Below, piece after piece: positions 1 to 64,000 of a stretch of 64,000 bases of DNA. This DNA is from Elusimicrobia bacterium RIFOXYA12_FULL_51_18. Its GTDB lineage: Bacteria > Elusimicrobiota > Elusimicrobia > Elusimicrobiales > UBA9959. Within the stretch, counting starts at the first letter, position 1, and each line of letters begins with the position of its first letter. The notes below the pieces were generated by a model, which was not told where the DNA came from, made no database searches, and worked only from the letters and a program-made list of their open reading frames with translations. Position numbers and translations under genes: made by a program. The stretch lies in the NCBI GenBank assembly GCA_001800245.1, contig MGVA01000028.1, positions 118,452-182,451 on the forward strand, read 5' to 3'.

Positions 1-107
1 GGGTCCCGCTTCCGGCGCAGTTTGCCGGCATCGCGCTGGGATTGTCGCTTTGGAAAGTGGCGTCGGCGGATAAACTTGGTGAAATGAGGAACTATGTCCA
101 ACATTAA
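1..107 (+). CDS. C-terminal end of an upstream CDS running off the window edge
   Basis: Frame 3 is open: VPLPAQFAGIALGLSLWKVASADKLGEMRNYVQH*, stop TAA at 105-107, overlapping the start of the next ORF at 94. Confidence 0.5.
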   Translation, partial: VPLPAQFAGIALGLSLWKVASADKLGEMRNYVQH

Positions 108-1431
108 ATTCCGCGAACTATCGGAACAGGGTATTGCTGTCGCCCGGAAGCTGGTTTCCGATAAACCCGTATATGGGTCTCAAATTTCTCTGCCGGCAGG
201 ATTTACTTTTGAAGATCTGTTAATTGAAAAGTCCAAGTCCTTGGGCAACCGACAAATTGAATTTTTTGAGATGCTGTGTAATAAAAGAATTACGGGTTTT
301 TGTTATTACGTGATACGTGAGAGAAGCCGTGCCGCTGAAATCGCGACAATTTTTTTGCCGGAGTATCGCGGAATGGGTCTTGGCCGCAAAACCATCGTTT
401 TCATGCGAAAACATGCGACACGCTACTATCCGAAACTTCTCCGTATGGAAGCAACCGCTTCTTCCTCCAATCCTGCCGCTATCTCGACGCTTCTTTCCGG
501 TGGTTTCAAGCTTGAGGGGGTTCTAGTTGCCGGCTATGTCCGGGGCGGCCAGATCAGCGATGCGCTACTCTTCGGAATACTTTTAGGTGAAGGGGAAAAG
601 CATGTTTCCAGCATGTACCGCTTTGACTCGTTTAAAGACAAAAAAAAGGAAAAATCCCGGCTTATAGCCCAGGGGAAAATTATTATAAACCATGAGGCGA
701 AATTGATCCGGGATATGGGCAACTATGCCAGGTTTGCCAATGCCGGACAAATTATAGACGTGGGATGCGGTTTCGGACAGTTTGCGGCCTGGCTGGCGGC
801 AGAATTTCCGGCAGTAAAAAGTATTGTCGGGGTGGACTCTTCCAAAGATATGATACGGGAATCCGCCGCCGCGGGGTTGGAACGGGTTAAATTAGTCTGT
901 TTGGACGGACTAAGATTTCTTGAAATGCTGCCGGCCGGAAAAACGGATATAGTGTGCCTGCGTTTCGTGATAAATCATATACCCGTCAGGCTTTGGGTCC
1001 GATGGCTTATTGCGGCGAGGCGCTGTTTAAAGTCGGGCGGACTTGTGCATCTTACGCTCGCAGACGCTAACTACTACAAGACCTATCCGTCACTCCCAAT
1101 GTTTGACTTGATATTCAAGCATAAGGAACTGTTGCGTGAGAAGAACGGCGGCATCTGGAACGCTCCGTCCATTATCGGGAGAGAGTTGCACGCCGCCGGG
1201 TATCGGCACATTAATCAGCAGTCGGTTTGCCTGACCACGGAAGATATGGGTGTTCGCGACTATGCCGCAAGCGTCGGCGACCAGTTTGTGTGGGGTATAG
1301 AAAGCGCCTGGGGAAAGACCGGAGAGCTTGCTCGGCGATCCCTTATCGAGGCGTCAGGCCGGGATGACTTCTGGGGGGAGGTTAAGATCGGTATCCATGC
1401 GGGGGAAAAACAAAAACGGGATTCTTTATGA
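94..1431 (+). CDS. Fusion of GNAT-like N-acetyltransferase domain and class I SAM-dependent methyltransferase
   Basis: N-terminal GNAT-like segment (IFLPEYRGMGLGRKTIVFM); C-terminal SAM motif (IIDVGCGFGQFAAWLA...VGVDSS). Stop overlaps the next start (ATGA). Confidence 0.75.
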   Translation: MSNIKFRELSEQGIAVARKLVSDKPVYGSQISLPAGFTFEDLLIEKSKSLGNRQIEFFEMLCNKRITGFCYYVIRERSRAAEIATIFLPEYRGMGLGRKTIVFMRKHATRYYPKLLRMEATASSSNPAAISTLLSGGFKLEGVLVAGYVRGGQISDALLFGILLGEGEKHVSSMYRFDSFKDKKKEKSRLIAQGKIIINHEAKLIRDMGNYARFANAGQIIDVGCGFGQFAAWLAAEFPAVKSIVGVDSSKDMIRESAAAGLERVKLVCLDGLRFLEMLPAGKTDIVCLRFVINHIPVRLWVRWLIAARRCLKSGGLVHLTLADANYYKTYPSLPMFDLIFKHKELLREKNGGIWNAPSIIGRELHAAGYRHINQQSVCLTTEDMGVRDYAASVGDQFVWGIESAWGKTGELARRSLIEASGRDDFWGEVKIGIHAGEKQKRDSL

Positions 1432-4049
1432 ACAAGACCCTGAAAGTATTGGTCACGGTCAATGCGCTTTTATGCCAGCTGCTTCCCGGATCTGAGGCGG
1501 TAGGGCAGGTGTACAAGCCTGATATAAGCAATGTGGAAGTGGAAATTCTATCCCCTGTTTCCAGGGGGAAACAGAATTATCAGGGGCTTTCGGCCGCGGA
1601 GTTCGCGATGGTGACGAAAGGCGTGACCAAAGCGCGGTTTTCATTCCCTATCAAAATCCCCGTGGATTTGTGCTCAAGAGAGGACCTCGGTCTTTTCCTC
1701 GGCGTTATTTATGATCAGGACCGGGTTTTTTTTAATGGGGAGCTTATAGGTATTACCGCCGACCCCGAGAATGTGAGTTTGCGCAAAACCGCAAAGCCAA
1801 GGCTTTATCTTGTTCCGAAGAAGTTGCGCAACTGTCGTGGGGATAATATTGTGGCAATCGAGGCAAAAAGCCTGGTAGGGCGGCGCCTTGGCCCTTTCGG
1901 CGGAAATATTATGTTGGGGGCATGGTGGGAACTTGAGCAAAAATCCGACATGATGCAGGAATATTTGCTGCTTTTCAGGGAAATAGGCTTTTTAATTCTG
2001 GCTATTTCGCTTGTGTTGATGGCGCTATTTGAAAAATATTCGCAAAATCAACTGCAGATAGCTTTTGTATCATTTTCGTTTTGGGCGGGTCTCATGTGCG
2101 TAAGCCTAAGCGGCTGGTTATTCACATTTACGAATCACCCCAAAATTCTTTATCAGGTACACACTGTTCTTGTGTGCGTGATGCTGGTTGAGTTTGTCCG
2201 GATGCTGGCCCTATACACCAGGACCCCGTACATGTCCGGATTGTCGCACTGGTGGTCGGGTCTGGGTTCGGCGGCTGTGTTTTATGTGCTATTCCTATCG
2301 ACAGGATGGGTAGCGCTCATTCCGTTTTATAAATTAATTCTTTTAGGATTTATATCCCTGGCGGCGCTTCTTTTTGTTTCGGGTTTAGCCAGAAAGAGCT
2401 TTGCCGGAAGCGGGTTGCAAAGAATTTTATTATTTATGATCCTGATCGGAGTCGCATCGGATACGGCGCGTATTTGGGGAGTACATTCCGGGCCGAATAT
2501 TTCCGCATACCTTATAGGAGTTTCAATACTGGGCATCGGACTTTCGCTCGCTTCCGACCTGGTCGCGGTTTTTAAAATGGCGGATGACGCGCGGCGTCTT
2601 CAGCAGGAAAAAAACCGGCAGGAAATCTTTAACGATATCGCTCACCAGGTCGCGCATGATATCCGGTCGCCCTTGTCTGCCTTGGATGCCGCGCTGAAGA
2701 ACACAGAACAGATGCCTGAGGAACAACGCATTATGGTGCGTCACGCGGTCAACCGCATTCGTGACATCGCCACTAATCTTATTGAAAAGAGCCGCCAAAG
2801 GCTTGGTGCTGACCCGGTATCCGGCAATGCCGCAGGCGGCCGCCAGGACCTGGGGGAGCCTCTCCAAACATGCCTTCTCTCAAACTTGGTTGATCCCGTG
2901 GTTACGGAAAAACGTCTTCAGTTTAAGTCAAGGCCGGGGATCAATATTGATTTTGAACTGACAGTAAGATCTTACGGCCTGTTCGCAAAAATCCAGCCGG
3001 TGGAATTCCAGCGTCTGGTTTCCAATCTTATCAACAACGCCGTTGAAGCGTTGGGAGAGAAAGGCGCGGTTAATCTCTGGCTGAACTCGGAAAATGGGAA
3101 TGTGGTTTTTACAATATCTGATAACGGCAAAGGGGTAGCACCCGAAATTTTGGCCCGGCTTGGCCAAAAGGGAGAGACGCATGGGAAAGTCGGCGGGTCC
3201 GGTTTAGGCTTATTTCATGCAAAAACCGCGGCTGTGAACTGGGGCGGTAGTCTGGAAATGGCCTCAGAACCAGGAAAGGGGACCACGGTCAAGATTAAAC
3301 TGCCAAGTGCCGAAGTTCCGGAAGATTTCATGCTGGAGTTGCCGCTTGCCGCGGGTTGGCCGGTTGTTGTGCTGGATGATGACGCTAGTATCCATCAGGT
3401 ATGGAAAGGCAGATTCGAGTCCGTCAGGGTTAAAGAGCGGGGTATCGAAGTGTCGCATTTTAGAGAGCCGGATCAATTGCGCGCATGGGTAAAAGACAAT
3501 CCGGAAAAGGCTCGAAATACCCTATACCTCTTCGACTATGAACTTTTGGGGTTCAAGGAAACGGGACTGAGTCTTGCGCGGGAACTGAACATCGCATCTG
3601 AAGTTGTGTTGGTCACCAGCCGTTATGAGGAAAAACAGGTCATAGAAGAGTGCAGGCGCCTGAAGATACGGCTGCTTCCTAAAGGCTTGTCCGGTTTTGT
3701 TCCCATTTCCATTCAATCCCCGCTGAAGAATGCGGCCGCGGTTTTAGTAGATGATGATGCCTTGGTGCACATGACCTGGAAAGTGGCGGCTAAAACCAAA
3801 GGCATAGATTTAAAAGTTTTTAAAACCCCGGCTGATTTTTTTGCAAATATTGATGCTTTTCCAAAAAACACTCCTATCTACATAGATTCCGAATTAGGCA
3901 ACGGTTTAAAAGGAGAAGAGATAGCCAAAACCATACATGAAAAAGGTTTTGAAACTATTTATCTGGAAACAGGACACCCGCCCGGTTCTTTCGCCAAAGT
4001 GCCATGGATAAAAGATGTGCTAAGCAAAGATCCTCCCTGGGCGGCATAA
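1428..4049 (+). CDS. Multi-TM hybrid sensor histidine kinase with two C-terminal receiver-like domains
   Basis: Several TM helices, H-box AHDIRSPLSALDAAL, HATPase motifs NLINNAVEAL / DNGKGVAPE / GGSGLGL, then two receiver-like domains (VVVLDDDAS...LFDYEL...VTS...LPK; VLVDDDALV...YIDSEL). Confidence 0.85.
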   Translation: MNKTLKVLVTVNALLCQLLPGSEAVGQVYKPDISNVEVEILSPVSRGKQNYQGLSAAEFAMVTKGVTKARFSFPIKIPVDLCSREDLGLFLGVIYDQDRVFFNGELIGITADPENVSLRKTAKPRLYLVPKKLRNCRGDNIVAIEAKSLVGRRLGPFGGNIMLGAWWELEQKSDMMQEYLLLFREIGFLILAISLVLMALFEKYSQNQLQIAFVSFSFWAGLMCVSLSGWLFTFTNHPKILYQVHTVLVCVMLVEFVRMLALYTRTPYMSGLSHWWSGLGSAAVFYVLFLSTGWVALIPFYKLILLGFISLAALLFVSGLARKSFAGSGLQRILLFMILIGVASDTARIWGVHSGPNISAYLIGVSILGIGLSLASDLVAVFKMADDARRLQQEKNRQEIFNDIAHQVAHDIRSPLSALDAALKNTEQMPEEQRIMVRHAVNRIRDIATNLIEKSRQRLGADPVSGNAAGGRQDLGEPLQTCLLSNLVDPVVTEKRLQFKSRPGINIDFELTVRSYGLFAKIQPVEFQRLVSNLINNAVEALGEKGAVNLWLNSENGNVVFTISDNGKGVAPEILARLGQKGETHGKVGGSGLGLFHAKTAAVNWGGSLEMASEPGKGTTVKIKLPSAEVPEDFMLELPLAAGWPVVVLDDDASIHQVWKGRFESVRVKERGIEVSHFREPDQLRAWVKDNPEKARNTLYLFDYELLGFKETGLSLARELNIASEVVLVTSRYEEKQVIEECRRLKIRLLPKGLSGFVPISIQSPLKNAAAVLVDDDALVHMTWKVAAKTKGIDLKVFKTPADFFANIDAFPKNTPIYIDSELGNGLKGEEIAKTIHEKGFETIYLETGHPPGSFAKVPWIKDVLSKDPPWAA

Positions 4050-4142
4050 AAATCGCAAGTATGTTATCCATGCCGCTTATATTTTAGTCGGTGCGGTAGC
4101 CCCTTGCCAAAAGCCGTTTTGCATGCTAGGCTATACTAATAA

Positions 4143-4160
4143 TTACCAATATTTTGGTAA
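4143..4160. promoter_or_regulatory. Perfect inverted repeat TTACCAA-TATT-TTGGTAA, candidate AbiEi operator
   Basis: 7-bp arms with 4-bp spacer, 12 bp upstream of the abiEi start, just downstream of a TATACT -10-like hexamer (4132-4137). Confidence 0.6.
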
Positions 4161-4172
4161 CTTTAGGTATAT

Positions 4173-4811
4173 ATGAACTTCCACTCATTCAAGGCCGCCA
4201 TCCAAAGCGTGCCGGTATTCTCCGGTAGTGATGCCGCCAGACTAGGCGAGCGTCAGACGATGTATAACCAGCTCAACAACTGGCGGCGCAAAGGACTTAT
4301 CATTCAGTTGAAGCGCGGACTCTATATCCTCGGTGAAGCCAACCGGAAGATGCGACCCAGCGGACTATTTCTATCCAGCCAGCTCTATGCGCCTTCCTAT
4401 GTAAGCCTGGAATATGCCCTGGGACTCCATGGACTAATCCCCGAAATGGTAATGACAATTACCGCAGTTACTACCAAAAACCCATCCGGATTCAAAACCC
4501 CGCTTGGCGCCTTTGAATACCAGCACATCAAACGCGAAGCCTTCAGGGGGTTCAAAGCAGTCAAGGATCCGGCAGGCCTAACCTATTTCCTTGCGGAGCC
4601 GGAGAAGGCCATTGTCGACTTTATCTATCTGAATCTCCCCCGATTTAAAAGAGGCTACAGTGATGTATTCGGCCAGTCATACCGGTTCCAGAATCTGGAA
4701 ATACTCAATCTAAAGAAGCTCATGTTTTACACAGGTCTGTTCAACAATGCGAAGCTCAACGATGTGGCCAAGGAGTTCTGTCGCTTTGCCAAGGAGGCAC
4801 GAAAGTCATGA
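4173..4811 (+). CDS. abiEi: AbiEi-family antitoxin / transcriptional regulator (type IV TA)
   Basis: N-terminal wHTH-like segment (NNWRRKGLIIQLKRGLYIL) and AbiEi-like core (YVSLEYALGLHGLIPE...FLAEPEKAIVDFIYL); overlaps abiEii. Confidence 0.85.
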   Translation: MNFHSFKAAIQSVPVFSGSDAARLGERQTMYNQLNNWRRKGLIIQLKRGLYILGEANRKMRPSGLFLSSQLYAPSYVSLEYALGLHGLIPEMVMTITAVTTKNPSGFKTPLGAFEYQHIKREAFRGFKAVKDPAGLTYFLAEPEKAIVDFIYLNLPRFKRGYSDVFGQSYRFQNLEILNLKKLMFYTGLFNNAKLNDVAKEFCRFAKEARKS

Positions 4812-5617
4812 TTGAAGTCTTGAAACAGCAAATCAATGGTTCCATGCCGCCGGAGGAACAGCTCAACCGGACGCGAGAGTTTCTGCAAATCATGGCACTG
4901 AAGAACCTTTTCGACCAGAATGCCTTTGAGAATATCGCATTTACCGGCGGGACCGCTCTAAGGATCCTGCATGATACCCGACGCTTCTCCGAGGATTTGG
5001 ACTTTTCTCTCGTCGATACCAAGGCCTACGATTTTAAAACGCTCACCGCCGGCCTGATCAGGCATTTCAAGCTGAACAACCTGGAGGTGGACTGCAAGCC
5101 GAAGATGGACAAGACCGTGCATAGCGCCTTCCTCAAGTTCCCCGGCATCCTGCAAGAGCTTGGGTTAGGCGCGTTTGCGGAACAGAAGCTATCCATTAAG
5201 CTTGAGGTGGACACCAATCCCCCCAAGGGGGGGCGGCTGGCCGAAACCACGCTGAACAAGACCTACATCTTCAGCGTCAAACACTTCGATCTGCCCTCCA
5301 TGTTTGCCACCAAGCTCCACGCTTGTTTTTTCAGGAAATATACCAAGGGCCGTGACTTCTACGACTTGGTCTGGTATCTGGGCCGGAAAGTCTCCCCCAA
5401 CCTGAACTTGCTGAACAACGCCATCCGGCAAACCGAGAAGAAGGCGCTGGGGATCACCACCGCCAACTTAAAGGGCTTCATGTTGGGCAAGTTTGATCAT
5501 GTTGACTTTAACGCTGCGGTCGCGGATGTACAACGCTTTATTCTGGACAAGAATGAGCTTCGGGTCATCAACAAGAACGCCCTGAGCGCACTTGTCTCCG
5601 GGATGGACTGGAAATAA
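4808..5617 (+). CDS. abiEii: AbiEii/AbiGii-family nucleotidyltransferase toxin
   Basis: Nucleotidyltransferase motif FTGGTALRILHDTRRFSEDLDFSL; coupled to the AbiEi-like gene. Confidence 0.88.
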   Translation: MIEVLKQQINGSMPPEEQLNRTREFLQIMALKNLFDQNAFENIAFTGGTALRILHDTRRFSEDLDFSLVDTKAYDFKTLTAGLIRHFKLNNLEVDCKPKMDKTVHSAFLKFPGILQELGLGAFAEQKLSIKLEVDTNPPKGGRLAETTLNKTYIFSVKHFDLPSMFATKLHACFFRKYTKGRDFYDLVWYLGRKVSPNLNLLNNAIRQTEKKALGITTANLKGFMLGKFDHVDFNAAVADVQRFILDKNELRVINKNALSALVSGMDWK

Positions 5618-5637
5618 GAATTAACATATACCGAGTC

Positions 5638-5709
5638 CTAGTGTAGTGCGTTTCACATATCTTTACATTTGAAGGCTCAGATTTGAGCCGGATGCGAGGC
5701 GCGACGAGC
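5638..5709 (+). repeat. Partial copy of repeat family A (CTAGTGTAGTGCG...)
   Basis: 72 bp matching 42773-42844 with two mismatches by eye; contains hairpin GGCTCA-GATT-TGAGCC (5674-5689). Confidence 0.85.
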
Positions 5710-5726
5710 AGGTTCGGCTAACATAG

Positions 5727-5950
5727 TCCTCCCTGCTAAAGGCCGGCATAAGCGGGTTCCACTTCCATGACCTGCGCCCATACCTTCGCCAGCTACTTCA
5801 TAATGCGTACAGGCAACCTGCTGTCCATACAGAACCTCCTGGGGCATTCTACGCCCCTTCTGACACAGCGCTATGCCCACCTGTACAACGCGCATTTAAA
5901 GGAGAATATGGAGAAACTGGACGCTGGATGGTCACCTGTATGGACACTTG
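5727..5950 (+). pseudogene. Tyrosine recombinase/integrase C-terminal remnant with a frameshift in the HxxR box
   Basis: SSLLKAGISGFHFHDLR (frame of 5757) continues as HTFASYFIMRTGNLLSIQNLLGHSTPLLTQRYAHL one frame over, with one extra C near 5777-5778. In-frame stop TAG at 5724. No N-terminal domain. Confidence 0.85.
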
Positions 5951-6018
5951 GCCCGTCGAGCGCCTTAACTCCGATTCAGAAAAATGCTAACATTAACAAT
6001 GAAGAAGATACCACAGAT

Positions 6019-6090
6019 GCCGCGGTAGCTCAGTGGTAGAGCACTGGTCTGAAAAACCAGGTGTCGTTGGTTCGATCCCAACTCGCGGCA
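6019..6090 (+). tRNA. tRNA-Phe (GAA)
   Basis: Acceptor GCCGCGG/TCGCGGC, D-arm GCTC...GAGC, anticodon arm CTGGT-CTGAAAA-ACCAG, T-arm GTTGG-TTCGATC-CCAAC, discriminator A, no encoded CCA. Confidence 0.95.
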
Positions 6091-6185
6091 CGTTTTAATG
6101 TTGTTCTCCCAACCGGAGCCGATGGCCGTCAGGCGGCGGCCCAGCAAAGGACCAGGATGCATTTTAGGAAGGATAACTGAGAACT

Positions 6186-6557
6186 ATGCCCCTTGTAAGC
6201 AAGATCCTTATAGCCGACGATGACAATGAGATGCGGGAAAGCCTTGTGGCGCTGCTGACGCAGGCCGGCTATCTTGTAATAGAGGCGGAGAACGGCCTGG
6301 AAGCCGTGCAGTCGGCGAAAAAAGAGCTCCCGGCTCTTATTCTCCTGGACATTCACATGCCTAAGATGAATGGGTTGGAAGCCTGCAAGGTTATAAAGTC
6401 CGATCAGATCACCAAACACATCCCTGTTGTAATGCTGACCGTAGAAGGGAGCATAGCGGAGATCCAGGAAGCTATAGGTTACGGCGCCCGGACCTACCTG
6501 ACCAAGCCCTCCAGCAAAGAAGAGATCCTTAAAGTAGTAAAAGGAGTTCTTTGCTAG
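6186..6557 (+). CDS. Single-domain response regulator (CheY-like)
   Basis: ILIADDDNEM...LILLDIHMPKMNG...VVMLT...YLTKP. Confidence 0.92.
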   Translation: MPLVSKILIADDDNEMRESLVALLTQAGYLVIEAENGLEAVQSAKKELPALILLDIHMPKMNGLEACKVIKSDQITKHIPVVMLTVEGSIAEIQEAIGYGARTYLTKPSSKEEILKVVKGVLC

Positions 6558-6730
6558 TCTGTGATTGCATCGGAACCATGCCAGGTGATTAATTTAAAAG
6601 TGGATCCCGCCGTAACTATTTTCCCATATAAGATAAAACACCGCCTTTTTAGATCCTCGAAGGGGCCCGGATTCAAATTTGAGCTTCCAAATGCCCGTAC
6701 GATTCCATTACAGGCCTTAATCTGGGGGGA

Positions 6731-8164
6731 TTGATGGTTTGCCGGTTTAGCCTGTTGAATGTCTGGAAACCCATCCTTATCGCGTCGCTTTGCTGCGCCG
6801 CTTTTTGGCCCACTCTGCGTGTCGGATTCATGCTCGATGACCCGTTCCTGCTCCGTGCGGTCGAACGCGCCCCGGCTCTGAGCCTCAAGGGCCTGCGGTC
6901 CGATTTTACCGATAATGTTTACAAAGAGCCGGGTACGTTCTACTACCGCCCTCTTTTATCGGTAATGGTCCGGCTGGAATACTTTTTCTGGGGCCGGAAT
7001 CCGGCTGGTTATCATGTCGTTTCTCTGTTGTTCCACATAGCAAACGCCATACTTGTCTTTTCCCTATTGACATTGCTTGAGTTCGAGCCACATGTCGCTC
7101 TCTTTACCGCCTGCCTCTTCGCGGTGAACCCGGTCATCGTAGACGATCTATTGGCCGCCACGGGGGGGGAGTCAATGGCTAATTTTTTCCTCCTTACCGC
7201 GCTTATCCTGTATTTAAATAAAAAATGCGCCTGGGCCTGGCTGGTGTCTTTCCCCGCGCTGTTCGCGAAAGAGAGCAATGTCATGCTTCCGGCGCTCTTG
7301 CTCCTATGCTTTGTCTATCAGGGGCGTATTCGAAAGGAGTACTGGAAAGTTCTGTCGCTGCTGCCGGTGTGCGGTTTTTTTCTTGTCATGCGTCATTGCT
7401 ATGTCGCTTCTCCGGAGGATATCGCGGTGTTTCCAATGCTGAGGTTTATGCTGGAGGCTTTTCCGCGCATCGTTTTTTATTATCTGCGGGTCTTGTTGTT
7501 TCCCTGGGAACTTGAAACCTGGCCGCCTGTTTTTCCTTTGTCGCCTTTCTGGTTCCTTATTCTTCCCGGCGGCGCGGCTTTTATCGCCGGTTTGTTCATG
7601 CTGCCGGTCCGCAGGCGGATCACGGCGTTTTGCGTGGGCTGGTTTTTTCTGCTGATGGCGCCGCGGATCCCCGCCATTCTGCATAATCAGGTGCTTATGG
7701 ATAAGTGGATCTTTATGGCGTCGCCGGCGGTCTTTGCGCTGCTGCTTGCTCTTCTTGTGAAGATCTGGGATCACCCCTCGCCTTATCTGCGAGCTCTCCC
7801 CCGGGGCGCGGTTGCGGTAATAATCATTTTTTGGGCGTCCCTGGCGCAGGCCAACGTCAAATTAAGAGGCTCTGATGAGAAAAATTATCGGTGGACGATT
7901 CGCAACGGCCCCCGGAGTTTCGCGAGTTATCGTCTGGGCGTGATCTTATTGCAGGAGGGCCGGGCGGAGGAGGCGGTCCAGGTCTTAGAGCCTCTGCCCG
8001 GGCTATACCCGGACCAGCCGGATCACCAGAACGCATACGCTATGGCCTTGTGGCATAGCGGCCGACACAAAGAAGCGCGGATACTCATGGAGGCTCTGGA
8101 AAAGAGCTATCCCGGATCAGCGGCGATAAAAGAAAACGCCGCAAGAATTCGCGCCGGACGTTAA
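6731..8164 (+). CDS. Multi-spanning membrane protein with C-terminal TPR-like repeats (TMTC/glycosyltransferase-like)
   Basis: N-terminal LDDPFLLRAV and many TM helices; C-terminal LGVILLQEGRAEEAVQVLEPL...NAYAMALWHSGRHKEARILMEAL. Confidence 0.65.
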   Translation: MMVCRFSLLNVWKPILIASLCCAAFWPTLRVGFMLDDPFLLRAVERAPALSLKGLRSDFTDNVYKEPGTFYYRPLLSVMVRLEYFFWGRNPAGYHVVSLLFHIANAILVFSLLTLLEFEPHVALFTACLFAVNPVIVDDLLAATGGESMANFFLLTALILYLNKKCAWAWLVSFPALFAKESNVMLPALLLLCFVYQGRIRKEYWKVLSLLPVCGFFLVMRHCYVASPEDIAVFPMLRFMLEAFPRIVFYYLRVLLFPWELETWPPVFPLSPFWFLILPGGAAFIAGLFMLPVRRRITAFCVGWFFLLMAPRIPAILHNQVLMDKWIFMASPAVFALLLALLVKIWDHPSPYLRALPRGAVAVIIIFWASLAQANVKLRGSDEKNYRWTIRNGPRSFASYRLGVILLQEGRAEEAVQVLEPLPGLYPDQPDHQNAYAMALWHSGRHKEARILMEALEKSYPGSAAIKENAARIRAGR

Positions 8165-8213
8165 CCCGAATCCCGCAGTTCAACAGTTCCGCGAAGGGAA
8201 AAATTCAACTGAA
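8161..8213 (+). repeat. Truncated copy of TTAA-ended repeat family C
   Basis: TTAACCCGAATCCCGCAGTTCAAC (8161-8184) is the reverse complement of 58507-58530 with one mismatch; TCCGCGAAGGGAAAAATTCAACTGAA (8188-8213) matches the other side of the same element. Confidence 0.8.
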
Positions 8214-8246
8214 ATAATTTTCCGAGTTCCGAACGGGGAATCCGGG

Positions 8247-9437
8247 CTACAACACTTTTATGAGCGCGAAATGGAGGTATTCCGTTTCCGGCATATTCAG
8301 CAGTATCGGGTGGTCTTTGGCCTGGGCCCGCAGTTCCATCAGCACGGCCATGCGGCCGGCTTTGGCGGCGGCTTCTCCCAGGATGTCTATGAAGACCTCG
8401 CGTGAGATGTGGTGGGAGCAGGTTGAGAAGGCGAGCAGGCCACCGGGGGGCAGGCCCGCCATGGCGGTGGAGTTGAGCCGTACCAAAAGCTTGGCCGCCT
8501 GGACCAGATTTTTTTTGCCTCTGACGAAGTTCGGAGGGTCCAGGAGTATGAAATCCGGGCTTTCCGGCATTTCGCCGCTCTGAAGCCCGCTCAGCACGCG
8601 CTCCGCGTCTTCTTTCCTGAAAATGACCTTGTTCTGAAGGTCGTTAATCTCCGCGTTCTTTTCAGCCGCCGCGACCACAGCGGAGGAAGAGTCCACGCCC
8701 CAGACCATTTCAGCTCCGGAGGCCGCGGCTGTCAGGGCAAAAGCGCCAAGATAAGTGTAGAGGTCCAGGACTTTGCGGCCCTTGAAATAGGGCTTCAGAA
8801 AAGCCCTGTTCTCGCTTTGATCGAAATACCAGCCGGTCTTCTGCCCCGAGGTGAGGGGGACATCGTATTTTAGGCCGTTCTCGGTTATCCGGACGGAGGC
8901 CGGGATATCGCCATAGGCGGTTTCCGTGTAAAGCTTCAGGCCCTCCAGTTTCCGGAAGTCGTGGCTGTTCCGGTAGTAGATGCCGCGCGGTTTATAAATT
9001 GCGCGCAGGTGTTTGGTTATCTCATCCTTAAGCATCTCGGCGCCGGCGGAAATTATTTCCACCACCAGGATATCCGAGTATTTATCCACTACCAGTCCCG
9101 GCAGGCCGTCTGACTCTCCGAAGAACATCCGGCCGTTTTCCGTGATCCCCATACTCTTGCGGTACTCCATGGCCCGGTTAAGCCTGGCATGTACGAAATC
9201 CGCTTCCATTTCCAGTGTTCCGGTTTTCAGGAGCCGGACAGCGATCAGGCTGTGGGGGTTGAAAAAACCGATGCCGGCCGGCTCTCCGGAGCCGCGGAGT
9301 ACGGCGCAGATCTCGCCCGGGGTTATGGTCGTGTCTATTTTCTCCAGTTCGTTTGAAAATATCCAGGGATGGCCCTTTTGAAGACGCCTTTCTCCTGAGA
9401 ATTTAAGCTTTAATGTTTTAATCGCTGATTTTTGCAT
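8247..9437 (-). CDS. rlmI: Class I SAM-dependent rRNA methyltransferase (RlmI-like)
   Basis: PUA-like N-terminus (RRLQKGHPWIFSNELEKID), KVLDLYTYLGAFALTAA...VDSS, DFILLDPPNF. Confidence 0.85.
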   Translation of the reverse strand: MQKSAIKTLKLKFSGERRLQKGHPWIFSNELEKIDTTITPGEICAVLRGSGEPAGIGFFNPHSLIAVRLLKTGTLEMEADFVHARLNRAMEYRKSMGITENGRMFFGESDGLPGLVVDKYSDILVVEIISAGAEMLKDEITKHLRAIYKPRGIYYRNSHDFRKLEGLKLYTETAYGDIPASVRITENGLKYDVPLTSGQKTGWYFDQSENRAFLKPYFKGRKVLDLYTYLGAFALTAAASGAEMVWGVDSSSAVVAAAEKNAEINDLQNKVIFRKEDAERVLSGLQSGEMPESPDFILLDPPNFVRGKKNLVQAAKLLVRLNSTAMAGLPPGGLLAFSTCSHHISREVFIDILGEAAAKAGRMAVLMELRAQAKDHPILLNMPETEYLHFALIKVL

Positions 9438-9527
9438 AGGGTAGTGTTCCTTAAATTGCCGCGTGTAGTTGTCCTGGTAGTTATAAATAAAAAACGGCTT
9501 AAATGCTATCCTGGAGTTAATAGTCCG

Positions 9528-10310
9528 CTAATCTAGGGACATTATAGCTTCCACGTCGCTGCCGGCTTTTACGCCGAATGCTTTGGCGAAATTCCCGTTC
9601 CTTATGGAAAACTCCAGGAAGCCGAAGGAGCCTATAAGAGCCAGCGGTTCTCCTTCTGTTACGGAGGCGTAAGTGAGTTTGAGTCCTTTGACTAGTCTGT
9701 CCGAAACGGTGAAAATAGATTTTGCGCTGAGATATTGCTGCGTGATGTTGGTGATGGCGTTGCCGAAATGGTCCACCGCTATGACTTTGCCCATGACCCG
9801 GTTTCCGGTTTTTTCCGGGCGGGGGTAAGGGAATTTCCTATAGTCCCGTAATACCGGGCCGATATTTTTCTCCGGAAGGCCTTTGGCTATGGCCGCCGCC
9901 ACCGGGGCCATAATGTCCCGGCCGTGGAAGGTGGAACTGATGCGCGGCAGGAAAAGCGCGGAATTGTTTATAAAGCGGACCTCTTTTATCTTCTCGCGCT
10001 CGTCCACCCAGCTCAGAATACCGTTATCAGGGGCTATAAATTGGTGGTTCCTGGTCTTGGCCCACAGAATGCCGCGGCCCATGCCTACCGTGGGATCTAC
10101 AACCGTAATAAAAAGCGTGCTTTTGGGCATGTAGGGCATGGCCGCCATCAGATAGAAAGCGGCGGCCTGTATGTCCTGCGGCGGTATCTGGTGCGTGATG
10201 TCTATGATCGTAAGCCCCGGAGCTTTGGCCAGGATAACGCCTTTCATTGTGCCCACGAAAGGATCGTTGGTGCCGAAATCGGAAAGCAGGGCTATGAATT
10301 TGGTTTTCAT
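9528..10310 (-). CDS. SAM hydrolase / SAM-hydroxide adenosyltransferase family (DUF62)
   Basis: LLSDFGTNDPFVGTMKGVIL, DITHQIPPQDIQAAAFYL, VVDPTVG. Confidence 0.9.
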   Translation of the reverse strand: MKTKFIALLSDFGTNDPFVGTMKGVILAKAPGLTIIDITHQIPPQDIQAAAFYLMAAMPYMPKSTLFITVVDPTVGMGRGILWAKTRNHQFIAPDNGILSWVDEREKIKEVRFINNSALFLPRISSTFHGRDIMAPVAAAIAKGLPEKNIGPVLRDYRKFPYPRPEKTGNRVMGKVIAVDHFGNAITNITQQYLSAKSIFTVSDRLVKGLKLTYASVTEGEPLALIGSFGFLEFSIRNGNFAKAFGVKAGSDVEAIMSLD

Positions 10311-10407
10311 AATGAGCCGGACGTAATGCTTATGTCAGAAGGCGCAAGGTTGAATCAAAAAACAGAAAGGATAGAGATTCCTTCAGCCTAGGAGCCTTTC
10401 CGACGCC

Positions 10408-11007
10408 TTACGCCTGTTCAGTGTGCGTGTGATGGACCGTTGATCCCGGTATGGTAAGGGGCATCTTTTGTTTGCACAGCGGACAGTTATCGGAAGTGAA
10501 AAGCTGCAGAGGATATGAGATAAGGCCGCGTACCGGCACGTTAAGAGACAGATCTGCGGTGGAGCGGTCCACGATGGCCACTACGCCGATCACCTTGGCG
10601 CCGTAGCCTCTGGCCAGGTTTATGGCTTCCGAGCACAGGCGGCCGGTGTTCAATACATCGTCTACGATGAGCGCGCGTTCGCCTTCGGCTATCTTGAAAT
10701 CCCTCTTGAGGACCATCACTCCGTTTATGCGCTCGGTGAAGATGGAGCGGGCTTTTTTAACACGGGCTATTTCCTGTCCTATGCTCATGGAGCCTACGGA
10801 GGGGGAGATCACCACGTTTATCTCCTGGGGGAATTTTGAGGCCATCTCCCGGGCCACTTTCTGCGCCAGGTTTGGATACTGCATTACCAGCGAGGTCTGG
10901 ATATAGGTCTGCGTGTGGAATCTGGAAGGGAGCTGGAAATGTCCGTTTAAAATAGCTCCGTGCTCCTGAAGCAGCCCCACCACGTCAAATTTTCCCAGTT
11001 TAGACAT
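10408..11007 (-). CDS. pyrE: Orotate phosphoribosyltransferase
   Basis: PRPP-binding motif RALIVDDVLNTGRLCSEAI; overall PyrE-like. Confidence 0.85.
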   Translation of the reverse strand: MSKLGKFDVVGLLQEHGAILNGHFQLPSRFHTQTYIQTSLVMQYPNLAQKVAREMASKFPQEINVVISPSVGSMSIGQEIARVKKARSIFTERINGVMVLKRDFKIAEGERALIVDDVLNTGRLCSEAINLARGYGAKVIGVVAIVDRSTADLSLNVPVRGLISYPLQLFTSDNCPLCKQKMPLTIPGSTVHHTHTEQA

Positions 11008-11009
11008 TG

Positions 11010-13208
11010 TTATTTACCTCCAGCAGCAAATTCATCTATTTTCGCCGAATCTATCCCAACGCCCTTCTTTATAGCTTCCGCAATGATACTGCCCGCTTCC
11101 TTGGGCCGCATCATGTTGATAGTAGGTTTATTCATTTTGCCTTCTATCGTGAAAGCCAGGGCCGGCTTCCCGCTGGCATCGGTCATGGTCTCCGGCAGGC
11201 TGCCCATGGAATAATACTTATCTGATATTGTATAAACTTTTAACCTGATATTCTCGTTCGCCAGGTCTAAAGTGCCGGTAGTGTAGATGGAAAACTCCTT
11301 GCCGGCCATGTAGAAATTACGGATGTTAATGTTTCCGGAGTCCAGCGTATATTCGCCTCCTATGGAGTTGAAATTCACGTCATTCAGTTTGTAGCCGAAC
11401 TTGAGCGCGCCCATTCTGTTGAGACGGTACATGGTAAGGATCGGGAGAGAAAAAATGTAGTAGATCCGGTCCTGTTCCGAAGTCTGCTGCACGTCATAGA
11501 AGGTTCCTCCGCCGGACTTTATGGAAACGTCCCCTTTCAGTTTTTCCAGCCGGCCGGTTATGTCTCTTAGGTTGGCTGTGAGGTAGAAGTTATTGGCGTA
11601 GAAATATTCGTGTTTAAGGAAGTCGGCCTTGTAGAGCAGGCGGAAAACCGCGAAGCCGGAAGGGATGGAGTTCTTGACCGTTTTTATCCAGGCCAGTTTG
11701 GACTCATAGAGAGGCGAAGCTTTCCTCGTCCGGACTTTTTTTATTTCCAGCAGGAAGTCCCGCCCTTCTTTGATGTCAAGGCGTTTGGAGTAGCCGGTGA
11801 AATAAGCGGTTTTTTTATCGGTAAGAGGGTTCAGGATCGTAAGCCTGCCCTTCAACGGCGCCCCGTCCCAGCGGGCCGAATATTCTCCCGTGAATTTTTC
11901 GCGGGAAAGCTGGGTGTTGATCTTCAGCCCCGTCAGCGCGTACCGGGACATTATCAGTCTGCCGTCCTGGACATTAAGATAGTTGTTCTTGAAACTTTCA
12001 GAGAAAAGAGCGGAAAGATTGAGGCCGTCGAAATGCAGGTTCTTGTACAGGAAGTTGGCTTTATTCGAAGTCAGGATGACTTTTGACAGCGTGAACTTGC
12101 CTTGCTTGTTGTTTACTCCCACTCTTACCTGGGCTATGCCGGAGGCCTCGGCCAAAGGCAGGTCCTTGGCCATCTTTTTAAGTTCCGCCAGGCTGAAAGG
12201 CGGGGTGAAGATATTGAAATCATAGACGGTGGCGGTGTTGCTGCTGAACTTGAGCCAGCCTTCAGCCCGCAGGCCCGGAGGATTTACGTCCAGCGACATG
12301 TTAAGAGTCTTGTCCTCAGTCATTTTAGCTTTCAACGTCCACCGGGCGGGCGGCAGGGTGAAGTTGTATGGACTCTTGAAAAGAGGCGCCAGGTCGTAGT
12401 CGGATAGTCTTTCGGCGCGGGCCGTCAGCCGGATCTCAGGCCGCCGGAAATTCTTTATGCCGCCTTCGGCCTTAAAAGACTTGTTCAGGGCCGAAAACGT
12501 TAGCGAAAGATCTTTGACTTCAGCCAGATCCATGTTGAAACCCCTGAAGTTCACGGCGCCTTCGGCGTAGATCCGGCCCCCCAGATCCTTGCCCAGGGTT
12601 TTGCGCTTGAAAAATACCGACAGATAGAAAGGCGTGTCCGCGTTCGGCTCGAAATCCTTGAGAGTGAGGCTGACGTTCTCAAAAGAGTAGCGTTCCCCCG
12701 GATAGCGTACGCTTATTACGCCGTCCTTTATTTCGGCCGTGGTTATTTTGTTCAGGCGGTTTTTATTAGCGGAAGGCCGTTTGTAAGCTTCAAGGATGTC
12801 CGAGAAATTCCAACTGCCGGAAGAATGCTTTATCAGTTCTATTTTCGGAGAGACCAGAACTACGCTGTCTATAACTATATTGCGTTTTAAAAGCGGCGCA
12901 AGGCGGTAGGTGGCGTAGATATAATCGGCGGTCACAAAGCTCATCGCCTCCGGCCCCGGCTCAACCACCTGGAGCCCTTTTATCTTGATCTCTCCGGTGA
13001 AGGACATCTTGGCGGAGTTTATATGGACCGGCCTTTTGAAAAATCCCTGGAGCTGGTCGGTGACCACGGCTTCCAGGTCCCGCGCCGTGAACATGGTGTG
13101 CAGGATGATGGTGCCGGTCACAAGCAGCAGGAAGGCGAAGATAAGGGGGAGGAATATTATCCTCAGGATGATCTGTTTGACTATTTTCATCGTTTTTAAT
13201 CGCTTCAT
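11010..13208 (-). CDS. AsmA/TamB-type large envelope protein
   Basis: One N-terminal TM, then repetitive beta-rich AsmA-like sequence (VHINSAKMSFTGEIKIKGLQV...). Confidence 0.7.
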   Translation of the reverse strand: MKRLKTMKIVKQIILRIIFLPLIFAFLLLVTGTIILHTMFTARDLEAVVTDQLQGFFKRPVHINSAKMSFTGEIKIKGLQVVEPGPEAMSFVTADYIYATYRLAPLLKRNIVIDSVVLVSPKIELIKHSSGSWNFSDILEAYKRPSANKNRLNKITTAEIKDGVISVRYPGERYSFENVSLTLKDFEPNADTPFYLSVFFKRKTLGKDLGGRIYAEGAVNFRGFNMDLAEVKDLSLTFSALNKSFKAEGGIKNFRRPEIRLTARAERLSDYDLAPLFKSPYNFTLPPARWTLKAKMTEDKTLNMSLDVNPPGLRAEGWLKFSSNTATVYDFNIFTPPFSLAELKKMAKDLPLAEASGIAQVRVGVNNKQGKFTLSKVILTSNKANFLYKNLHFDGLNLSALFSESFKNNYLNVQDGRLIMSRYALTGLKINTQLSREKFTGEYSARWDGAPLKGRLTILNPLTDKKTAYFTGYSKRLDIKEGRDFLLEIKKVRTRKASPLYESKLAWIKTVKNSIPSGFAVFRLLYKADFLKHEYFYANNFYLTANLRDITGRLEKLKGDVSIKSGGGTFYDVQQTSEQDRIYYIFSLPILTMYRLNRMGALKFGYKLNDVNFNSIGGEYTLDSGNINIRNFYMAGKEFSIYTTGTLDLANENIRLKVYTISDKYYSMGSLPETMTDASGKPALAFTIEGKMNKPTINMMRPKEAGSIIAEAIKKGVGIDSAKIDEFAAGGK

Positions 13209-13211
13209 GAT

Positions 13212-13946
13212 TTATCGGCCCAGGTATATTTTAGCAGTATCAAGGCTTCTAACGATATATGAGGCCGCTGTGAAGAGCCAGCCGGCTATCGCGCCAGCTC
13301 CGGTCCAGACGGTCGCGGCGTAGCTCCTGAGCGAGATAAAGTGGGGGAATATTAGTTTTAGCGCCAGCGCCAGGCACAGGCTGTTAAGCAGCACTACCAT
13401 GGAAAAAGAAAACAAAACCCCGCCGGCCTTTTTCAGGTCGCTCTGCACGGGGCCGGTCAGAATCTCCCCGGTATGCATCAGGTGGAAAGCCAGGAAGAAC
13501 CCGGTGGCGCCTGTGAAAAATGGCCGGTAGGGCGCCATATTCCAGAAAAAAGCCGCCAGCCCGTAGGCCGCGCCCGCCGCCAGCGCGTAAAAAGGTATAA
13601 AATATGGCGCCAGCGAGATGAAAGCGTTAGTGGCGTTCATCGCCACATATCCGCCGTTTTTCCCGACGTTTATTTTTTTTATCTTAATTCCGCTGACTAG
13701 CGCCGCCAGAGCGTGGCTCAACTCGTGGGCCAGGACATAAAAAAAACGGCTTACCGGCAGATAGAAATGCAGGGGGCAGTAAAGCGCGGCCCCTATCAGG
13801 AGGGGCAGGGATGCCTGGATACGCGCAAGCGCGGAGAGTGTAAGGGTGGCGGTGGCGAAAGCCGCGGCCACCGTCAGCGGCGAGATTATCAGGCCGGCAA
13901 AAACCTTGGAACTCACAAGAGCGTTTGTGCTGCCGGTTCTACTCAA
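13212..13946 (-). CDS. Integral membrane M50-like metalloprotease-type protein
   Basis: HExxH-type motif FYVLAHELSHALAALVSG in a TM segment. Confidence 0.65.
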   Translation of the reverse strand: MSRTGSTNALVSSKVFAGLIISPLTVAAAFATATLTLSALARIQASLPLLIGAALYCPLHFYLPVSRFFYVLAHELSHALAALVSGIKIKKINVGKNGGYVAMNATNAFISLAPYFIPFYALAAGAAYGLAAFFWNMAPYRPFFTGATGFFLAFHLMHTGEILTGPVQSDLKKAGGVLFSFSMVVLLNSLCLALALKLIFPHFISLRSYAATVWTGAGAIAGWLFTAASYIVRSLDTAKIYLGR

Positions 13947-14397
13947 TCTGATAGTCCTTGAATTCCGTTTTCCCGGCTTTAAGTTCGGCTTTCCACAACG
14001 CCAGCGCCTCCGGCGCCTTTTGGCGCGCGAGCCGGGTCCAACGCGTTACCGGGGGTGAAAAATATGTCCCGGCGGTCTTGTACCAGACATAGGCGTATTT
14101 GGCCGAACTTTCCACTGTTTTAAAGTCTTTTTCCGCCAGGAGCGAGTCTTTTTTATCCTCGAAGTCATCTTCGGTTATGCGGTTCGCGGCCCTTTCGGCC
14201 GCAAGAGCCTGGAGCTTTGCTGAAAATATCTTGTCTAAAAAATCTTTTTTCAATACGGGGTTTTTGCTCCAGGCCATGTATTTTTCGCCTTCCAGATAAG
14301 CGCTTTTGGCCCGGAACATCAGATCCAGGTATGCGGCGGAAATAATAAAAGTCACCGCGCAAAGGGACAATAAAAGGTGTTTTAATTTCACTGGCAT
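13939..14397 (-). CDS. Hypothetical protein with N-terminal TM/signal anchor
   Basis: 152-aa ORF overlapping its neighbour on the same strand. Confidence 0.55.
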   Translation of the reverse strand: MPVKLKHLLLSLCAVTFIISAAYLDLMFRAKSAYLEGEKYMAWSKNPVLKKDFLDKIFSAKLQALAAERAANRITEDDFEDKKDSLLAEKDFKTVESSAKYAYVWYKTAGTYFSPPVTRWTRLARQKAPEALALWKAELKAGKTEFKDYQIE

Positions 14398-14435
14398 CGA
14401 AAATAACGCGCGGAAGCCGGGGATTAAGGCGGCGC

Positions 14436-14861
14436 TTAAATGCCGAATTTTTTTACGGGCGGCTGGGTCTTGAGTATCTTATGCACCACGGCCGCAAGCG
14501 CTTGGGGCTTCACGGGTTTTTCTATGAAGTCCTTTACATTAGGTTCCTGCTTTATCATGTCGGAAGTGGAGCGGTCGGTGTATCTGCCAGTTATAATGAC
14601 GATCGGGATATTAACGGTCTCGTCGCTCTGGAGTTCCCGCAGGATTTCGAATCCCCCGAATTTGGGCAGCATGAGGTCCAGTAGAATGATGTCGGGCGAA
14701 ACCTGCCGGGCTTTTCTGAGCGCTTCCTCTCCGTCCACGGCCTTATCCACCCTGAATCCTTCTTTTTTTATCACGAACTCTATAAGATCCCTGACCGCTT
14801 CGTCATCGTCCACTATAAGCACGAGTTTGTCGGCGGGGACCGCGAAACCTGGGTTTTCCAT
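14436..14861 (-). CDS. Response regulator receiver protein
   Basis: LIVDDDEAV...IILLDLMLPKFGG...IVIITGR...FIEKPVKP. Confidence 0.9.
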   Translation of the reverse strand: MENPGFAVPADKLVLIVDDDEAVRDLIEFVIKKEGFRVDKAVDGEEALRKARQVSPDIILLDLMLPKFGGFEILRELQSDETVNIPIVIITGRYTDRSTSDMIKQEPNVKDFIEKPVKPQALAAVVHKILKTQPPVKKFGI

Positions 14862-14930
14862 TAAGCTCCTGTATTTACTCCAAAGGCGATTTTAAACAGC
14901 ATCTTATACCGCGATCAGCGGGCCTTGAAT

Positions 14931-15161
14931 TTATAAGTTGGTCGTAACAAGCGTTTCGGTTGTCTGCACGCCGTGTATGCCGCGGACCTCGCGTACTATA
15001 AGGCCGCTGAGCTTGTCTATAGTGTCGGATTCAGCCACCAAAACGGCGTCCCATCCTCCGAAGGTCAGATAGACGTCTTTCACGCCGCGGACGCTTTTGA
15101 TCTGTTGTATCGCCTTCTGCTCAAGGCCTGCCACCAGTTTGCATAGTACGAATGCGATCAT
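14931..15161 (-). CDS. Stand-alone Lrp/AsnC ligand-binding (RAM) domain protein
   Basis: 76 aa (AFVLCKLVAGLEQKAIQQIKSVRGVKDVYLTFGGWDAVLVAES...TTETLVTTNL); no HTH. Confidence 0.75.
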   Translation of the reverse strand: MIAFVLCKLVAGLEQKAIQQIKSVRGVKDVYLTFGGWDAVLVAESDTIDKLSGLIVREVRGIHGVQTTETLVTTNL

Positions 15162-15203
15162 GGGATTTTCTCCTTAAACTACCAACCCCGCCGACAACCG
15201 TTT

Positions 15204-15902
15204 TTATATCCTCTCGTTCCATTCTTTTGCGCCGTACTTTGTTTTCGCCAGCGCTTTTAATTTTTCCGTTTCCCGCCCCGTGAATTCCCCGCTGCGCCAC
15301 GAAAGCCCGTATTCCACTCCCAGTGCTTTAATTATGACGTTCCTGTGAAAGCCCGAATTGGTCCTCGCGTCCGGAGCCTGGAAAGAGGCCTGGTAAAGCA
15401 TATGGTCGCCGAATTTACGCAGGGCCCCACCAAGCACTTTTTTCCCATTATACAAAATATCCAGATTTACCGGCTTGGCAAAACAGGCCATTACCGGGTT
15501 ATTGATCCTGTAATCCGGGGTTTTTTCATTAAGCAGTTCAAAGCTGACTCCCGCCTGCGCATAGGCTCCGGTAATGGCCCTGTGCAGGCGGTCATATGTT
15601 TTGGCCGGTTCAAAATAGGCGCCGGGCTGGTAGAATACGAAAGAAAACGTCAGATCGCTCTCGTGAAAAACTATGCCGCCCCCGGTCGGCCGGCGCACCA
15701 GGGGCAGGGCCGCCTTTTCCGGGCCTATCCCGGAGCGGACCGACGCGATGCGCTGGGAATAGCCGAAGGTCACTCCGGGCCCGCTCCAGTTATAAAAGCG
15801 CAGGGTATGTGTGGAGAGGAGCGCGTCACAAAGGACTTCATCCGCCGCCATCTGTTCAAAGGCGGTTAAGGGATGGGTCTCGATGATAAGGCCTTTATCC
15901 AT
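15204..15902 (-). CDS. Lipoate-protein ligase family protein
   Basis: LVRRPTGGGIVFHESDLTFSF and KKVLGGALRKFGDHMLYQASF; next to gcvPB. Confidence 0.85.
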   Translation of the reverse strand: MDKGLIIETHPLTAFEQMAADEVLCDALLSTHTLRFYNWSGPGVTFGYSQRIASVRSGIGPEKAALPLVRRPTGGGIVFHESDLTFSFVFYQPGAYFEPAKTYDRLHRAITGAYAQAGVSFELLNEKTPDYRINNPVMACFAKPVNLDILYNGKKVLGGALRKFGDHMLYQASFQAPDARTNSGFHRNVIIKALGVEYGLSWRSGEFTGRETEKLKALAKTKYGAKEWNERI

Positions 15903-16052
15903 GGCACATCTCTTGCTAGACAGCGGGACAGCTAGGCGGCTGGACGGCTTTTATAAGGAGTATCGGACCTTAAAGCTGGCCAGTCCCCCATCCATCGTCG
16001 CCGCGCTCTTTCGCGGTTCCGGCTGTCCCGCCGTCTCGCCGTCCAGTGGTTT

Positions 16053-17615
16053 TTACCAGCGCAGATTCGGCTGCCTGGCCGCCTGTACTTCGTCCAGCCG
16101 TTTGACCGGCATGGTGTGGGGGGCGTCCTTAAGAAGCTGGGGTGTGGAGGCTCCCTCGTTCTTTATCGCGAGCATGGTTTCCACGAAGGAATCCATGGTT
16201 TCCTTGGATTCTGTTTCCGTGGGCTCTATCATTATGGCTTCATGGACGATGAGCGGGAAGTAGATCGTGGGCGCGTGAAAGCCGTAGTCCAGCAGCCGCT
16301 TGGCGACATCCAGGGTTTTCAGGCCTTTAGCTGTCAGTTCATCCGGCGGGGTCAGCACGCATTCGTGCATGCAGTACTCTTTGGAGTGGGCCGGGTAAAC
16401 GGCTTGCAAACGGCTTTTCATGTAATTGGCGTTGAGGATGGCGTTCTCCGCTATCCCGGCAAGTTCTTTTTTTGAATGCATGAGCAAATAGGCGTAAGCG
16501 CGTGTCAGCACTCCGACATTGCCGAAGAAAGCCTTGACCTTGCCGATGGAATGAGGATGGTTGTAATCCGTAGTGTAAGCGCCGCCGCTCTTTAATACTC
16601 GGGGTACCGGTAGGAATTCTTCCAGGCGGTTCTTTACGCCTATCCCGCCCGCTCCGGGCCCGCCGCCCCCGTGGGGGGTCGAAAAAGTCTTATGTGTGTT
16701 AATGTGCATAATGTCCACGCCGAGATCCCCTGGCTTTACAAGGCCGATGAGGGCGTTAAAATTGGCCCCGTCCATGTAGACTAGCGCGCCGGCCTTGTGC
16801 GCCATATCGGCTATCTCTTCTATGCGGGACTCGAATATTCCCAGAGTGTTGGGAATAGTGAGCATGAGTACCGCCGTCTTATCGCTCAGGTGGACCTTCA
16901 GGTCGGCCGGATCAACCCGTCCGTCGGGTCCCGACTTTATGTTAACGGGGGTGAAGCCCAGCATGGCGGCCGTGGCCGGGTTGGTGCCGTGGGCGGAATC
17001 GGGGCATATTATTTCGGTGCGCGCGCTGTCTCCAAGTTTTTCGAAGTAGGCTTTCGCTATGAGCAGGCCGGTGAATTCGCTGTGCGCGCCGGCGGCCGGC
17101 TGGAGGGTGAAAGCAGCCATGCCGCAAAGGGCGCAGAGCCTTTTTTCCAGGTCATAAAGCATTTCCAGTGTGCCCTGTGAAGATTTGTCGTGGGCCAGGG
17201 GATGAAGGCCGGAGAAACCTTCCAGCGCGGCCGCTTCTTCGTTTATTCTCGGGTTGTACTTCATGGTGCAGGAGCCCAGCGGATAAAAATTGGCGTCCAC
17301 GGAAAAGGCCATTTTTGAAAGCCTGGTGTAATGGCGCACCACGTCGAGCTCCGAAAGTTCTGGCAGTTTCGGGGCTGTTTTTCTGGCGAAGCCGGCGGGA
17401 ACTTCGTCCGTGGCCTTTCCGCCTGAGGCGGACCCGCCGGATTGTTTGGCGGACAGGAGGTTCTTGAAAGCGATCCCCCTTCTGCCGGGATCTGATTTTT
17501 CTATGCTTAAGCGGTTGTCCGGTTTACCGATATCGGCCGTGGTTACGGAGGACGGAAGTCCGGCGGCGTTCTTAACGGCGTCTTTTGCTGTCTCGGTCGG
17601 AGTATTAGTCGTCAT
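16053..17615 (-). CDS. gcvPB: Glycine dehydrogenase (decarboxylating) subunit 2
   Basis: VRHYTRLSKMAFSVDANFYPLGSCTMKYNPRINE; PLP-lysine motif DIMHINTHKTFSTPHGGGGPGAG. Confidence 0.97.
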   Translation of the reverse strand: MTTNTPTETAKDAVKNAAGLPSSVTTADIGKPDNRLSIEKSDPGRRGIAFKNLLSAKQSGGSASGGKATDEVPAGFARKTAPKLPELSELDVVRHYTRLSKMAFSVDANFYPLGSCTMKYNPRINEEAAALEGFSGLHPLAHDKSSQGTLEMLYDLEKRLCALCGMAAFTLQPAAGAHSEFTGLLIAKAYFEKLGDSARTEIICPDSAHGTNPATAAMLGFTPVNIKSGPDGRVDPADLKVHLSDKTAVLMLTIPNTLGIFESRIEEIADMAHKAGALVYMDGANFNALIGLVKPGDLGVDIMHINTHKTFSTPHGGGGPGAGGIGVKNRLEEFLPVPRVLKSGGAYTTDYNHPHSIGKVKAFFGNVGVLTRAYAYLLMHSKKELAGIAENAILNANYMKSRLQAVYPAHSKEYCMHECVLTPPDELTAKGLKTLDVAKRLLDYGFHAPTIYFPLIVHEAIMIEPTETESKETMDSFVETMLAIKNEGASTPQLLKDAPHTMPVKRLDEVQAARQPNLRW

Positions 17616-17616
17616 A

Positions 17617-18954
17617 TTAAATGTTCTCCCTCAGCGCTTTTTCAAGCCTGAGAATATCTTCTTCGGTCTTGGTTTCGGTGGCGCAGACGAGCAGGGCGCC
17701 CGGGCCCAGGGCGGGGTAAAGATCCTTGAGCGGCAGGCCGATGTCGATGCGTTCTTTGGCCAGCACTTTCTCCCGGAGCCGGGCAGCGTCGCATGAGACG
17801 TTAAGCACGAACTCGTTGAAGAAAGAGCCCTTGAATTTGAGCGCCGCGCCCTTCACTGACGCCAGTTTCCTGGCGGCGAACGCCGCGGCCCCGGCATTGG
17901 CCAGTCCCAGCTCTTTCAGGCCTTCGGGGCCGAGCAGGGCCAGGTAGATAGTCGCGCTTAAAGCGCAGAGGGCTTCGTTGGAACAGATATTCGAGGCGGC
18001 TTTGTCCCGCCGTATGTGCTGTTCGCGTGCCTGGAGCGTGAGTACGAAGCCGCGTTTCCCGTCTTTATCTTTGGTCATGCCGGCTATCCTGCCCGGCATC
18101 TGGCGGACATATTCCTTTTTACAGGCGAAGATCCCCAGGTACGGGCCGCCATAGCTTAAGGGGAGCCCCAGGGCCTGACCTTCTCCTACAGCGAAGTCCG
18201 CGCCGTATTCGCCAGGGGGCGAGAACAGGCCCAGGCTGGCCGGGTCGGCAGCAGCCACTACAAGCGCGCCGGCGGCGTGCGCTGTTTGGGAGATTTTGTG
18301 CGCGTCTTCCATCAGCCCGAAGAAGTTGGGGGTCTGGAAGGCCACGCAGGCTGTGTCGGAGTCCAGCATGGCGGAGAGTTTGTCCGTGTCCATGAGGCCG
18401 TCCTTCTGCGGTATGGTGACGAACTGGTAGTCTTTCGAGTTGGCAAAGTAAGTTTTAAGGGTCTTAAGGTATTGCGGGTTCAGGGTTTCCTGGCATAGTA
18501 CTTTCTTTTTGCCGGTGACGCGCACGGCCGCGCGCACGGCCTCGCCGAAAGCGCTTGCCCCGTCGTACATCGAGGCGTTGGCGCAGTCCATGGCGTAAAG
18601 GGCGCAAACCGAGCTCTGGTATTCATAAATGGTCTGCAGTATGCCCTGGCTGGCTTCGGCCTGGTAAGGGGTATAGGCGGTCAGATATTCGCCCCTGGAG
18701 ATCAGGGCTTTTACCGCCGCCGGGATGTACCGTTCATAAGCGCCGGCGCCCAGGAAGCTCAAGGCCGGCGTGTTGGCCGCGGCTAGATTTTTCATATGCC
18801 TGGCTGTCTGCTGTTCGTCGAGAGAAGTTTCCGGCAGGTCAAAAGCGGGGTACAGATACTTCGCGGGAACTTGTTTTAGCAGCTCCTTGATGGAGGATGC
18901 CCCTATGGTCTTAAGCATTTCCTCCTGGTCTTTTTGTGTTGTTGGGATGAACAT
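17617..18954 (-). CDS. gcvPA: Glycine dehydrogenase (decarboxylating) subunit 1
   Basis: SFLGAGAYERYIPAAVKALISRGEYLTAYTPYQAEASQGILQ; adjacent to gcvPB. Confidence 0.97.
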   Translation of the reverse strand: MFIPTTQKDQEEMLKTIGASSIKELLKQVPAKYLYPAFDLPETSLDEQQTARHMKNLAAANTPALSFLGAGAYERYIPAAVKALISRGEYLTAYTPYQAEASQGILQTIYEYQSSVCALYAMDCANASMYDGASAFGEAVRAAVRVTGKKKVLCQETLNPQYLKTLKTYFANSKDYQFVTIPQKDGLMDTDKLSAMLDSDTACVAFQTPNFFGLMEDAHKISQTAHAAGALVVAAADPASLGLFSPPGEYGADFAVGEGQALGLPLSYGGPYLGIFACKKEYVRQMPGRIAGMTKDKDGKRGFVLTLQAREQHIRRDKAASNICSNEALCALSATIYLALLGPEGLKELGLANAGAAAFAARKLASVKGAALKFKGSFFNEFVLNVSCDAARLREKVLAKERIDIGLPLKDLYPALGPGALLVCATETKTEEDILRLEKALRENI

Positions 18955-19063
18955 TGTTGGGAACTCCTGATATAGGGGATGAAATAACCGGCGCCGAGCG
19001 CGGAAAAAGAGCTGGAAATATCAGCCATCTCTCAACTCTGCGTTCCGAGCCCCGCGCTTCTTT

Positions 19064-19453
19064 TTAGTGCGTTGCCTGTTTTACGAAATCCTGGTAGGCG
19101 TTCCAGTCCATCAGGTCCTTTACCTGGTCGGGATTGGAGAGCGTTATCTTGAAAAGCCATGCCTTGTCCATCGGGGATTGGTTTATGAGCGCTGGTTCCT
19201 TGGCGGCTTCTTCGTTTAAGGCCGAGATCTGTCCGGAGACCGGGGCGTAAATGTCAAAGGCGGACTTTACAGATTCCACCACGGCGCAAGGTTTTTCCTT
19301 CTCAACGGCCTGTGCCGGCTTGGGCAGTTCCACGAATACGATATCTCCCATCTCGTGCTGGGCGTGATCGGACAGTCCGACCGTGGCTTCCTGGCCCTGT
19401 ACGAAAATCCATTCGTGGGTCTTGGTATATTTAACTTCTTCCTGTTTAGGCAT
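19064..19453 (-). CDS. gcvH: Glycine cleavage system H protein
   Basis: YTKTHEWI...VGLSDHAQHEMGDIVFVELP...VVESVKSAFDIYAPVSG. Confidence 0.97.
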   Translation of the reverse strand: MPKQEEVKYTKTHEWIFVQGQEATVGLSDHAQHEMGDIVFVELPKPAQAVEKEKPCAVVESVKSAFDIYAPVSGQISALNEEAAKEPALINQSPMDKAWLFKITLSNPDQVKDLMDWNAYQDFVKQATH

Positions 19454-19505
19454 AGTTTTTATCTCCTTGGTAAGTTACCCGGATCGTTGTGTGCGTAAAA
19501 ACAAA

Positions 19506-20624
19506 CTACAATTTGAAGGTGAAAGCCGTGCCTTTGTGGAAGGGCACTTTGCTGACTTCAGCCGGTACCATTTTGCCGTGGATTTCCACTTCCAGAGCTT
19601 CTCCGGGTTTCAGGTTCGGTTCGGACAAGTATCCCACGCCTATCCCTTTCTTCAGGGTGGGTGAATAGGTGGCGCTGGCCAGTTCGCCCAGTTCCTTACC
19701 GCTTTTAAAGATTTTGCAGCCGGTCCGGGGCACGCCGCCGCCCTTGAGCGTTAAACCGGTCAGCTTGCGCGTTATTCCTTCGGTTTTCTGTTTAATTAGA
19801 ATATTTTTGGCGGTGAAATCGCCCTTGTCCAGGCAGACTACCCAGCCGTAATTGGACTCGTAGGTGGTATGGTCGTCATCCACATCAGCCCCGTAGAGCA
19901 GATAGCCGGATTCCAGGCGCAGGGTGTCGCGGGCGCCGAGGCCGCAGGGGACGATGTTATAGGGCTTGCCTAATTCCATCATTTTGTTCCAGATGTCCAC
20001 TATTACGGAATGGGGGGCGGTGATCTCAAAGCCGTCCTCTCCTGTGTAGCCGGTGCGGCTGATGAAGCAGTCTTCTCCGAAAATCTTTTTTTCGACTATG
20101 CCGAAGCGCGGCAATTTAACCGCTTCCGGGGCGAAGATCTCCATCATTTTGGGCACGTTGGGGCCCTGTACCGCCACCATGGAGTAATCGTCGCTCTTGT
20201 TTTCCACTTTAACGTTACTCTTGCCGGCCTTTCCGGAGATCCAGTTGAAATCCTTCGTGCTGGTGGTGGCGTTGACTATCACCAGGTAGCGGTTAAGCGC
20301 CAGGCAGAAGGCTATTATGTCATCCACCAAACCGCCTTTTTCATTCAGCAGATGGGAATAGACGCCTTTGCCGACCGTAGCCTTGCGCAGGTCGTTGGCG
20401 TTGGTTTTCTGCAGAAGCTTGAAGCTGTCCGGACCTGTGACTAAGATCTGGCCCATGTGTGAAACGTCGAAGATCCCCGCGGAATTTCTGACAGCCGCAT
20501 GCTCTTTAAGTATGCCTTCGAACTGTATGGGCAGTTCCCAGCCGTGGAAATCCACCATTTTGCCCCCGGCTTTCCTCATGGTCTCGTTTAAAACTGTCTT
20601 TCTTACAGCAGCAACGGTTGTCAT
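19506..20624 (-). CDS. gcvT: Glycine cleavage system T protein (aminomethyltransferase)
   Basis: MVDFHGWELPIQFEGILKEHAAVRNSAGIFDVSHMGQ; GYTGEDGFEI. Confidence 0.97.
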   Translation of the reverse strand: MTTVAAVRKTVLNETMRKAGGKMVDFHGWELPIQFEGILKEHAAVRNSAGIFDVSHMGQILVTGPDSFKLLQKTNANDLRKATVGKGVYSHLLNEKGGLVDDIIAFCLALNRYLVIVNATTSTKDFNWISGKAGKSNVKVENKSDDYSMVAVQGPNVPKMMEIFAPEAVKLPRFGIVEKKIFGEDCFISRTGYTGEDGFEITAPHSVIVDIWNKMMELGKPYNIVPCGLGARDTLRLESGYLLYGADVDDDHTTYESNYGWVVCLDKGDFTAKNILIKQKTEGITRKLTGLTLKGGGVPRTGCKIFKSGKELGELASATYSPTLKKGIGVGYLSEPNLKPGEALEVEIHGKMVPAEVSKVPFHKGTAFTFKL

Positions 20625-20874
20625 CTTTCCTCCGAGGGCTTTCGTTTATGGATTATTTTGAAATGTTCCGGAAGTCCTATTAATATAATTTAACAAAAAA
20701 AGGCCGCTTGGGCAAGAAACGGCGGTATTAATAAACCTTATACCGTTTTAAGATGATAAACCCTAATATTCACCCTAAATCCCTTACCCTATCGGAAAAG
20801 ATCGGCAATCCGCATCCGTATAGCGCAAGGGGCGCTTCGCGTTGAATCCGCGCATTGTTGTTGCGGGATTTGGG

Positions 20875-21645
20875 TTATAGATCCAGCTCCACTCCCACGG
20901 GACAGTGATCGGAACCCCGGACTTCCGGAAGAATAAAGGCGTTCTTGATTATTGCCTTGTCTTCCGCGTTTATGAAAAAATAGTCTATCCGCCAACCTAC
21001 GTTCCGTTCCCTGGCGCGGGTCTTATAATCCCACCAGCTGTAGTTGTTTGCGCCGCTGTTGAACATTCTGAAAGTGTCCATCCAGCCTTCGCCGGTTATT
21101 TTGTCCAGCCAGGCGCGCTCTACTGGCATGAAACCGGAATTTTTCTCATTTTCTTTCGGGCGCGATAGATCTATCTCCTTGTGGGCTGTGTTGACGTCCC
21201 CGCAGAAGATGACGGGCTTGCCGGTCGCGCGGAGTTTCTGTATGTGTCCAAAAAAAGTTTCATAGAATTCCAGTTTGTATTTCAGACGCTCCGGTCCCGC
21301 GCCGCCGTTGGGGAAATAGACGTTCAGGAAATAGAGGTTCTTGTATTCCAGGGTTATCACCCGGCCCTCGGAATCGAATCTGTTTTCACCCAGGCCGCAA
21401 ATCACGTTTGTCGGCTCTTTTCTAAAGAAAGCGGCCACCCCGCTATAACCTTTGCGTTCGGCCGGACACCAGCGGGATTGATAACCTTGCAAAGCCAGGT
21501 CCTCCGCTTTCAGTTGTCCCGGCGAGGCTTTGACCTCCTGCAGCCCTACGATCTCCGCCCCGCAGCCGGCCAGGAACTCCCTGAAACCTTTGGCAAGGGC
21601 GGAGCGGTATCCGTTTACGTTCCAGGATAGAATTTTTATTCCCAT
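20875..21645 (-). CDS. xth: Exodeoxyribonuclease III
   Basis: KILSWNVNGYRSALAKGF, EIVGLQEVKA, SDHCPVGVEL. Confidence 0.93.
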   Translation of the reverse strand: MGIKILSWNVNGYRSALAKGFREFLAGCGAEIVGLQEVKASPGQLKAEDLALQGYQSRWCPAERKGYSGVAAFFRKEPTNVICGLGENRFDSEGRVITLEYKNLYFLNVYFPNGGAGPERLKYKLEFYETFFGHIQKLRATGKPVIFCGDVNTAHKEIDLSRPKENEKNSGFMPVERAWLDKITGEGWMDTFRMFNSGANNYSWWDYKTRARERNVGWRIDYFFINAEDKAIIKNAFILPEVRGSDHCPVGVELDL

Positions 21646-21650
21646 ACGGA

Positions 21651-23015
21651 TTATTTGTACAGCGCCTCGTGTATAGCTTCGGCCATGGTCGGGTGCGCGT
21701 AGATGATGCTTTTCAGGTCGGCGCGTTTGAGCTTGAGCTTTACCGCCAGCGCTATGACGTGTATCAGTTCGGTGGCCGGTCCGCCCACTAGCTGCGCGCC
21801 CAGAACCGTTTCGTCCGCCGCGTTAAAGACCAGCTGGGCGAAACCCTCGGTTTCGTCGCAAGCCACGGCCTTGCCTATGCCCGCGTAAAAAGCCCGCGAA
21901 GTTTTTACCGTAAGGCCTTTTGCCTCCGCCTGAGACTTATTCAGCCCCACCGTGCCCACTTCGGGCCAGGAGTAAACGCATTTGGGTACGATATCCGCGT
22001 CAAACGTGTGTTTTGCGCCCATGATATTTTCCGCCGCTATTTCGCCCTGGCGGCTTGCGGAATGCGCCAGCAGGGAAATGCCGTTAATATCTCCAGCCGC
22101 GTATATCTGCGGCGTGGTGGTCTGCATGAATTCGTTCACTTTCACGCCTTTCCTGTCCCACGGCAGGCCCAGCGTTTCAAGGCCCATGCCGGCGAGGTCC
22201 GCCGCGCGGCCCGCACCCACAAGTATTTCATCGGCTTCCAGGTTGGTTCCATCCTCCAGTTCCACAGTTTTGCGGCCGCCGGTTACGGTTATTCTTGAGG
22301 CCTTTTTACCGAAGTGAAATTTTATACCGCGCTTTTCAAATGACGAGCGCACCACGCGCGTCACTTGCGGGTCCTCTCCGGCCAGCAGGTCCGGCAGTAT
22401 TTCAAGCACGCTTACCTGTACGCCTATGGAGTTAAAGAAGCACGCGAATTCAAGGCCTATCACCCCGGCGCCGACTATCAGGAGAGACTTGGGCCTGGCG
22501 GGAAGGTCGAATATGCGGTCGGAATCAGTCAGTTGTCCGGCAAAATCTTTAAAAGGCGGGGGGAATGCCGGACGGGTACCGGCGGCGAGTATGGCGTAGT
22601 CAAATTGCCGCTTTATTTCGCCATGCGGTCCGGTTATGGCCATTTCATTCGGACCGGAGAACGACGCTCTGCCCCGTATAACTTCTATTTTCTTCGCTTG
22701 GAAAAGTTTTTCAAGCGAGGTCCTCAGTTTGGCTATTACCTCCGCGCGGCGGGCCTTTATTTTATCCCAGTCCAGCATGTCGGGAGAGAAATTAACTTCG
22801 GAACCGGCCTTAAGCAATTCGCGCAGCCCTTCAAAGGCGTGAACTCGATGGCCGGTGTCCAGAAAGGCCTTTGAGGGGATACAGCCCCGGTTAAGGCAGG
22901 TGCCGCCGAAGTCCCAGGATTCAACTATGGCCGGCTCGGCGCCCAGTTCCTTGAGGCGCAGCGCGGCGGGATAACCGGCTGGTCCGCTGCCGATAATGAT
23001 GACTTTTTTAGACAT
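21651..23015 (-). CDS. lpdA: Dihydrolipoyl dehydrogenase
   Basis: IIIGSGPAGYPAALR, redox CxxxxC GGTCLNRGCIPSKAF, GAGVIGLEFA, YAHPTMAEAIHEAL. Confidence 0.95.
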   Translation of the reverse strand: MSKKVIIIGSGPAGYPAALRLKELGAEPAIVESWDFGGTCLNRGCIPSKAFLDTGHRVHAFEGLRELLKAGSEVNFSPDMLDWDKIKARRAEVIAKLRTSLEKLFQAKKIEVIRGRASFSGPNEMAITGPHGEIKRQFDYAILAAGTRPAFPPPFKDFAGQLTDSDRIFDLPARPKSLLIVGAGVIGLEFACFFNSIGVQVSVLEILPDLLAGEDPQVTRVVRSSFEKRGIKFHFGKKASRITVTGGRKTVELEDGTNLEADEILVGAGRAADLAGMGLETLGLPWDRKGVKVNEFMQTTTPQIYAAGDINGISLLAHSASRQGEIAAENIMGAKHTFDADIVPKCVYSWPEVGTVGLNKSQAEAKGLTVKTSRAFYAGIGKAVACDETEGFAQLVFNAADETVLGAQLVGGPATELIHVIALAVKLKLKRADLKSIIYAHPTMAEAIHEALYK

Positions 23016-23118
23016 TGTTTTCTCCTTCCCTGTCGCACCCCGCGCTTAACACATGCGCGGGGCGGATTACCGCCGGGCTTTATAAGGTGGCGCCCGGTGC
23101 TCCACAAGGAGGGCTCTC

Positions 23119-23175
23119 GGCACCCCTTCCTGGGGATTTGCCGCAGGGGACACCACATTGTGGTTTCCCCTACCC
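23119..23175 (-). repeat. Diverged copy of repeat family B core
   Basis: GGCACCCCTTCCTGGGGATTTGCCGCAGGGGACACCACATTGTGGTTTCCCCTACCCT aligns with 24499-24555 (GGGACCCCTTCCGGGATTTACCCACAGGTGGACACCGCATTGCGGTTTCCCCTACTGC). Confidence 0.75.
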
Positions 23176-23191
23176 TCCGTTTCATCGTCGC

Positions 23192-24436
23192 TTACTCACT
23201 GCGCTCTTTCTTAGTTGTATCATCCTGAACTTCCAATATTGGGAATATTTTAAGCAGGGAAGCGTTGATGCCGCGGATGGCTTCCGTAAGTTTGCGGTTC
23301 AGGGTTACTGACATGGCCGGCAGTATATCGGGGCGGTCCATGGGGCCTTTAGCCGTGAGATCAAGACGGTTGTCTCCTATCTGCGCCGCGAAACGTATAT
23401 TCACCGTGCGGGCCGGCCCGTTGAGTTCATACTCGTTCTTCAGATTCAGGAAATTGGTGTTCAGGTCCAGCCGTTTAACGAATAGGACGCCGTTATTCAG
23501 GGTGAAGTCAAGCGTCAGCTCGTCCATCTCTATATCTTCAACCCGCGGGGTCGCTTTGCCTATCACCGAGGAGAGCAATTCCATCGCGGAGTTAACCGAT
23601 TGTTTTACGGCGCCGCTCTGGGCGGGGATGAAAAGGCCCTCGGCTTTGAGTCCGGCGGTATAATTCTTCTCCCGCGCCGGTTTGTCGATATTGAAGATCT
23701 CCCAGCTCAGCGAAGTTTTTTTTATGGTGGCCGCGCCGAGGGCCGCGCCGGTGAATTGGACATCTCCGAACGCGGCGGTAAGCCCGGAGTACTCGAAGTT
23801 AAGATCGGTTTTGAAAGAAGTTCTAGCCGTCAGGAGCTGGCCGTTCAGGATGGTTTTTACGTCTCCGTTCAGTTTTAGTTCGAAGTTCCCGGCCAGGGCG
23901 GAGTAATGCAGTAGCGTGATATCCGCGTTCTCGATGGCGATAGATCTGCCGGAGGAGCCGATATCCACTTCCAGTTTCGCGCCCGTGACGCTCAGTTTTC
24001 TGGCGTTCCAGGTTATATGGAGGCCTTTTGAGGTTCTGGGTAAAAGCGCCAGTAGGTCGTCAAAATCCCATTTGCCGCCGGCCTCCCTGGCCTTTATCAC
24101 TGGATCCGTAAGTTCCACATTGGAGAAATACAACCGGTTGCGCATTAGTTGCGCAATTTCCGGCCGGATGATGGCCCGGCGGGCGCAGAAAAAGATCCCT
24201 TTTGAAAAATCAGGCGCGCGGGAAACGCAGGGTTCGTATATCACCACGCCCTTCAGGGGCGAGAACGCGATCCTTTTGAATTTTATCTGTCGGCCCAGTT
24301 TTTTTCCGGTTTGGAGATTAATCCGGCTTATAAGGTATTCGGAAAATTTTTTGTACTTCACATAGGCGAAGACGCCCGAGCTCAGTCCGAAGGCCAGAAG
24401 CAGGATCACCATTATCTTGAACCGGAATATGTTCAT
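23192..24436 (-). CDS. AsmA-like protein (likely start MNIFRFKIMVILLLAFG)
   Basis: N-terminal TM followed by AsmA-like sequence; the ORF-track extension to 24538 lies inside repeat element B. Confidence 0.65.
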   Translation of the reverse strand: MNIFRFKIMVILLLAFGLSSGVFAYVKYKKFSEYLISRINLQTGKKLGRQIKFKRIAFSPLKGVVIYEPCVSRAPDFSKGIFFCARRAIIRPEIAQLMRNRLYFSNVELTDPVIKAREAGGKWDFDDLLALLPRTSKGLHITWNARKLSVTGAKLEVDIGSSGRSIAIENADITLLHYSALAGNFELKLNGDVKTILNGQLLTARTSFKTDLNFEYSGLTAAFGDVQFTGAALGAATIKKTSLSWEIFNIDKPAREKNYTAGLKAEGLFIPAQSGAVKQSVNSAMELLSSVIGKATPRVEDIEMDELTLDFTLNNGVLFVKRLDLNTNFLNLKNEYELNGPARTVNIRFAAQIGDNRLDLTAKGPMDRPDILPAMSVTLNRKLTEAIRGINASLLKIFPILEVQDDTTKKERSE

Positions 24437-24447
24437 GTTGTAAGCCG

Positions 24448-24672
24448 CTAGGAGCCTGTCCGACATAAACAATTTCGTCTGCAATTGCCGCTTTTTGCGG
24501 GACCCCTTCCGGGATTTACCCACAGGTGGACACCGCATTGCGGTTTCCCCTACTGCGCCTTCGCACCACTCAACTTACAGGTTCATTGGAGCCTGCTCGT
24601 TTCGCGTTGCTTCGGCTCGGCTTCAAAATCGACAATTTCGACATGAAAGCCTTATGTCGGACAGGCTCCTAG
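24448..24672. repeat. 225-bp MITE-like element (family B) with perfect 21-bp terminal inverted repeats
   Basis: CTAGGAGCCTGTCCGACATAA (24448-24468) and its exact reverse complement TTATGTCGGACAGGCTCCTAG (24652-24672). Confidence 0.9.
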
Positions 24673-24774
24673 TCGGCGATACGCGTTATTACCTGTATGC
24701 CGACAGGCCGGCGGCGCAACTACAGGCTAAATTATAGCCAAATTTTGTCTCTGATGAAATTTTTCGGGAAGGGG

Positions 24775-25569
24775 TTAAAACCGCTGTTCAAGCTCGGTGG
24801 CCGTTTTTGCCACAATGGGAACCTTGGAACTTTTCGCGGCCTGGATCACTTCGGCCGCCTCCTTTGCCGCCGGGGAGGACAAAGCCCCCCGGCCCGCCTT
24901 AAGCGCCTCTTCCAAAAACCGTTCCGTTTGCTTCAAAGCCATCAGACTTGGATAAGCCAGTGTTACCTCGTTGCCCAGAGCACGGTGGTCATCTTCCGCT
25001 TTTATCTCTTTGGAGCAATCGGCCAGGCTCAGGCACGCGGGTTCGCTCACCACTTCACGCAGGAACGTCCAGTCCTCAGCGGATTTCAGGTTCCGCCCTA
25101 GAAGGTAAATTATCGTCCCGCGCTCATTGTGATTTTCCGACGGCATCCGCCGGTATTCCCGGCGGAAAAGACGTTTGGTTTCCGGGGAGAGATCATTGAA
25201 ATCGCTATCCAGCCTGGCATCGTTGTCGTCTTTCGACTCAAGAATGTTTTCAAGCGTCCTGAGTTTTATCAGCGGTTCGGTTTCGTGTTTTTTGGTCTGC
25301 GGCTCCGGTCCCGTCATCTGTACAGCCTGTCCCGGAGCTTTTGCGCTGTCTGCCTTAGTCCCGGATGTGAATTCCGGAGGCGTTGTTTCCGGCCCGCTTA
25401 TCAAAGAGGTTTTATGCCATACTTCTGATTTAGTTTTAAGAGTAGGCGCGGGGAGCGCGGAAGCCCCCACGTTTTCCGAATGTCCGGTTGTAAAGAAGGA
25501 ATCCGCTATCAGCCGGATAAAGAGTGACAAGGCGGCAAGCGCGCCGGCGGCTAAAACGACTTTTTTCAT
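24775..25569 (-). CDS. Hypothetical secreted/membrane-anchored protein
   Basis: N-terminal hydrophobic segment (VVLAAGALAALSLFIRLIA); stop overlaps its neighbour on the same strand. Confidence 0.55.
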   Translation of the reverse strand: MKKVVLAAGALAALSLFIRLIADSFFTTGHSENVGASALPAPTLKTKSEVWHKTSLISGPETTPPEFTSGTKADSAKAPGQAVQMTGPEPQTKKHETEPLIKLRTLENILESKDDNDARLDSDFNDLSPETKRLFRREYRRMPSENHNERGTIIYLLGRNLKSAEDWTFLREVVSEPACLSLADCSKEIKAEDDHRALGNEVTLAYPSLMALKQTERFLEEALKAGRGALSSPAAKEAAEVIQAAKSSKVPIVAKTATELEQRF

Positions 25570-26378
25570 TTATACAAATCTTCCCGTATAGCTTTTTTGG
25601 CGCCCGGATCGATTATACGTTTAAACTGGTCGTCCGCGTAAATACCGGCGTCCATACGTACCTTGTCCGTGCAGGTTGAACAGAATTTCTGTATATTCTT
25701 GAGCATTATCATAGATGAACCATAGGAGCCGAACGGCGTCCTGTCGCAAGCGCCTTCGCCCGCGAGCGAAGAGCCGGTCCAGATGCTTTGCATATTCTGT
25801 CCGTTTTCATCCGTGAAAGGAGTCGGACAGGTGGCGTGACTCCAATTACCGTTATTCGATTCCGTGTGCCGGGTTTCGTGAAAAACGACCATTATTCTGG
25901 CTATCTGCGGATGGCTAAACTTTATATAGTTCTGCGTCAGCCACATTTTTGAGGAGTCGTAAAATGGGATAACGCAGGCTACCGCTATGGGGCTTCCGCA
26001 GTCGTCCATGCCGATCCCCTTGATCCGGGTATTAAAAAAACGCGTATAATCCGAACCATCCACCTGCCCAAAGATCTTTTTGTGAAGATTGGAGACCGAG
26101 GTTCCCTTAACGGATTGGATAAAGGCCAGGTCTTTGCGGGTCTGCGTCTGGATTTTAACCGGCACATCCGAATCGAAGGTGAAAGTGAAATCTTTGAAAA
26201 GTCCCGGAATATCCAACTTGTAAGGCGCCGCGGGTACGGGTGCGCCGGAGGAAATCTTGCCCGCCTGGTTCATCATCTTTCGCGAATTGATTGCCTGCGT
26301 AAAATCCACATCCTGGGCCCAGGAAACGGCGGTTACCGTAAACAGAACCGCCGCCAGCCCGATGAGTTTTTTTATCAT
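25566..26378 (-). CDS. Secreted protein with HExxH motif (putative zinc metalloprotease-like)
   Basis: Signal peptide MIKKLIGLAAVLFTVTAVSWAQ; IMVVFHETRHTESNN contains HETRH. Confidence 0.6.
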   Translation of the reverse strand: MIKKLIGLAAVLFTVTAVSWAQDVDFTQAINSRKMMNQAGKISSGAPVPAAPYKLDIPGLFKDFTFTFDSDVPVKIQTQTRKDLAFIQSVKGTSVSNLHKKIFGQVDGSDYTRFFNTRIKGIGMDDCGSPIAVACVIPFYDSSKMWLTQNYIKFSHPQIARIMVVFHETRHTESNNGNWSHATCPTPFTDENGQNMQSIWTGSSLAGEGACDRTPFGSYGSSMIMLKNIQKFCSTCTDKVRMDAGIYADDQFKRIIDPGAKKAIREDLYK

Positions 26379-26818
26379 TTTCGTTCTCCGCGATCTAATC
26401 TTATGAGTTTCCTTTTAAAATAAATCTCTTCACCTATAGATAGAGTTTAATATACGGCGGCATGTACGTCAAGGTTCCAAAGGCCCATAATCATACAGCC
26501 AGAAGGGCAGAGTTGTTTTAAGAAATCCTCCAAATAAAGCGGCTCGTGCCGCTGGGGTGGATTCGTAACAATGCCTAACTCGCAGTGTCCTATTATAGTT
26601 TAAGGAACATTGTTACCCGTCCAAAACCAGTTCCCTTAAAGCCCTGATCAAAGCTTGCAGGGAATTCTGTGGTTGCTGCTAAGCGGAAATAGTGCCGGGG
26701 GGCGGGCCCGCCTCCCGGCCTCGTATTGATCCATAATTCGGAAAGGCGCGTCCTGACGGCGAAATGGTATAATCAGGTCTGCTGAAGCTTCAGTAAGTCT
26801 GATTCCGCCATTCTTATC

Positions 26819-28384
26819 ATGCCGAAAAACGTTCCCGAAATAGAAATAAATCCGCAGTTCCGCAGGGCGCTGGACCTGTTGGACGGCACTTCTAAAAACG
26901 TCTTTATCACAGGCAAAGCGGGCACCGGCAAATCCACGTTGCTTAAGTATTTCAGGGAACATACCCGCAAAAACATAGTTGTGCTGGCGCCCACCGGGGT
27001 CGCCGCGCTGAATGTCGGAGGCGAGACAATTCATTCGTTCTTCCGGTTCAAGCCGGATATCACGCCGGATAAAGTTAAAAAAATAAAAGGCCGCAACGCC
27101 GGTATTTACAGGGAACTGCACGCGATCGTTATAGACGAGGTCTCCATGGTCAGGGCCGACCTGCTGGACTGCGTGGACGCTTTTCTGCGTCTGAACGGCC
27201 CCTCGGGCTTAAGCCCTTTCGGCGGCCTGCAGATGATCTTTATCGGGGACCTTTACCAGCTGCCTCCGGTTGTTTCCTCCAGCGAGCGCGGGCTTTTCTC
27301 CTCGCATTACGCCGGGCCGTATTTTTTCAACGCCAAAATTTTCGAAGACCTTGAAATGGAATTTCTGGAGCTTGAAAAAGTATACCGGCAGAAAGACGCC
27401 GCTTTTATAACCATTCTTAACTCCATCAGGAATAATTCCGCCACCGGGCGGGACCTGTCCGCGCTGAATAAGCGGGTGGGCGCCGTCCTGGAAAAAGGTC
27501 CGGAGAACGGCTATGCCGTCCATCTGCTATCAACCAATAAGGCCGCGTACGAAATAAATTCCGCGCATCTTCACGCTCTTAAGGGCGAAGCGCGCGTTTA
27601 CCGCGCGCGGACAGAAGGCGACTTCTCAAAAGAATCATATCCCGCGGACGAGGAATTGGTCCTTAAAAACGGCGCCCAGGTAATGCTTTTGAATAATGAA
27701 CCCAACGGCCGCTGGGTCAACGGGTCTATGGGCGAGGTGGTGGATATCACGGATGAGCCGGGCGAAAGCGGGGATAGGGTGATGGTGCGCCTGACCGACG
27801 GGAGCCTGGAAAAAGTGGCGCCGCATGCCTGGGAACTGTTCCACTTCAGTTATGACCCTGAGGCCGGAAAAGTTGTGGCTGAGACGGCGGGCGTTTTTAT
27901 GCAGTATCCGCTCAAGCTTGCCTGGGGCATAACTATCCATAAAAGCCAGGGCAAGACTTTTGAAAGAGCCGTCATCGATTTCGGGCGCGGCATGTTCGCC
28001 CACGGGCAGGCGTATGTGGCCTTAAGCCGCTGCGTTTCCCTGGAGGGTATGTCGCTTACCCGGGCCATGCGCAAGTCCGATATCCTTATGGACCGGCGGG
28101 TGGTCGCGTTCATTACAGGGCATCAGTACATGCTGAGCGACCGGGCTTTGCCGCTGGCGGACAAGATAACGCTGATAAATGAGGCCATAGCCGGCGGAAA
28201 GAATCTGGAGATCACCTACTTAAAGGACAGCGATGAAAAGAGCCGCAGGGTGGTCAAGCCTTTCCGCCTGGGTAAGAAGGTGTACATGGAGCGGGAATTT
28301 CTGGGTATGGACTGTTTCTGCCTCGACCGAAAAGGCGAGCGAGTTTTCAGGGTGGACAGAATTCTTGAATTAAAACTCGCCTGA
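26819..28384 (+). CDS. Pif1-family helicase with C-terminal WYL-like domain
   Basis: Walker A VFITGKAGTGKSTLL, APTGVAALNVGGETIHSFF, Walker B VIDEVSMVRADLLD, GITIHKSQGKTFERAVID; C-terminal INEAIAGGKNLEITYLKDSDEKSRRVVKPFRL...RVFRVDRILEL. Confidence 0.88.
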   Translation: MPKNVPEIEINPQFRRALDLLDGTSKNVFITGKAGTGKSTLLKYFREHTRKNIVVLAPTGVAALNVGGETIHSFFRFKPDITPDKVKKIKGRNAGIYRELHAIVIDEVSMVRADLLDCVDAFLRLNGPSGLSPFGGLQMIFIGDLYQLPPVVSSSERGLFSSHYAGPYFFNAKIFEDLEMEFLELEKVYRQKDAAFITILNSIRNNSATGRDLSALNKRVGAVLEKGPENGYAVHLLSTNKAAYEINSAHLHALKGEARVYRARTEGDFSKESYPADEELVLKNGAQVMLLNNEPNGRWVNGSMGEVVDITDEPGESGDRVMVRLTDGSLEKVAPHAWELFHFSYDPEAGKVVAETAGVFMQYPLKLAWGITIHKSQGKTFERAVIDFGRGMFAHGQAYVALSRCVSLEGMSLTRAMRKSDILMDRRVVAFITGHQYMLSDRALPLADKITLINEAIAGGKNLEITYLKDSDEKSRRVVKPFRLGKKVYMEREFLGMDCFCLDRKGERVFRVDRILELKLA

Positions 28385-28490
28385 TATATCCGGCGAGCCG
28401 CGATTATAGGATAGAAGCGGTTTTTACGTTCGGTTTTTAAATTTAGATGGGAAGAGCACGTTTTGTCGGTGCGGCATAAGGAAATCTCTA

Positions 28491-29711
28491 ATGATGCGCA
28501 GTCTGCTGGACCGTTGGAACAAAACCGATCCCATCCTCAGAGCCTTTCTCGCTGGAGTGTTTTTCCTGGGTATCAACGCCGGGATACTGTCCACCGCCTT
28601 CAATAATTATCTGAATGATAGTTTCCGTATGTCCGCCGGGGAGAGGGGGTTTCTGGAATTTCCGCGCGAATTCCCCGGCTTCATCCTTATATTCGTTACC
28701 GGCCTGCTGGCCGCTCTGCCCATCCGTTCCTGGGCCGTTATAACCGGAATCCTTTCCGCGGTCGGCGTATTGGGGCTCGGTTTTATGTCCCCGTCGGTAA
28801 AAACGATGATGGTTTGGATGCTGCTCTGGAGCATGGGCGGGCATCTTTACATGGCGGTCGAGAGCGTAATGGGCCTGCGACTGGCGAAAGAGGGTAATCA
28901 CGGGCGCAGGCTGGGGCAGATAAGCGGTATGGCCAATCTGGCCGCCATAGCGGGCGCCGGCGTCATATGGCTGCTGGCCAAAGCCGCCGGCGTATACGTT
29001 TACAAAGCCGCGTTCCTGGTGGCGGCCCTGGCGGCGCTGGCCTCTGCTGCGCTTTTTGCGCGGGTGAAGACCGCGACATCGGAGCCGGGCGGAAAGCGGT
29101 TCGTATTCCGCCCTAAATATAAATATTTTTATTACCTGAACATTATTTTCGGCGCCAGGAAGCAGATCTTCCTGACCTTCGCGCCGTGGGTGCTGGTGAC
29201 GATCTACGGCGTCACGCCCGCAGTTATGGCGGCGCTGATGTTTGCCGCCGCTTTCCTTGGCGTGGTATTCAGGCAGGCTTTCGGCATAGTGGTGGACAAG
29301 TTCGGCGAGCGTAAAATGTTCATCGCCGACGCGATTATACTCGTGGGGATCTGCGCCGGCTTCGCGCTTTCGGCGGACAAATGGCTCCTCTATTCTCTAT
29401 TTATACTGGATAACCTGATGTTCGCCACCCGCATCGCGCGTACCACCTACCTTAACAAAATCGCGGAGCATAAGTCCGATATCGCCCCTACCATCTCGCT
29501 GGGGATCACCATGGACCATGTGGTTTCGATGACCGTGCCGGCTCTAGGGGGGATATTGTGGGCGGCTTACGGCTACAAATCCGTGTTCATGGCCGCTTCA
29601 CTGCTTTCTATAGCGGGTTTTGCCGTAGCCCTTTCTGTTGACGACAAAGTTAAGACCCGCCGTATGGCTCCGCCGGTCGCAGCCGTGCCGGAACCTTTTT
29701 CCGCCGACTGA
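28491..29711 (+). CDS. Major facilitator superfamily transporter
   Basis: About 12 hydrophobic segments with MFS-like spacing (GIVVDKFGERKMFIADAIILVG). Confidence 0.75.
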   Translation: MMRSLLDRWNKTDPILRAFLAGVFFLGINAGILSTAFNNYLNDSFRMSAGERGFLEFPREFPGFILIFVTGLLAALPIRSWAVITGILSAVGVLGLGFMSPSVKTMMVWMLLWSMGGHLYMAVESVMGLRLAKEGNHGRRLGQISGMANLAAIAGAGVIWLLAKAAGVYVYKAAFLVAALAALASAALFARVKTATSEPGGKRFVFRPKYKYFYYLNIIFGARKQIFLTFAPWVLVTIYGVTPAVMAALMFAAAFLGVVFRQAFGIVVDKFGERKMFIADAIILVGICAGFALSADKWLLYSLFILDNLMFATRIARTTYLNKIAEHKSDIAPTISLGITMDHVVSMTVPALGGILWAAYGYKSVFMAASLLSIAGFAVALSVDDKVKTRRMAPPVAAVPEPFSAD

Positions 29712-29789
29712 CCTTCGCAGGTTACTTCTTCCAAAATTTCCCAAAATGAGCGACAGTACGTTGTCGCGTTGATGTGGTCGGATGTTTGT

Positions 29790-29970
29790 ATAAGTTCCAC
29801 CAGACGTCTTAATGAGCAGGTCAAGCGGAACAAGGATAAGTTTCCGGAAGATTTTGTCTTTCGGCTTACTCCGAAGGAGGCCTCGGAGTTGGTTGCGCAA
29901 ACCGCGAGAGCAGTCCAGCCTATGATGCGGTCGCATTTTGCGACCGCATACAAAAGTGCCGGAAAAGCGG
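29790..29970 (+). pseudogene. Remnant of an ORF6N-domain protein
   Basis: RRLNEQVKRNKDKFPEDFVFRLTPKEASELV...MMRSHFATAYK matches the ORF6N pattern, but the N-terminal half is missing and the C-terminus is unrelated. Confidence 0.7.
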
Positions 29971-30007
29971 CGGCAGTCTTCCCCGCGCGAGTGGGGGGGC
30001 CGTACGA

Positions 30008-30322
30008 TCAGGTTTTTGCGGTTAGTCGGAGGATCTTTTCCAGGAGGGCTTTCTGCTGGTTATGGTCGGAAAGGTTTAGGGAATAGTGGAAATAGCCGCA
30101 GGCGTCTTTTAAGACAGCGGCCACCACGCCTCTTATATCTTCTAGTTTCTCTCCGCATAACTCAAATTCCAGGGCCAGCATTTTGTCTTTTTTGAATTCA
30201 AATTGCGATAGAAGTTCCACTTTCTCCGGGCTTATGGCCATGATCCTGCCCCAGAAAGGGGATTCCTCCATGGATATTCTGATGGAAACGGGGAGGTATT
30301 CCTTATCGCGGCTCGGTGACAT
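30008..30322 (-). CDS. Small PilZ-like domain protein
   Basis: 104 aa; PilZ-like beta pattern (YLPVSIRISMEESPFWGRIMAISPEKVELLSQF); overlaps the upstream gene. Confidence 0.4.
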   Translation of the reverse strand: MSPSRDKEYLPVSIRISMEESPFWGRIMAISPEKVELLSQFEFKKDKMLALEFELCGEKLEDIRGVVAAVLKDACGYFHYSLNLSDHNQQKALLEKILRLTAKT

Positions 30323-31451
30323 TGAAAAGCCAGCCTTTGCCCTTGTCTTCGGAGGCGAACCAGATCTTGCCGTCCCTCGCGCCCAGGGCCGTTATTTTCA
30401 TGGATTTTGATGCCCACTGCGGTATTTCCGCTTTTGATAATATGGTTTCCGGGTCGTCGGGGGAAAGTTTTATGAGCGATTTAAGTCCTTCGTCGGTAAC
30501 CCATAAAAAACGCGGATCGCAGGCGATAGCCGTCAGATTTTTTCCGGGATACGTGAAGGATCTTAATTCGGTCAACTCATCATTGGCCAGGCGTTTGGAT
30601 ATTTTATTGCCTTCCGCGTAAGCCAGCCAGATATAAAGGCCGTCGTAGCAGGCGCCGGCGGGCGGCTTGGGCCCGTACTTCGTCTTTGAGATCAAAGTGA
30701 GTTTTTCATTCTTCATCCGGCGCTCCATAGTTCCTCCGGCCGCCGCCACCCAGATATTGTCCGAGCCGTCGGCAAGGCCAACCGGCACGGTGTCCGGGAA
30801 GGAGGTTACGCCGGTGATCCTGAAATCTTTAAGGTCGTGCCTATAGATCGCCTGATTATACCAGTCGCTTACCATTACCCGGCCTTTTTCGAAAGCGAGG
30901 CCCGATGGATGAGAATAGGGAAGTTCAATTATTGAAGGCGGGGGGATTTCCCTATTATATTTATTGAAACCGTAGAACCAGCCGGAAACAAATCCGAATA
31001 TAAGCGTTATAGCTGATCCGGCCAGGAACAGCGCGGTTTTACGCTTCGCAAATCTTTCGATCTGGTCCGTATCCAGCCGCAGGGTGGTGCCGCTTATGTT
31101 GAGGGCTTTTTTGTAAAGAGGCCTTATCTCTTCCTCGGTCCATGGACTCTGGGCGCAGTCAAAGGCGCCGAGTTTCATGTAGGCTACTGCCCTGGAGGAG
31201 TCCCGTTTTTTTAAGAGCACGACTATCGGCAGAAAGGGTGCTATCCTTAAAAGTTCCCTTATCTGTATCTCGGCGGGGGTGGCCTCTCCGTCCGCTATGA
31301 AAACGGCGCGCGGGCGGGCCCTTTCAAAAATAGCCAGGGCGTCGTTCAGGTCCTGTGAAAACACGGTGTCGGCGCCCAGGTTCTTGAAGACGCTCTCAAG
31401 TATAAGGCGCTCTTTTTGCGATTCCACTATTACCTGTACCGTGTTGGGCAT
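30303..31451 (-). CDS. N-terminal degenerate receiver-like domain, one TM helix, C-terminal beta-propeller-like region
   Basis: VQVIVESQKERLILESVFKNLGADTVFSQDLNDAL...PRAVFIADGEA...IVVLLKKR; TM TALFLAGSAITLIFGFVSGWFYGF; repeated propeller-like strands (PSGLAFEKGRVMVSDWYNQAIYRHDL...). Confidence 0.6.
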   Translation of the reverse strand: MPNTVQVIVESQKERLILESVFKNLGADTVFSQDLNDALAIFERARPRAVFIADGEATPAEIQIRELLRIAPFLPIVVLLKKRDSSRAVAYMKLGAFDCAQSPWTEEEIRPLYKKALNISGTTLRLDTDQIERFAKRKTALFLAGSAITLIFGFVSGWFYGFNKYNREIPPPSIIELPYSHPSGLAFEKGRVMVSDWYNQAIYRHDLKDFRITGVTSFPDTVPVGLADGSDNIWVAAAGGTMERRMKNEKLTLISKTKYGPKPPAGACYDGLYIWLAYAEGNKISKRLANDELTELRSFTYPGKNLTAIACDPRFLWVTDEGLKSLIKLSPDDPETILSKAEIPQWASKSMKITALGARDGKIWFASEDKGKGWLFNVTEPR

Positions 31452-31466
31452 AAGTTCGTGTTCCGG

Positions 31467-33056
31467 TTACTGATTCTTCTCCACCGGGGGGTTCGGTATT
31501 TCAAAAACCGTTCCTTCCACCGGCAGGCCCCTTGAAATATGCTTCTGGTTGGCTTCGTAGATACGCTCCCAGAGGTTGGGATTGCCGTAATACTGTGAGG
31601 CTATCGAGCGTAAGGTCTCGCCCGTCGCTACCTTATGTGACTTCGGCCATTTTTCCAGCTTGGGAGGGGCCGCGGTTTTTTTGGGCTTGGGTTTTTCTAT
31701 CCTGTGCTCCGCCTCTATAATCTGCAGCTCCAGATCTTTGAGTCTGGGCTCCATATCGCGCATTCGGGACTGCATTATATTCAGGTCGGTTTCCAGCATG
31801 CCTTTGTTGGCCCGGTAGGTGGCTATTGAATTTTCAAGGCTCGCTTTTTGGGCGCGAAGGTCGTCCACCTGCGTTCTAAGCGTCCCGGCCCTTGCGGCGG
31901 CGTCGCCCACAAAGTTTTCCGCGAAACCGGGGGTATCGAAGCGGTACCCCGCGGTTACTTCGTATAGTCCGGCGGATTGGTTGACGCCTTTCCAGGGGAT
32001 CGAGGCTGTGAAATCTATTATCCAGGGCGCGGCGTTAACGCCCAGGCCCAGGGCCAGATAAGCCGGTCCGTCCAAGGCTACTCCCTTGCCCGCGCGAACC
32101 TGCAGAAGATTATTTAAGATGCCGCGCTCCACTCCGTAAAAAACCTCGGCATATGAACCGCGTAGTTTAAGGTCCATCGCGAAAAGGATGCTCCGCCAAC
32201 GGTAGGAATTGCCTAGAGTGAGCGCGGTCAGCGACCGCCCCAGGCCGATGGTTACGTCGGAGAGCGTGAGCGCGGTCTTAAGCCCCATATTTGATGAGAA
32301 GAGCAGTCCGCTTTCCAGGCCAAGGCCCAGATGGCTTTTTTCTGGGTCGCGCAGGCTGATTATTTTTAAGTTTGCGCCGTAAAGCACCGGGCGCTGGAGG
32401 TATTTTAGGATAAATTTGCTGCCAAGGCCCATGGTCAGCGAATCCAGGCTGCCGGTCTTGCGGCGGATCGCGTGGTAGCCGAGGCCGGCTATATAACTGG
32501 TGTCCGGCACGGGGCGAATGTAAGCGATGGAGGCTTCTCCTACCGCGCCGAGGGGAGATAATCTGCGCGCAAAACCGAAGCGGTTCTCAATGTTGCTAAG
32601 GTTCATGAGGCCGGCGGGATTATAGAAGACTGTGTAGGGGTCATCGGCCACGCTTGAGAACGCGGTCCCCAGAGCATTGGCTCTTGCCCCGGGACGAAGA
32701 TAGGTGAAATCTATAGCCGCGGCGTTTATCGTGAGTAGCGCGGAAACGGCCGCGAAAATACTTCTGGAAGCGAAATTTCGGATTTTGAAGCCGAAACGAA
32801 GCGGACCGAGGTTAAAAGGCTTTATGGAACTTGTAAACCGAAGACCGCGAAGTTGCGATAGTGAAAACCCCGGAGCGGCATCCGCCTGCGGGTAATGCCT
32901 GGAAAGGGTCCCGTAAAAAGCCGCGATTGCGGCCCAAAAGCGGTTCTGGGGACCGGTCCGAAACAACGAGACATTGTGCCTGAGCGGAGTGAGTTTTTTC
33001 ATACTGGCGATAACACCGATCGGAAACACACGGATTAGCGAAGCCGGAGAATGCAA
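31467..33056 (-). CDS. PorV/UPF0164-like outer-membrane protein with coiled coil and C-terminal LysM
   Basis: DFTYLRPGARANALGTAFSSVADDPYTVFYNPAGLMNL; C-terminal HKVATGETLRSIASQYYGNPNLWERIYEAN. First ~90 codons overlap a repeat; true start is probably nearer 32790. Confidence 0.8.
   Translation of the reverse strand: MHSPASLIRVFPIGVIASMKKLTPLRHNVSLFRTGPQNRFWAAIAAFYGTLSRHYPQADAAPGFSLSQLRGLRFTSSIKPFNLGPLRFGFKIRNFASRSIFAAVSALLTINAAAIDFTYLRPGARANALGTAFSSVADDPYTVFYNPAGLMNLSNIENRFGFARRLSPLGAVGEASIAYIRPVPDTSYIAGLGYHAIRRKTGSLDSLTMGLGSKFILKYLQRPVLYGANLKIISLRDPEKSHLGLGLESGLLFSSNMGLKTALTLSDVTIGLGRSLTALTLGNSYRWRSILFAMDLKLRGSYAEVFYGVERGILNNLLQVRAGKGVALDGPAYLALGLGVNAAPWIIDFTASIPWKGVNQSAGLYEVTAGYRFDTPGFAENFVGDAAARAGTLRTQVDDLRAQKASLENSIATYRANKGMLETDLNIMQSRMRDMEPRLKDLELQIIEAEHRIEKPKPKKTAAPPKLEKWPKSHKVATGETLRSIASQYYGNPNLWERIYEANQKHISRGLPVEGTVFEIPNPPVEKNQ
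32771..32935 (+). repeat. Diverged copy of repeat family B
   Basis: GCGAAATTTCGGATTTTGAAGCCGAAACGAAGC...GGCATCCGCCTGCGGGTAATGCCTGGAAAGGGTCCCGTAAAAAGCCGCGATTGCGG aligns with the reverse complement of 24448-24672. Confidence 0.7.
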
Positions 33057-33195
33057 AGTTATGCTGAGCTACCGCCCTGGTCCGGCGCAAGACCGCGCGT
33101 CTACAAAATATACTATAATAAAGAATACTTTACCGGTATTAAATTAATATTTCATTTTCTTTAAATAGCTGTTTGTCCGGGAAAAGGACCTCTAG

Positions 33196-34965
33196 ATGAA
33201 ACTCCGCTCCGTTCTGCTGCCCTTAACCGCACTGCTCTATCTTTCCGCCGCCGCCCGTGCGGGTGAAATCAAGATCACGTACCCTTCCGAGGGGGACTCT
33301 ATGCCGTCTATAAAGAGTACCTTTATTTTCGGCAATATTACGCCTTCCACCGCTTCGTTTTACATCAACGGGACTAAAATAAGCGTTTACAAGAACGGCG
33401 GCTTTATCGCCTACCTGCCGGTCAGTGAAGGTGATTTTGTTTTTAAATGCGAGCTTTTGGACGGCGTTACCGCCGCATATTTGCGAAAAATAAAGATCAG
33501 AAAGAGCCCCCAGACCCAGGTGTACGACGGGCTGCGCCTGGAGCTGGTAACTCCGCCGGGAGATCTTGACCTTTTCCCCGGAGATTTCGTTAATGTGCAG
33601 GCCGTCGGTACTCCCGGTCATACCGCCGTATTCACGATAAAGAACCTTGTTAAAGACGCCGCTATGAACGAACTGCCCCCCGGTTCCGGCCGCTATTTCG
33701 GCGTTTACAGGGTGAAAGATTCGGATGAAGCCGAAGATTCGGAACTTACCGTAAAATTTAAAACCGGGCTCTTTGCGTCCGGCGCGTACGTGAAGTCCAG
33801 AGGCCGTATCAGGGTACTGAAGAAATTAGCCATTGTGGAAACTTCCACGGATACGGTTATCCTTCGCAACGGCATAGATTCCGGCTATATGATGTTTTTG
33901 CCTAAAGGAGTCAGGCTTGTTTCCGACGGCCGGACCGGAGGCAGCCGCCGCATACGGCTGTCGTCCTCCGAGACCGGGTGGGTGGACGACTCCAAAGTGG
34001 CGGCGGCCGATGCGGCCTTCGTTCCGCAGAACGAGACCGGCACCATCCGCCTTAAAAAGACCGATGCCGGCTCTTCCGCGTCCATTTATATGCCGTATCC
34101 GGCGGCGTACAGAGCCGAGGAGCGGGAGAATTCCCTGCGGCTGACGCTCTATTATACCAAGCAGCATACCAACTGGGTGATATACGATTCGTCCGATACT
34201 TTCATAAAACAAGTGCGGTTTTACCAGACAGGCGAAAATACCGCGGTTGTGGATTTTGAGTTCACCCCCGGTTCCGAGCTCGGCGGATACGAAGTTTATC
34301 CCGGCACACGTTCCCTTAACGTGGACTTTAAGAGAATGCCTTCGGTGGCCGGTATCTGGCCTAAGCCTCTCGCGGGGCTGAGGGTGGTGCTGGATCCGGG
34401 GCATTCGCCCAAACTGCTGCCGCCTTACGACGGCGCTGTGGGCCCCATGGGGACTTTGGAATACCAGGTTAATCGTGTCACCGCCGATAAGCTCAAGGAT
34501 ACCCTTTCAAGCCTCGGCGCCACGGTCTATATGACGCGTCATGGCGACGAGACCGTTCAGCTTACGGACAGGCCCAAGCTGGCCAAAGATTATAAAGGCG
34601 ATATTTATATCAGTCTGCACAATAACGCCATCGGCGACGGAGAGGATCCGTTCGCCCAGCCGAGGGGATTTCAGATCTATCATTATCACAGGCACAGCTA
34701 CGGCCTGGCCGGCGCCATCCACCGTTCTTACGTAAAAAATATTCCTCTGCCGGACGAAGGCCTGCGCTTCGGAGATTACGCCGTGGTGCGTCTGACTTCC
34801 ATGCCCGCCGTACTGGTTGAAAGCGCCTACATGATCATGCCGGAGCAGGAAGACCTGCTCAATACGCCGGAGTTCCAGCAGAAGCTGGCGGACACGATAG
34901 CCGGAGGGGTGCTTGATTTCTTTAAGGTGCCGCCGCGGCCCGTCAAGAAGGTTAAAAATGAATAG
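33196..34965 (+). CDS. N-acetylmuramoyl-L-alanine amidase (Amidase_3 type)
   Basis: LRVVLDPGHSPKLLPPYDGAVGPMGTLEYQVN, GDIYISLHNNAIGDG, VLVESAYMIMPEQEDLL. Confidence 0.88.
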   Translation: MKLRSVLLPLTALLYLSAAARAGEIKITYPSEGDSMPSIKSTFIFGNITPSTASFYINGTKISVYKNGGFIAYLPVSEGDFVFKCELLDGVTAAYLRKIKIRKSPQTQVYDGLRLELVTPPGDLDLFPGDFVNVQAVGTPGHTAVFTIKNLVKDAAMNELPPGSGRYFGVYRVKDSDEAEDSELTVKFKTGLFASGAYVKSRGRIRVLKKLAIVETSTDTVILRNGIDSGYMMFLPKGVRLVSDGRTGGSRRIRLSSSETGWVDDSKVAAADAAFVPQNETGTIRLKKTDAGSSASIYMPYPAAYRAEERENSLRLTLYYTKQHTNWVIYDSSDTFIKQVRFYQTGENTAVVDFEFTPGSELGGYEVYPGTRSLNVDFKRMPSVAGIWPKPLAGLRVVLDPGHSPKLLPPYDGAVGPMGTLEYQVNRVTADKLKDTLSSLGATVYMTRHGDETVQLTDRPKLAKDYKGDIYISLHNNAIGDGEDPFAQPRGFQIYHYHRHSYGLAGAIHRSYVKNIPLPDEGLRFGDYAVVRLTSMPAVLVESAYMIMPEQEDLLNTPEFQQKLADTIAGGVLDFFKVPPRPVKKVKNE

Positions 34966-35815
34966 CGGCCATTTTCCCCTGTTATATTCCCTGGTTGAAG
35001 ATTTCTCCACCGGCCGGACCAGGACCGAAGAGGAACTCTGGGATTACCTTATTAGGAAGACCTCCTCCGTGATAGGCTGCCACGCCGCCACTTATTTTGA
35101 GGTTGACGAAGTCCAGAAGACGCTGACTTTCAGGCATAGCATAGGGCCCGTGGGCGCGGACCTGTCCGGAGTCAGTTTCGGTTACCAGGGAATAGTAGGT
35201 TGGTGCGCGGAAAACCGCAAACCTCTTCTGGTGAACAACGTGGAGACGGATCCAAGGTTCACTAAAAAAGTGGATCATGGCACCGGCTTTAAGACCAAAA
35301 ACGCTCTGGCCGTACCCGCGGTTTCCGGCGGCAAACTTTTAGGAGTGGTGGAGTTTATTAATGCTATAGAGGGGGCTTTCAACGAGCAGGATCTGCAGTT
35401 GGCCGCTATGATCACCCATTGCGCGGCGAGGGATATTTATATCAGCCGTCTGGAGGTCACTATCAGGCAGCTCAGCCTTAGAGGCGAAAGCACCATTAAT
35501 AATCTGTCCGGCGGGTTTATCGGAGTGGATCTGGAGGGGAAAGTGATCTTCTTCAATCCAAAGGCCAAGGAAATTTTTGCCGTGGGAGATGAGTACCTCA
35601 ATAAAAATATCATTACCCTTTTTAACCTTTCCCCGGACGTGGTCGGCGCCATAGGCGATGTGCTTAAGCAGGGGAAGACCGTGCGGCGCCAGGAATTTAG
35701 GTATTCCGTGAACGGCGCGGTCAAAGTTATCGGCTACAGTTCTATAAATATAAAGGGCGTGGACGGAAAAGTGATAGGCGCCGGCGTAATTTTTCAGGAT
35801 ATAACAAACCTGTAG
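34958..35815 (+). CDS. GAF plus PAS domain signalling protein
   Basis: GAF-like region (GIVGWCAENRKPLLVNNVETDPRFTKKVDHGTGFKTKNALAVPAV) and PAS-like region (GGFIGVDLEGKVIFFNPKAKEIF). ATG at 34958 overlaps the preceding stop. Confidence 0.8.
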   Translation: MNSGHFPLLYSLVEDFSTGRTRTEEELWDYLIRKTSSVIGCHAATYFEVDEVQKTLTFRHSIGPVGADLSGVSFGYQGIVGWCAENRKPLLVNNVETDPRFTKKVDHGTGFKTKNALAVPAVSGGKLLGVVEFINAIEGAFNEQDLQLAAMITHCAARDIYISRLEVTIRQLSLRGESTINNLSGGFIGVDLEGKVIFFNPKAKEIFAVGDEYLNKNIITLFNLSPDVVGAIGDVLKQGKTVRRQEFRYSVNGAVKVIGYSSINIKGVDGKVIGAGVIFQDITNL

Positions 35816-35871
35816 TAGGCTGAGGGGGTGAAGGTTTGTAAAGGAATTTTCTCAACTTCAGCCTTAAGTCT

Positions 35872-36501
35872 TCAGCCTTTCTTGGGACAAAGGTCTTTAA
35901 GCGGGCATTTTTCACACATGGGTTTGCGGGCGTTGCAGAGAATCCGGCCGTGGCGTATTACCGCGTGGGCGAACCAGATCCAGTCTCTTTTTTTGATAAT
36001 CCCCATTAAATCTTTTTCTATTTTCCCGGGCTCGGTTTCTCTGGTCAGGCCCAGCCGGAACGCCACTCTTTTGACGTGGGTATCCACAACCACTCCAGAG
36101 GCTATGGCGAAACCTGATCCTAATACCACGTTGGCCGTCTTCCTGGCGACTCCGCGCAGGGTCAGCAGGCTGGTCATATCTGCCGGCACTTTACCGCCGA
36201 AATTACCGGCCAGGGCGTTGGAAGTCTCTTTCAGGGCGAGAGCTTTGGAATGATAAAAGCCGGTGGAGCGGATAAGTATTTCCAGATCCATGAGCGGCGC
36301 CGAGCCCATCTCCTTCGGCCTGGGGTATTTTTTGAAGAGGGCGGGCGTGACCATGTTGACCCGCTCGTCGGTGCATTGCGCGGAGAGAATGGTGGAGATC
36401 AGCAGCTGGAACGGATTTTTATGCTTAAGCGAACACTCCGCCGCCGGATAAGATTTCTTAAGGGTTTTAACTATTTCCAGGATGCGGGTCTTTTCATCCA
36501 T
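35872..36501 (-). CDS. nth: Endonuclease III
   Basis: LISTILSAQCTDERVN, LRGVARKTANVVLG, VDTHVKRVAFRLGL, C-terminal 4Fe-4S cysteines CNARKPMCEKCPLKDLC. Confidence 0.95.
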   Translation of the reverse strand: MDEKTRILEIVKTLKKSYPAAECSLKHKNPFQLLISTILSAQCTDERVNMVTPALFKKYPRPKEMGSAPLMDLEILIRSTGFYHSKALALKETSNALAGNFGGKVPADMTSLLTLRGVARKTANVVLGSGFAIASGVVVDTHVKRVAFRLGLTRETEPGKIEKDLMGIIKKRDWIWFAHAVIRHGRILCNARKPMCEKCPLKDLCPKKG

Positions 36502-36536
36502 ATGTCAACAGCTTGTCCGGCCGGCCAACGGTTCCT

Positions 36537-38162
36537 TTAAAGAATGAAATCCGTACTCAGGAACTTTGATTTGCGGCCGCGGATAATGCTCCGTATTAAT
36601 TTTTTATTCGCGGAGGAGTCTTTTGCCGCCACCAGGGTGCGGATAGAGAACACCCGCAGGGCGTCCGACACGGAGAGCGTTCCCTCGGCCGAGTCTTTAC
36701 GCCCCGTGAAAGGGAAAATGTCGGGGCCGCGCTGGCACTGGCTGTTTATGTTCACCCGGCAGACCTGGTTCACCAGCGTGTCCAGCATCGGAGCTATTTT
36801 ATTCATGTCGGCGCCAAAGACGCTTACTTGCTGGCCGAAGTCGGAATCCACCACATATTTAAGCGGTTCTTTGATGTCGTCGAACGGCGCTACGGGGATG
36901 ACGGGGCCGAACTGCTCTTCACGCCAGAGCCGCATGCGCTTATTGACCGGATAAACCACCGCGGGATAGACGAAGTTGCCGTTGGTAAGCCCGCCGCTTT
37001 CGTTTATTACTTTGGCGCCGTGCTTTTTTGCGTCGGCAATTACGCCGGCCAGGTAAGGTATCTTTTCGTCCTCCGGGAGCGGAGTTATCTTAACTCCCGG
37101 CTCCCAGGGCATGCCGGTCTTTATCCCGTCTATCCCGGTTATCAGTTTTTTCAGGAACTCGCTCCGGATTGAGCGGTGAACGAATAGTATTTTCAGGGCG
37201 GTGCAGCGCTGGCCGTTATAGGAAAGGGCCCCCGTAAGCGATTCCCCGACCGCCAGATCTATGTCGGCGTCGGGCAGAACTATCCCGGCGTTCTTGGCGT
37301 CCAACCCCAGTACGCAGCGCAGGCGGTGCGGTTTAGGGTGTTGCTGTTTCAGGATATCGGCCACTTTACTGGAGCCGATAAAGGCCAGCACGTCGACTTT
37401 TCCGGTCTTCATGATGGGGCCGATGATCCTGCGCCCGGCGCCGTAAAGCGTATTCACCACGCCCTTTGGGAAAGAGTCGCGGAAGGCTTCCAGAAGAGGC
37501 CGGTGAAGGAGCACCCCGTATTTCGGCGGTTTGAAGACTACGGTATTGCCCATGAGAATAGCCGGTATCAAAGTGGTGAAGGTTTCGTTGAGCGGGTAAT
37601 TGTAAGGACCCATGCACAGCGCTACGCCCAGCGGCGCCCGCTTTATCTGGGCGATGACGCCCTGCGTAATGCTGAACCGCGAAGATGTCCGGTCCAGATC
37701 TTTGAGCGCGTTGATCGTGTCAACGATGTAGTCCACCGTGCGGTCGAATTCTTTCTCCGAATCTTCAAGGGATTTACCTATCTCCCACATCAGCAGCTTT
37801 ACCACAGCGGTCCGCCGCTCCCGCATCCTGTAAACGAAATCCTCCACGCGGGCTATGCGTTCTTCCACGGTGCTGGTGGGCCATGAGCCTTTGCCCTCGT
37901 CATAGGCGTTTACCGCCGCGTTCAGCGCGTCCAAAGCCTCTTTTTCCGTCATTAGCGGATAGGAACCCAGGTATTTGCGCTCAAGGCCTTTTTTGCCAAG
38001 GTGAACGCTCACAGGGGAAAAAACCTTCTGCGCCGGACCCCGCCAGCGCTTCAGTTTTCCGTCCAGAAGATATTCCTTCTGTTCCAGGGGCCTCACCGCC
38101 GCGGCCTTAGGGATTTCCTTTTCGGCGGGGAAAATATTCCTCACTTTGTCGGCTATTTTCAT
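36537..38162 (-). CDS. Aldehyde dehydrogenase family, GapN-like
   Basis: GVALCMGPYNYPLNETFTTLIPAILMGNTVVFKPPK, LGLDAKNAGIVLPDAD, SYNGQRCTALK. Confidence 0.8.
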   Translation of the reverse strand: MKIADKVRNIFPAEKEIPKAAAVRPLEQKEYLLDGKLKRWRGPAQKVFSPVSVHLGKKGLERKYLGSYPLMTEKEALDALNAAVNAYDEGKGSWPTSTVEERIARVEDFVYRMRERRTAVVKLLMWEIGKSLEDSEKEFDRTVDYIVDTINALKDLDRTSSRFSITQGVIAQIKRAPLGVALCMGPYNYPLNETFTTLIPAILMGNTVVFKPPKYGVLLHRPLLEAFRDSFPKGVVNTLYGAGRRIIGPIMKTGKVDVLAFIGSSKVADILKQQHPKPHRLRCVLGLDAKNAGIVLPDADIDLAVGESLTGALSYNGQRCTALKILFVHRSIRSEFLKKLITGIDGIKTGMPWEPGVKITPLPEDEKIPYLAGVIADAKKHGAKVINESGGLTNGNFVYPAVVYPVNKRMRLWREEQFGPVIPVAPFDDIKEPLKYVVDSDFGQQVSVFGADMNKIAPMLDTLVNQVCRVNINSQCQRGPDIFPFTGRKDSAEGTLSVSDALRVFSIRTLVAAKDSSANKKLIRSIIRGRKSKFLSTDFIL

Positions 38163-40171
38163 TTTTCCCTTTCTTGTTTGATAACCCGCCGGAAGAATAT
38201 TTTTTTCTCCCGCGCGGTCATTCCGTTCTTCGCTTTTTTGAAGTCCGCGCCGAATTTTTCCGCGAAGGTCGCTTCGCGTACCGTGCCGGTGTCTTTGGTG
38301 GCTTCTATCAGCATGCCGGAGCCGGAATACAGCATCACGTGGTCGATGGCGGAATGGTTTCCGGCCTTGCTGGAAAATATTAGGTCTCCGGGCAGCATCG
38401 TTTCAGGTTTTACCGGGAAAGAAGCTGAAAGCTGGTCGTCTGCGTTGCGCGGCAGGTCCAGCCCCCAGACCCGATAGATCACGTTTATCAGGCCCGAGCA
38501 GTCTATGCCGTAGCCGGAGCGTCCGCCCCAGTAGTATTTGTCGCCCAGGAACTGACGGGCGGTCTCGATTATCTTTTTGCGCAGGTCCCCGCTTTTCAGG
38601 ATAATGGGCAGGAGGTTGAGGTCCTTTTCGCTGATCAGCGCGTTGTCCCCGCCGGGCAGCAGTATCCGGACGAAAGGATTTTTATCCCGGCCCAGTATCC
38701 TGACCCGCGTTCCGATGGAAAGTTCCGAAAGGCCGCCTTCCTTAATGGAAGCCCTTTTAGTCCTGATTACGGCGTCCGGTTCCATTAGCGGCCGGAAAGC
38801 GGCCAGTCTAGCCTCTATCCAGCCGGAGTAAGGCGTTAAGTTTTTATCCGCCCGGTTTTCTTTGTGCGGCTGTTCCGAAGCTTCCACCTTAAGCCAGGCG
38901 TTTCGCGTCTCGCCGAATCTTACGTTTTCAAGCGGCAGGATCTGGCTCTCGATAAAGCTGGCCTTATCGTCTTTTCCGGATTCCAGCGGTTTGGCGAAAA
39001 GCTCGGCCAGCGGCGGCCGAGCCGTAAGAGGCATGTTGGAGAAAGGGGTTATTATATAGGCCGTGCCTGATTTATTCTTAAGCCAGGCCCGTGCGAATTC
39101 CTTTCGATCGTACACGCGTTCCACGGTTTTCTCATCCGGCGCGGCGGGGTCGTTGGCCAGGATATCGCCCTTCGCGTTAAAGCCTTTGATTACCAGAAGA
39201 TGTCCCCTGGTTTTTTTGAGCGGGGATCTTTTCAGTTCGTCCGGACCGAAAGTCACGCTTGCCACCAGGGGTATGCCGGCGGACAGGTATAGCGCGGCCT
39301 CTTCCAGCGAGTCAAAGCGGGCGGGCCAGGCGTAAAGGCCCAGGCCACCGGCGTACATGGTGTTAAAAGTCCAGTTGCCGTAGATGTTCTCAGTGGCGTC
39401 CAGCACGCAAGCAGCTGTGTTCAGTACCTGCGTTCTCAAGCCGAAACGGTTGAGGACCATGGTCAGGGAAGCGGGGCTGCAGATATCTTTCGAGTAATCG
39501 ACCTGCTGCGCCATCTGCGAAACTACTGGCACGTCCAGCCGAACTTGCTTGAAGGCCGCCGGTTTTTTAATGGCGCAGGCTTCGTTGTAAGGCGCGGCTG
39601 TGTCGGTGTAGGTTACTGAAACCAACCGTAAGAACGCCTGCGAGGCGGCTTCGGCCGTGAGCGTTATGCGGTAGCGAAGATACCGGTTTTTAGACGACAA
39701 TACCAAAGTGTCTATTTCCATACGGCCGAAAGGATTCTGCTGGCCTTTTAAGCTGGTTTTATCCCCGGATGGGCTGAAAACTCCGAATTCGAACCACGGG
39801 CTCCAATCGGTTTCGTTCTTTACCTGCACCGCCAGCTCCAGTCGGTCCCGGGGCCCGAGGGCGGCGTTGGCGCCGGCTAGTACCTGGTCGAATGGCATGG
39901 CCGTCTTCATAGGCGCGGAGGTTAAAACGGCTGTGACGGTTTTGGAACTGTCGGTTAAGGTCTTAAACACGCCATCCGGCAGGTCCGCAGTTTTGAAACC
40001 CAGGATCTCCGCGTTCTCAAAGTCGCCCGGCATCAGATGTACTATCGAGATGGAACGCGCAGGGCAGGGGGAAGTCTGGTTTTGGGCTTTGGTTTGGATG
40101 GTCATAACTTTCAGTAATGTAAATAACGTGAGTGGACTGATTTTCACAATACTTCTCGCAGGCGCCGCCAA
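38159..40171 (-). CDS. C39-like peptidase plus NlpC/P60 domain protein
   Basis: C39-like DVPVVSQMAQQVDYSKDICSPASLTMVLNRFG; NlpC/P60 YYWGGRSGYGIDCSGLINVIYRVWG...GDLIFSSKAGNHSAIDHVMLYSG. Confidence 0.8.
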   Translation of the reverse strand: MAAPARSIVKISPLTLFTLLKVMTIQTKAQNQTSPCPARSISIVHLMPGDFENAEILGFKTADLPDGVFKTLTDSSKTVTAVLTSAPMKTAMPFDQVLAGANAALGPRDRLELAVQVKNETDWSPWFEFGVFSPSGDKTSLKGQQNPFGRMEIDTLVLSSKNRYLRYRITLTAEAASQAFLRLVSVTYTDTAAPYNEACAIKKPAAFKQVRLDVPVVSQMAQQVDYSKDICSPASLTMVLNRFGLRTQVLNTAACVLDATENIYGNWTFNTMYAGGLGLYAWPARFDSLEEAALYLSAGIPLVASVTFGPDELKRSPLKKTRGHLLVIKGFNAKGDILANDPAAPDEKTVERVYDRKEFARAWLKNKSGTAYIITPFSNMPLTARPPLAELFAKPLESGKDDKASFIESQILPLENVRFGETRNAWLKVEASEQPHKENRADKNLTPYSGWIEARLAAFRPLMEPDAVIRTKRASIKEGGLSELSIGTRVRILGRDKNPFVRILLPGGDNALISEKDLNLLPIILKSGDLRKKIIETARQFLGDKYYWGGRSGYGIDCSGLINVIYRVWGLDLPRNADDQLSASFPVKPETMLPGDLIFSSKAGNHSAIDHVMLYSGSGMLIEATKDTGTVREATFAEKFGADFKKAKNGMTAREKKIFFRRVIKQEREK

Positions 40172-40261
40172 AGATGTTCCGGCCCGCTCAATATCCTATA
40201 ATCATAGTATCAAAAAAATTAGCGGGGTGGAATTACGAATAAAAAAGAACATCTTGAATTC

Positions 40262-40684
40262 ATGAAGGAAGCCCTTAAAGAGGCCCGGAAAGGGCTTAAG
40301 GAAGGCGGCATTCCCATCGGCGCCGTGCTGGTGCGGGGAGGCAAAATTATAGGCCGCGGTCACAACAGGCGCGTGCAGAAATTATCCGCCATCCTGCATG
40401 CCGAAATGGACTGCCTTGAAAACGCGGGCCGCCTGAAAGCGGCCGATTACGCCGAATGCGTGATCTATTCCACGCTCTCGCCCTGCCCCATGTGTACCGG
40501 CGCTATTTTGCTCTATAAGATCCCGACCGTGGTTATAGGTGAAAACCGGACTTTTCAGGGGCCTGAAAGCTATTCCGGGAAGTTCTTGAAGCTGATAAAT
40601 CTGGACCTGCCGGAATGCCGCGCCCTGATGGCCGGCTTTATAGCGGAAAAGCCGGAATTATGGGATGAAGACATCGGAGAGTAG
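40262..40684 (+). CDS. Cytidine/guanine-type nucleoside deaminase
   Basis: Zn motifs LHAEMDCLE and STLSPCPMCTGAILL. Confidence 0.88.
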   Translation: MKEALKEARKGLKEGGIPIGAVLVRGGKIIGRGHNRRVQKLSAILHAEMDCLENAGRLKAADYAECVIYSTLSPCPMCTGAILLYKIPTVVIGENRTFQGPESYSGKFLKLINLDLPECRALMAGFIAEKPELWDEDIGE

Positions 40685-40942
40685 GGAGGAATTATTGGTT
40701 ACCGGTTGTTAGTTGTTGGGGGGTGGGTGGGGGATACCGGTTTTCCCCAACAACCAACTATCAACAACTTCTTTCTGTTTTCGGATTATCGTTGACTTTG
40801 TGGCGGGATAATGACATAATATCTATAACAGCATTCCTGAGAATCGAATTTGGTTGCGCTATCTGACCTAGCAACTTCGGTAAGGGCGCGCAGAGCGAAT
40901 GGGTTTGAAGGTTTGTTTGAAATGCTAGGAGGATAGAATACA

Positions 40943-41281
40943 ATGAGCAAGAGAATATATGTGGGTGGTTTGCCTTTTTCAGCCAATGACGAGCAGCTGA
41001 GCGCGGTTTTCGCGGCGCACGGCTCCGTTACCAGCGCTAAAGTCATAACCGACAAGTTCAGCGGTCAGTCCAGGGGCTTCGGCTTCGTGGAAATGGCCAA
41101 TGACGCGGAAGCGATGGCTGCCATAGAGAAGCTTAACGGCTCCGACATGGAAGGCCGCAAACTTACCGTGAACGAAGCCCGGCCGATGGAAGCCCGCGAT
41201 GGCGGCTCCCGCGGTGGACGCGGCGGCGGTTTCGGCGGCGGACGCGGCGGTCGCGATAGCGGCGGCGGTAACCGCTGGTAA
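40943..41281 (+). CDS. RRM RNA-binding protein with Gly/Arg-rich tail
   Basis: RNP motifs IYVGGLPF and SRGFGFVEM; tail GGSRGGRGGGFGGGRGGRDSGGGNRW; AGGAGG upstream of ATG. Confidence 0.95.
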   Translation: MSKRIYVGGLPFSANDEQLSAVFAAHGSVTSAKVITDKFSGQSRGFGFVEMANDAEAMAAIEKLNGSDMEGRKLTVNEARPMEARDGGSRGGRGGGFGGGRGGRDSGGGNRW

Positions 41282-41314
41282 ACCAGCCTCTAAAATTTCG
41301 CAACCGAAGTTTTC

Positions 41315-41347
41315 CCCGGCCCCTGATAAAGGGGCCGGGTTTTTTTA
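41315..41347 (+). terminator. Rho-independent terminator
   Basis: CCCGGCCCC-TGATAAA-GGGGCCGGG followed by a T-tract. Confidence 0.93.
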
Positions 41348-41762
41348 TCGGACCGTGCGTTCCTCCGGTTTTTAGTGGCTGTTATGTATTACCGTATTTC
41401 CCGTTATAACTTGGGAAGTGCGCGGGTCCAATCTGGATGAGAGCATATGCCGGTGAGTTGCGGGGTTTGTTGTAAAGCGGGGGGCTGAGGCGGTTCCCGG
41501 ACTAGTGCTCGGACCTTCAAAACACCGCGTATTATCCGGTCAGAGCGCCAGCTGTTTCTGGGCATAAATACTCTTGTGGAATAGGCCCTTTGGCACTTTT
41601 CGAGCGAGGTATTGCGCTGTAAACTCTGATATGACCCGTAAGTTCGGAAACAACGCTGTGGCGCCCATATGTTGTGGGGGTGATTCTTTTTATATACAAT
41701 ATGTGGGATTTGAGTCAGCGAGGTTTGCCGGATGCAAATGACCGCTATACAGAGGAAACAAC

Positions 41763-42743
41763 ATGTTTAAACGAGTTCTATTCACCGCGCTCTTTCTGTT
41801 CAGTGCCTCAAATCTCCGGGCTCAACTCAATGTCTACATTGTTAATGTGGGCCAGGGCGATGCTATCTATGTGGAATTTCCCAACGGTACCAACGCTCTA
41901 GTAGATGGCGGGCCTTCGGGCGAGCTGATCTATAAATTCCTGAAAGAAAAAGGTGTGACAAAAATAGATCGCGTGCTGCTTACGCATCCCCACAGCGATC
42001 ATTACCGCGGCCTTAAAAAGGTTTTCTCCTCCTTTGATGTTAAAAGCTTTTATGATACTAAAGCGGAAAACAGGGATGCCGTCGGAGATAATAACCTTCG
42101 GGAACTGGCCGCCTTGGAGCCCGACTGTAAAACCTATTTTCCCGAGCCCGCCACAGAACTGAAATGGGACTCCCAAGTGACTGTGAAAGTCCTTAACTCG
42201 TGCTTTGAGCCGGTAATCATTCATGACAATGATGAAAATAACAACTGTTCCATGGTAATACGGCTTTATTACAACGGCAACGGCATTCTTCTTATGGGCG
42301 ATTCCGAGGCCACCGTGGAAAATGCCATGATGCGCATATACAAGTCGGGGTTGCGTTCCTCTATCCTGAAAGTGTCCCATCATGGTTCACGATATTCCTC
42401 TACTGCCCCGTTCCTTGCGCGGGTACAGCCTAAATACGCCTACATTTCGGTCGGCCTCGGAAATGTATACGGCCATCCGCATAAAGAAGCCCTGGATCGT
42501 ATTCGGGCCGCCGGCGCGAAGATACTTTTTACAACCGCCGGCACACAGTCATTCACTATTCCCGCCCCGGCGAAAGGCATGCCATTCCCGGCCGAGCCGA
42601 TCATAAATAACGTTAATATGACGGCGGACCAGAAGTTTGAGGATATGACCCTGACCTGGACTCCGCCGGTTTCTATGGATTCAAATTCTCCCGCCTTGAA
42701 CCAGTTGGCTGATTTTTCCGCTCCGGATAACGCGGTGAAATAA
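41763..42743 (+). CDS. Secreted ComEC-like metallo-beta-lactamase-fold hydrolase
   Basis: Signal peptide; VNVGQGDAIYVEFPNGTNALVDGG, LLTHPHSDHYRG, LKVSHHGSRYSS. Confidence 0.87.
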   Translation: MFKRVLFTALFLFSASNLRAQLNVYIVNVGQGDAIYVEFPNGTNALVDGGPSGELIYKFLKEKGVTKIDRVLLTHPHSDHYRGLKKVFSSFDVKSFYDTKAENRDAVGDNNLRELAALEPDCKTYFPEPATELKWDSQVTVKVLNSCFEPVIIHDNDENNNCSMVIRLYYNGNGILLMGDSEATVENAMMRIYKSGLRSSILKVSHHGSRYSSTAPFLARVQPKYAYISVGLGNVYGHPHKEALDRIRAAGAKILFTTAGTQSFTIPAPAKGMPFPAEPIINNVNMTADQKFEDMTLTWTPPVSMDSNSPALNQLADFSAPDNAVK

Positions 42744-42772
42744 GTTTTTATCCGCCCTATCATCAGGCCCCG

Positions 42773-43044
42773 CTAGTGTAGTGCGTCTCACATATCTTTA
42801 CATTTGAAGGCTCAGATTTGAGCCGGATGCGAGGCGTGACGAGCGAGCATACCCGTAGGTATGTGAGCGAGAAGCAACGAAGCAGCCGGCCAAAGATGAG
42901 CCTCCCCCAGGGGGCTGGCCGCTTTTGGGCTGCAACTGCGTCACGAATCGCTTACATAGCCCAGCTATGCCGCGCTCTTCGTTCCTTGTTTCGCTCCAAA
43001 CCCGGCCAGTCAAAAGTCAAGATATGTGAGACGCACTACACTAG
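42773..43044. repeat. 272-bp MITE-like inverted-repeat element (family A)
   Basis: CTAGTGTAGTGCGTCTCACATATCTT (42773-42798) and its exact reverse complement (43019-43044); internal hairpins; no convincing ORF. Confidence 0.92.
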
Positions 43045-43133
43045 GGCCTTTTGATTTTATGAGCCGCACAACCGGGGCTTTTTGGTATTATTTGTTTTTA
43101 TTGTCGTTTATTTCCGGTTATATCGTTTATGAC

Positions 43134-43964
43134 ATGAAAAAACCATTCCGACGGGCGTTCATAGAAATAACCAATGTGTGCAACCTGTCGTGTGGGTTTT
43201 GCGCCGTATCGTCCCGCCCTTCCGGCTCTATGTCCGTGGGAGATTTTGAGGCCGTCGCCGCGCAGGTCAAGCCGTTTGCCGCAGTTATCTCGCTGCATGT
43301 GCTGGGGGAGCCTTTTATGCATCCGAAGTTTCCTGAGATCCTGGGCGTCTGTTCCCGCCTGGGCCTTCGCGTCAATCTCGTCACCAATGGCACCTTGCTG
43401 GATAAATTCGGCCCTGAAATTTTCAATGAAACGTGCCTGGACCAGATTTCCTTTTCCCTTCACGCCCTTGCCGCCCTGCCACACGGCCGGCGGCGGGAAA
43501 AATTGAGCCGGTTGATAGAATTTGCCCGGAGTTACTCCGGGCCCCTTATAGTGGGGTTTCGTTTGAGGGGGGATACCGGAGATCGTTTTGTGAGGGAAGC
43601 GGCCGATGAGATTCTTGGAGCTTTTTCAAAGGAAAGCGTGCCAGACGGAAAAAGCCGCGCGGTGACGCTGCGGGACAAGGTGTTCCTGAATTCAGGCGCG
43701 TTGTTCGATTGGCCCGGGCGGGGTAAAGGAAAAGAAAAAAACGGCTGTCTAGGCCTGCGGCACCATTTCGCCATCCTCTGCGGGGGCAAGGTGGTGCCGT
43801 GTTGCGCCGATTATGACGGCAACCTGTCGATAGGCGATCTGAACAAAGAGCCGCTTGCTGATATTCTGGGCGGTCCGGCGGCGGCGCTGCTCCGGGACAG
43901 TATCGCGGCGAAAACTCCTATGCCGGATTACTGCGCGGCCTGCGGTTTCAGCGCGCCCGGGTGA
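43134..43964 (+). CDS. Radical SAM protein with SPASM-like C-terminal cysteines
   Basis: [16 protein letters not shown] (CxxxCxxC); [20 protein letters not shown]...YCAACGF. Likely ATG at 43134. Confidence 0.87.
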
Positions 43965-44059
43965 CCGCGGTAACTCCGGGCGGGCGGCTGAACTGGGGCC
44001 GTGGAAAAAGTTATAATTACATAAGGGCCTTAAAAATCTTGATTAAGACAGGAGTGGCT

Positions 44060-45505
44060 ATGACCAGTACAACTAAAACTAATACCCGGGAGACAAGCTC
44101 AACCATGAAAAAAGATTTCAAAGTCAAAGATATGAACCTCGCCGAATGGGGCCGTAAAGAAATAAATATCGCCGAAAAGGAAATGCCCGGCCTTATGGCC
44201 ATCCGGGAAAAATTAGCGGCCAGGAAGCCGCTCAAGGGGGCGCGGATCATGGGCTCCCTGCATATGACCACGCAGACCGCCGTTTTGATAGAAACGCTCG
44301 CGGCTCTGGGGGCCGAAGTGCGGTGGTGTTCATGTAACATCTTTTCCACCCAGGACCAGGCCGCGGCGGCCATAGCAAAAACCGGTATCCCTGTTTTTGC
44401 CTGGAAAGGCGAGACGCTGGCTGAATACTGGTGGTGTACCGAGCGGGCGCTGGATTTCGGGGACGGCAAAGGCCCTAATTTGATAGTTGACGACGGCGGC
44501 GACGCCACTATGATGCTGCACAGGGGCGTAGCCGCGGAGAAGAATCCCAAGATCCTTGACGCCAAGGCCGGAGGAGAAGACGAACGGGAACTCAATAACT
44601 GCCTGCGCGCGGAACTGAAAAAAAATTCCAAACGCTGGCACACCGCGGTAAAAGACTGGAAGGGAGTTTCCGAAGAAACCACTACCGGGGTACACCGCCT
44701 TTACCAGATGCATGAAGCCGGAGAACTTATGGTTCCCGCTATCAACGTCAATGATTCGGTCACAAAATCCAAATTCGATAATCTCTATGGCTGCCGGGAA
44801 TCACTTTGCGACGGTATAAAAAGGGCCACGGACGTTATGATAGCCGGCAAGGTTTGCGTGGTTTGCGGTTACGGGGATGTCGGCAAAGGGTCGGCCCGCT
44901 CTCTCAGGGGGTTCGGAGCGCGCGTGATCGTCACAGAAATAGATCCCATCTGCGCCCTGCAGGCCGCTATGGAAGGTTTTGAAGTGGCCACGGTCGAGGA
45001 TACTCTGGGAGTGGGAGATATCTATGTGACCACCACCGGGAACAAGGATATCATACGCGTGGAGCATATGCTCAAGATGAAGGACCAGGCCATAGTCTGC
45101 AATATCGGCCACTTCGACAACGAGATCCAAGTCGATCAGCTCAGAAAAACCAAAGGCGTTACGGTGCTCAACATAAAGCCCCAGGTGGACAGGTTCAACC
45201 TGCCCGGCGGCAAGTCCATGTACCTGCTGGCGGAAGGCCGCCTCGTGAATCTCGGCTGCGCCAAGGGACATCCCTCGTTCGTGATGAGCAACTCTTTCTC
45301 CAATCAGACCTTGGCTCAACTCGAGCTCTGGACCAAGAAGATGGCCGTGGGAGTATACCGGCTGCCGAAACATCTGGATGAAGAAGTGGCCAGGCTTCAC
45401 CTTGAAAAAATTGGCGTAAAACTGACCAAGCTTACCAAGGAACAGGCCGATTATATCGGAGTAAAGACGGAAGGACCTTATAAGCCGGATCATTACCGGT
45501 ATTAA
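44060..45505 (+). CDS. ahcY: Adenosylhomocysteinase
   Basis: [51 protein letters not shown]-terminal KPDHYRY. ATG at 44060 preceded by AGGAG. Confidence 0.96.
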
Positions 45506-45531
45506 GCGATCCGAGATCAAATCGCCTCAGT

Positions 45532-45562
45532 AAAAACCGTCCTCGAAAGGGGACGGTTTTTT
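45532..45562 (+). terminator. Rho-independent terminator after ahcY
   Basis: AAAAACCGTCC-TCGAAAGG-GGACGGTTTTTT. Confidence 0.85.
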
Positions 45563-45576
45563 GTATCATATTCATT

Positions 45577-47280
45577 GTGAATAGAAAAAAAGTTCTTCTT
45601 ATTTGCGCCGTTGCGGCTCTGGCAGCGCATCTTGTTATGGGGGTTGCGTTCATAAGATCCGCCGCTTCGACATATGACGAAACCGTCCATCTTGCCAGCG
45701 GATATTCATACCTGGCCACGGGAAAGTATGTTATGAATATTATGGACCACCCGCCCCTGGCGGAGATGGCCGACGCCTTCCCGCTCCTGGCCTATAAGCC
45801 TAATATCTTTTCAAGTCATCCGTATTTTATGCAGGCCAGCCTTTATCATTACGGCGACTTGTTCCTGTATCAGAACATCGTGCCGGCTGATAAATTACTG
45901 AATACGGCGCGGCTCTTTTCTTTGATCCTATGGAGCGGCCTGCTGGTTTTTTTTATCGGGCTTTTCGCCTATAAAGCCGCCGGTTATGAGGCCGCAGCGT
46001 ACTCAATAGTCGTTTTCTCCTTTATGCCTGTCTTTATTTCGAATAACGCGCTTGTCACCACCGACGCCGCGCCGGCGGTTTTCTATTTCGGGACTTTCTG
46101 CCTCGGATATATTTTCTCCGCACTGCCGGTTTTGAGCGTCGCCGGCCGCGGGCATAAGGTCATAAAAGTGCTGGATAACCGGGGACAGTATGTTTATGCC
46201 GCCCTCGCCGGTCTGGTCACGGGCCTGGCTATGGCGTCAAAGTTCAGTATGTTCATAATTCCCCCGCTCCTTATCTCTTTCTGGATCGGGCATAATCTGC
46301 TTGAGCCTAAAATGCGTCTTTCCCGGCTCCTATGGTATTCGGCGATATATATGGCCGCGTCCGTCTTTACGCTGGCCGTGGTTTATAAGTTCGATATGGG
46401 GCTTTATTTAGCGGGGCTGGAGGAGACGCTTAAAAGACTGGACCAGGGCCGGTCTTCTTTCGTCTGGGGCAGGCATTCCGTTAACGGAGTGTTGTGGTAT
46501 TTCCCGCTGGCTTTGGGGATAAAGACCCCTTTGGCCGTTCTCGCGCTTCTTTTGGCCGGATTGGCCGCTGTGATAAAATCTTTCAGAAAAGACTTTGTCT
46601 GGCTTATCCTGCCTCCTTTGATATACTTCGCTATTTCCATGGGCGCCAAGGTTCAGATAGGGTTCCGTCACATTCTGTCCGTAATGCCGTTTGTGGCCGT
46701 ACTGGCCGGCTTGGGCGCCGTCTACATCGGGGAGAAGAAGGCATTGCGTTGTGTTCTGGCGCCGCTGCTTGTTCTGTGGGGCTGGGGACTTGTGAAAACC
46801 GGGCCTTATTACCTCGCTTATTTCAACGAATTGGCGGGGGGGGCCGCCAACGGCTATAAATTTCTGGTGGATTCAAATCTGGACTGGGGGCAGGATGTTA
46901 AGACTTTGTCCGTCCGGCTGAATGAGCGCGGCAACCCGCCGGTGGTGCTTTCTTATTTCGGCGTGGCCCGTCCGGAGTACTACGGCATAAAATATCTTCC
47001 GCTGGGCACTATTTCCAATGTGGAACTGGCCGGGACGGGGGAGGATGTCTGCCGCATGGACCGGCTTCTGCTGGCTGTGTCGGCTACCAATCTGCAGAAC
47101 ACGTATTATCCGGACAAACATACTTTTGACTGGCTGAAAAGCCGCAAGCCGGAGTTCTCGGCCGGCTATTCCCTCTTCCTCTACGACCTGACCTCGGATA
47201 AAGACGGGGCCGGTAAACTGGCGGAATTATTCGATCGCAACGGTATGAACCGTGAGGCGGACTGCGTAAGAGGAAGATAA
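45577..47280 (+). CDS. GT39/ArnT-like multi-spanning glycosyltransferase
   Basis: YDETVHLASGYSYLATGKYVMNIMDHPPLAEM and multiple TM helices; GTG start. Confidence 0.75.
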   Translation: MNRKKVLLICAVAALAAHLVMGVAFIRSAASTYDETVHLASGYSYLATGKYVMNIMDHPPLAEMADAFPLLAYKPNIFSSHPYFMQASLYHYGDLFLYQNIVPADKLLNTARLFSLILWSGLLVFFIGLFAYKAAGYEAAAYSIVVFSFMPVFISNNALVTTDAAPAVFYFGTFCLGYIFSALPVLSVAGRGHKVIKVLDNRGQYVYAALAGLVTGLAMASKFSMFIIPPLLISFWIGHNLLEPKMRLSRLLWYSAIYMAASVFTLAVVYKFDMGLYLAGLEETLKRLDQGRSSFVWGRHSVNGVLWYFPLALGIKTPLAVLALLLAGLAAVIKSFRKDFVWLILPPLIYFAISMGAKVQIGFRHILSVMPFVAVLAGLGAVYIGEKKALRCVLAPLLVLWGWGLVKTGPYYLAYFNELAGGAANGYKFLVDSNLDWGQDVKTLSVRLNERGNPPVVLSYFGVARPEYYGIKYLPLGTISNVELAGTGEDVCRMDRLLLAVSATNLQNTYYPDKHTFDWLKSRKPEFSAGYSLFLYDLTSDKDGAGKLAELFDRNGMNREADCVRGR

Positions 47281-47342
47281 ATTAAGGCGCAAAGCCGCGG
47301 AAAATCCCCGCAAATTTGCGCCTTTGCCAAGTCTCCGCGGTT

Positions 47343-47504
47343 TTAATTCTCCGGTTCGAATTCGTCTTTGCCCGCGCCGCAGATGGGGCAGACCCAGTTA
47401 TCGGGCAGTTTTTCAAACGCCGTGCCGGGCGCTATGTTGTGCTCCGGATCCCCGAGCTGGGGATCATAGATGTAACCGCATAACTTGCATACATATTTTT
47501 TCAT
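47343..47504 (-). CDS. Rubredoxin (53 aa; not in the supplied ORF track)
   Basis: Hand translation: [53 protein letters not shown]; two CxxCG-type knuckles. Confidence 0.95.
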
Positions 47505-47542
47505 ATTCCTGGCTCCTTCACCGCTTAATTATTTATATTCCG

Positions 47543-48070
47543 CTACTTGGTTGCAGGCGCGAAAGTCGTGGCGTTTTTTTGGGTCATGCCGTGCTTTACC
47601 GTCTTATAATACTCATAGGTCAGAGGAACTCCGTCTCTTAATGTTTCCGCCGCCGTAACCTCGCCGATAAATAAAGTGTGCGTGGCCATGTCCACCGCCT
47701 TATTCACCTTTACCGTGGCGATAGAAAGCGAGTGTTCCGTGACGGCCGGGCAGCCGCCCAGCGTTTTAAAGGAAATTTTTTCAAACTTATTTATGTCTCG
47801 GCCGGTTCTGAAACCGAAAAGCCCTATGAACGGCATTGGCGAATCCTGCGCCAGCACCGAAACCGAATAAAGTCCGCTATCGGCTATGCAGACATGGGTC
47901 AGATTATTTTTGCTTATGCTTACGGCTATTCCCGGAGGGCAGGCGGTGGTCTGAAAGACGGTATTGGCCACTTGGCCGTTCGGCTTTTCGCCCTCCCTGG
48001 ACGAGACTATATAAAGGCCGTAGGAAAATTTTGAGATCGCTTTATAGATCTCCTCTTCGCAGTTGTTCAT
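47543..48070 (-). CDS. Flavin reductase-like (FMN-binding) protein
   Basis: [46 protein letters not shown]; next to rubredoxin. Confidence 0.85.
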
Positions 48071-48456
48071 TTAAATCCGGTTTTCCACAGTCCATGAAGA
48101 TTGCAGTATTCTCTCGCGTAAACCTCTTTTGGATCAAAGCACAGGCAGAATACGGCTTCGGGCGCCTGTCCGGGTTTCAGAAATTCCCTGAAGGACCTGC
48201 CGTCCGCCACCAGTTCAATCCATTCTATGAAGTGTTTTTCTTCCATCGGGTGGGGGACAGCTCCCACTTTCACCGTGAAGCCGGTTTTTGTCTTCTCTAC
48301 GACCGGGACGTGTTTTTCTTTAGAGGCATCCGTGGTGTTTTCGAAAAACAGCCGCATATCCGCGCCGCAGCAGACAAGGCCGCCCGGCCCGCCATGCAGG
48401 ACTTCAACGATATTGCCGCAGGCGTCGCATTTGTATATTTCTTTTATTTCAGCCAT
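48067..48456 (-). CDS. dfx: Desulfoferrodoxin (superoxide reductase)
   Basis: [47 protein letters not shown]. Confidence 0.93.
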
Positions 48457-48492
48457 GAGAATTCTCTCCTTCGGATTTCCAGGAACGCTTCA

Positions 48493-49050
48493 TCAGACCA
48501 TGGCCCTGACCGCGTGCAGGATCTCCTCATAGTTGGGCTCATTGGACGCTTCAGGTACTATCTGAGCGTATTTCACTATGCCGTCTTTATCCACGATAAA
48601 AACCGCGCGGGTCAGCAGGCGAAGTTCTTTTATCAGTACGCCGTAGGATTTGCCGAAATCCGCTTTCTGGTAGTCGGAATAGGTGCGCACGGCTTTAATG
48701 CCGGCGGCCCCGCACCAGCGTTTCTGTGCGAAAGGCAGGTCCATGCTGATGGTCAGTACATTTACGTCCGGGCCCAGCGCTTCCGCTTCTTTGTTGAAAC
48801 GGCGGGTCTCCAGATCGCAGACGGGGGTGTCCAGCGACGGGACCGCGGAGATAATGGTGATCTTTCCTGTGCAGGTCCTGGAGAATTTCATTGGCAGCAT
48901 ATCGTTGTCGGTAACTTTAAAGTCGGGCGCCGTCATCCCCACTTTTATCTCTTCGCCCAGAAGGGTCATAGGCCTGCCCTGCATGGTGACGGTCCGTTTT
49001 ACCGGTTCTTTTTTCTGAATTTCTTCCTGATCAGGCATATTTTCTTCCAT
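48493..49050 (-). CDS. tpx: Thiol peroxidase (Tpx-type peroxiredoxin)
   Basis: GMTAPDFKVTDNDM, SAVPSLDTPVCDLETRRFN, SMDLPFAQKRWCGAAGI. Likely start MEENMPDQEE, not 49275. Confidence 0.9.
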   Translation of the reverse strand: MEENMPDQEEIQKKEPVKRTVTMQGRPMTLLGEEIKVGMTAPDFKVTDNDMLPMKFSRTCTGKITIISAVPSLDTPVCDLETRRFNKEAEALGPDVNVLTISMDLPFAQKRWCGAAGIKAVRTYSDYQKADFGKSYGVLIKELRLLTRAVFIVDKDGIVKYAQIVPEASNEPNYEEILHAVRAMV

Positions 49051-49090
49051 AATTGGTTCCTTGGATTTTACGTGGTAAAATAAGTTGCGC

Positions 49091-49663
49091 TTACCAGTTT
49101 TCCGCGAGCAGTTCGAAATACGCCTGGGGATGCGCGCAGGCGGGACAGTTTTCCGGGGCCTGGTCGCCATCATGCGTGTAGCCGCAATTAAGGCAGCGCC
49201 ATGTGACCTTACGGTTTTTTTTGAAGGCCGTTCCCTCCTCCAAATTTTTAAGCAGGCCGCGGTAACGCTTTTCATGCTGTTTTTCCGCTATGGAGATATG
49301 TTCGAAGGCGTCGGCCACCGCTTCAAAGCCCTCTTCCCTCGCTTTTTTGGCGAATGCGGGATACAGGCTGCCCCATTCGTGCGCTTCGCCGTCCGCTGAC
49401 GCCTTAAGGTTGTCTGTCGTTTTACCCAGGATGCCGGCGGGGAAAGCGGCTTCCACCATTACGTCTCCGCCCTCTAAAAACTTAAAAAATCTTTTGGCGT
49501 GCTCTTTTTCCTGCTCCGCCGTTTCTTCATATATTTTAGAGATCTGGAAGTAGCCTTCCTTTTTGGCGATGCCGGCAAAATAAGTATAGCGGTTCCTGGC
49601 TTGCGATTCTCCGGCGAAAGCCGTGAGCAGGTTCTTTTCGGTTTGTGTGCCCTTTATTTTCAT
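49091..49663 (-). CDS. rbr: Rubrerythrin
   Basis: KGTQTEKNLLTAFAGESQARNRYTYFA, EEQEKEHAKRFFKFLEGG, C-terminal rubredoxin-like WRCLNCGYTHDGDQAPENCPACAHPQAYFE. Confidence 0.95.
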   Translation of the reverse strand: MKIKGTQTEKNLLTAFAGESQARNRYTYFAGIAKKEGYFQISKIYEETAEQEKEHAKRFFKFLEGGDVMVEAAFPAGILGKTTDNLKASADGEAHEWGSLYPAFAKKAREEGFEAVADAFEHISIAEKQHEKRYRGLLKNLEEGTAFKKNRKVTWRCLNCGYTHDGDQAPENCPACAHPQAYFELLAENW

Positions 49664-49862
49664 TTTTCCTCCCTGGGATGAGACAACCATATGATAACAA
49701 ATTTACGCTACCTGTACGGGGGGTGTCGTGTATGTGGCGGGATATAACATCCATTTTAAAATTCCCTTTTCCCGTCATGTCGCGGTTGCGCTTGCGCCGC
49801 GATATGGCGTACCTTTATCAAGGAAAAACTAACATATTTACGTCTTCTTGAACAGGTTTTAT

Positions 49863-50615
49863 TCAGGATATTTTAAGTATTCCGGCGCGTGTAAGCGCGA
49901 AGTCGTATTTGACGGGGTCCGCCGGGCTAACACGTCTGAAAGCCGCGGTTATCTCAAGCGCCGTTTTCATGGAGGTGTCTTTTCTTGCGGTGAGCCCGAG
50001 TTCCCGCGCTATGCGGAACATGTGCGTATCCAGAGGAACGATGAGCTTTGAGGGGGGGATATTTTTCCAGACGCCCGGGTCTATGATGTCTTTTCTTACC
50101 ATCCAGCGCAGAAAAAGATTAAGGCGCTTGAAGGAACTTTTCTTTTCCGGGCAGGGAGTGAGAGTAGGCGCGCAGGCATTGCTGTTGAAATCATTGACAA
50201 AGTCGTAAACGGCTTCGGCCAGAGTTTCGTCGGCCGGGCGGTAATGTTTCATAAAACAGTTTTCGAGCGAGCCGTATTCCTTTATGGTGGTTTTGATGTT
50301 GATAAGGAAGACGGTAAGTTCCCCGCCGGTAGTGAAGCGGTGTTTGAAGGAGGAAAAAGTCCTGGTGATATCCGCCGGAGATATTTTAAGAAGCCAGCGT
50401 CGGGGGGAGGGCCCCATGGGTTTAAGGACCTTCTCCACGCTTCGTAATATCTGGGTGACATTGCCGTAAGCCAGCGCCGCGGCCACAAACCCGGCTATCT
50501 CCCTGTCGTGTGCCGCCGCGTAGCGATAGACGAATTCAAGCGGGTCGGGATGGATGAATTTTTTTTTATTGAACCTGGCACGGGTTTTTTCCAGGAGTTT
50601 TTTGTCCGGTATCAT
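49863..50615 (-). CDS. TIGR02757/DUF2400-family protein
   Basis: DPLEFVYRYAAAHDREIAGFVAAALAYGNV; LNLFLRWMVRKDIIDPGVWKNIPPSKLIVPLDTHMFRIA. Confidence 0.8.
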   Translation of the reverse strand: MIPDKKLLEKTRARFNKKKFIHPDPLEFVYRYAAAHDREIAGFVAAALAYGNVTQILRSVEKVLKPMGPSPRRWLLKISPADITRTFSSFKHRFTTGGELTVFLINIKTTIKEYGSLENCFMKHYRPADETLAEAVYDFVNDFNSNACAPTLTPCPEKKSSFKRLNLFLRWMVRKDIIDPGVWKNIPPSKLIVPLDTHMFRIARELGLTARKDTSMKTALEITAAFRRVSPADPVKYDFALTRAGILKIS

Positions 50616-50638
50616 AGCGGTTGCTTAGGGGGGAGCGG

Positions 50639-51736
50639 TCAGTCAGCCTTCGGGAGTCGGATAGTGAAAGCGGCGCCCATGCCGGGGTTGGATTCTACAA
50701 CGATGTCGCCTTTATGCTGTTTTATTATTCCATAGACCGTGGACAGGCCCAGGCCGGTGCCTTTGCCTTTCGGTTTAGTGGTGAAGAATGGTTCGAAGAT
50801 CCGTTCCCGCGCCTCCGGGGGGATGCCTGGCCCAGTGTCGGAAACCTCGACCGAGGCGTAGTCGCCCGCTTTCATCGACGGTGACAAGCCTTTGCTTATG
50901 GATTGGTTGAAAGTCCGTACTTTTATGACTCCACCTGAAGGCATGGCGTCTTTGGCGTTTATTACCAGATTCATCAGGACCTGCTTGAATTGCTCCGGAG
51001 TCATGCTGACCTTGACCAGGTCCGGGGCCAGGCCGTACTCCATTTTTATATTTACACCGAGCAGCCGGTCCATCAGTACCTTTGTTTCGGTTATTATATC
51101 GTTCAGATTTACCAGACTGGGCTCGGCTTCCTGACGGCGGGAGAAGATGAGGAGCTGCTTTATAAGATTGGCGGATTCCTGGGAAGTTTTAAGTATTCCC
51201 TGAGCCAGTTTCATGCTGGTGCTCTCTTTGGGGATTTCCTCCATGACCAGTTCCATGGAGCCGATGATTATGGTCAGCAGGTTGTTGAAATCGTGCGACA
51301 GCTGTCCGGCCAGAAGCCCCAGCGCTTCCATCTTCTGATTCTGTATCAGTTGCTCTTCCAGGGCCGCCTCCCTTGTTATGTCGCGGCGTATGGCCAGGAA
51401 ATAGGATAAATCTCCCTTCACGTTCCTGATGGGTGAGATATGGGTTTCATCAATGCCTTTGGTCCCGTCTTTCCGCCTGTTTATGAAGCGTCCCGTCCAT
51501 TCTCTGCCGGTTTTTATGGTGCCCCACATGTCCGCATAGAACTCATCCGAGTGCTCGCCGCTTTTCAGGATGCCGGCGTTTTTGCCCAGGGTTTCCTGTA
51601 AGGTGTAGCCTGTGAGTCGCTCAAAACCAGGGTTGGCATATACTATGGTTCCGCCGACATCGGTTATGAACAGCGCTTCCGAAGTCTGGTTGAGAGCGTC
51701 AATTACTATCCGGCATGTTTCCGGAGTGAGTTCCAT
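50639..51736 (-). CDS. PAS-domain sensor histidine kinase
   Basis: [28 protein letters not shown]-box [20 protein letters not shown]; HATPase [34 protein letters not shown]. Confidence 0.93.
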
Positions 51737-51973
51737 GGTGATATTCTACCAAAAAATACAACACGGCTTGCGGAGATAATGCGGATTTACGGCTTATTTT
51801 TTTGTAATATAGTCTTTAATGGCGGGTAGGCCGGACTCCGCACCTGTAAAGCGAGGAAGCGTTGAACCGGAGAGAATGGCGGCCTATAGCGTCAGGTTGA
51901 GTCGGGAAAAGGCGGGGGGCCGCCGGAATGCGTAGAGACTTGCGGTAAAATCTTATGAAAGGGGTAAAGTAAA

Positions 51974-52810
51974 ATGAAATATCTTTTTATGTTCTGCATT
52001 GCCGCGTTGGCTGCCGGGCCTGCCGCCGCGCAGGAATTGGATGAGGCGTTCACCGCCAAGCTGTTTAGTTCCAAGGGGGTTGTGGAGTGCCTTAAGGCCG
52101 GCACCGCCACCTGGCGCAGGGTTAAGGCCCCCTATTTCCTTGAAGTAGGCGACACTGTCAGGACCGGTCCTAAGGCCGTAGCCGAAATATACATAAGGTA
52201 CGGGGCCAAAGTACGCTTGAGCTCCGACACCCTTTTTGTGCTGAGCAAGGTGGCCCCGCAGGAAAACGCCGTGGAGGTTATGAAGGGAAAGATGCAGGCT
52301 TGGATACGTAAGTTTGCCGGGCGCGGATTTTCCGTGCGTACTCCAGCGGCTGTCTGCGCGGTGCGCGGTACGGTGTTTGAGGTCGAAGTCGCCGAAAACG
52401 GTCAAACCATGTGGGACTTGTTTTCAGGGTCTATACAGATCGCGGATAATCATAATCACACCATCGATCTGTCGCCTAATCAGCGGGTGGAGGTAAGTCA
52501 GGATGCCGGTGCGGCCGCGCCGGCCGCAATCCCCGAAAATGTGAAGCCGCCTGAAGAGCCGGCTAAAATTAAAGAAGAGAAAACTGAAACAAAGGCCGAA
52601 CAGATCATTGAAACCAAGGCCAAGGAAGAGGCCGAGGCGGCTAAGCAAGAGGAAAAGAAAAAAGAAGAGAAGAAGGCCGAAGCAAAGAGTGCCGAAGCCG
52701 AGCCGGTTGAAGAGCCGGCGGTTGTTGAACCCGTGGTCGAACCCGCCACCGGAGTTATCCCCACGCAGGAAGTGAAGGAAAGTCAGGAGGTAAGCGGTTC
52801 TACCCCGTAA
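51974..52810 (+). CDS. FecR-domain secreted protein with charged low-complexity C-terminus
   Basis: Signal peptide; FecR-like GDTVRTGPKAVAEIYIRYGAKVRLSSDTLF...GRGFSVRTPAAVCAVRGTVFEVEV; K/E/A-rich tail. Confidence 0.85.
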   Translation: MKYLFMFCIAALAAGPAAAQELDEAFTAKLFSSKGVVECLKAGTATWRRVKAPYFLEVGDTVRTGPKAVAEIYIRYGAKVRLSSDTLFVLSKVAPQENAVEVMKGKMQAWIRKFAGRGFSVRTPAAVCAVRGTVFEVEVAENGQTMWDLFSGSIQIADNHNHTIDLSPNQRVEVSQDAGAAAPAAIPENVKPPEEPAKIKEEKTETKAEQIIETKAKEEAEAAKQEEKKKEEKKAEAKSAEAEPVEEPAVVEPVVEPATGVIPTQEVKESQEVSGSTP

Positions 52811-52826
52811 CTTTACGATAAACCGG

Positions 52827-52860
52827 TGAAACAGGCCGCCCGGCAGAGCGGCCTGTTTCA
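52827..52860. terminator. Intrinsic terminator-like hairpin
   Basis: TGAAACAGGCCGC ... GCGGCCTGTTTCA, perfect 13-bp stem; weak T-tract. Confidence 0.65.
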
Positions 52861-52910
52861 TTGAAAGCGGTAATTGAGATAAAATTAAAAATAAAATACA
52901 ATCTTCTACT

Positions 52911-53801
52911 ATGCCCACTCCGTTAAATTCCATGCAGTTTTCCCAGCTTGTGGATATGTATAACCCGGCGGCGGTTTTCGAAGAGGTGAAGAACATTTTT
53001 GTGAACTCGTATCCCGTCAACGAGTTTGAAAGCGTCAGAAAAGTCTATATGGACTTTATACGCCTTTATAACGGCAAATATCCGGGCTATTGCGCTTGCA
53101 ATACCAATTATCACGATAAAATGCATATTACGGATGCGCTTCTTGCCATGGCAAGATTGATAGATGGTTATAACGTGGTCCATAAAAAAATACCGGTGCA
53201 TTTGGCGAGGCTTGGTTTTATAGCCGCCATTTTTCATGATACCGGGTACATTCAGAGCGTTCATGACGTAAAAGGCACCGGAGCGAAGTATACTTTAACC
53301 CATGTCGAGAGAAGCGTGGGTTTCCTTAAAACTTATTTCGCCAAAAATAATTTCAGTAAAAATGAATTCCGCATAGCCTCCAATATGATCCTGTGCACCG
53401 ATATGATGATCCCCGTGGAAAAGATAGGGTTCGGGAATTCTGCCGAAAGAACGGCGGGATTGATGCTCGCCTCCGCCGATCTGCTGGGCCAGATGGCGTC
53501 GAGATGCTATCTTGAAAGATTAATGTTCCTCTACAGGGAATTCAGGGAGGGACAGGTGAAAGGGTATACTTCGGAACTGGGGCTGCTTCGCAAAACCCTG
53601 GATTTTTCAAAGTTTATTCAGAGGCGCCTTAAAGTCACTCTTGAAAATACCGCGCAATACGTTCATTTTCATTTTAAGAAAAAATATCACATAGATAGGA
53701 ATTTCTACCGCGAAGCAATGGAGAAGCAGCTGCTCTATTTAAAGGACACGGTCCTTAGATCCCCAAGGGAGTATAGGAAGTATCTTCGCCGCACAGGATA
53801 G
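52911..53801 (+). CDS. HD-type metal-dependent phosphohydrolase, PDEase-like
   Basis: NTNYHDKMHITDALLAMARLI and LGFIAAIFHDTGYIQSVHD; later AS(A)DLLGQM. Confidence 0.7.
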   Translation: MPTPLNSMQFSQLVDMYNPAAVFEEVKNIFVNSYPVNEFESVRKVYMDFIRLYNGKYPGYCACNTNYHDKMHITDALLAMARLIDGYNVVHKKIPVHLARLGFIAAIFHDTGYIQSVHDVKGTGAKYTLTHVERSVGFLKTYFAKNNFSKNEFRIASNMILCTDMMIPVEKIGFGNSAERTAGLMLASADLLGQMASRCYLERLMFLYREFREGQVKGYTSELGLLRKTLDFSKFIQRRLKVTLENTAQYVHFHFKKKYHIDRNFYREAMEKQLLYLKDTVLRSPREYRKYLRRTG

Positions 53802-53978
53802 CCGGGGGCTTCGTATTTAAAGGTTTTTGTAAAAGCCGGAGCGCTGCGGGTTCCTATTGTGTCCCATTTTTCAGGTGGTTTTTGTCTTCCCTTTCCTCCC
53901 TGCGCCCTCAGGATCAACATAATACAGACGGCGGTATTGCCGGGCGCCGCGCCGGATTGTGGAAGATGAAACCGGAGA

Positions 53979-54680
53979 TTGAAAATATACAAGGACCATA
54001 TGACGGATGAGAAAAAAAGCATGTTTCGGAAAGATCCTCAGAATCAGCGGGTAGTGGAATATTTAGAAAAGCTTATGGAGGCTGATGAAGGGTTCGCCGG
54101 TCATGTTCTGGAGATAATGTCGGCCAGAAATATGGGAACCGCCCGGATATCGGCCGCGGAAGGCCGCATCCTTGAGGCCATTGTCAGGGCTTCAAACGCT
54201 AAAAAAGCTGTTGAGATCGGAACCCTGGCCGGCTATTCCGGACATTGGCTGGCGCGCGGTATGCCCGAAGGGGGCAGGCTTTACACCCTGGAGAAAGATC
54301 CATCATGCGTGTCCGCGGCCAAGGAGTGTTTCGAGCGGTCCAACCTTTCACGCAGGGTAACCGTGCTTGAAGGCGCTGCTCTGGAGAATCTTAAAACGCT
54401 TTCAAAACTCGCTCCGTTCGATTTTTGTTTTATTGACGCAGATGAGGAGAGTTATCCGGCCTATCTGCGCTGGGCCGCGGTCAATCTTAAGCCCGGCGGC
54501 ATGGCGGCCGCGAGCGGAGTTTTTTTAAAAGGCAAGGTCTGCATGGAGGAAGGCGAACCATCGGATAACGTCAGGGCCCGCGCCATGCGCGAGTTTTTCC
54601 ATGTGCTTTTTGACAGTGATAGATTCGTCTCCGCCGCCGTTATTCCAACCGGCGAAGGTCTGGTCATAGGCATAAAATAA
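53979..54680 (+). CDS. Class I SAM-dependent O-methyltransferase
   Basis: AVEIGTLAGYSGHWLARGMPEGGRLYTLEKD; FDFCFIDADEESYPAYLRWA. Confidence 0.85.
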   Translation: MKIYKDHMTDEKKSMFRKDPQNQRVVEYLEKLMEADEGFAGHVLEIMSARNMGTARISAAEGRILEAIVRASNAKKAVEIGTLAGYSGHWLARGMPEGGRLYTLEKDPSCVSAAKECFERSNLSRRVTVLEGAALENLKTLSKLAPFDFCFIDADEESYPAYLRWAAVNLKPGGMAAASGVFLKGKVCMEEGEPSDNVRARAMREFFHVLFDSDRFVSAAVIPTGEGLVIGIK

Positions 54681-54697
54681 CAGCGGAGAACGCAATA

Positions 54698-55867
54698 ATG
54701 GGAAGATTTTTCAAACTGCTGTCGCTGATAGTTCTAACCGCCGCCTGCTCCAAGTCCGCACACCAGGCGAGGCCGGATTTTGTGCGCAAAGGCGGGTTTG
54801 CCCCGCAGCTGGCGCTTTCCGGAATTATCAACGCTCCCGTAACGGAACTGAAAAATATAGAAGAGTTAAAAGAAAAGGTTGTGGTGCTGGAGTTCTGGGC
54901 CACCTGGTGCGAACCTTGTGTTGAGAATATCCCGCGTCTCAACTCCCTGGTTGAAAAGTATAAGGGTAAACCTGTCGTTTTTATTTCCATTACTGACGAA
55001 ACGGGGGAAAAAATAGCGGAATTTCTGAGAACCAACCCGTTGAAGGGCTGGACCGCTCCCGGAACCACGGCCGCCGTGTTCAAAGCGTACCGGGTCTTCG
55101 AGCGGCCGCATACCGTGCTTATAGGCAGGGACTCAAAAGTAGCCGCTATTACTTCACTTTCGGAAGTGACGGAAGAGCGGCTTAATATTCTGCTGGCGGG
55201 CCAAACCCCTTCGTTCGACGGTTCTCAGGAAGAGCCGTCCGGCGTTAAAAACGGAACCGCCGCGGCGATAGCCGAATTTTATATCGGCGAGCCCGTAAGC
55301 CGGGATATGACCGCCGAATACGGCCCGCAATATTACGGCGGGCATAACGTTCTTCTGACCGGCGCACTGGAGTATTTTTATGGTGACATTAAAAAGATAG
55401 ACGCGTCCAAGCCTGTTTTGGCCAAGCTGGGAAAACGCTATGAACTGCGGGTGCGTCTGCCGGGCGGAAGCGGGGCAGAACTCGCGGAATTATTCGCAGC
55501 CGGGATAGAACGGGCCCTGAAGGTTAAATTAAAGATGGTAAAAAAAGACATTCAGGTCTATCTGCTTACGCCCGCGCCGGGAGGAGTTAAAGGATTTGTC
55601 AGGTCAAAAGCCGCTAAGAGCTACGCCCGCAGGGAAGGCGAAGATTTTATAGCTGAAAGGATGCCGGTCACGGCGCTTTGCGATGTCCTGAAGTACAAGC
55701 TGGATCTGCCTTTGCTGAATGAGACCGGGCTTAAAGGCGATTTAGATTATTCTTTCCAGTCGGGGTCTTATGAATTGGCCGCTATTAACACCAGTCTGAT
55801 GGACCAGTTAGGGCTGAGACTTCAAAAAGCCACCCGCCGGGTGGCGGTGCTGGAGGTCCGCAACTGA
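54698..55867 (+). CDS. TlpA-like thioredoxin-fold lipoprotein
   Basis: Lipobox LTAAC; VVVLEFWATWCEPCVENIPRLNSLVEKYKGKPVVFISI. Confidence 0.82.
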   Translation: MGRFFKLLSLIVLTAACSKSAHQARPDFVRKGGFAPQLALSGIINAPVTELKNIEELKEKVVVLEFWATWCEPCVENIPRLNSLVEKYKGKPVVFISITDETGEKIAEFLRTNPLKGWTAPGTTAAVFKAYRVFERPHTVLIGRDSKVAAITSLSEVTEERLNILLAGQTPSFDGSQEEPSGVKNGTAAAIAEFYIGEPVSRDMTAEYGPQYYGGHNVLLTGALEYFYGDIKKIDASKPVLAKLGKRYELRVRLPGGSGAELAELFAAGIERALKVKLKMVKKDIQVYLLTPAPGGVKGFVRSKAAKSYARREGEDFIAERMPVTALCDVLKYKLDLPLLNETGLKGDLDYSFQSGSYELAAINTSLMDQLGLRLQKATRRVAVLEVRN

Positions 55868-56313
55868 AACGCATTTCTTCAAAGTCCACGGTTTACCTTA
55901 TCGACGGTTCAAATTTTTCCAGGAGTTTCTGGGACCGCAACCGGGAAGGAAAGCCGGACGTTAAGCCGGGCGAGGGCTCCGGTCTTGAGGCCGAGTTTCT
56001 TGACTGGCTCGATGAAGTTTCAGGGCTTGACCTTTTGAGCGCTTCGTGTTTCCGCGTCATTTTCGACGGCGGTTTCAGGCCGGTGCGGAGGCTGGCGGCC
56101 CCCTCAATTAACGTGTATTTCAGCGAACATGAGTCCGCCGACGATTTTCTGCTTGAGCGGTCTTATTTTATGAAAACGCAGGGTGTCCGCTGCGTAGTGG
56201 TCTCCAACGACCGCGGGTTAAGGGATAAAGCCGCCGCCGAGGGAGTGGTGTCCATGCCCTGCGAAGTCTTCTACCGCCTTTGTGACGCTGAACTAAGGAA
56301 GAAAAATAAATAA
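55864..56313 (+). CDS. YacP/NYN-like domain protein, probable CTG start
   Basis: LKRISSKSTVYLIDGSNFSRSFWDRN...CVVVSNDRGLRDKAAAEGV; GGAGGT (55852-55857) lies 6 nt before CTG 55864. ORF track truncates it to TTG 56035. Confidence 0.75.
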   Translation: MKRISSKSTVYLIDGSNFSRSFWDRNREGKPDVKPGEGSGLEAEFLDWLDEVSGLDLLSASCFRVIFDGGFRPVRRLAAPSINVYFSEHESADDFLLERSYFMKTQGVRCVVVSNDRGLRDKAAAEGVVSMPCEVFYRLCDAELRKKNK

Positions 56314-56402
56314 GGAGTTTTAGTTCCGCGGGCGGCCAAAATGCTAAAATCTCTATATTGTATGAGATGGGGATTTGGCGAAAACGGGTGAATCTTTTGT
56401 AT

Positions 56403-56486
56403 GGGCTGGTGGCGGAACTGGTAGACGCGACGGACTTAAAATCCGTTGACCGCAAGGTCGTGCGGGTTCGAGTCCCGCCCTGCCCA
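56403..56486 (+). tRNA. tRNA-Leu (UAA)
   Basis: Anticodon arm ACGGA-CTTAAAA-TCCGT, long variable arm TGACCGCAAGGTCG, T-arm GCGGG-TTCGAGT-CCCGC; acceptor GGGCTGG/CCTGCCC with one U-U mismatch. Confidence 0.93.
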
Positions 56487-56522
56487 TAGGATTTACTGAG
56501 CTTGCGATTTCTGGAGGAGAAT

Positions 56523-57158
56523 ATGGGATTTGCGCCTGAAGGGATAAAACTTATTTGTATCGGCGCGGTGTCCGTGGTAGTCGGCTGCATCGCGTCCTTC
56601 TGGCTGAAATGGCTGGGAGTTCCCCTGCTTGTTTTCGGCGTTTTTTTCTCTCTCTTCTCCGCATTTTTTTTTCGAGACCCAGACAGAAATGCGGTCTTTG
56701 CTCCGGAGGACATAGTTTGTCCCGCGGACGGCACCGTGCTGAGCGTCAGGACCGAAGACGACCCGAATGTGACCGTGGTCCGGATCTTTCTTTCTGTTTT
56801 TAATGTGCACCTTCAGCGTTCTCCGATGGAGGGGAAAGTCGAGAGTGTTACATATACCAAGGGTAAATTCGCAATTGCGTATAAGCCGGAGGCTTCCAAG
56901 AATGAGCGCAACTTTATAAAGATAACGGGCGCGAACGGCCGCTTCGCACATGTGGAGCAGCTGACCGGCTCAATAGCCAGGCGTATAGTCGCGTATGTCA
57001 AAGCCGGCGGCGAAGTGAAAGCCGGGGATAAGATCGGTATGATATATTTCGGTTCCCAGGTGGCGGTGTATCTGCCGAAGGATGTTCGTATTTCGGTTAA
57101 TCCCGGCGACAAGGTTTACGGCGCCGAAACAATACTGGGGCATTGGGCCCATCAATAA
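56523..57158 (+). CDS. psd: Phosphatidylserine decarboxylase
   Basis: FFRDPDRNAVFAPEDIVCPADGTVLSV, IFLSVFNVHLQRSPMEG, IGMIYFGSQVAVYLP. Confidence 0.92.
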   Translation: MGFAPEGIKLICIGAVSVVVGCIASFWLKWLGVPLLVFGVFFSLFSAFFFRDPDRNAVFAPEDIVCPADGTVLSVRTEDDPNVTVVRIFLSVFNVHLQRSPMEGKVESVTYTKGKFAIAYKPEASKNERNFIKITGANGRFAHVEQLTGSIARRIVAYVKAGGEVKAGDKIGMIYFGSQVAVYLPKDVRISVNPGDKVYGAETILGHWAHQ

Positions 57159-57217
57159 GTTGGAATTTCCGGCTTAATCCGATGTCAGCCGCGGGGCACG
57201 GGGGATAAGGAAAAAAT

Positions 57218-58027
57218 ATGGAGCAAACCGCTCAAACTCATAGCAGGATAGATATGGGTAAGCTCAAAAAAACCGGGGCCGTAGTTCTACCCTCCCTTTT
57301 CACTATAGCCAATATGGCGTTTGGCTTTTTTTCCATTATTTCGGCTTCGGAACGCAACTATGTGCTGGCCGGCTGGTTCATAATCATGTCCTACGTTATG
57401 GATATGCTGGACGGACGCATCGCCCGGCTCGTGCACGGAGAGAGTTCTTTCGGGGTTGAAATAGACTCGCTGTCGGACTGGATGTCCTTCGGTATCGCGC
57501 CCGCCTACCTGATGTATAATTTTGTGCTGAAGGATTACGGTTTCTGGGGGTATCCGGTGGCGTTCCTGTACGTGCTTTGCGGGGCCCTGCGGCTGGCGCG
57601 ATTTAATCTGAAAGCGCATTTCGGCGAGAGTTCAAAAGCCTATTTCCAGGGTCTCCCTATTCCGGCCGCCGCCGGGATCCTGGCTTCTTTCGTGCTGGCC
57701 TATAGTATGCTGGAAGCGGAAGGAAGCGTCAGGAGTATAAGGCTGATCATGGAACAGATGCCGTTTGTTTACGGAATTATGCCGTTCATGATGATCGCCT
57801 TGGCCCTTTTGATGGTCTCATCAGTGCCATACGCCGCCTTCAAGCAGGGGAATCTGTTGAAACCCAATTCCATTAAAGGCATGCTGTTCATCCTCACCAT
57901 TCTGTTCCTGATAACGGCTTACCCTCAGGATGCGCTGTTCCTGTTTTTTTCCCTGTATGCCGTATCCGGCCTGTTGTCCGGCCTGTATAAAGTGGTGACA
58001 TCCATAGCGGGCTCATCTAAAGAATAG
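57218..58027 (+). CDS. pssA: CDP-diacylglycerol-serine O-phosphatidyltransferase
   Basis: LPSLFTIANMAFGF; CDP-alcohol phosphotransferase motif MDMLDGRIARLVHGESSFGVEIDSLSD. Confidence 0.95.
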   Translation: MEQTAQTHSRIDMGKLKKTGAVVLPSLFTIANMAFGFFSIISASERNYVLAGWFIIMSYVMDMLDGRIARLVHGESSFGVEIDSLSDWMSFGIAPAYLMYNFVLKDYGFWGYPVAFLYVLCGALRLARFNLKAHFGESSKAYFQGLPIPAAAGILASFVLAYSMLEAEGSVRSIRLIMEQMPFVYGIMPFMMIALALLMVSSVPYAAFKQGNLLKPNSIKGMLFILTILFLITAYPQDALFLFFSLYAVSGLLSGLYKVVTSIAGSSKE

Positions 58028-58053
58028 CGAATACTTGATAGGTTTTGCCGGTT

Positions 58054-58082
58054 AGCCGGGCTTTTAATTCGAAAGCCCGGCT
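58054..58082 (+). terminator. Terminator-like hairpin after pssA
   Basis: AGCCGGGCTTT-TAATTCG-AAAGCCCGGCT, then TTCCTTTGTTTTTT. Confidence 0.75.
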
Positions 58083-58275
58083 TTCCTTTGTTTTTTCTGA
58101 ACAAGGTCGCACGGAAAGGGCTTAAGTTTTTCGGATCCGGAGCGGGCCAGTTCCCAGGGCTTTTTGTTTTCAATGGCCGTGTTGAGTATTCCTATACGGA
58201 ATAGAGCGGGGTGGTGATATAAAAGTATGTCTTCTGCATTTATCAATTCGTGTCAGTGGCGTGATCTGGAATTGG

Positions 58276-58530
58276 TTAACCTGAAAAATTCAGTTGAATT
58301 TTTCCCTTCGCGGAGCTCAGGTGCGCTTCGCGCGGCATACACCCTAGAAAACCTGGCGCGTATTGCGCTTGGTTTTCGCCCCGCTGCTGCGGGGAATCCC
58401 GGCCGTCTGATGCGCATAGCGCTTGTTACGGCATGACCATAGGCCCTTATACGGCACCTACGCAGGTATTGCTTTTTTGTTCACAGGATCTTCCAATGGA
58501 AACCAAGTTGAACTGCCGGATTCGGGTTAA
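58276..58530 (-). repeat. 255-bp TTAA-ended repeat element (family C)
   Basis: Ends TTAACCTGAA.../...ATTCGGGTTAA; 65-bp end matches 63724-63788 (reverse complement) with one mismatch; further matches along the element. Confidence 0.88.
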
Positions 58531-59579
58531 CGCAAGGCTACCGAAAGTTTTTCGCTTTCAAGGAGAGCCGCCTCAAGCACTAGGCCGTGTGATACGTTCT
58601 GGTTCAGGAACCTGCGGTAGTCCAGCAGTTTTCTTACCAGCGCGGCGTGTTCGGAGGCCTTTTTCCCGGGCGGCTGGGCCAGCCACTTTTTCCTGGCGGA
58701 TACGAGCAGCATGTCCAGCATGATTTTGGCCTCTTCGCGCGCCATGTAGGGCTCGCGGGGGAGGCTGGAAACCAGCTTGAATATCTTTTGGGAGTCGGCT
58801 GCCGTAATGCCGGCAAGCCGGTCACGGACTTCCTTTATATCGCCGGCTTTTTTTACCGACCCTCCGGATAATTCGCTCAGGGCGGAAGCTTCGTCAAGCG
58901 TCATTCCGCCGCGCTCAAGCAGCTCCTCTACGGCGGCGGGGGAAAGGCGGTTGAATTCTATGGCGCAGCTCCGAGAAATAATGGTGGGAAGCAGCAGGTT
59001 CCTCTTCGCGGCCACCAGTATGAAAATAGTGCCCGGCGGCGGCTCTTCAAGTATCTTCAACATGGCGTTCTGGGAGTTTGTGTTGAGCGTGTGGGCGTCG
59101 TTTATGATAAAGACTTTCCAAGAGGAAAGGATGGGCTTTTGATAGACATAGCGCGTGAATTCCCTGACCGTGTCTATGCGAAGCGTCTTCTGTTTCTGGG
59201 AGTTCTCCTCCATCAGCAGGGCCTGGAATTCGGCGTCAATTACGCGCACATCGGGGTGTACGCTTTTGTCTATTTGAGAACAGGAAACGCATCTGTCGCA
59301 GGCGTCTCCGGAGATGTGTGGAATGCTTGATGAGGGATGCGGAGCGGGAGCGGGAACTGCAAAAAGACCGATCTCTTCTTTCAACTCTTGTTTTTTGTCC
59401 CGTAAAGTTTCATCCGGTCCCGTACAGTTAAGGGCTTTGGCGAATTCCTTGGCCGCCAGGAATTTGCCTATACCTTCGGGGCCGTAGAAAAGCAGCGCCG
59501 GTGGAACGCGCCCGCCGGCGGCCAGGGCGTTGAGCTTATTTATCGTGCCTTCGTGGCCAAGAATGCTTTTAAATGACAT
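58527..59579 (-). CDS. holB: DNA polymerase III delta' subunit-like ATPase
   Basis: LLFYGPEGIGKFLAAKEFAKALNC, Zn cysteines CDRCVSCSQID, SWKVFIINDAHTLNTNSQNAMLKILEEPPPGTIFIL. Confidence 0.92.
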   Translation of the reverse strand: MSFKSILGHEGTINKLNALAAGGRVPPALLFYGPEGIGKFLAAKEFAKALNCTGPDETLRDKKQELKEEIGLFAVPAPAPHPSSSIPHISGDACDRCVSCSQIDKSVHPDVRVIDAEFQALLMEENSQKQKTLRIDTVREFTRYVYQKPILSSWKVFIINDAHTLNTNSQNAMLKILEEPPPGTIFILVAAKRNLLLPTIISRSCAIEFNRLSPAAVEELLERGGMTLDEASALSELSGGSVKKAGDIKEVRDRLAGITAADSQKIFKLVSSLPREPYMAREEAKIMLDMLLVSARKKWLAQPPGKKASEHAALVRKLLDYRRFLNQNVSHGLVLEAALLESEKLSVALR

Positions 59580-59581
59580 GG

Positions 59582-60211
59582 CTATTTAAATCCGAACCGG
59601 TTGGAAATAATATTTATAATTTCCGTGTGTATTTCTTCTATGCTTTTGACGGCGTTTATCCTGACCACTCCGGGGCGGCTGGAAAGGATTTTATAAGCCT
59701 TATTGACCCTTCTCCTGAATTGGGATGATTCGCGCTCCATCCTGTCCGGGCCGAAAAGCTTCTGGGCCAGGCGTTCCCGCTCGTTAAAAACCCTGTCAGG
59801 GATATTGAAAACCACGGTAAGGTCCGGCTTGAGGGCGCAAGTGGCGAGATTGTTTAAAGTTTCAACGGTCTTGATGGGGATTTTTCTGCCGTAGCCCTGA
59901 TAAGCCGTGGTGGACATAGTGAATCTGTCGGAGACCACCACCTTCCCAGTTTTCAGAGCCGGCAGAATGATGGAAAGAGTGTGCTTTATGCGCGAAGTCT
60001 CGTAGAGGAAAAGCTCGGTGAGCGGTTCTATCCTGCCTTTCGGGTCCAGGAGTATCTCTCGTATCTTCTCGGAAAGCCGGGTTCCGCCGGGTTCCCTGGT
60101 CAATATAACTTTCTTCTTCTTTTTTTTCAACCACTCGGCAAGGAGTTTGGCCTGCGTGGATTTGCCGGAGCGGTCCGGCCCTTCGAAAACTATAAAAAGT
60201 CCGCGTTTCAT
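59582..60211 (-). CDS. tmk: Thymidylate kinase
   Basis: KRGLFIVFEGPDRSGKSTQAKLLAEWL, LTREPGGTRLSEKIREILLD, VVSDRFTMSTTAYQGYGR. Start at 60211 preferred over 60382. Confidence 0.95.
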   Translation of the reverse strand: MKRGLFIVFEGPDRSGKSTQAKLLAEWLKKKKKKVILTREPGGTRLSEKIREILLDPKGRIEPLTELFLYETSRIKHTLSIILPALKTGKVVVSDRFTMSTTAYQGYGRKIPIKTVETLNNLATCALKPDLTVVFNIPDRVFNERERLAQKLFGPDRMERESSQFRRRVNKAYKILSSRPGVVRINAVKSIEEIHTEIINIISNRFGFK

Positions 60212-60568
60212 AGCTATATGATAGCAACAGAAGGCTAAGGAAGGCAATGTAACGCCGGGCTGATTTGTTTTGGGTGTAGAGCCGAGAGATGTCTGGTTGG
60301 GGCGCCGCCGGGTTTCCCGCGCGCTCCAGGTCCGGGTTTTATGGGGAAGAAGACCGGGGCTTCCGCCGGCTGTGGAACGCAACGGCCCGCATAGCGGCCC
60401 GTTTTGAACGGACGATACTCCGCATTAGAGGCCGGAAAGGCCGAAATTGTTATAATATTTTCAGGCAATATTTACGAAACATGGAAATACTAAAATTGTA
60501 TAGGAAGGGAAATCGGAATTTCCTTGCGCTTTATCTGCGAATACCGTGGTTAACGGGGTGAATGTAAT

Positions 60569-63500
60569 ATGAAAGACCAGTTCGACGAATCGTCACTGAA
60601 TGAGCAGGCTATAAATGACGTGGAAACGGCCAGGCTGGCTTTGCGCTGGGCTCTGGACAAGATCCGCGCCCTGCAGGAAGAGACGTTGCGCGCAAAACAG
60701 AACCTTCAGGAGAAGTCCGCCCAGACTTCATTTCTCGAAGGCCAGCTGAAAGGTAAAAATTCCGAACTGGAAAAGATCCTACACTCCCACGAGGAGGAAA
60801 TTAAATCCAAACAGGATTCGCTGGAATACCAGTTCCGCTCCAAGCTTGAGCGTTTAAGCGAAAGGGAAAAGGAACTGGAGGATAAGATTTCCAAACAGGA
60901 GGAGATCCATAAACAGAAAGAGAACAAACTCCTGGATGATTATCAGAGGAAATCCGACGAATTGCGAGCCCGCTGGGCGGAGGTGGAAGCGGAGTTGTGG
61001 AAGTTGCGCCAGGAACAAATGACCAAGCAGGCCGAGTTCGAGAAGCTTTACGCCGCTAAACTTGACGACGAACGCCGGAAGTCCGCCGCCGAAACGGAGG
61101 CCGCAAGGGCCGGGTTTGAGAGGACGTATGCCGACAGGCTTTCCGATCTGGAAAAAAGGGAAAGTTCCATTAAGGACGAATTGAAGAAACAGGAAGCCGT
61201 GTTGAAATGGGCCAAGGACAGTTTCCAGCGGGAGACGGACGAACGCGAAAAAAATTTAAAGCAAAAAGACCTGGATATTGAAAAAAAATTGATGGAGAAG
61301 AATCAGGAAATAGAAGATTACAAGGTAAAAGCGGGGCTCCTTCAAAAGCAAATATCCGATCTGCCGGAAGCCGTGCGCAAGCGCGACGAGGATCTTAACC
61401 GATATAAACAAGCCATGGAAAGCCTGGAATGCGTGATACGCACGCTTGAGAGCGAGAAAAGAAGTTTTCAGGCCGATTCCGAGCAGAAGATCTCGCGTCT
61501 TAATGAAAAACTTGAAGCGGAAAAAAACAGATATCGCGAGATGGAAGCGGAGATCCCCAAGCGTCTGAAGATCGCCATAGAACACGAACGCGGCCGTCTG
61601 GCGGAAAAACTTTCCGAGACCGAAACCGGCTATAAGGAAGATCTGCGCAAACGGGCTGAAGAAATAGAATTTCTCGAAAAGAATTTGAAGATTTTTGAGG
61701 AGAACGGCAGGACTTTTCAGACCGAACGCGACGCTTTGGCCCACAAGGTGGAGCTTTTGCAGACACAGTACGGCATAAGGCAGGATGAGTTCACCTTCAG
61801 GGAAAAACAATTGCAGTCGGAATACGACGTGCGGCTAAAGGTGGAGATAGAAAAGCATACCTCCGCCCTGAGAAATGAGATAGATACCGCCCAGCGCATC
61901 TACGAGGATAATCTGCGTATCAAAGTGGAGGAGATCGCGCATTTACGCCGGGAACTGGAGGGCGCCGTCACGGAGAAGATGGCGCTCCAGGAAAGGACCG
62001 CCGATCTCAGGCGCGCCGCCGATGCGGTTAAAGAGAAGTCCGAGAACGACATCCTGGCCATGCGGCTTCAGCTTAAGGCGGATTTTGAAAAGCAGTTGTC
62101 GGAAGATCTGGGAGAAGCCTTCCGCCGCTCCGCCGCGGAGAAGCAGAAGATGTCCGTTGCTTTCGACGCTCAACTTAACGACGCGCATTTTGAAACCATT
62201 CATAAGGACGACGAACTTCAGAAGCTCAGGACAGTCATTGTAAGGCTGGAGGAGGAGAAAAAGTTCGCGATAGCTGAAGAACGCCAGCGCGGCAAGGTAG
62301 AACTTCAGGTTCAGGCCTCCTCCTTCGCGGATACGGTCAAGATTTATGAGGATAAAATCCTTCAGCTCAGTAAGGCCGCGGAGAAACTTAAGATCGAAAG
62401 AGAAGAAGCGATCCTTTTCGAACGTGAGCGTTTGGAACGCCTCTATTCCGAGAAGGAAAAGGATCTCGACGAGCGGCTCTTAAGGAAAGAGCAGGAAATG
62501 TCCAGGCTGAAGAACGATTTGGACGAAAGACTGGCCCATAAGGACCAGGAGACCGCCCGTTTAAGGGAAGAGCTTATTAAGGTTGACAATGAGAAGACCA
62601 ATGCCGGGACTCTGTTTGCCAATGAAAGCGAACTTCACAACGGCAGGATCCGTGTCCTTAATGAAAAGCTTCTGGCAAAGGATGCGGACGCCCAGCGTAA
62701 ACTTGAAGAAGCCGTGAAACGTGAATCGGAGCGGGCGGAGGATCTGGCTTCAAAAAAGAATCAGGAGATATCCGCTCTACAGTCCGCCAAGGAAAGCCAG
62801 GAAGACGCTTACCGCAAATCACTTGAGGATTTTAGGGCGAAGCTTTCCGAAGCCGTCGGCAAGCTTGAGACGCTGAGGAAAACGGCCGATGAGCGTGGAG
62901 GACGTTTGGAGGCTCTGCAAATGGAGCTGGCCCAGACCCAGAAGTTTTATTCGGAAGAGAACACCGCTCTTTCCGCGAGGCTGGCCGGCAAGGAAAAAGA
63001 CTGGCGGGATATCAAAACCGAATACGAGAAACTTAAGGCTGTTTCGGAAGAGACCGCCAAAGGGGTTCAACGGCAGGGCAATGATTATCTGCTCAGGCTT
63101 AAGAATTCGGAAGAGCAGCGCGTTTCAAAGGACAGGATCCTTGAAACAATGAAACGTGAGATGGAATTCTGGAAAAGTGAAGCGGCAAAAAAAGACGAAG
63201 AGATGAACAGTCTCAAAGGGAATTACTCCAAGGAGCTGGAAATGGAGCGAAAAGACGGCAGGCTGAGTTATGAAAAAGCTGTCGCTGAGTCCTCCGCCAG
63301 GGAGAAGGCCGCTACCCGCGAGTTGATGGCCCTGAAGGACGCCCTCAACCAGCGCGAAATGGAGGCGGACCGGTTTAAATCTCAGGCTGAAGAATTGGAA
63401 AAAATGTTTTCCCGGCTTAAGGAGCAAAATCGCCGGCAGGCTGAATCCAATTCCGCTTCTGCCGCTGGATTTGAAGAACGTATTGCGCATCTTGAAGCTG

Positions 63501-63598
63501 AGAACAACGGTTTCCGCAAGCTGAGCCAGGAATATGAACAGGCTAGAATTGTTATAGAACAACTGAAAGAAAAATTAAAATCGTCTCATAGCAAGTAG
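60569..63598 (+). CDS. Long coiled-coil protein (1009 aa)
   Basis: Almost entirely charged heptad-like sequence with K/E/L/Q bias; no recognised catalytic domain. Confidence 0.85.
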   Translation: MKDQFDESSLNEQAINDVETARLALRWALDKIRALQEETLRAKQNLQEKSAQTSFLEGQLKGKNSELEKILHSHEEEIKSKQDSLEYQFRSKLERLSEREKELEDKISKQEEIHKQKENKLLDDYQRKSDELRARWAEVEAELWKLRQEQMTKQAEFEKLYAAKLDDERRKSAAETEAARAGFERTYADRLSDLEKRESSIKDELKKQEAVLKWAKDSFQRETDEREKNLKQKDLDIEKKLMEKNQEIEDYKVKAGLLQKQISDLPEAVRKRDEDLNRYKQAMESLECVIRTLESEKRSFQADSEQKISRLNEKLEAEKNRYREMEAEIPKRLKIAIEHERGRLAEKLSETETGYKEDLRKRAEEIEFLEKNLKIFEENGRTFQTERDALAHKVELLQTQYGIRQDEFTFREKQLQSEYDVRLKVEIEKHTSALRNEIDTAQRIYEDNLRIKVEEIAHLRRELEGAVTEKMALQERTADLRRAADAVKEKSENDILAMRLQLKADFEKQLSEDLGEAFRRSAAEKQKMSVAFDAQLNDAHFETIHKDDELQKLRTVIVRLEEEKKFAIAEERQRGKVELQVQASSFADTVKIYEDKILQLSKAAEKLKIEREEAILFERERLERLYSEKEKDLDERLLRKEQEMSRLKNDLDERLAHKDQETARLREELIKVDNEKTNAGTLFANESELHNGRIRVLNEKLLAKDADAQRKLEEAVKRESERAEDLASKKNQEISALQSAKESQEDAYRKSLEDFRAKLSEAVGKLETLRKTADERGGRLEALQMELAQTQKFYSEENTALSARLAGKEKDWRDIKTEYEKLKAVSEETAKGVQRQGNDYLLRLKNSEEQRVSKDRILETMKREMEFWKSEAAKKDEEMNSLKGNYSKELEMERKDGRLSYEKAVAESSAREKAATRELMALKDALNQREMEADRFKSQAEELEKMFSRLKEQNRRQAESNSASAAGFEERIAHLEAENNGFRKLSQEYEQARIVIEQLKEKLKSSHSK

Positions 63599-63615
63599 CC
63601 TTGCTCGGTGATCTG

Positions 63616-63788
63616 GCCCGGATCCTGCAGTTCAAGCGGATCTTTATCGTAATGGCCGCCGCAAAAAATGCAATACCTGCGCAGGCGCCGTATCAGGGCC
63701 TATGGCCGTCAGACGGCCAGGGGGTATGCCGCGCGAAGCGCACCTGAGCTCCGCGAAGGGGAAAATTCAACTGAATTTTTCAGGTTAA
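63616..63788 (+). repeat. Internally deleted copy of TTAA-ended repeat family C
   Basis: CCCGGATCCTGCAGTTCAA...AATACCTGCGCAGGCGCCGTATCAGGGCCTATGG...GTATGCCGCGCGAAGCGCACCTGAGCTCCGCGAAGGGGAAAATTCAACTGAATTTTTCAGGTTAA aligns with reverse complement of 58276-58530. Confidence 0.85.
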
Positions 63789-63808
63789 GTGTGCGTGAAG
63801 CGGAGGGT

Positions 63809-63852
63809 ATTAAAAAGTCGCCGGAGATATCAATCTCCGGCGACTTTTTAAT
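63809..63852. terminator. Bidirectional intrinsic terminator, perfect 20-bp stem
   Basis: ATTAAAAAGTCGCCGGAGAT-ATCA-ATCTCCGGCGACTTTTTAAT between convergent genes. Confidence 0.93.
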
Positions 63853-63861
63853 ATGTTGCGC

Positions 63862-64000
63862 CTAGATCAGCTCGAGCTTGCACTCAGGATCGTCGCAGTC
63901 GGTCTGTCCGGAGGAGAGTGTGAAGGTCAGCGTATATGTGCCATACCTGGTCGCCGGAGCCGGGACTGCGTTCCGCCTGGCTGTGATGGCCGCGGTGGTT
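63862..64000 (-). CDS. C-terminal end of a CDS running off the window edge
   Basis: Minus-strand translation TTAAITARRNAVPAPATRYGTYTLTFTLSSGQTDCDDPECKLELI*. Confidence 0.65.
   Translation of the reverse strand, partial: TTAAITARRNAVPAPATRYGTYTLTFTLSSGQTDCDDPECKLELI

Follow-up and report, generated by a model that had tools for sequence, protein, structure and literature searches.

The repeat at positions 58276-58530 of the window, a 64,000-nucleotide stretch of a contig of Elusimicrobia bacterium RIFOXYA12_FULL_51_18, is very probably a non-autonomous MITE that is moved in trans, most likely by an IS1380-family DDE transposase, and that inserts at YTAR sites with a 4-bp duplication. Its copies are dispersed through the source genome, their ends are imperfect inverted repeats, the 4-bp duplications were verified, relatives carry IS1380 elements with the same ends, and the fold of the repeat is conserved. 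These observations agree with a TTAA-targeting MITE, one of the readings that an earlier note on this DNA had put forward. That the IS1380 transposase is the mover, and the reason why the fold would be retained, are inferred. Current mobility in the source genome is unproven, and the transposase was not found there.

All three related copies that the earlier note had described in the window are present, and their end sequences were verified. The coordinates given for the complete copy held, and the bounds of the other two were refined to those in Table 1. The left ends of the two larger copies are identical at 68/70 nt. The complete copy lies between genes for a CDP-alcohol phosphatidyltransferase and a DNA polymerase III delta'-like (holB) protein (Pfam), and the holB-like gene (58527-59579, minus strand) has its stop codon at 58527-58529, within the terminal TTAA. 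The TTAA of the truncated copy contains the stop codon (8162-8164) of a plus-strand gene at 6731-8164; the neighbours of this copy encode a TPR protein and a methyltransferase (Pfam). Both of these stop-codon overlaps had been pointed out before, and both were verified. The internally deleted copy is flanked by a gene ending at 63598 and an open frame on the minus strand whose stop is at 63862-63864; its neighbour is a protein of 1009 residues that weakly matches a coiled coil (Pfam). Rfam covariance models, run against the window at the gathering threshold, found two tRNAs alone and gave no match for the repeat. The window also holds a second candidate MITE at 42773-43045 (272 bp, with 48-nt inverted ends CTAGTGTAGTGCGTCTCACATATCTT) and a partial copy of it at 5638-5709.

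Table 1. Positions in the window of the three copies and of two features of the complete copy
Feature	Position	Strand	Details
Complete copy, including both TTAA duplications	58276..58530	+	TTAA 58276-58279; element 58280-58526; TTAA 58527-58530
Internally deleted copy, reversed	63613..63788	-	Left end 63784; TTAA duplication 63785-63788; degenerate right-end flank CTGG 63613-63616
Truncated copy	8161..8214	-	Left-end interior joined to the right end (TTAA 8161-8164, then CCCGAATCCCGCAGTTCAA)
Helix H1, left end	58283..58304	+	GAAAAATTC-AGTT-GAATTTTTC; 100% paired in 31 aligned copies; double-sided changes at 5/9 pairs
Central hairpin module(s)	58401..58472	+	GCCGTCTGATGCGCATAGCGC..TACGGC, inserted between GAATCC and TGC-T-run

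Copies in the source genome (69 contigs, 2.75 Mb) were located by left-end and right-end patterns, allowing up to 3 mismatches, and the matches were then paired. Each pattern matched 64 times and the reversed control not at all; a repeat family far above chance is confirmed. The earlier note had made its proposal depend on further copies elsewhere in the genome, and at least 85 copies or fragments were found, 43 of them two-ended. The two-ended copies span 93-296 bp and carry no transposase gene, in keeping with the size and dispersal of a MITE. Their length classes (~179, 225, 248 and 292-296 bp) vary in the number of central hairpin modules, of which copies other than the complete one in the window have 0, 1, 2 or more, and internal deletions occur too. 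The most similar pairs of copies are 97-99% identical, and copy interiors coincide with the ends of many contigs of the source genome. When 84,980 species genomes were scanned by pattern, 45 stretches matched, of which 44 came from records with Elusimicrobia or Elusimicrobiota in the title and one from a record called just 'bacterium'; among 61 relatives, 28 had matches, all of them from the source genome's own family. Searching for empty sites with the joined flanks of copies gave no match among the sequences compared, which included no close strain.

The central module (GCCGTCTGATGCGCATAGCGC..TACGGCATGGCCATAGGCC), whose inner stems covary around an ATA loop, also occurs outside the transposon: many genomes of the family carry it as a REP-like repeat of its own, in part tandem (L036, L037, L043 and L050; G000:C18:67025-67260, C55:50346-50493 and C22:27076-27212), and at L043 and L050 it lies between ribosomal protein genes. 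At another locus, L130 4906-6505 (G000:C15:11312-12908), two inverted copies of the repeat enclose a gene of ~1056 bp and have TTAA at their outer ends, forming a possible composite unit.

The element reads CCTGAA...GGATTCGGG between 4-bp target duplications of the YTAR type, and its generalised ends are CCYGAA...TTCRGG. That the ends are imperfect inverted repeats (left, CCTGAAAAATTCAGTTGAA; right, read inward, CCCGAATCCTGCAGTTCAA) was borne out, both sharing a CC(T/C)GAA and CAGTT core at ~12-13/17 positions. The flanking 4 bp were identical in 30/43 two-ended copies (permutation p = 2e-5), indicating a duplication of constant length; they differed in the remaining 13, which counts against a MITE. 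The identical pairs were TTAA/TTAA (22), CTAA/CTAA (6), CTAT/CTAT (1) and ATAA/ATAA (1). In five related genomes the flanks were identical in 34/54 cases, with TTAG, CTAG and TTAT pairs among them. Because rare target variants match on both sides of one copy, we conclude that the duplications are real. TTAA, by which the family had first been characterised, is therefore its commonest flank but not a strict one; the duplication type is YTAR, and even in the window the right end of the internally deleted copy is flanked by CTGG (plus strand). A 2-bp TA duplication of the IS630 type was abandoned on seeing the CTAT/CTAT and ATAA/ATAA pairs.

Two further structures with a related left end were seen. 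At L152 (G000:C33:10670), the minimal palindrome CTAA-CCTGAAAAATTCAGTTGAATTTTTCAGG-TTAA corresponds to a lone left end, self-folded and flanked by YTAA. A sister element in JAHJSU (isolate OS_PC_MetaG.mb.28; L201, L206, L209 and L216) has the same palindromic left end, a different interior with repeats like AAGGATAAAGGATGAGGGATAAAGG, and a right end ...CAACTGCAATTTTCGGG.

Position relative to genes was counted with hexamer-based ORF calls. Of the two-ended copies, 41 had a gene on each side: 26 lay between tandem, 11 between convergent and 4 between divergent genes. The placement between convergent genes that the earlier note gave for all copies thus holds for the three in the window but for just 11/41 genome-wide. 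Because convergent genes put 3' ends on both sides, the window copies are incapable of testing orientation. Throughout the source genome, the right end pointed toward a gene 3' end in 46/61 cases (p = 9e-5), the left end was unbiased (29/61), and tandem pairs favoured one orientation by 20:6; of the flanks of intergenic YTAR sites in the window, 44% are 3' ends. In five relatives, the right end pointed toward a 3' end in 27/48 cases and tandem pairs stood at 18:12, neither of which is significant. Compared directly, the source genome and the relatives differed in right-end bias with p = 0.04 and in tandem pairs with p = 0.25. What had been described as a constant orientation to the preceding gene is therefore a bias in the source genome, neither constant there nor significant in the relatives. 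Stop codons overlapped 12/85 copies versus 8/79 intergenic YTAR sites of the window, about what target composition predicts; the element touches gene ends mainly because the TTAA/CTAA target often includes a stop codon.

Tentatively, the orientation bias may reflect selection against polarity, a suggestion that adds to the MITE reading and does not replace it. The left-to-right strand would end in a terminator-like hairpin and T-run, and copies reading in this way between co-directional genes would be lost. Consistent with this, 35/43 source-genome copies have a run of at least six T on the left-to-right strand and none on the other, and the relatives, in which the tandem pairs are more even, mostly have no T-run. 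Short gaps hold half of the favoured tandem copies versus 1/6 of the disfavoured ones. However, neither the gap difference (p = 0.2) nor the difference in tandem pairs between source genome and relatives is significant, matches in a terminator scan scarcely exceed shuffles, and a replication-strand effect may be the cause of the bias instead. Promoter scans of the copies gave no signal clearly beyond shuffles.

The conservation of an RNA-like multi-helix fold is real. For a copy of 187 nt, the folding energy is -95 kcal/mol (z -9.1) on the left-to-right strand and -84.5 kcal/mol (z -8.1) on the right-to-left strand. In an alignment of 31 copies drawn from several species, pairing in the local helices reaches 91.5%, and double-sided compensatory changes number 139 against a shuffle mean of 52, with slid structures nowhere near; the best helices are H1 and H4, the latter with 8/13 pairs covarying. 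Pairs were counted on the local structure, and RNAalifold favoured a competing long-range pairing around H5. Further pair types, by one covariation measure, were not in excess over shuffles in these 31 copies. Covariation alone is no proof of selection on RNA, because template switching at quasi-palindromes also makes compensatory changes.

Copy-private changes in the source genome numbered 18 in 84 stem columns, 10 of them disrupting a pair, versus 31 in 94 unpaired columns; this fits a constraint lost after insertion. On these small numbers, the fold seems to belong to the mobile lineage and not to each resident copy. We consider it unlikely that the conserved fold is itself part of mobility, with ends of the IS1380/piggyBac type read as folded single strands or together with RNA; if this were true, fold and terminal repeat would both be under selection in the mobile lineage.

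It is very unlikely that the repeat is a domesticated 3'-UTR element, with copies kept by the host in fixed orientation at gene 3' ends as terminators or mRNA stabilisers. Such a role would accommodate the right-end bias, the strong fold (z -8 to -9) and copy L026, in which a hairpin followed by a T-run resembles a terminator. Against it, the left end is unbiased, the relatives show no significant bias, transcripts arriving from the favoured 3' end run on the strand opposite to that of the T-run, the overlap with stop codons is close to what target composition gives, and more than half of the private stem changes break pairs. With no Y1 found either, the 3'-UTR, termination or REP-like role that the earlier note had offered beside the MITE is not supported.

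The MITE reading draws its candidate enzyme from the relatives, in which IS1380-family transposases (NF033539, E 5.5e-76; PF13701) are bordered by MITE-like terminal repeats and YTAR flanks. Ends of the form CCTGAAAA..CAGTT border IS1380 transposases in genomes G024 (terminal repeat CCTGAAAACTTCAGTTG), G002 and G022 (both CCTGAAAAATGCAGTT), and G252 and G192 (similar ends). A left-end variant in the source genome, CCTGAAAAATGCAGTTGCA, is identical in its first 16 bases to the IS ends of G002 and G022, and both ends of the MITE are found on IS1380 elements of G119 and G002. The G119 element is a complete IS of 1,709 bp, flanked by CTAG at each end, whose 462-residue frame is intact; the copy in G002, which is of the same genus as the source genome, has kept both ends, and its frame is broken. 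The similarity between MITE and IS1380 elements is limited to the ends, the interiors being unrelated. No match to DDE_Tnp_1, Y1_Tnp (PF01797) or DDE_Tnp_1_4 (PF13701) was obtained in the source genome, and an IS1380 protein query found none there; the assembly, 90% complete, is interrupted at repeats. A 4.75-kb 'autonomous' candidate on contig C33 turned out to be two unrelated fragments around housekeeping genes, and open frames on the right-to-left strand of the repeat, whose frame varies between variants, were judged by eye to be due to chance.

The IS5 and IS701 groups also make 4-bp YTAR duplications, and an enzyme from such a family could be the mover if the likeness to IS1380 ends were convergent; we regard this as highly improbable, since PF13546 (IS701) was absent from 41 genomes of the family and CCYGAA...TTCRGG ends occurred at 0/30 PF01609 loci examined, whereas IS1380 loci did have such ends. 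Searches for IS701, DDE_Tnp_1 or Y1 as the partner yielded none. An integron attC, which would also keep a constant orientation behind genes, was dropped in view of the verified duplications and the chromosomal dispersal.

We propose that a DDE transposase of the IS1380 family, provided in trans, would recognise the MITE ends and that insertion at YTAR sites, with TTAA preferred, would duplicate 4 bp. Copies would pile up between genes because intragenic insertions are lost, and some insertions would retain the host stop within the duplication because YTAR often includes the TAA or TAG with which a gene ends. The multi-helix fold would be retained in the mobile lineage, where it perhaps aids transposition or limits damage on transcription.

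Although related Elusimicrobiota IS1380 insertion sequences share their terminal repeats and YTAR flanks with the MITE, the repeat is 0.1-0.3 kb long. PiggyBac, treated as a distant eukaryotic relative of IS1380 (PMC10140906), targets TTAA and occasionally CTAA and TTAG (PMC10813416). In the Bacillus cereus group, the bcr1-bcr18 repeats are also intergenic and MITE-like, some with conserved secondary structure, and lie frequently in UTRs or between operon genes (PMC3446304); they belong to another phylum, and the likeness drawn here is one of description. MITEPye1 of Paracoccus yeei (PMC11578231) is likewise small, has terminal repeats as well as direct repeats, matches an IS family at its ends and has RNA stem-loop potential, but it is assigned to IS1182 and has 1-3 copies per chromosome, versus ~85 here. 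REP/BIME elements are similarly multi-copy, palindromic and extragenic, and the size and spread of the central module recall theirs; the repeat as a whole differs in having terminal repeats and 4-bp duplications, in being far longer and in the absence of Y1 (PF01797) from the source genome. Passages of PMC11578231, PMC4133298 and PMC9208149, an incomplete coverage of the literature, mention no IS1380-attributed MITE. MITEs with ends matching an IS family are already known as a kind, and we claim no priority.

In a phylum with few cultured members, these results would link an abundant repeat to one particular transposase family, related to piggyBac, and the copies account for many contig breaks in the source genome. 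They also advise caution, in that the stop-codon overlap of TTAA-targeting elements is not to be taken as regulation. The strongly covarying fold of this MITE provides a test case for asking which of the two, host or transposon, is served by folds of this kind.
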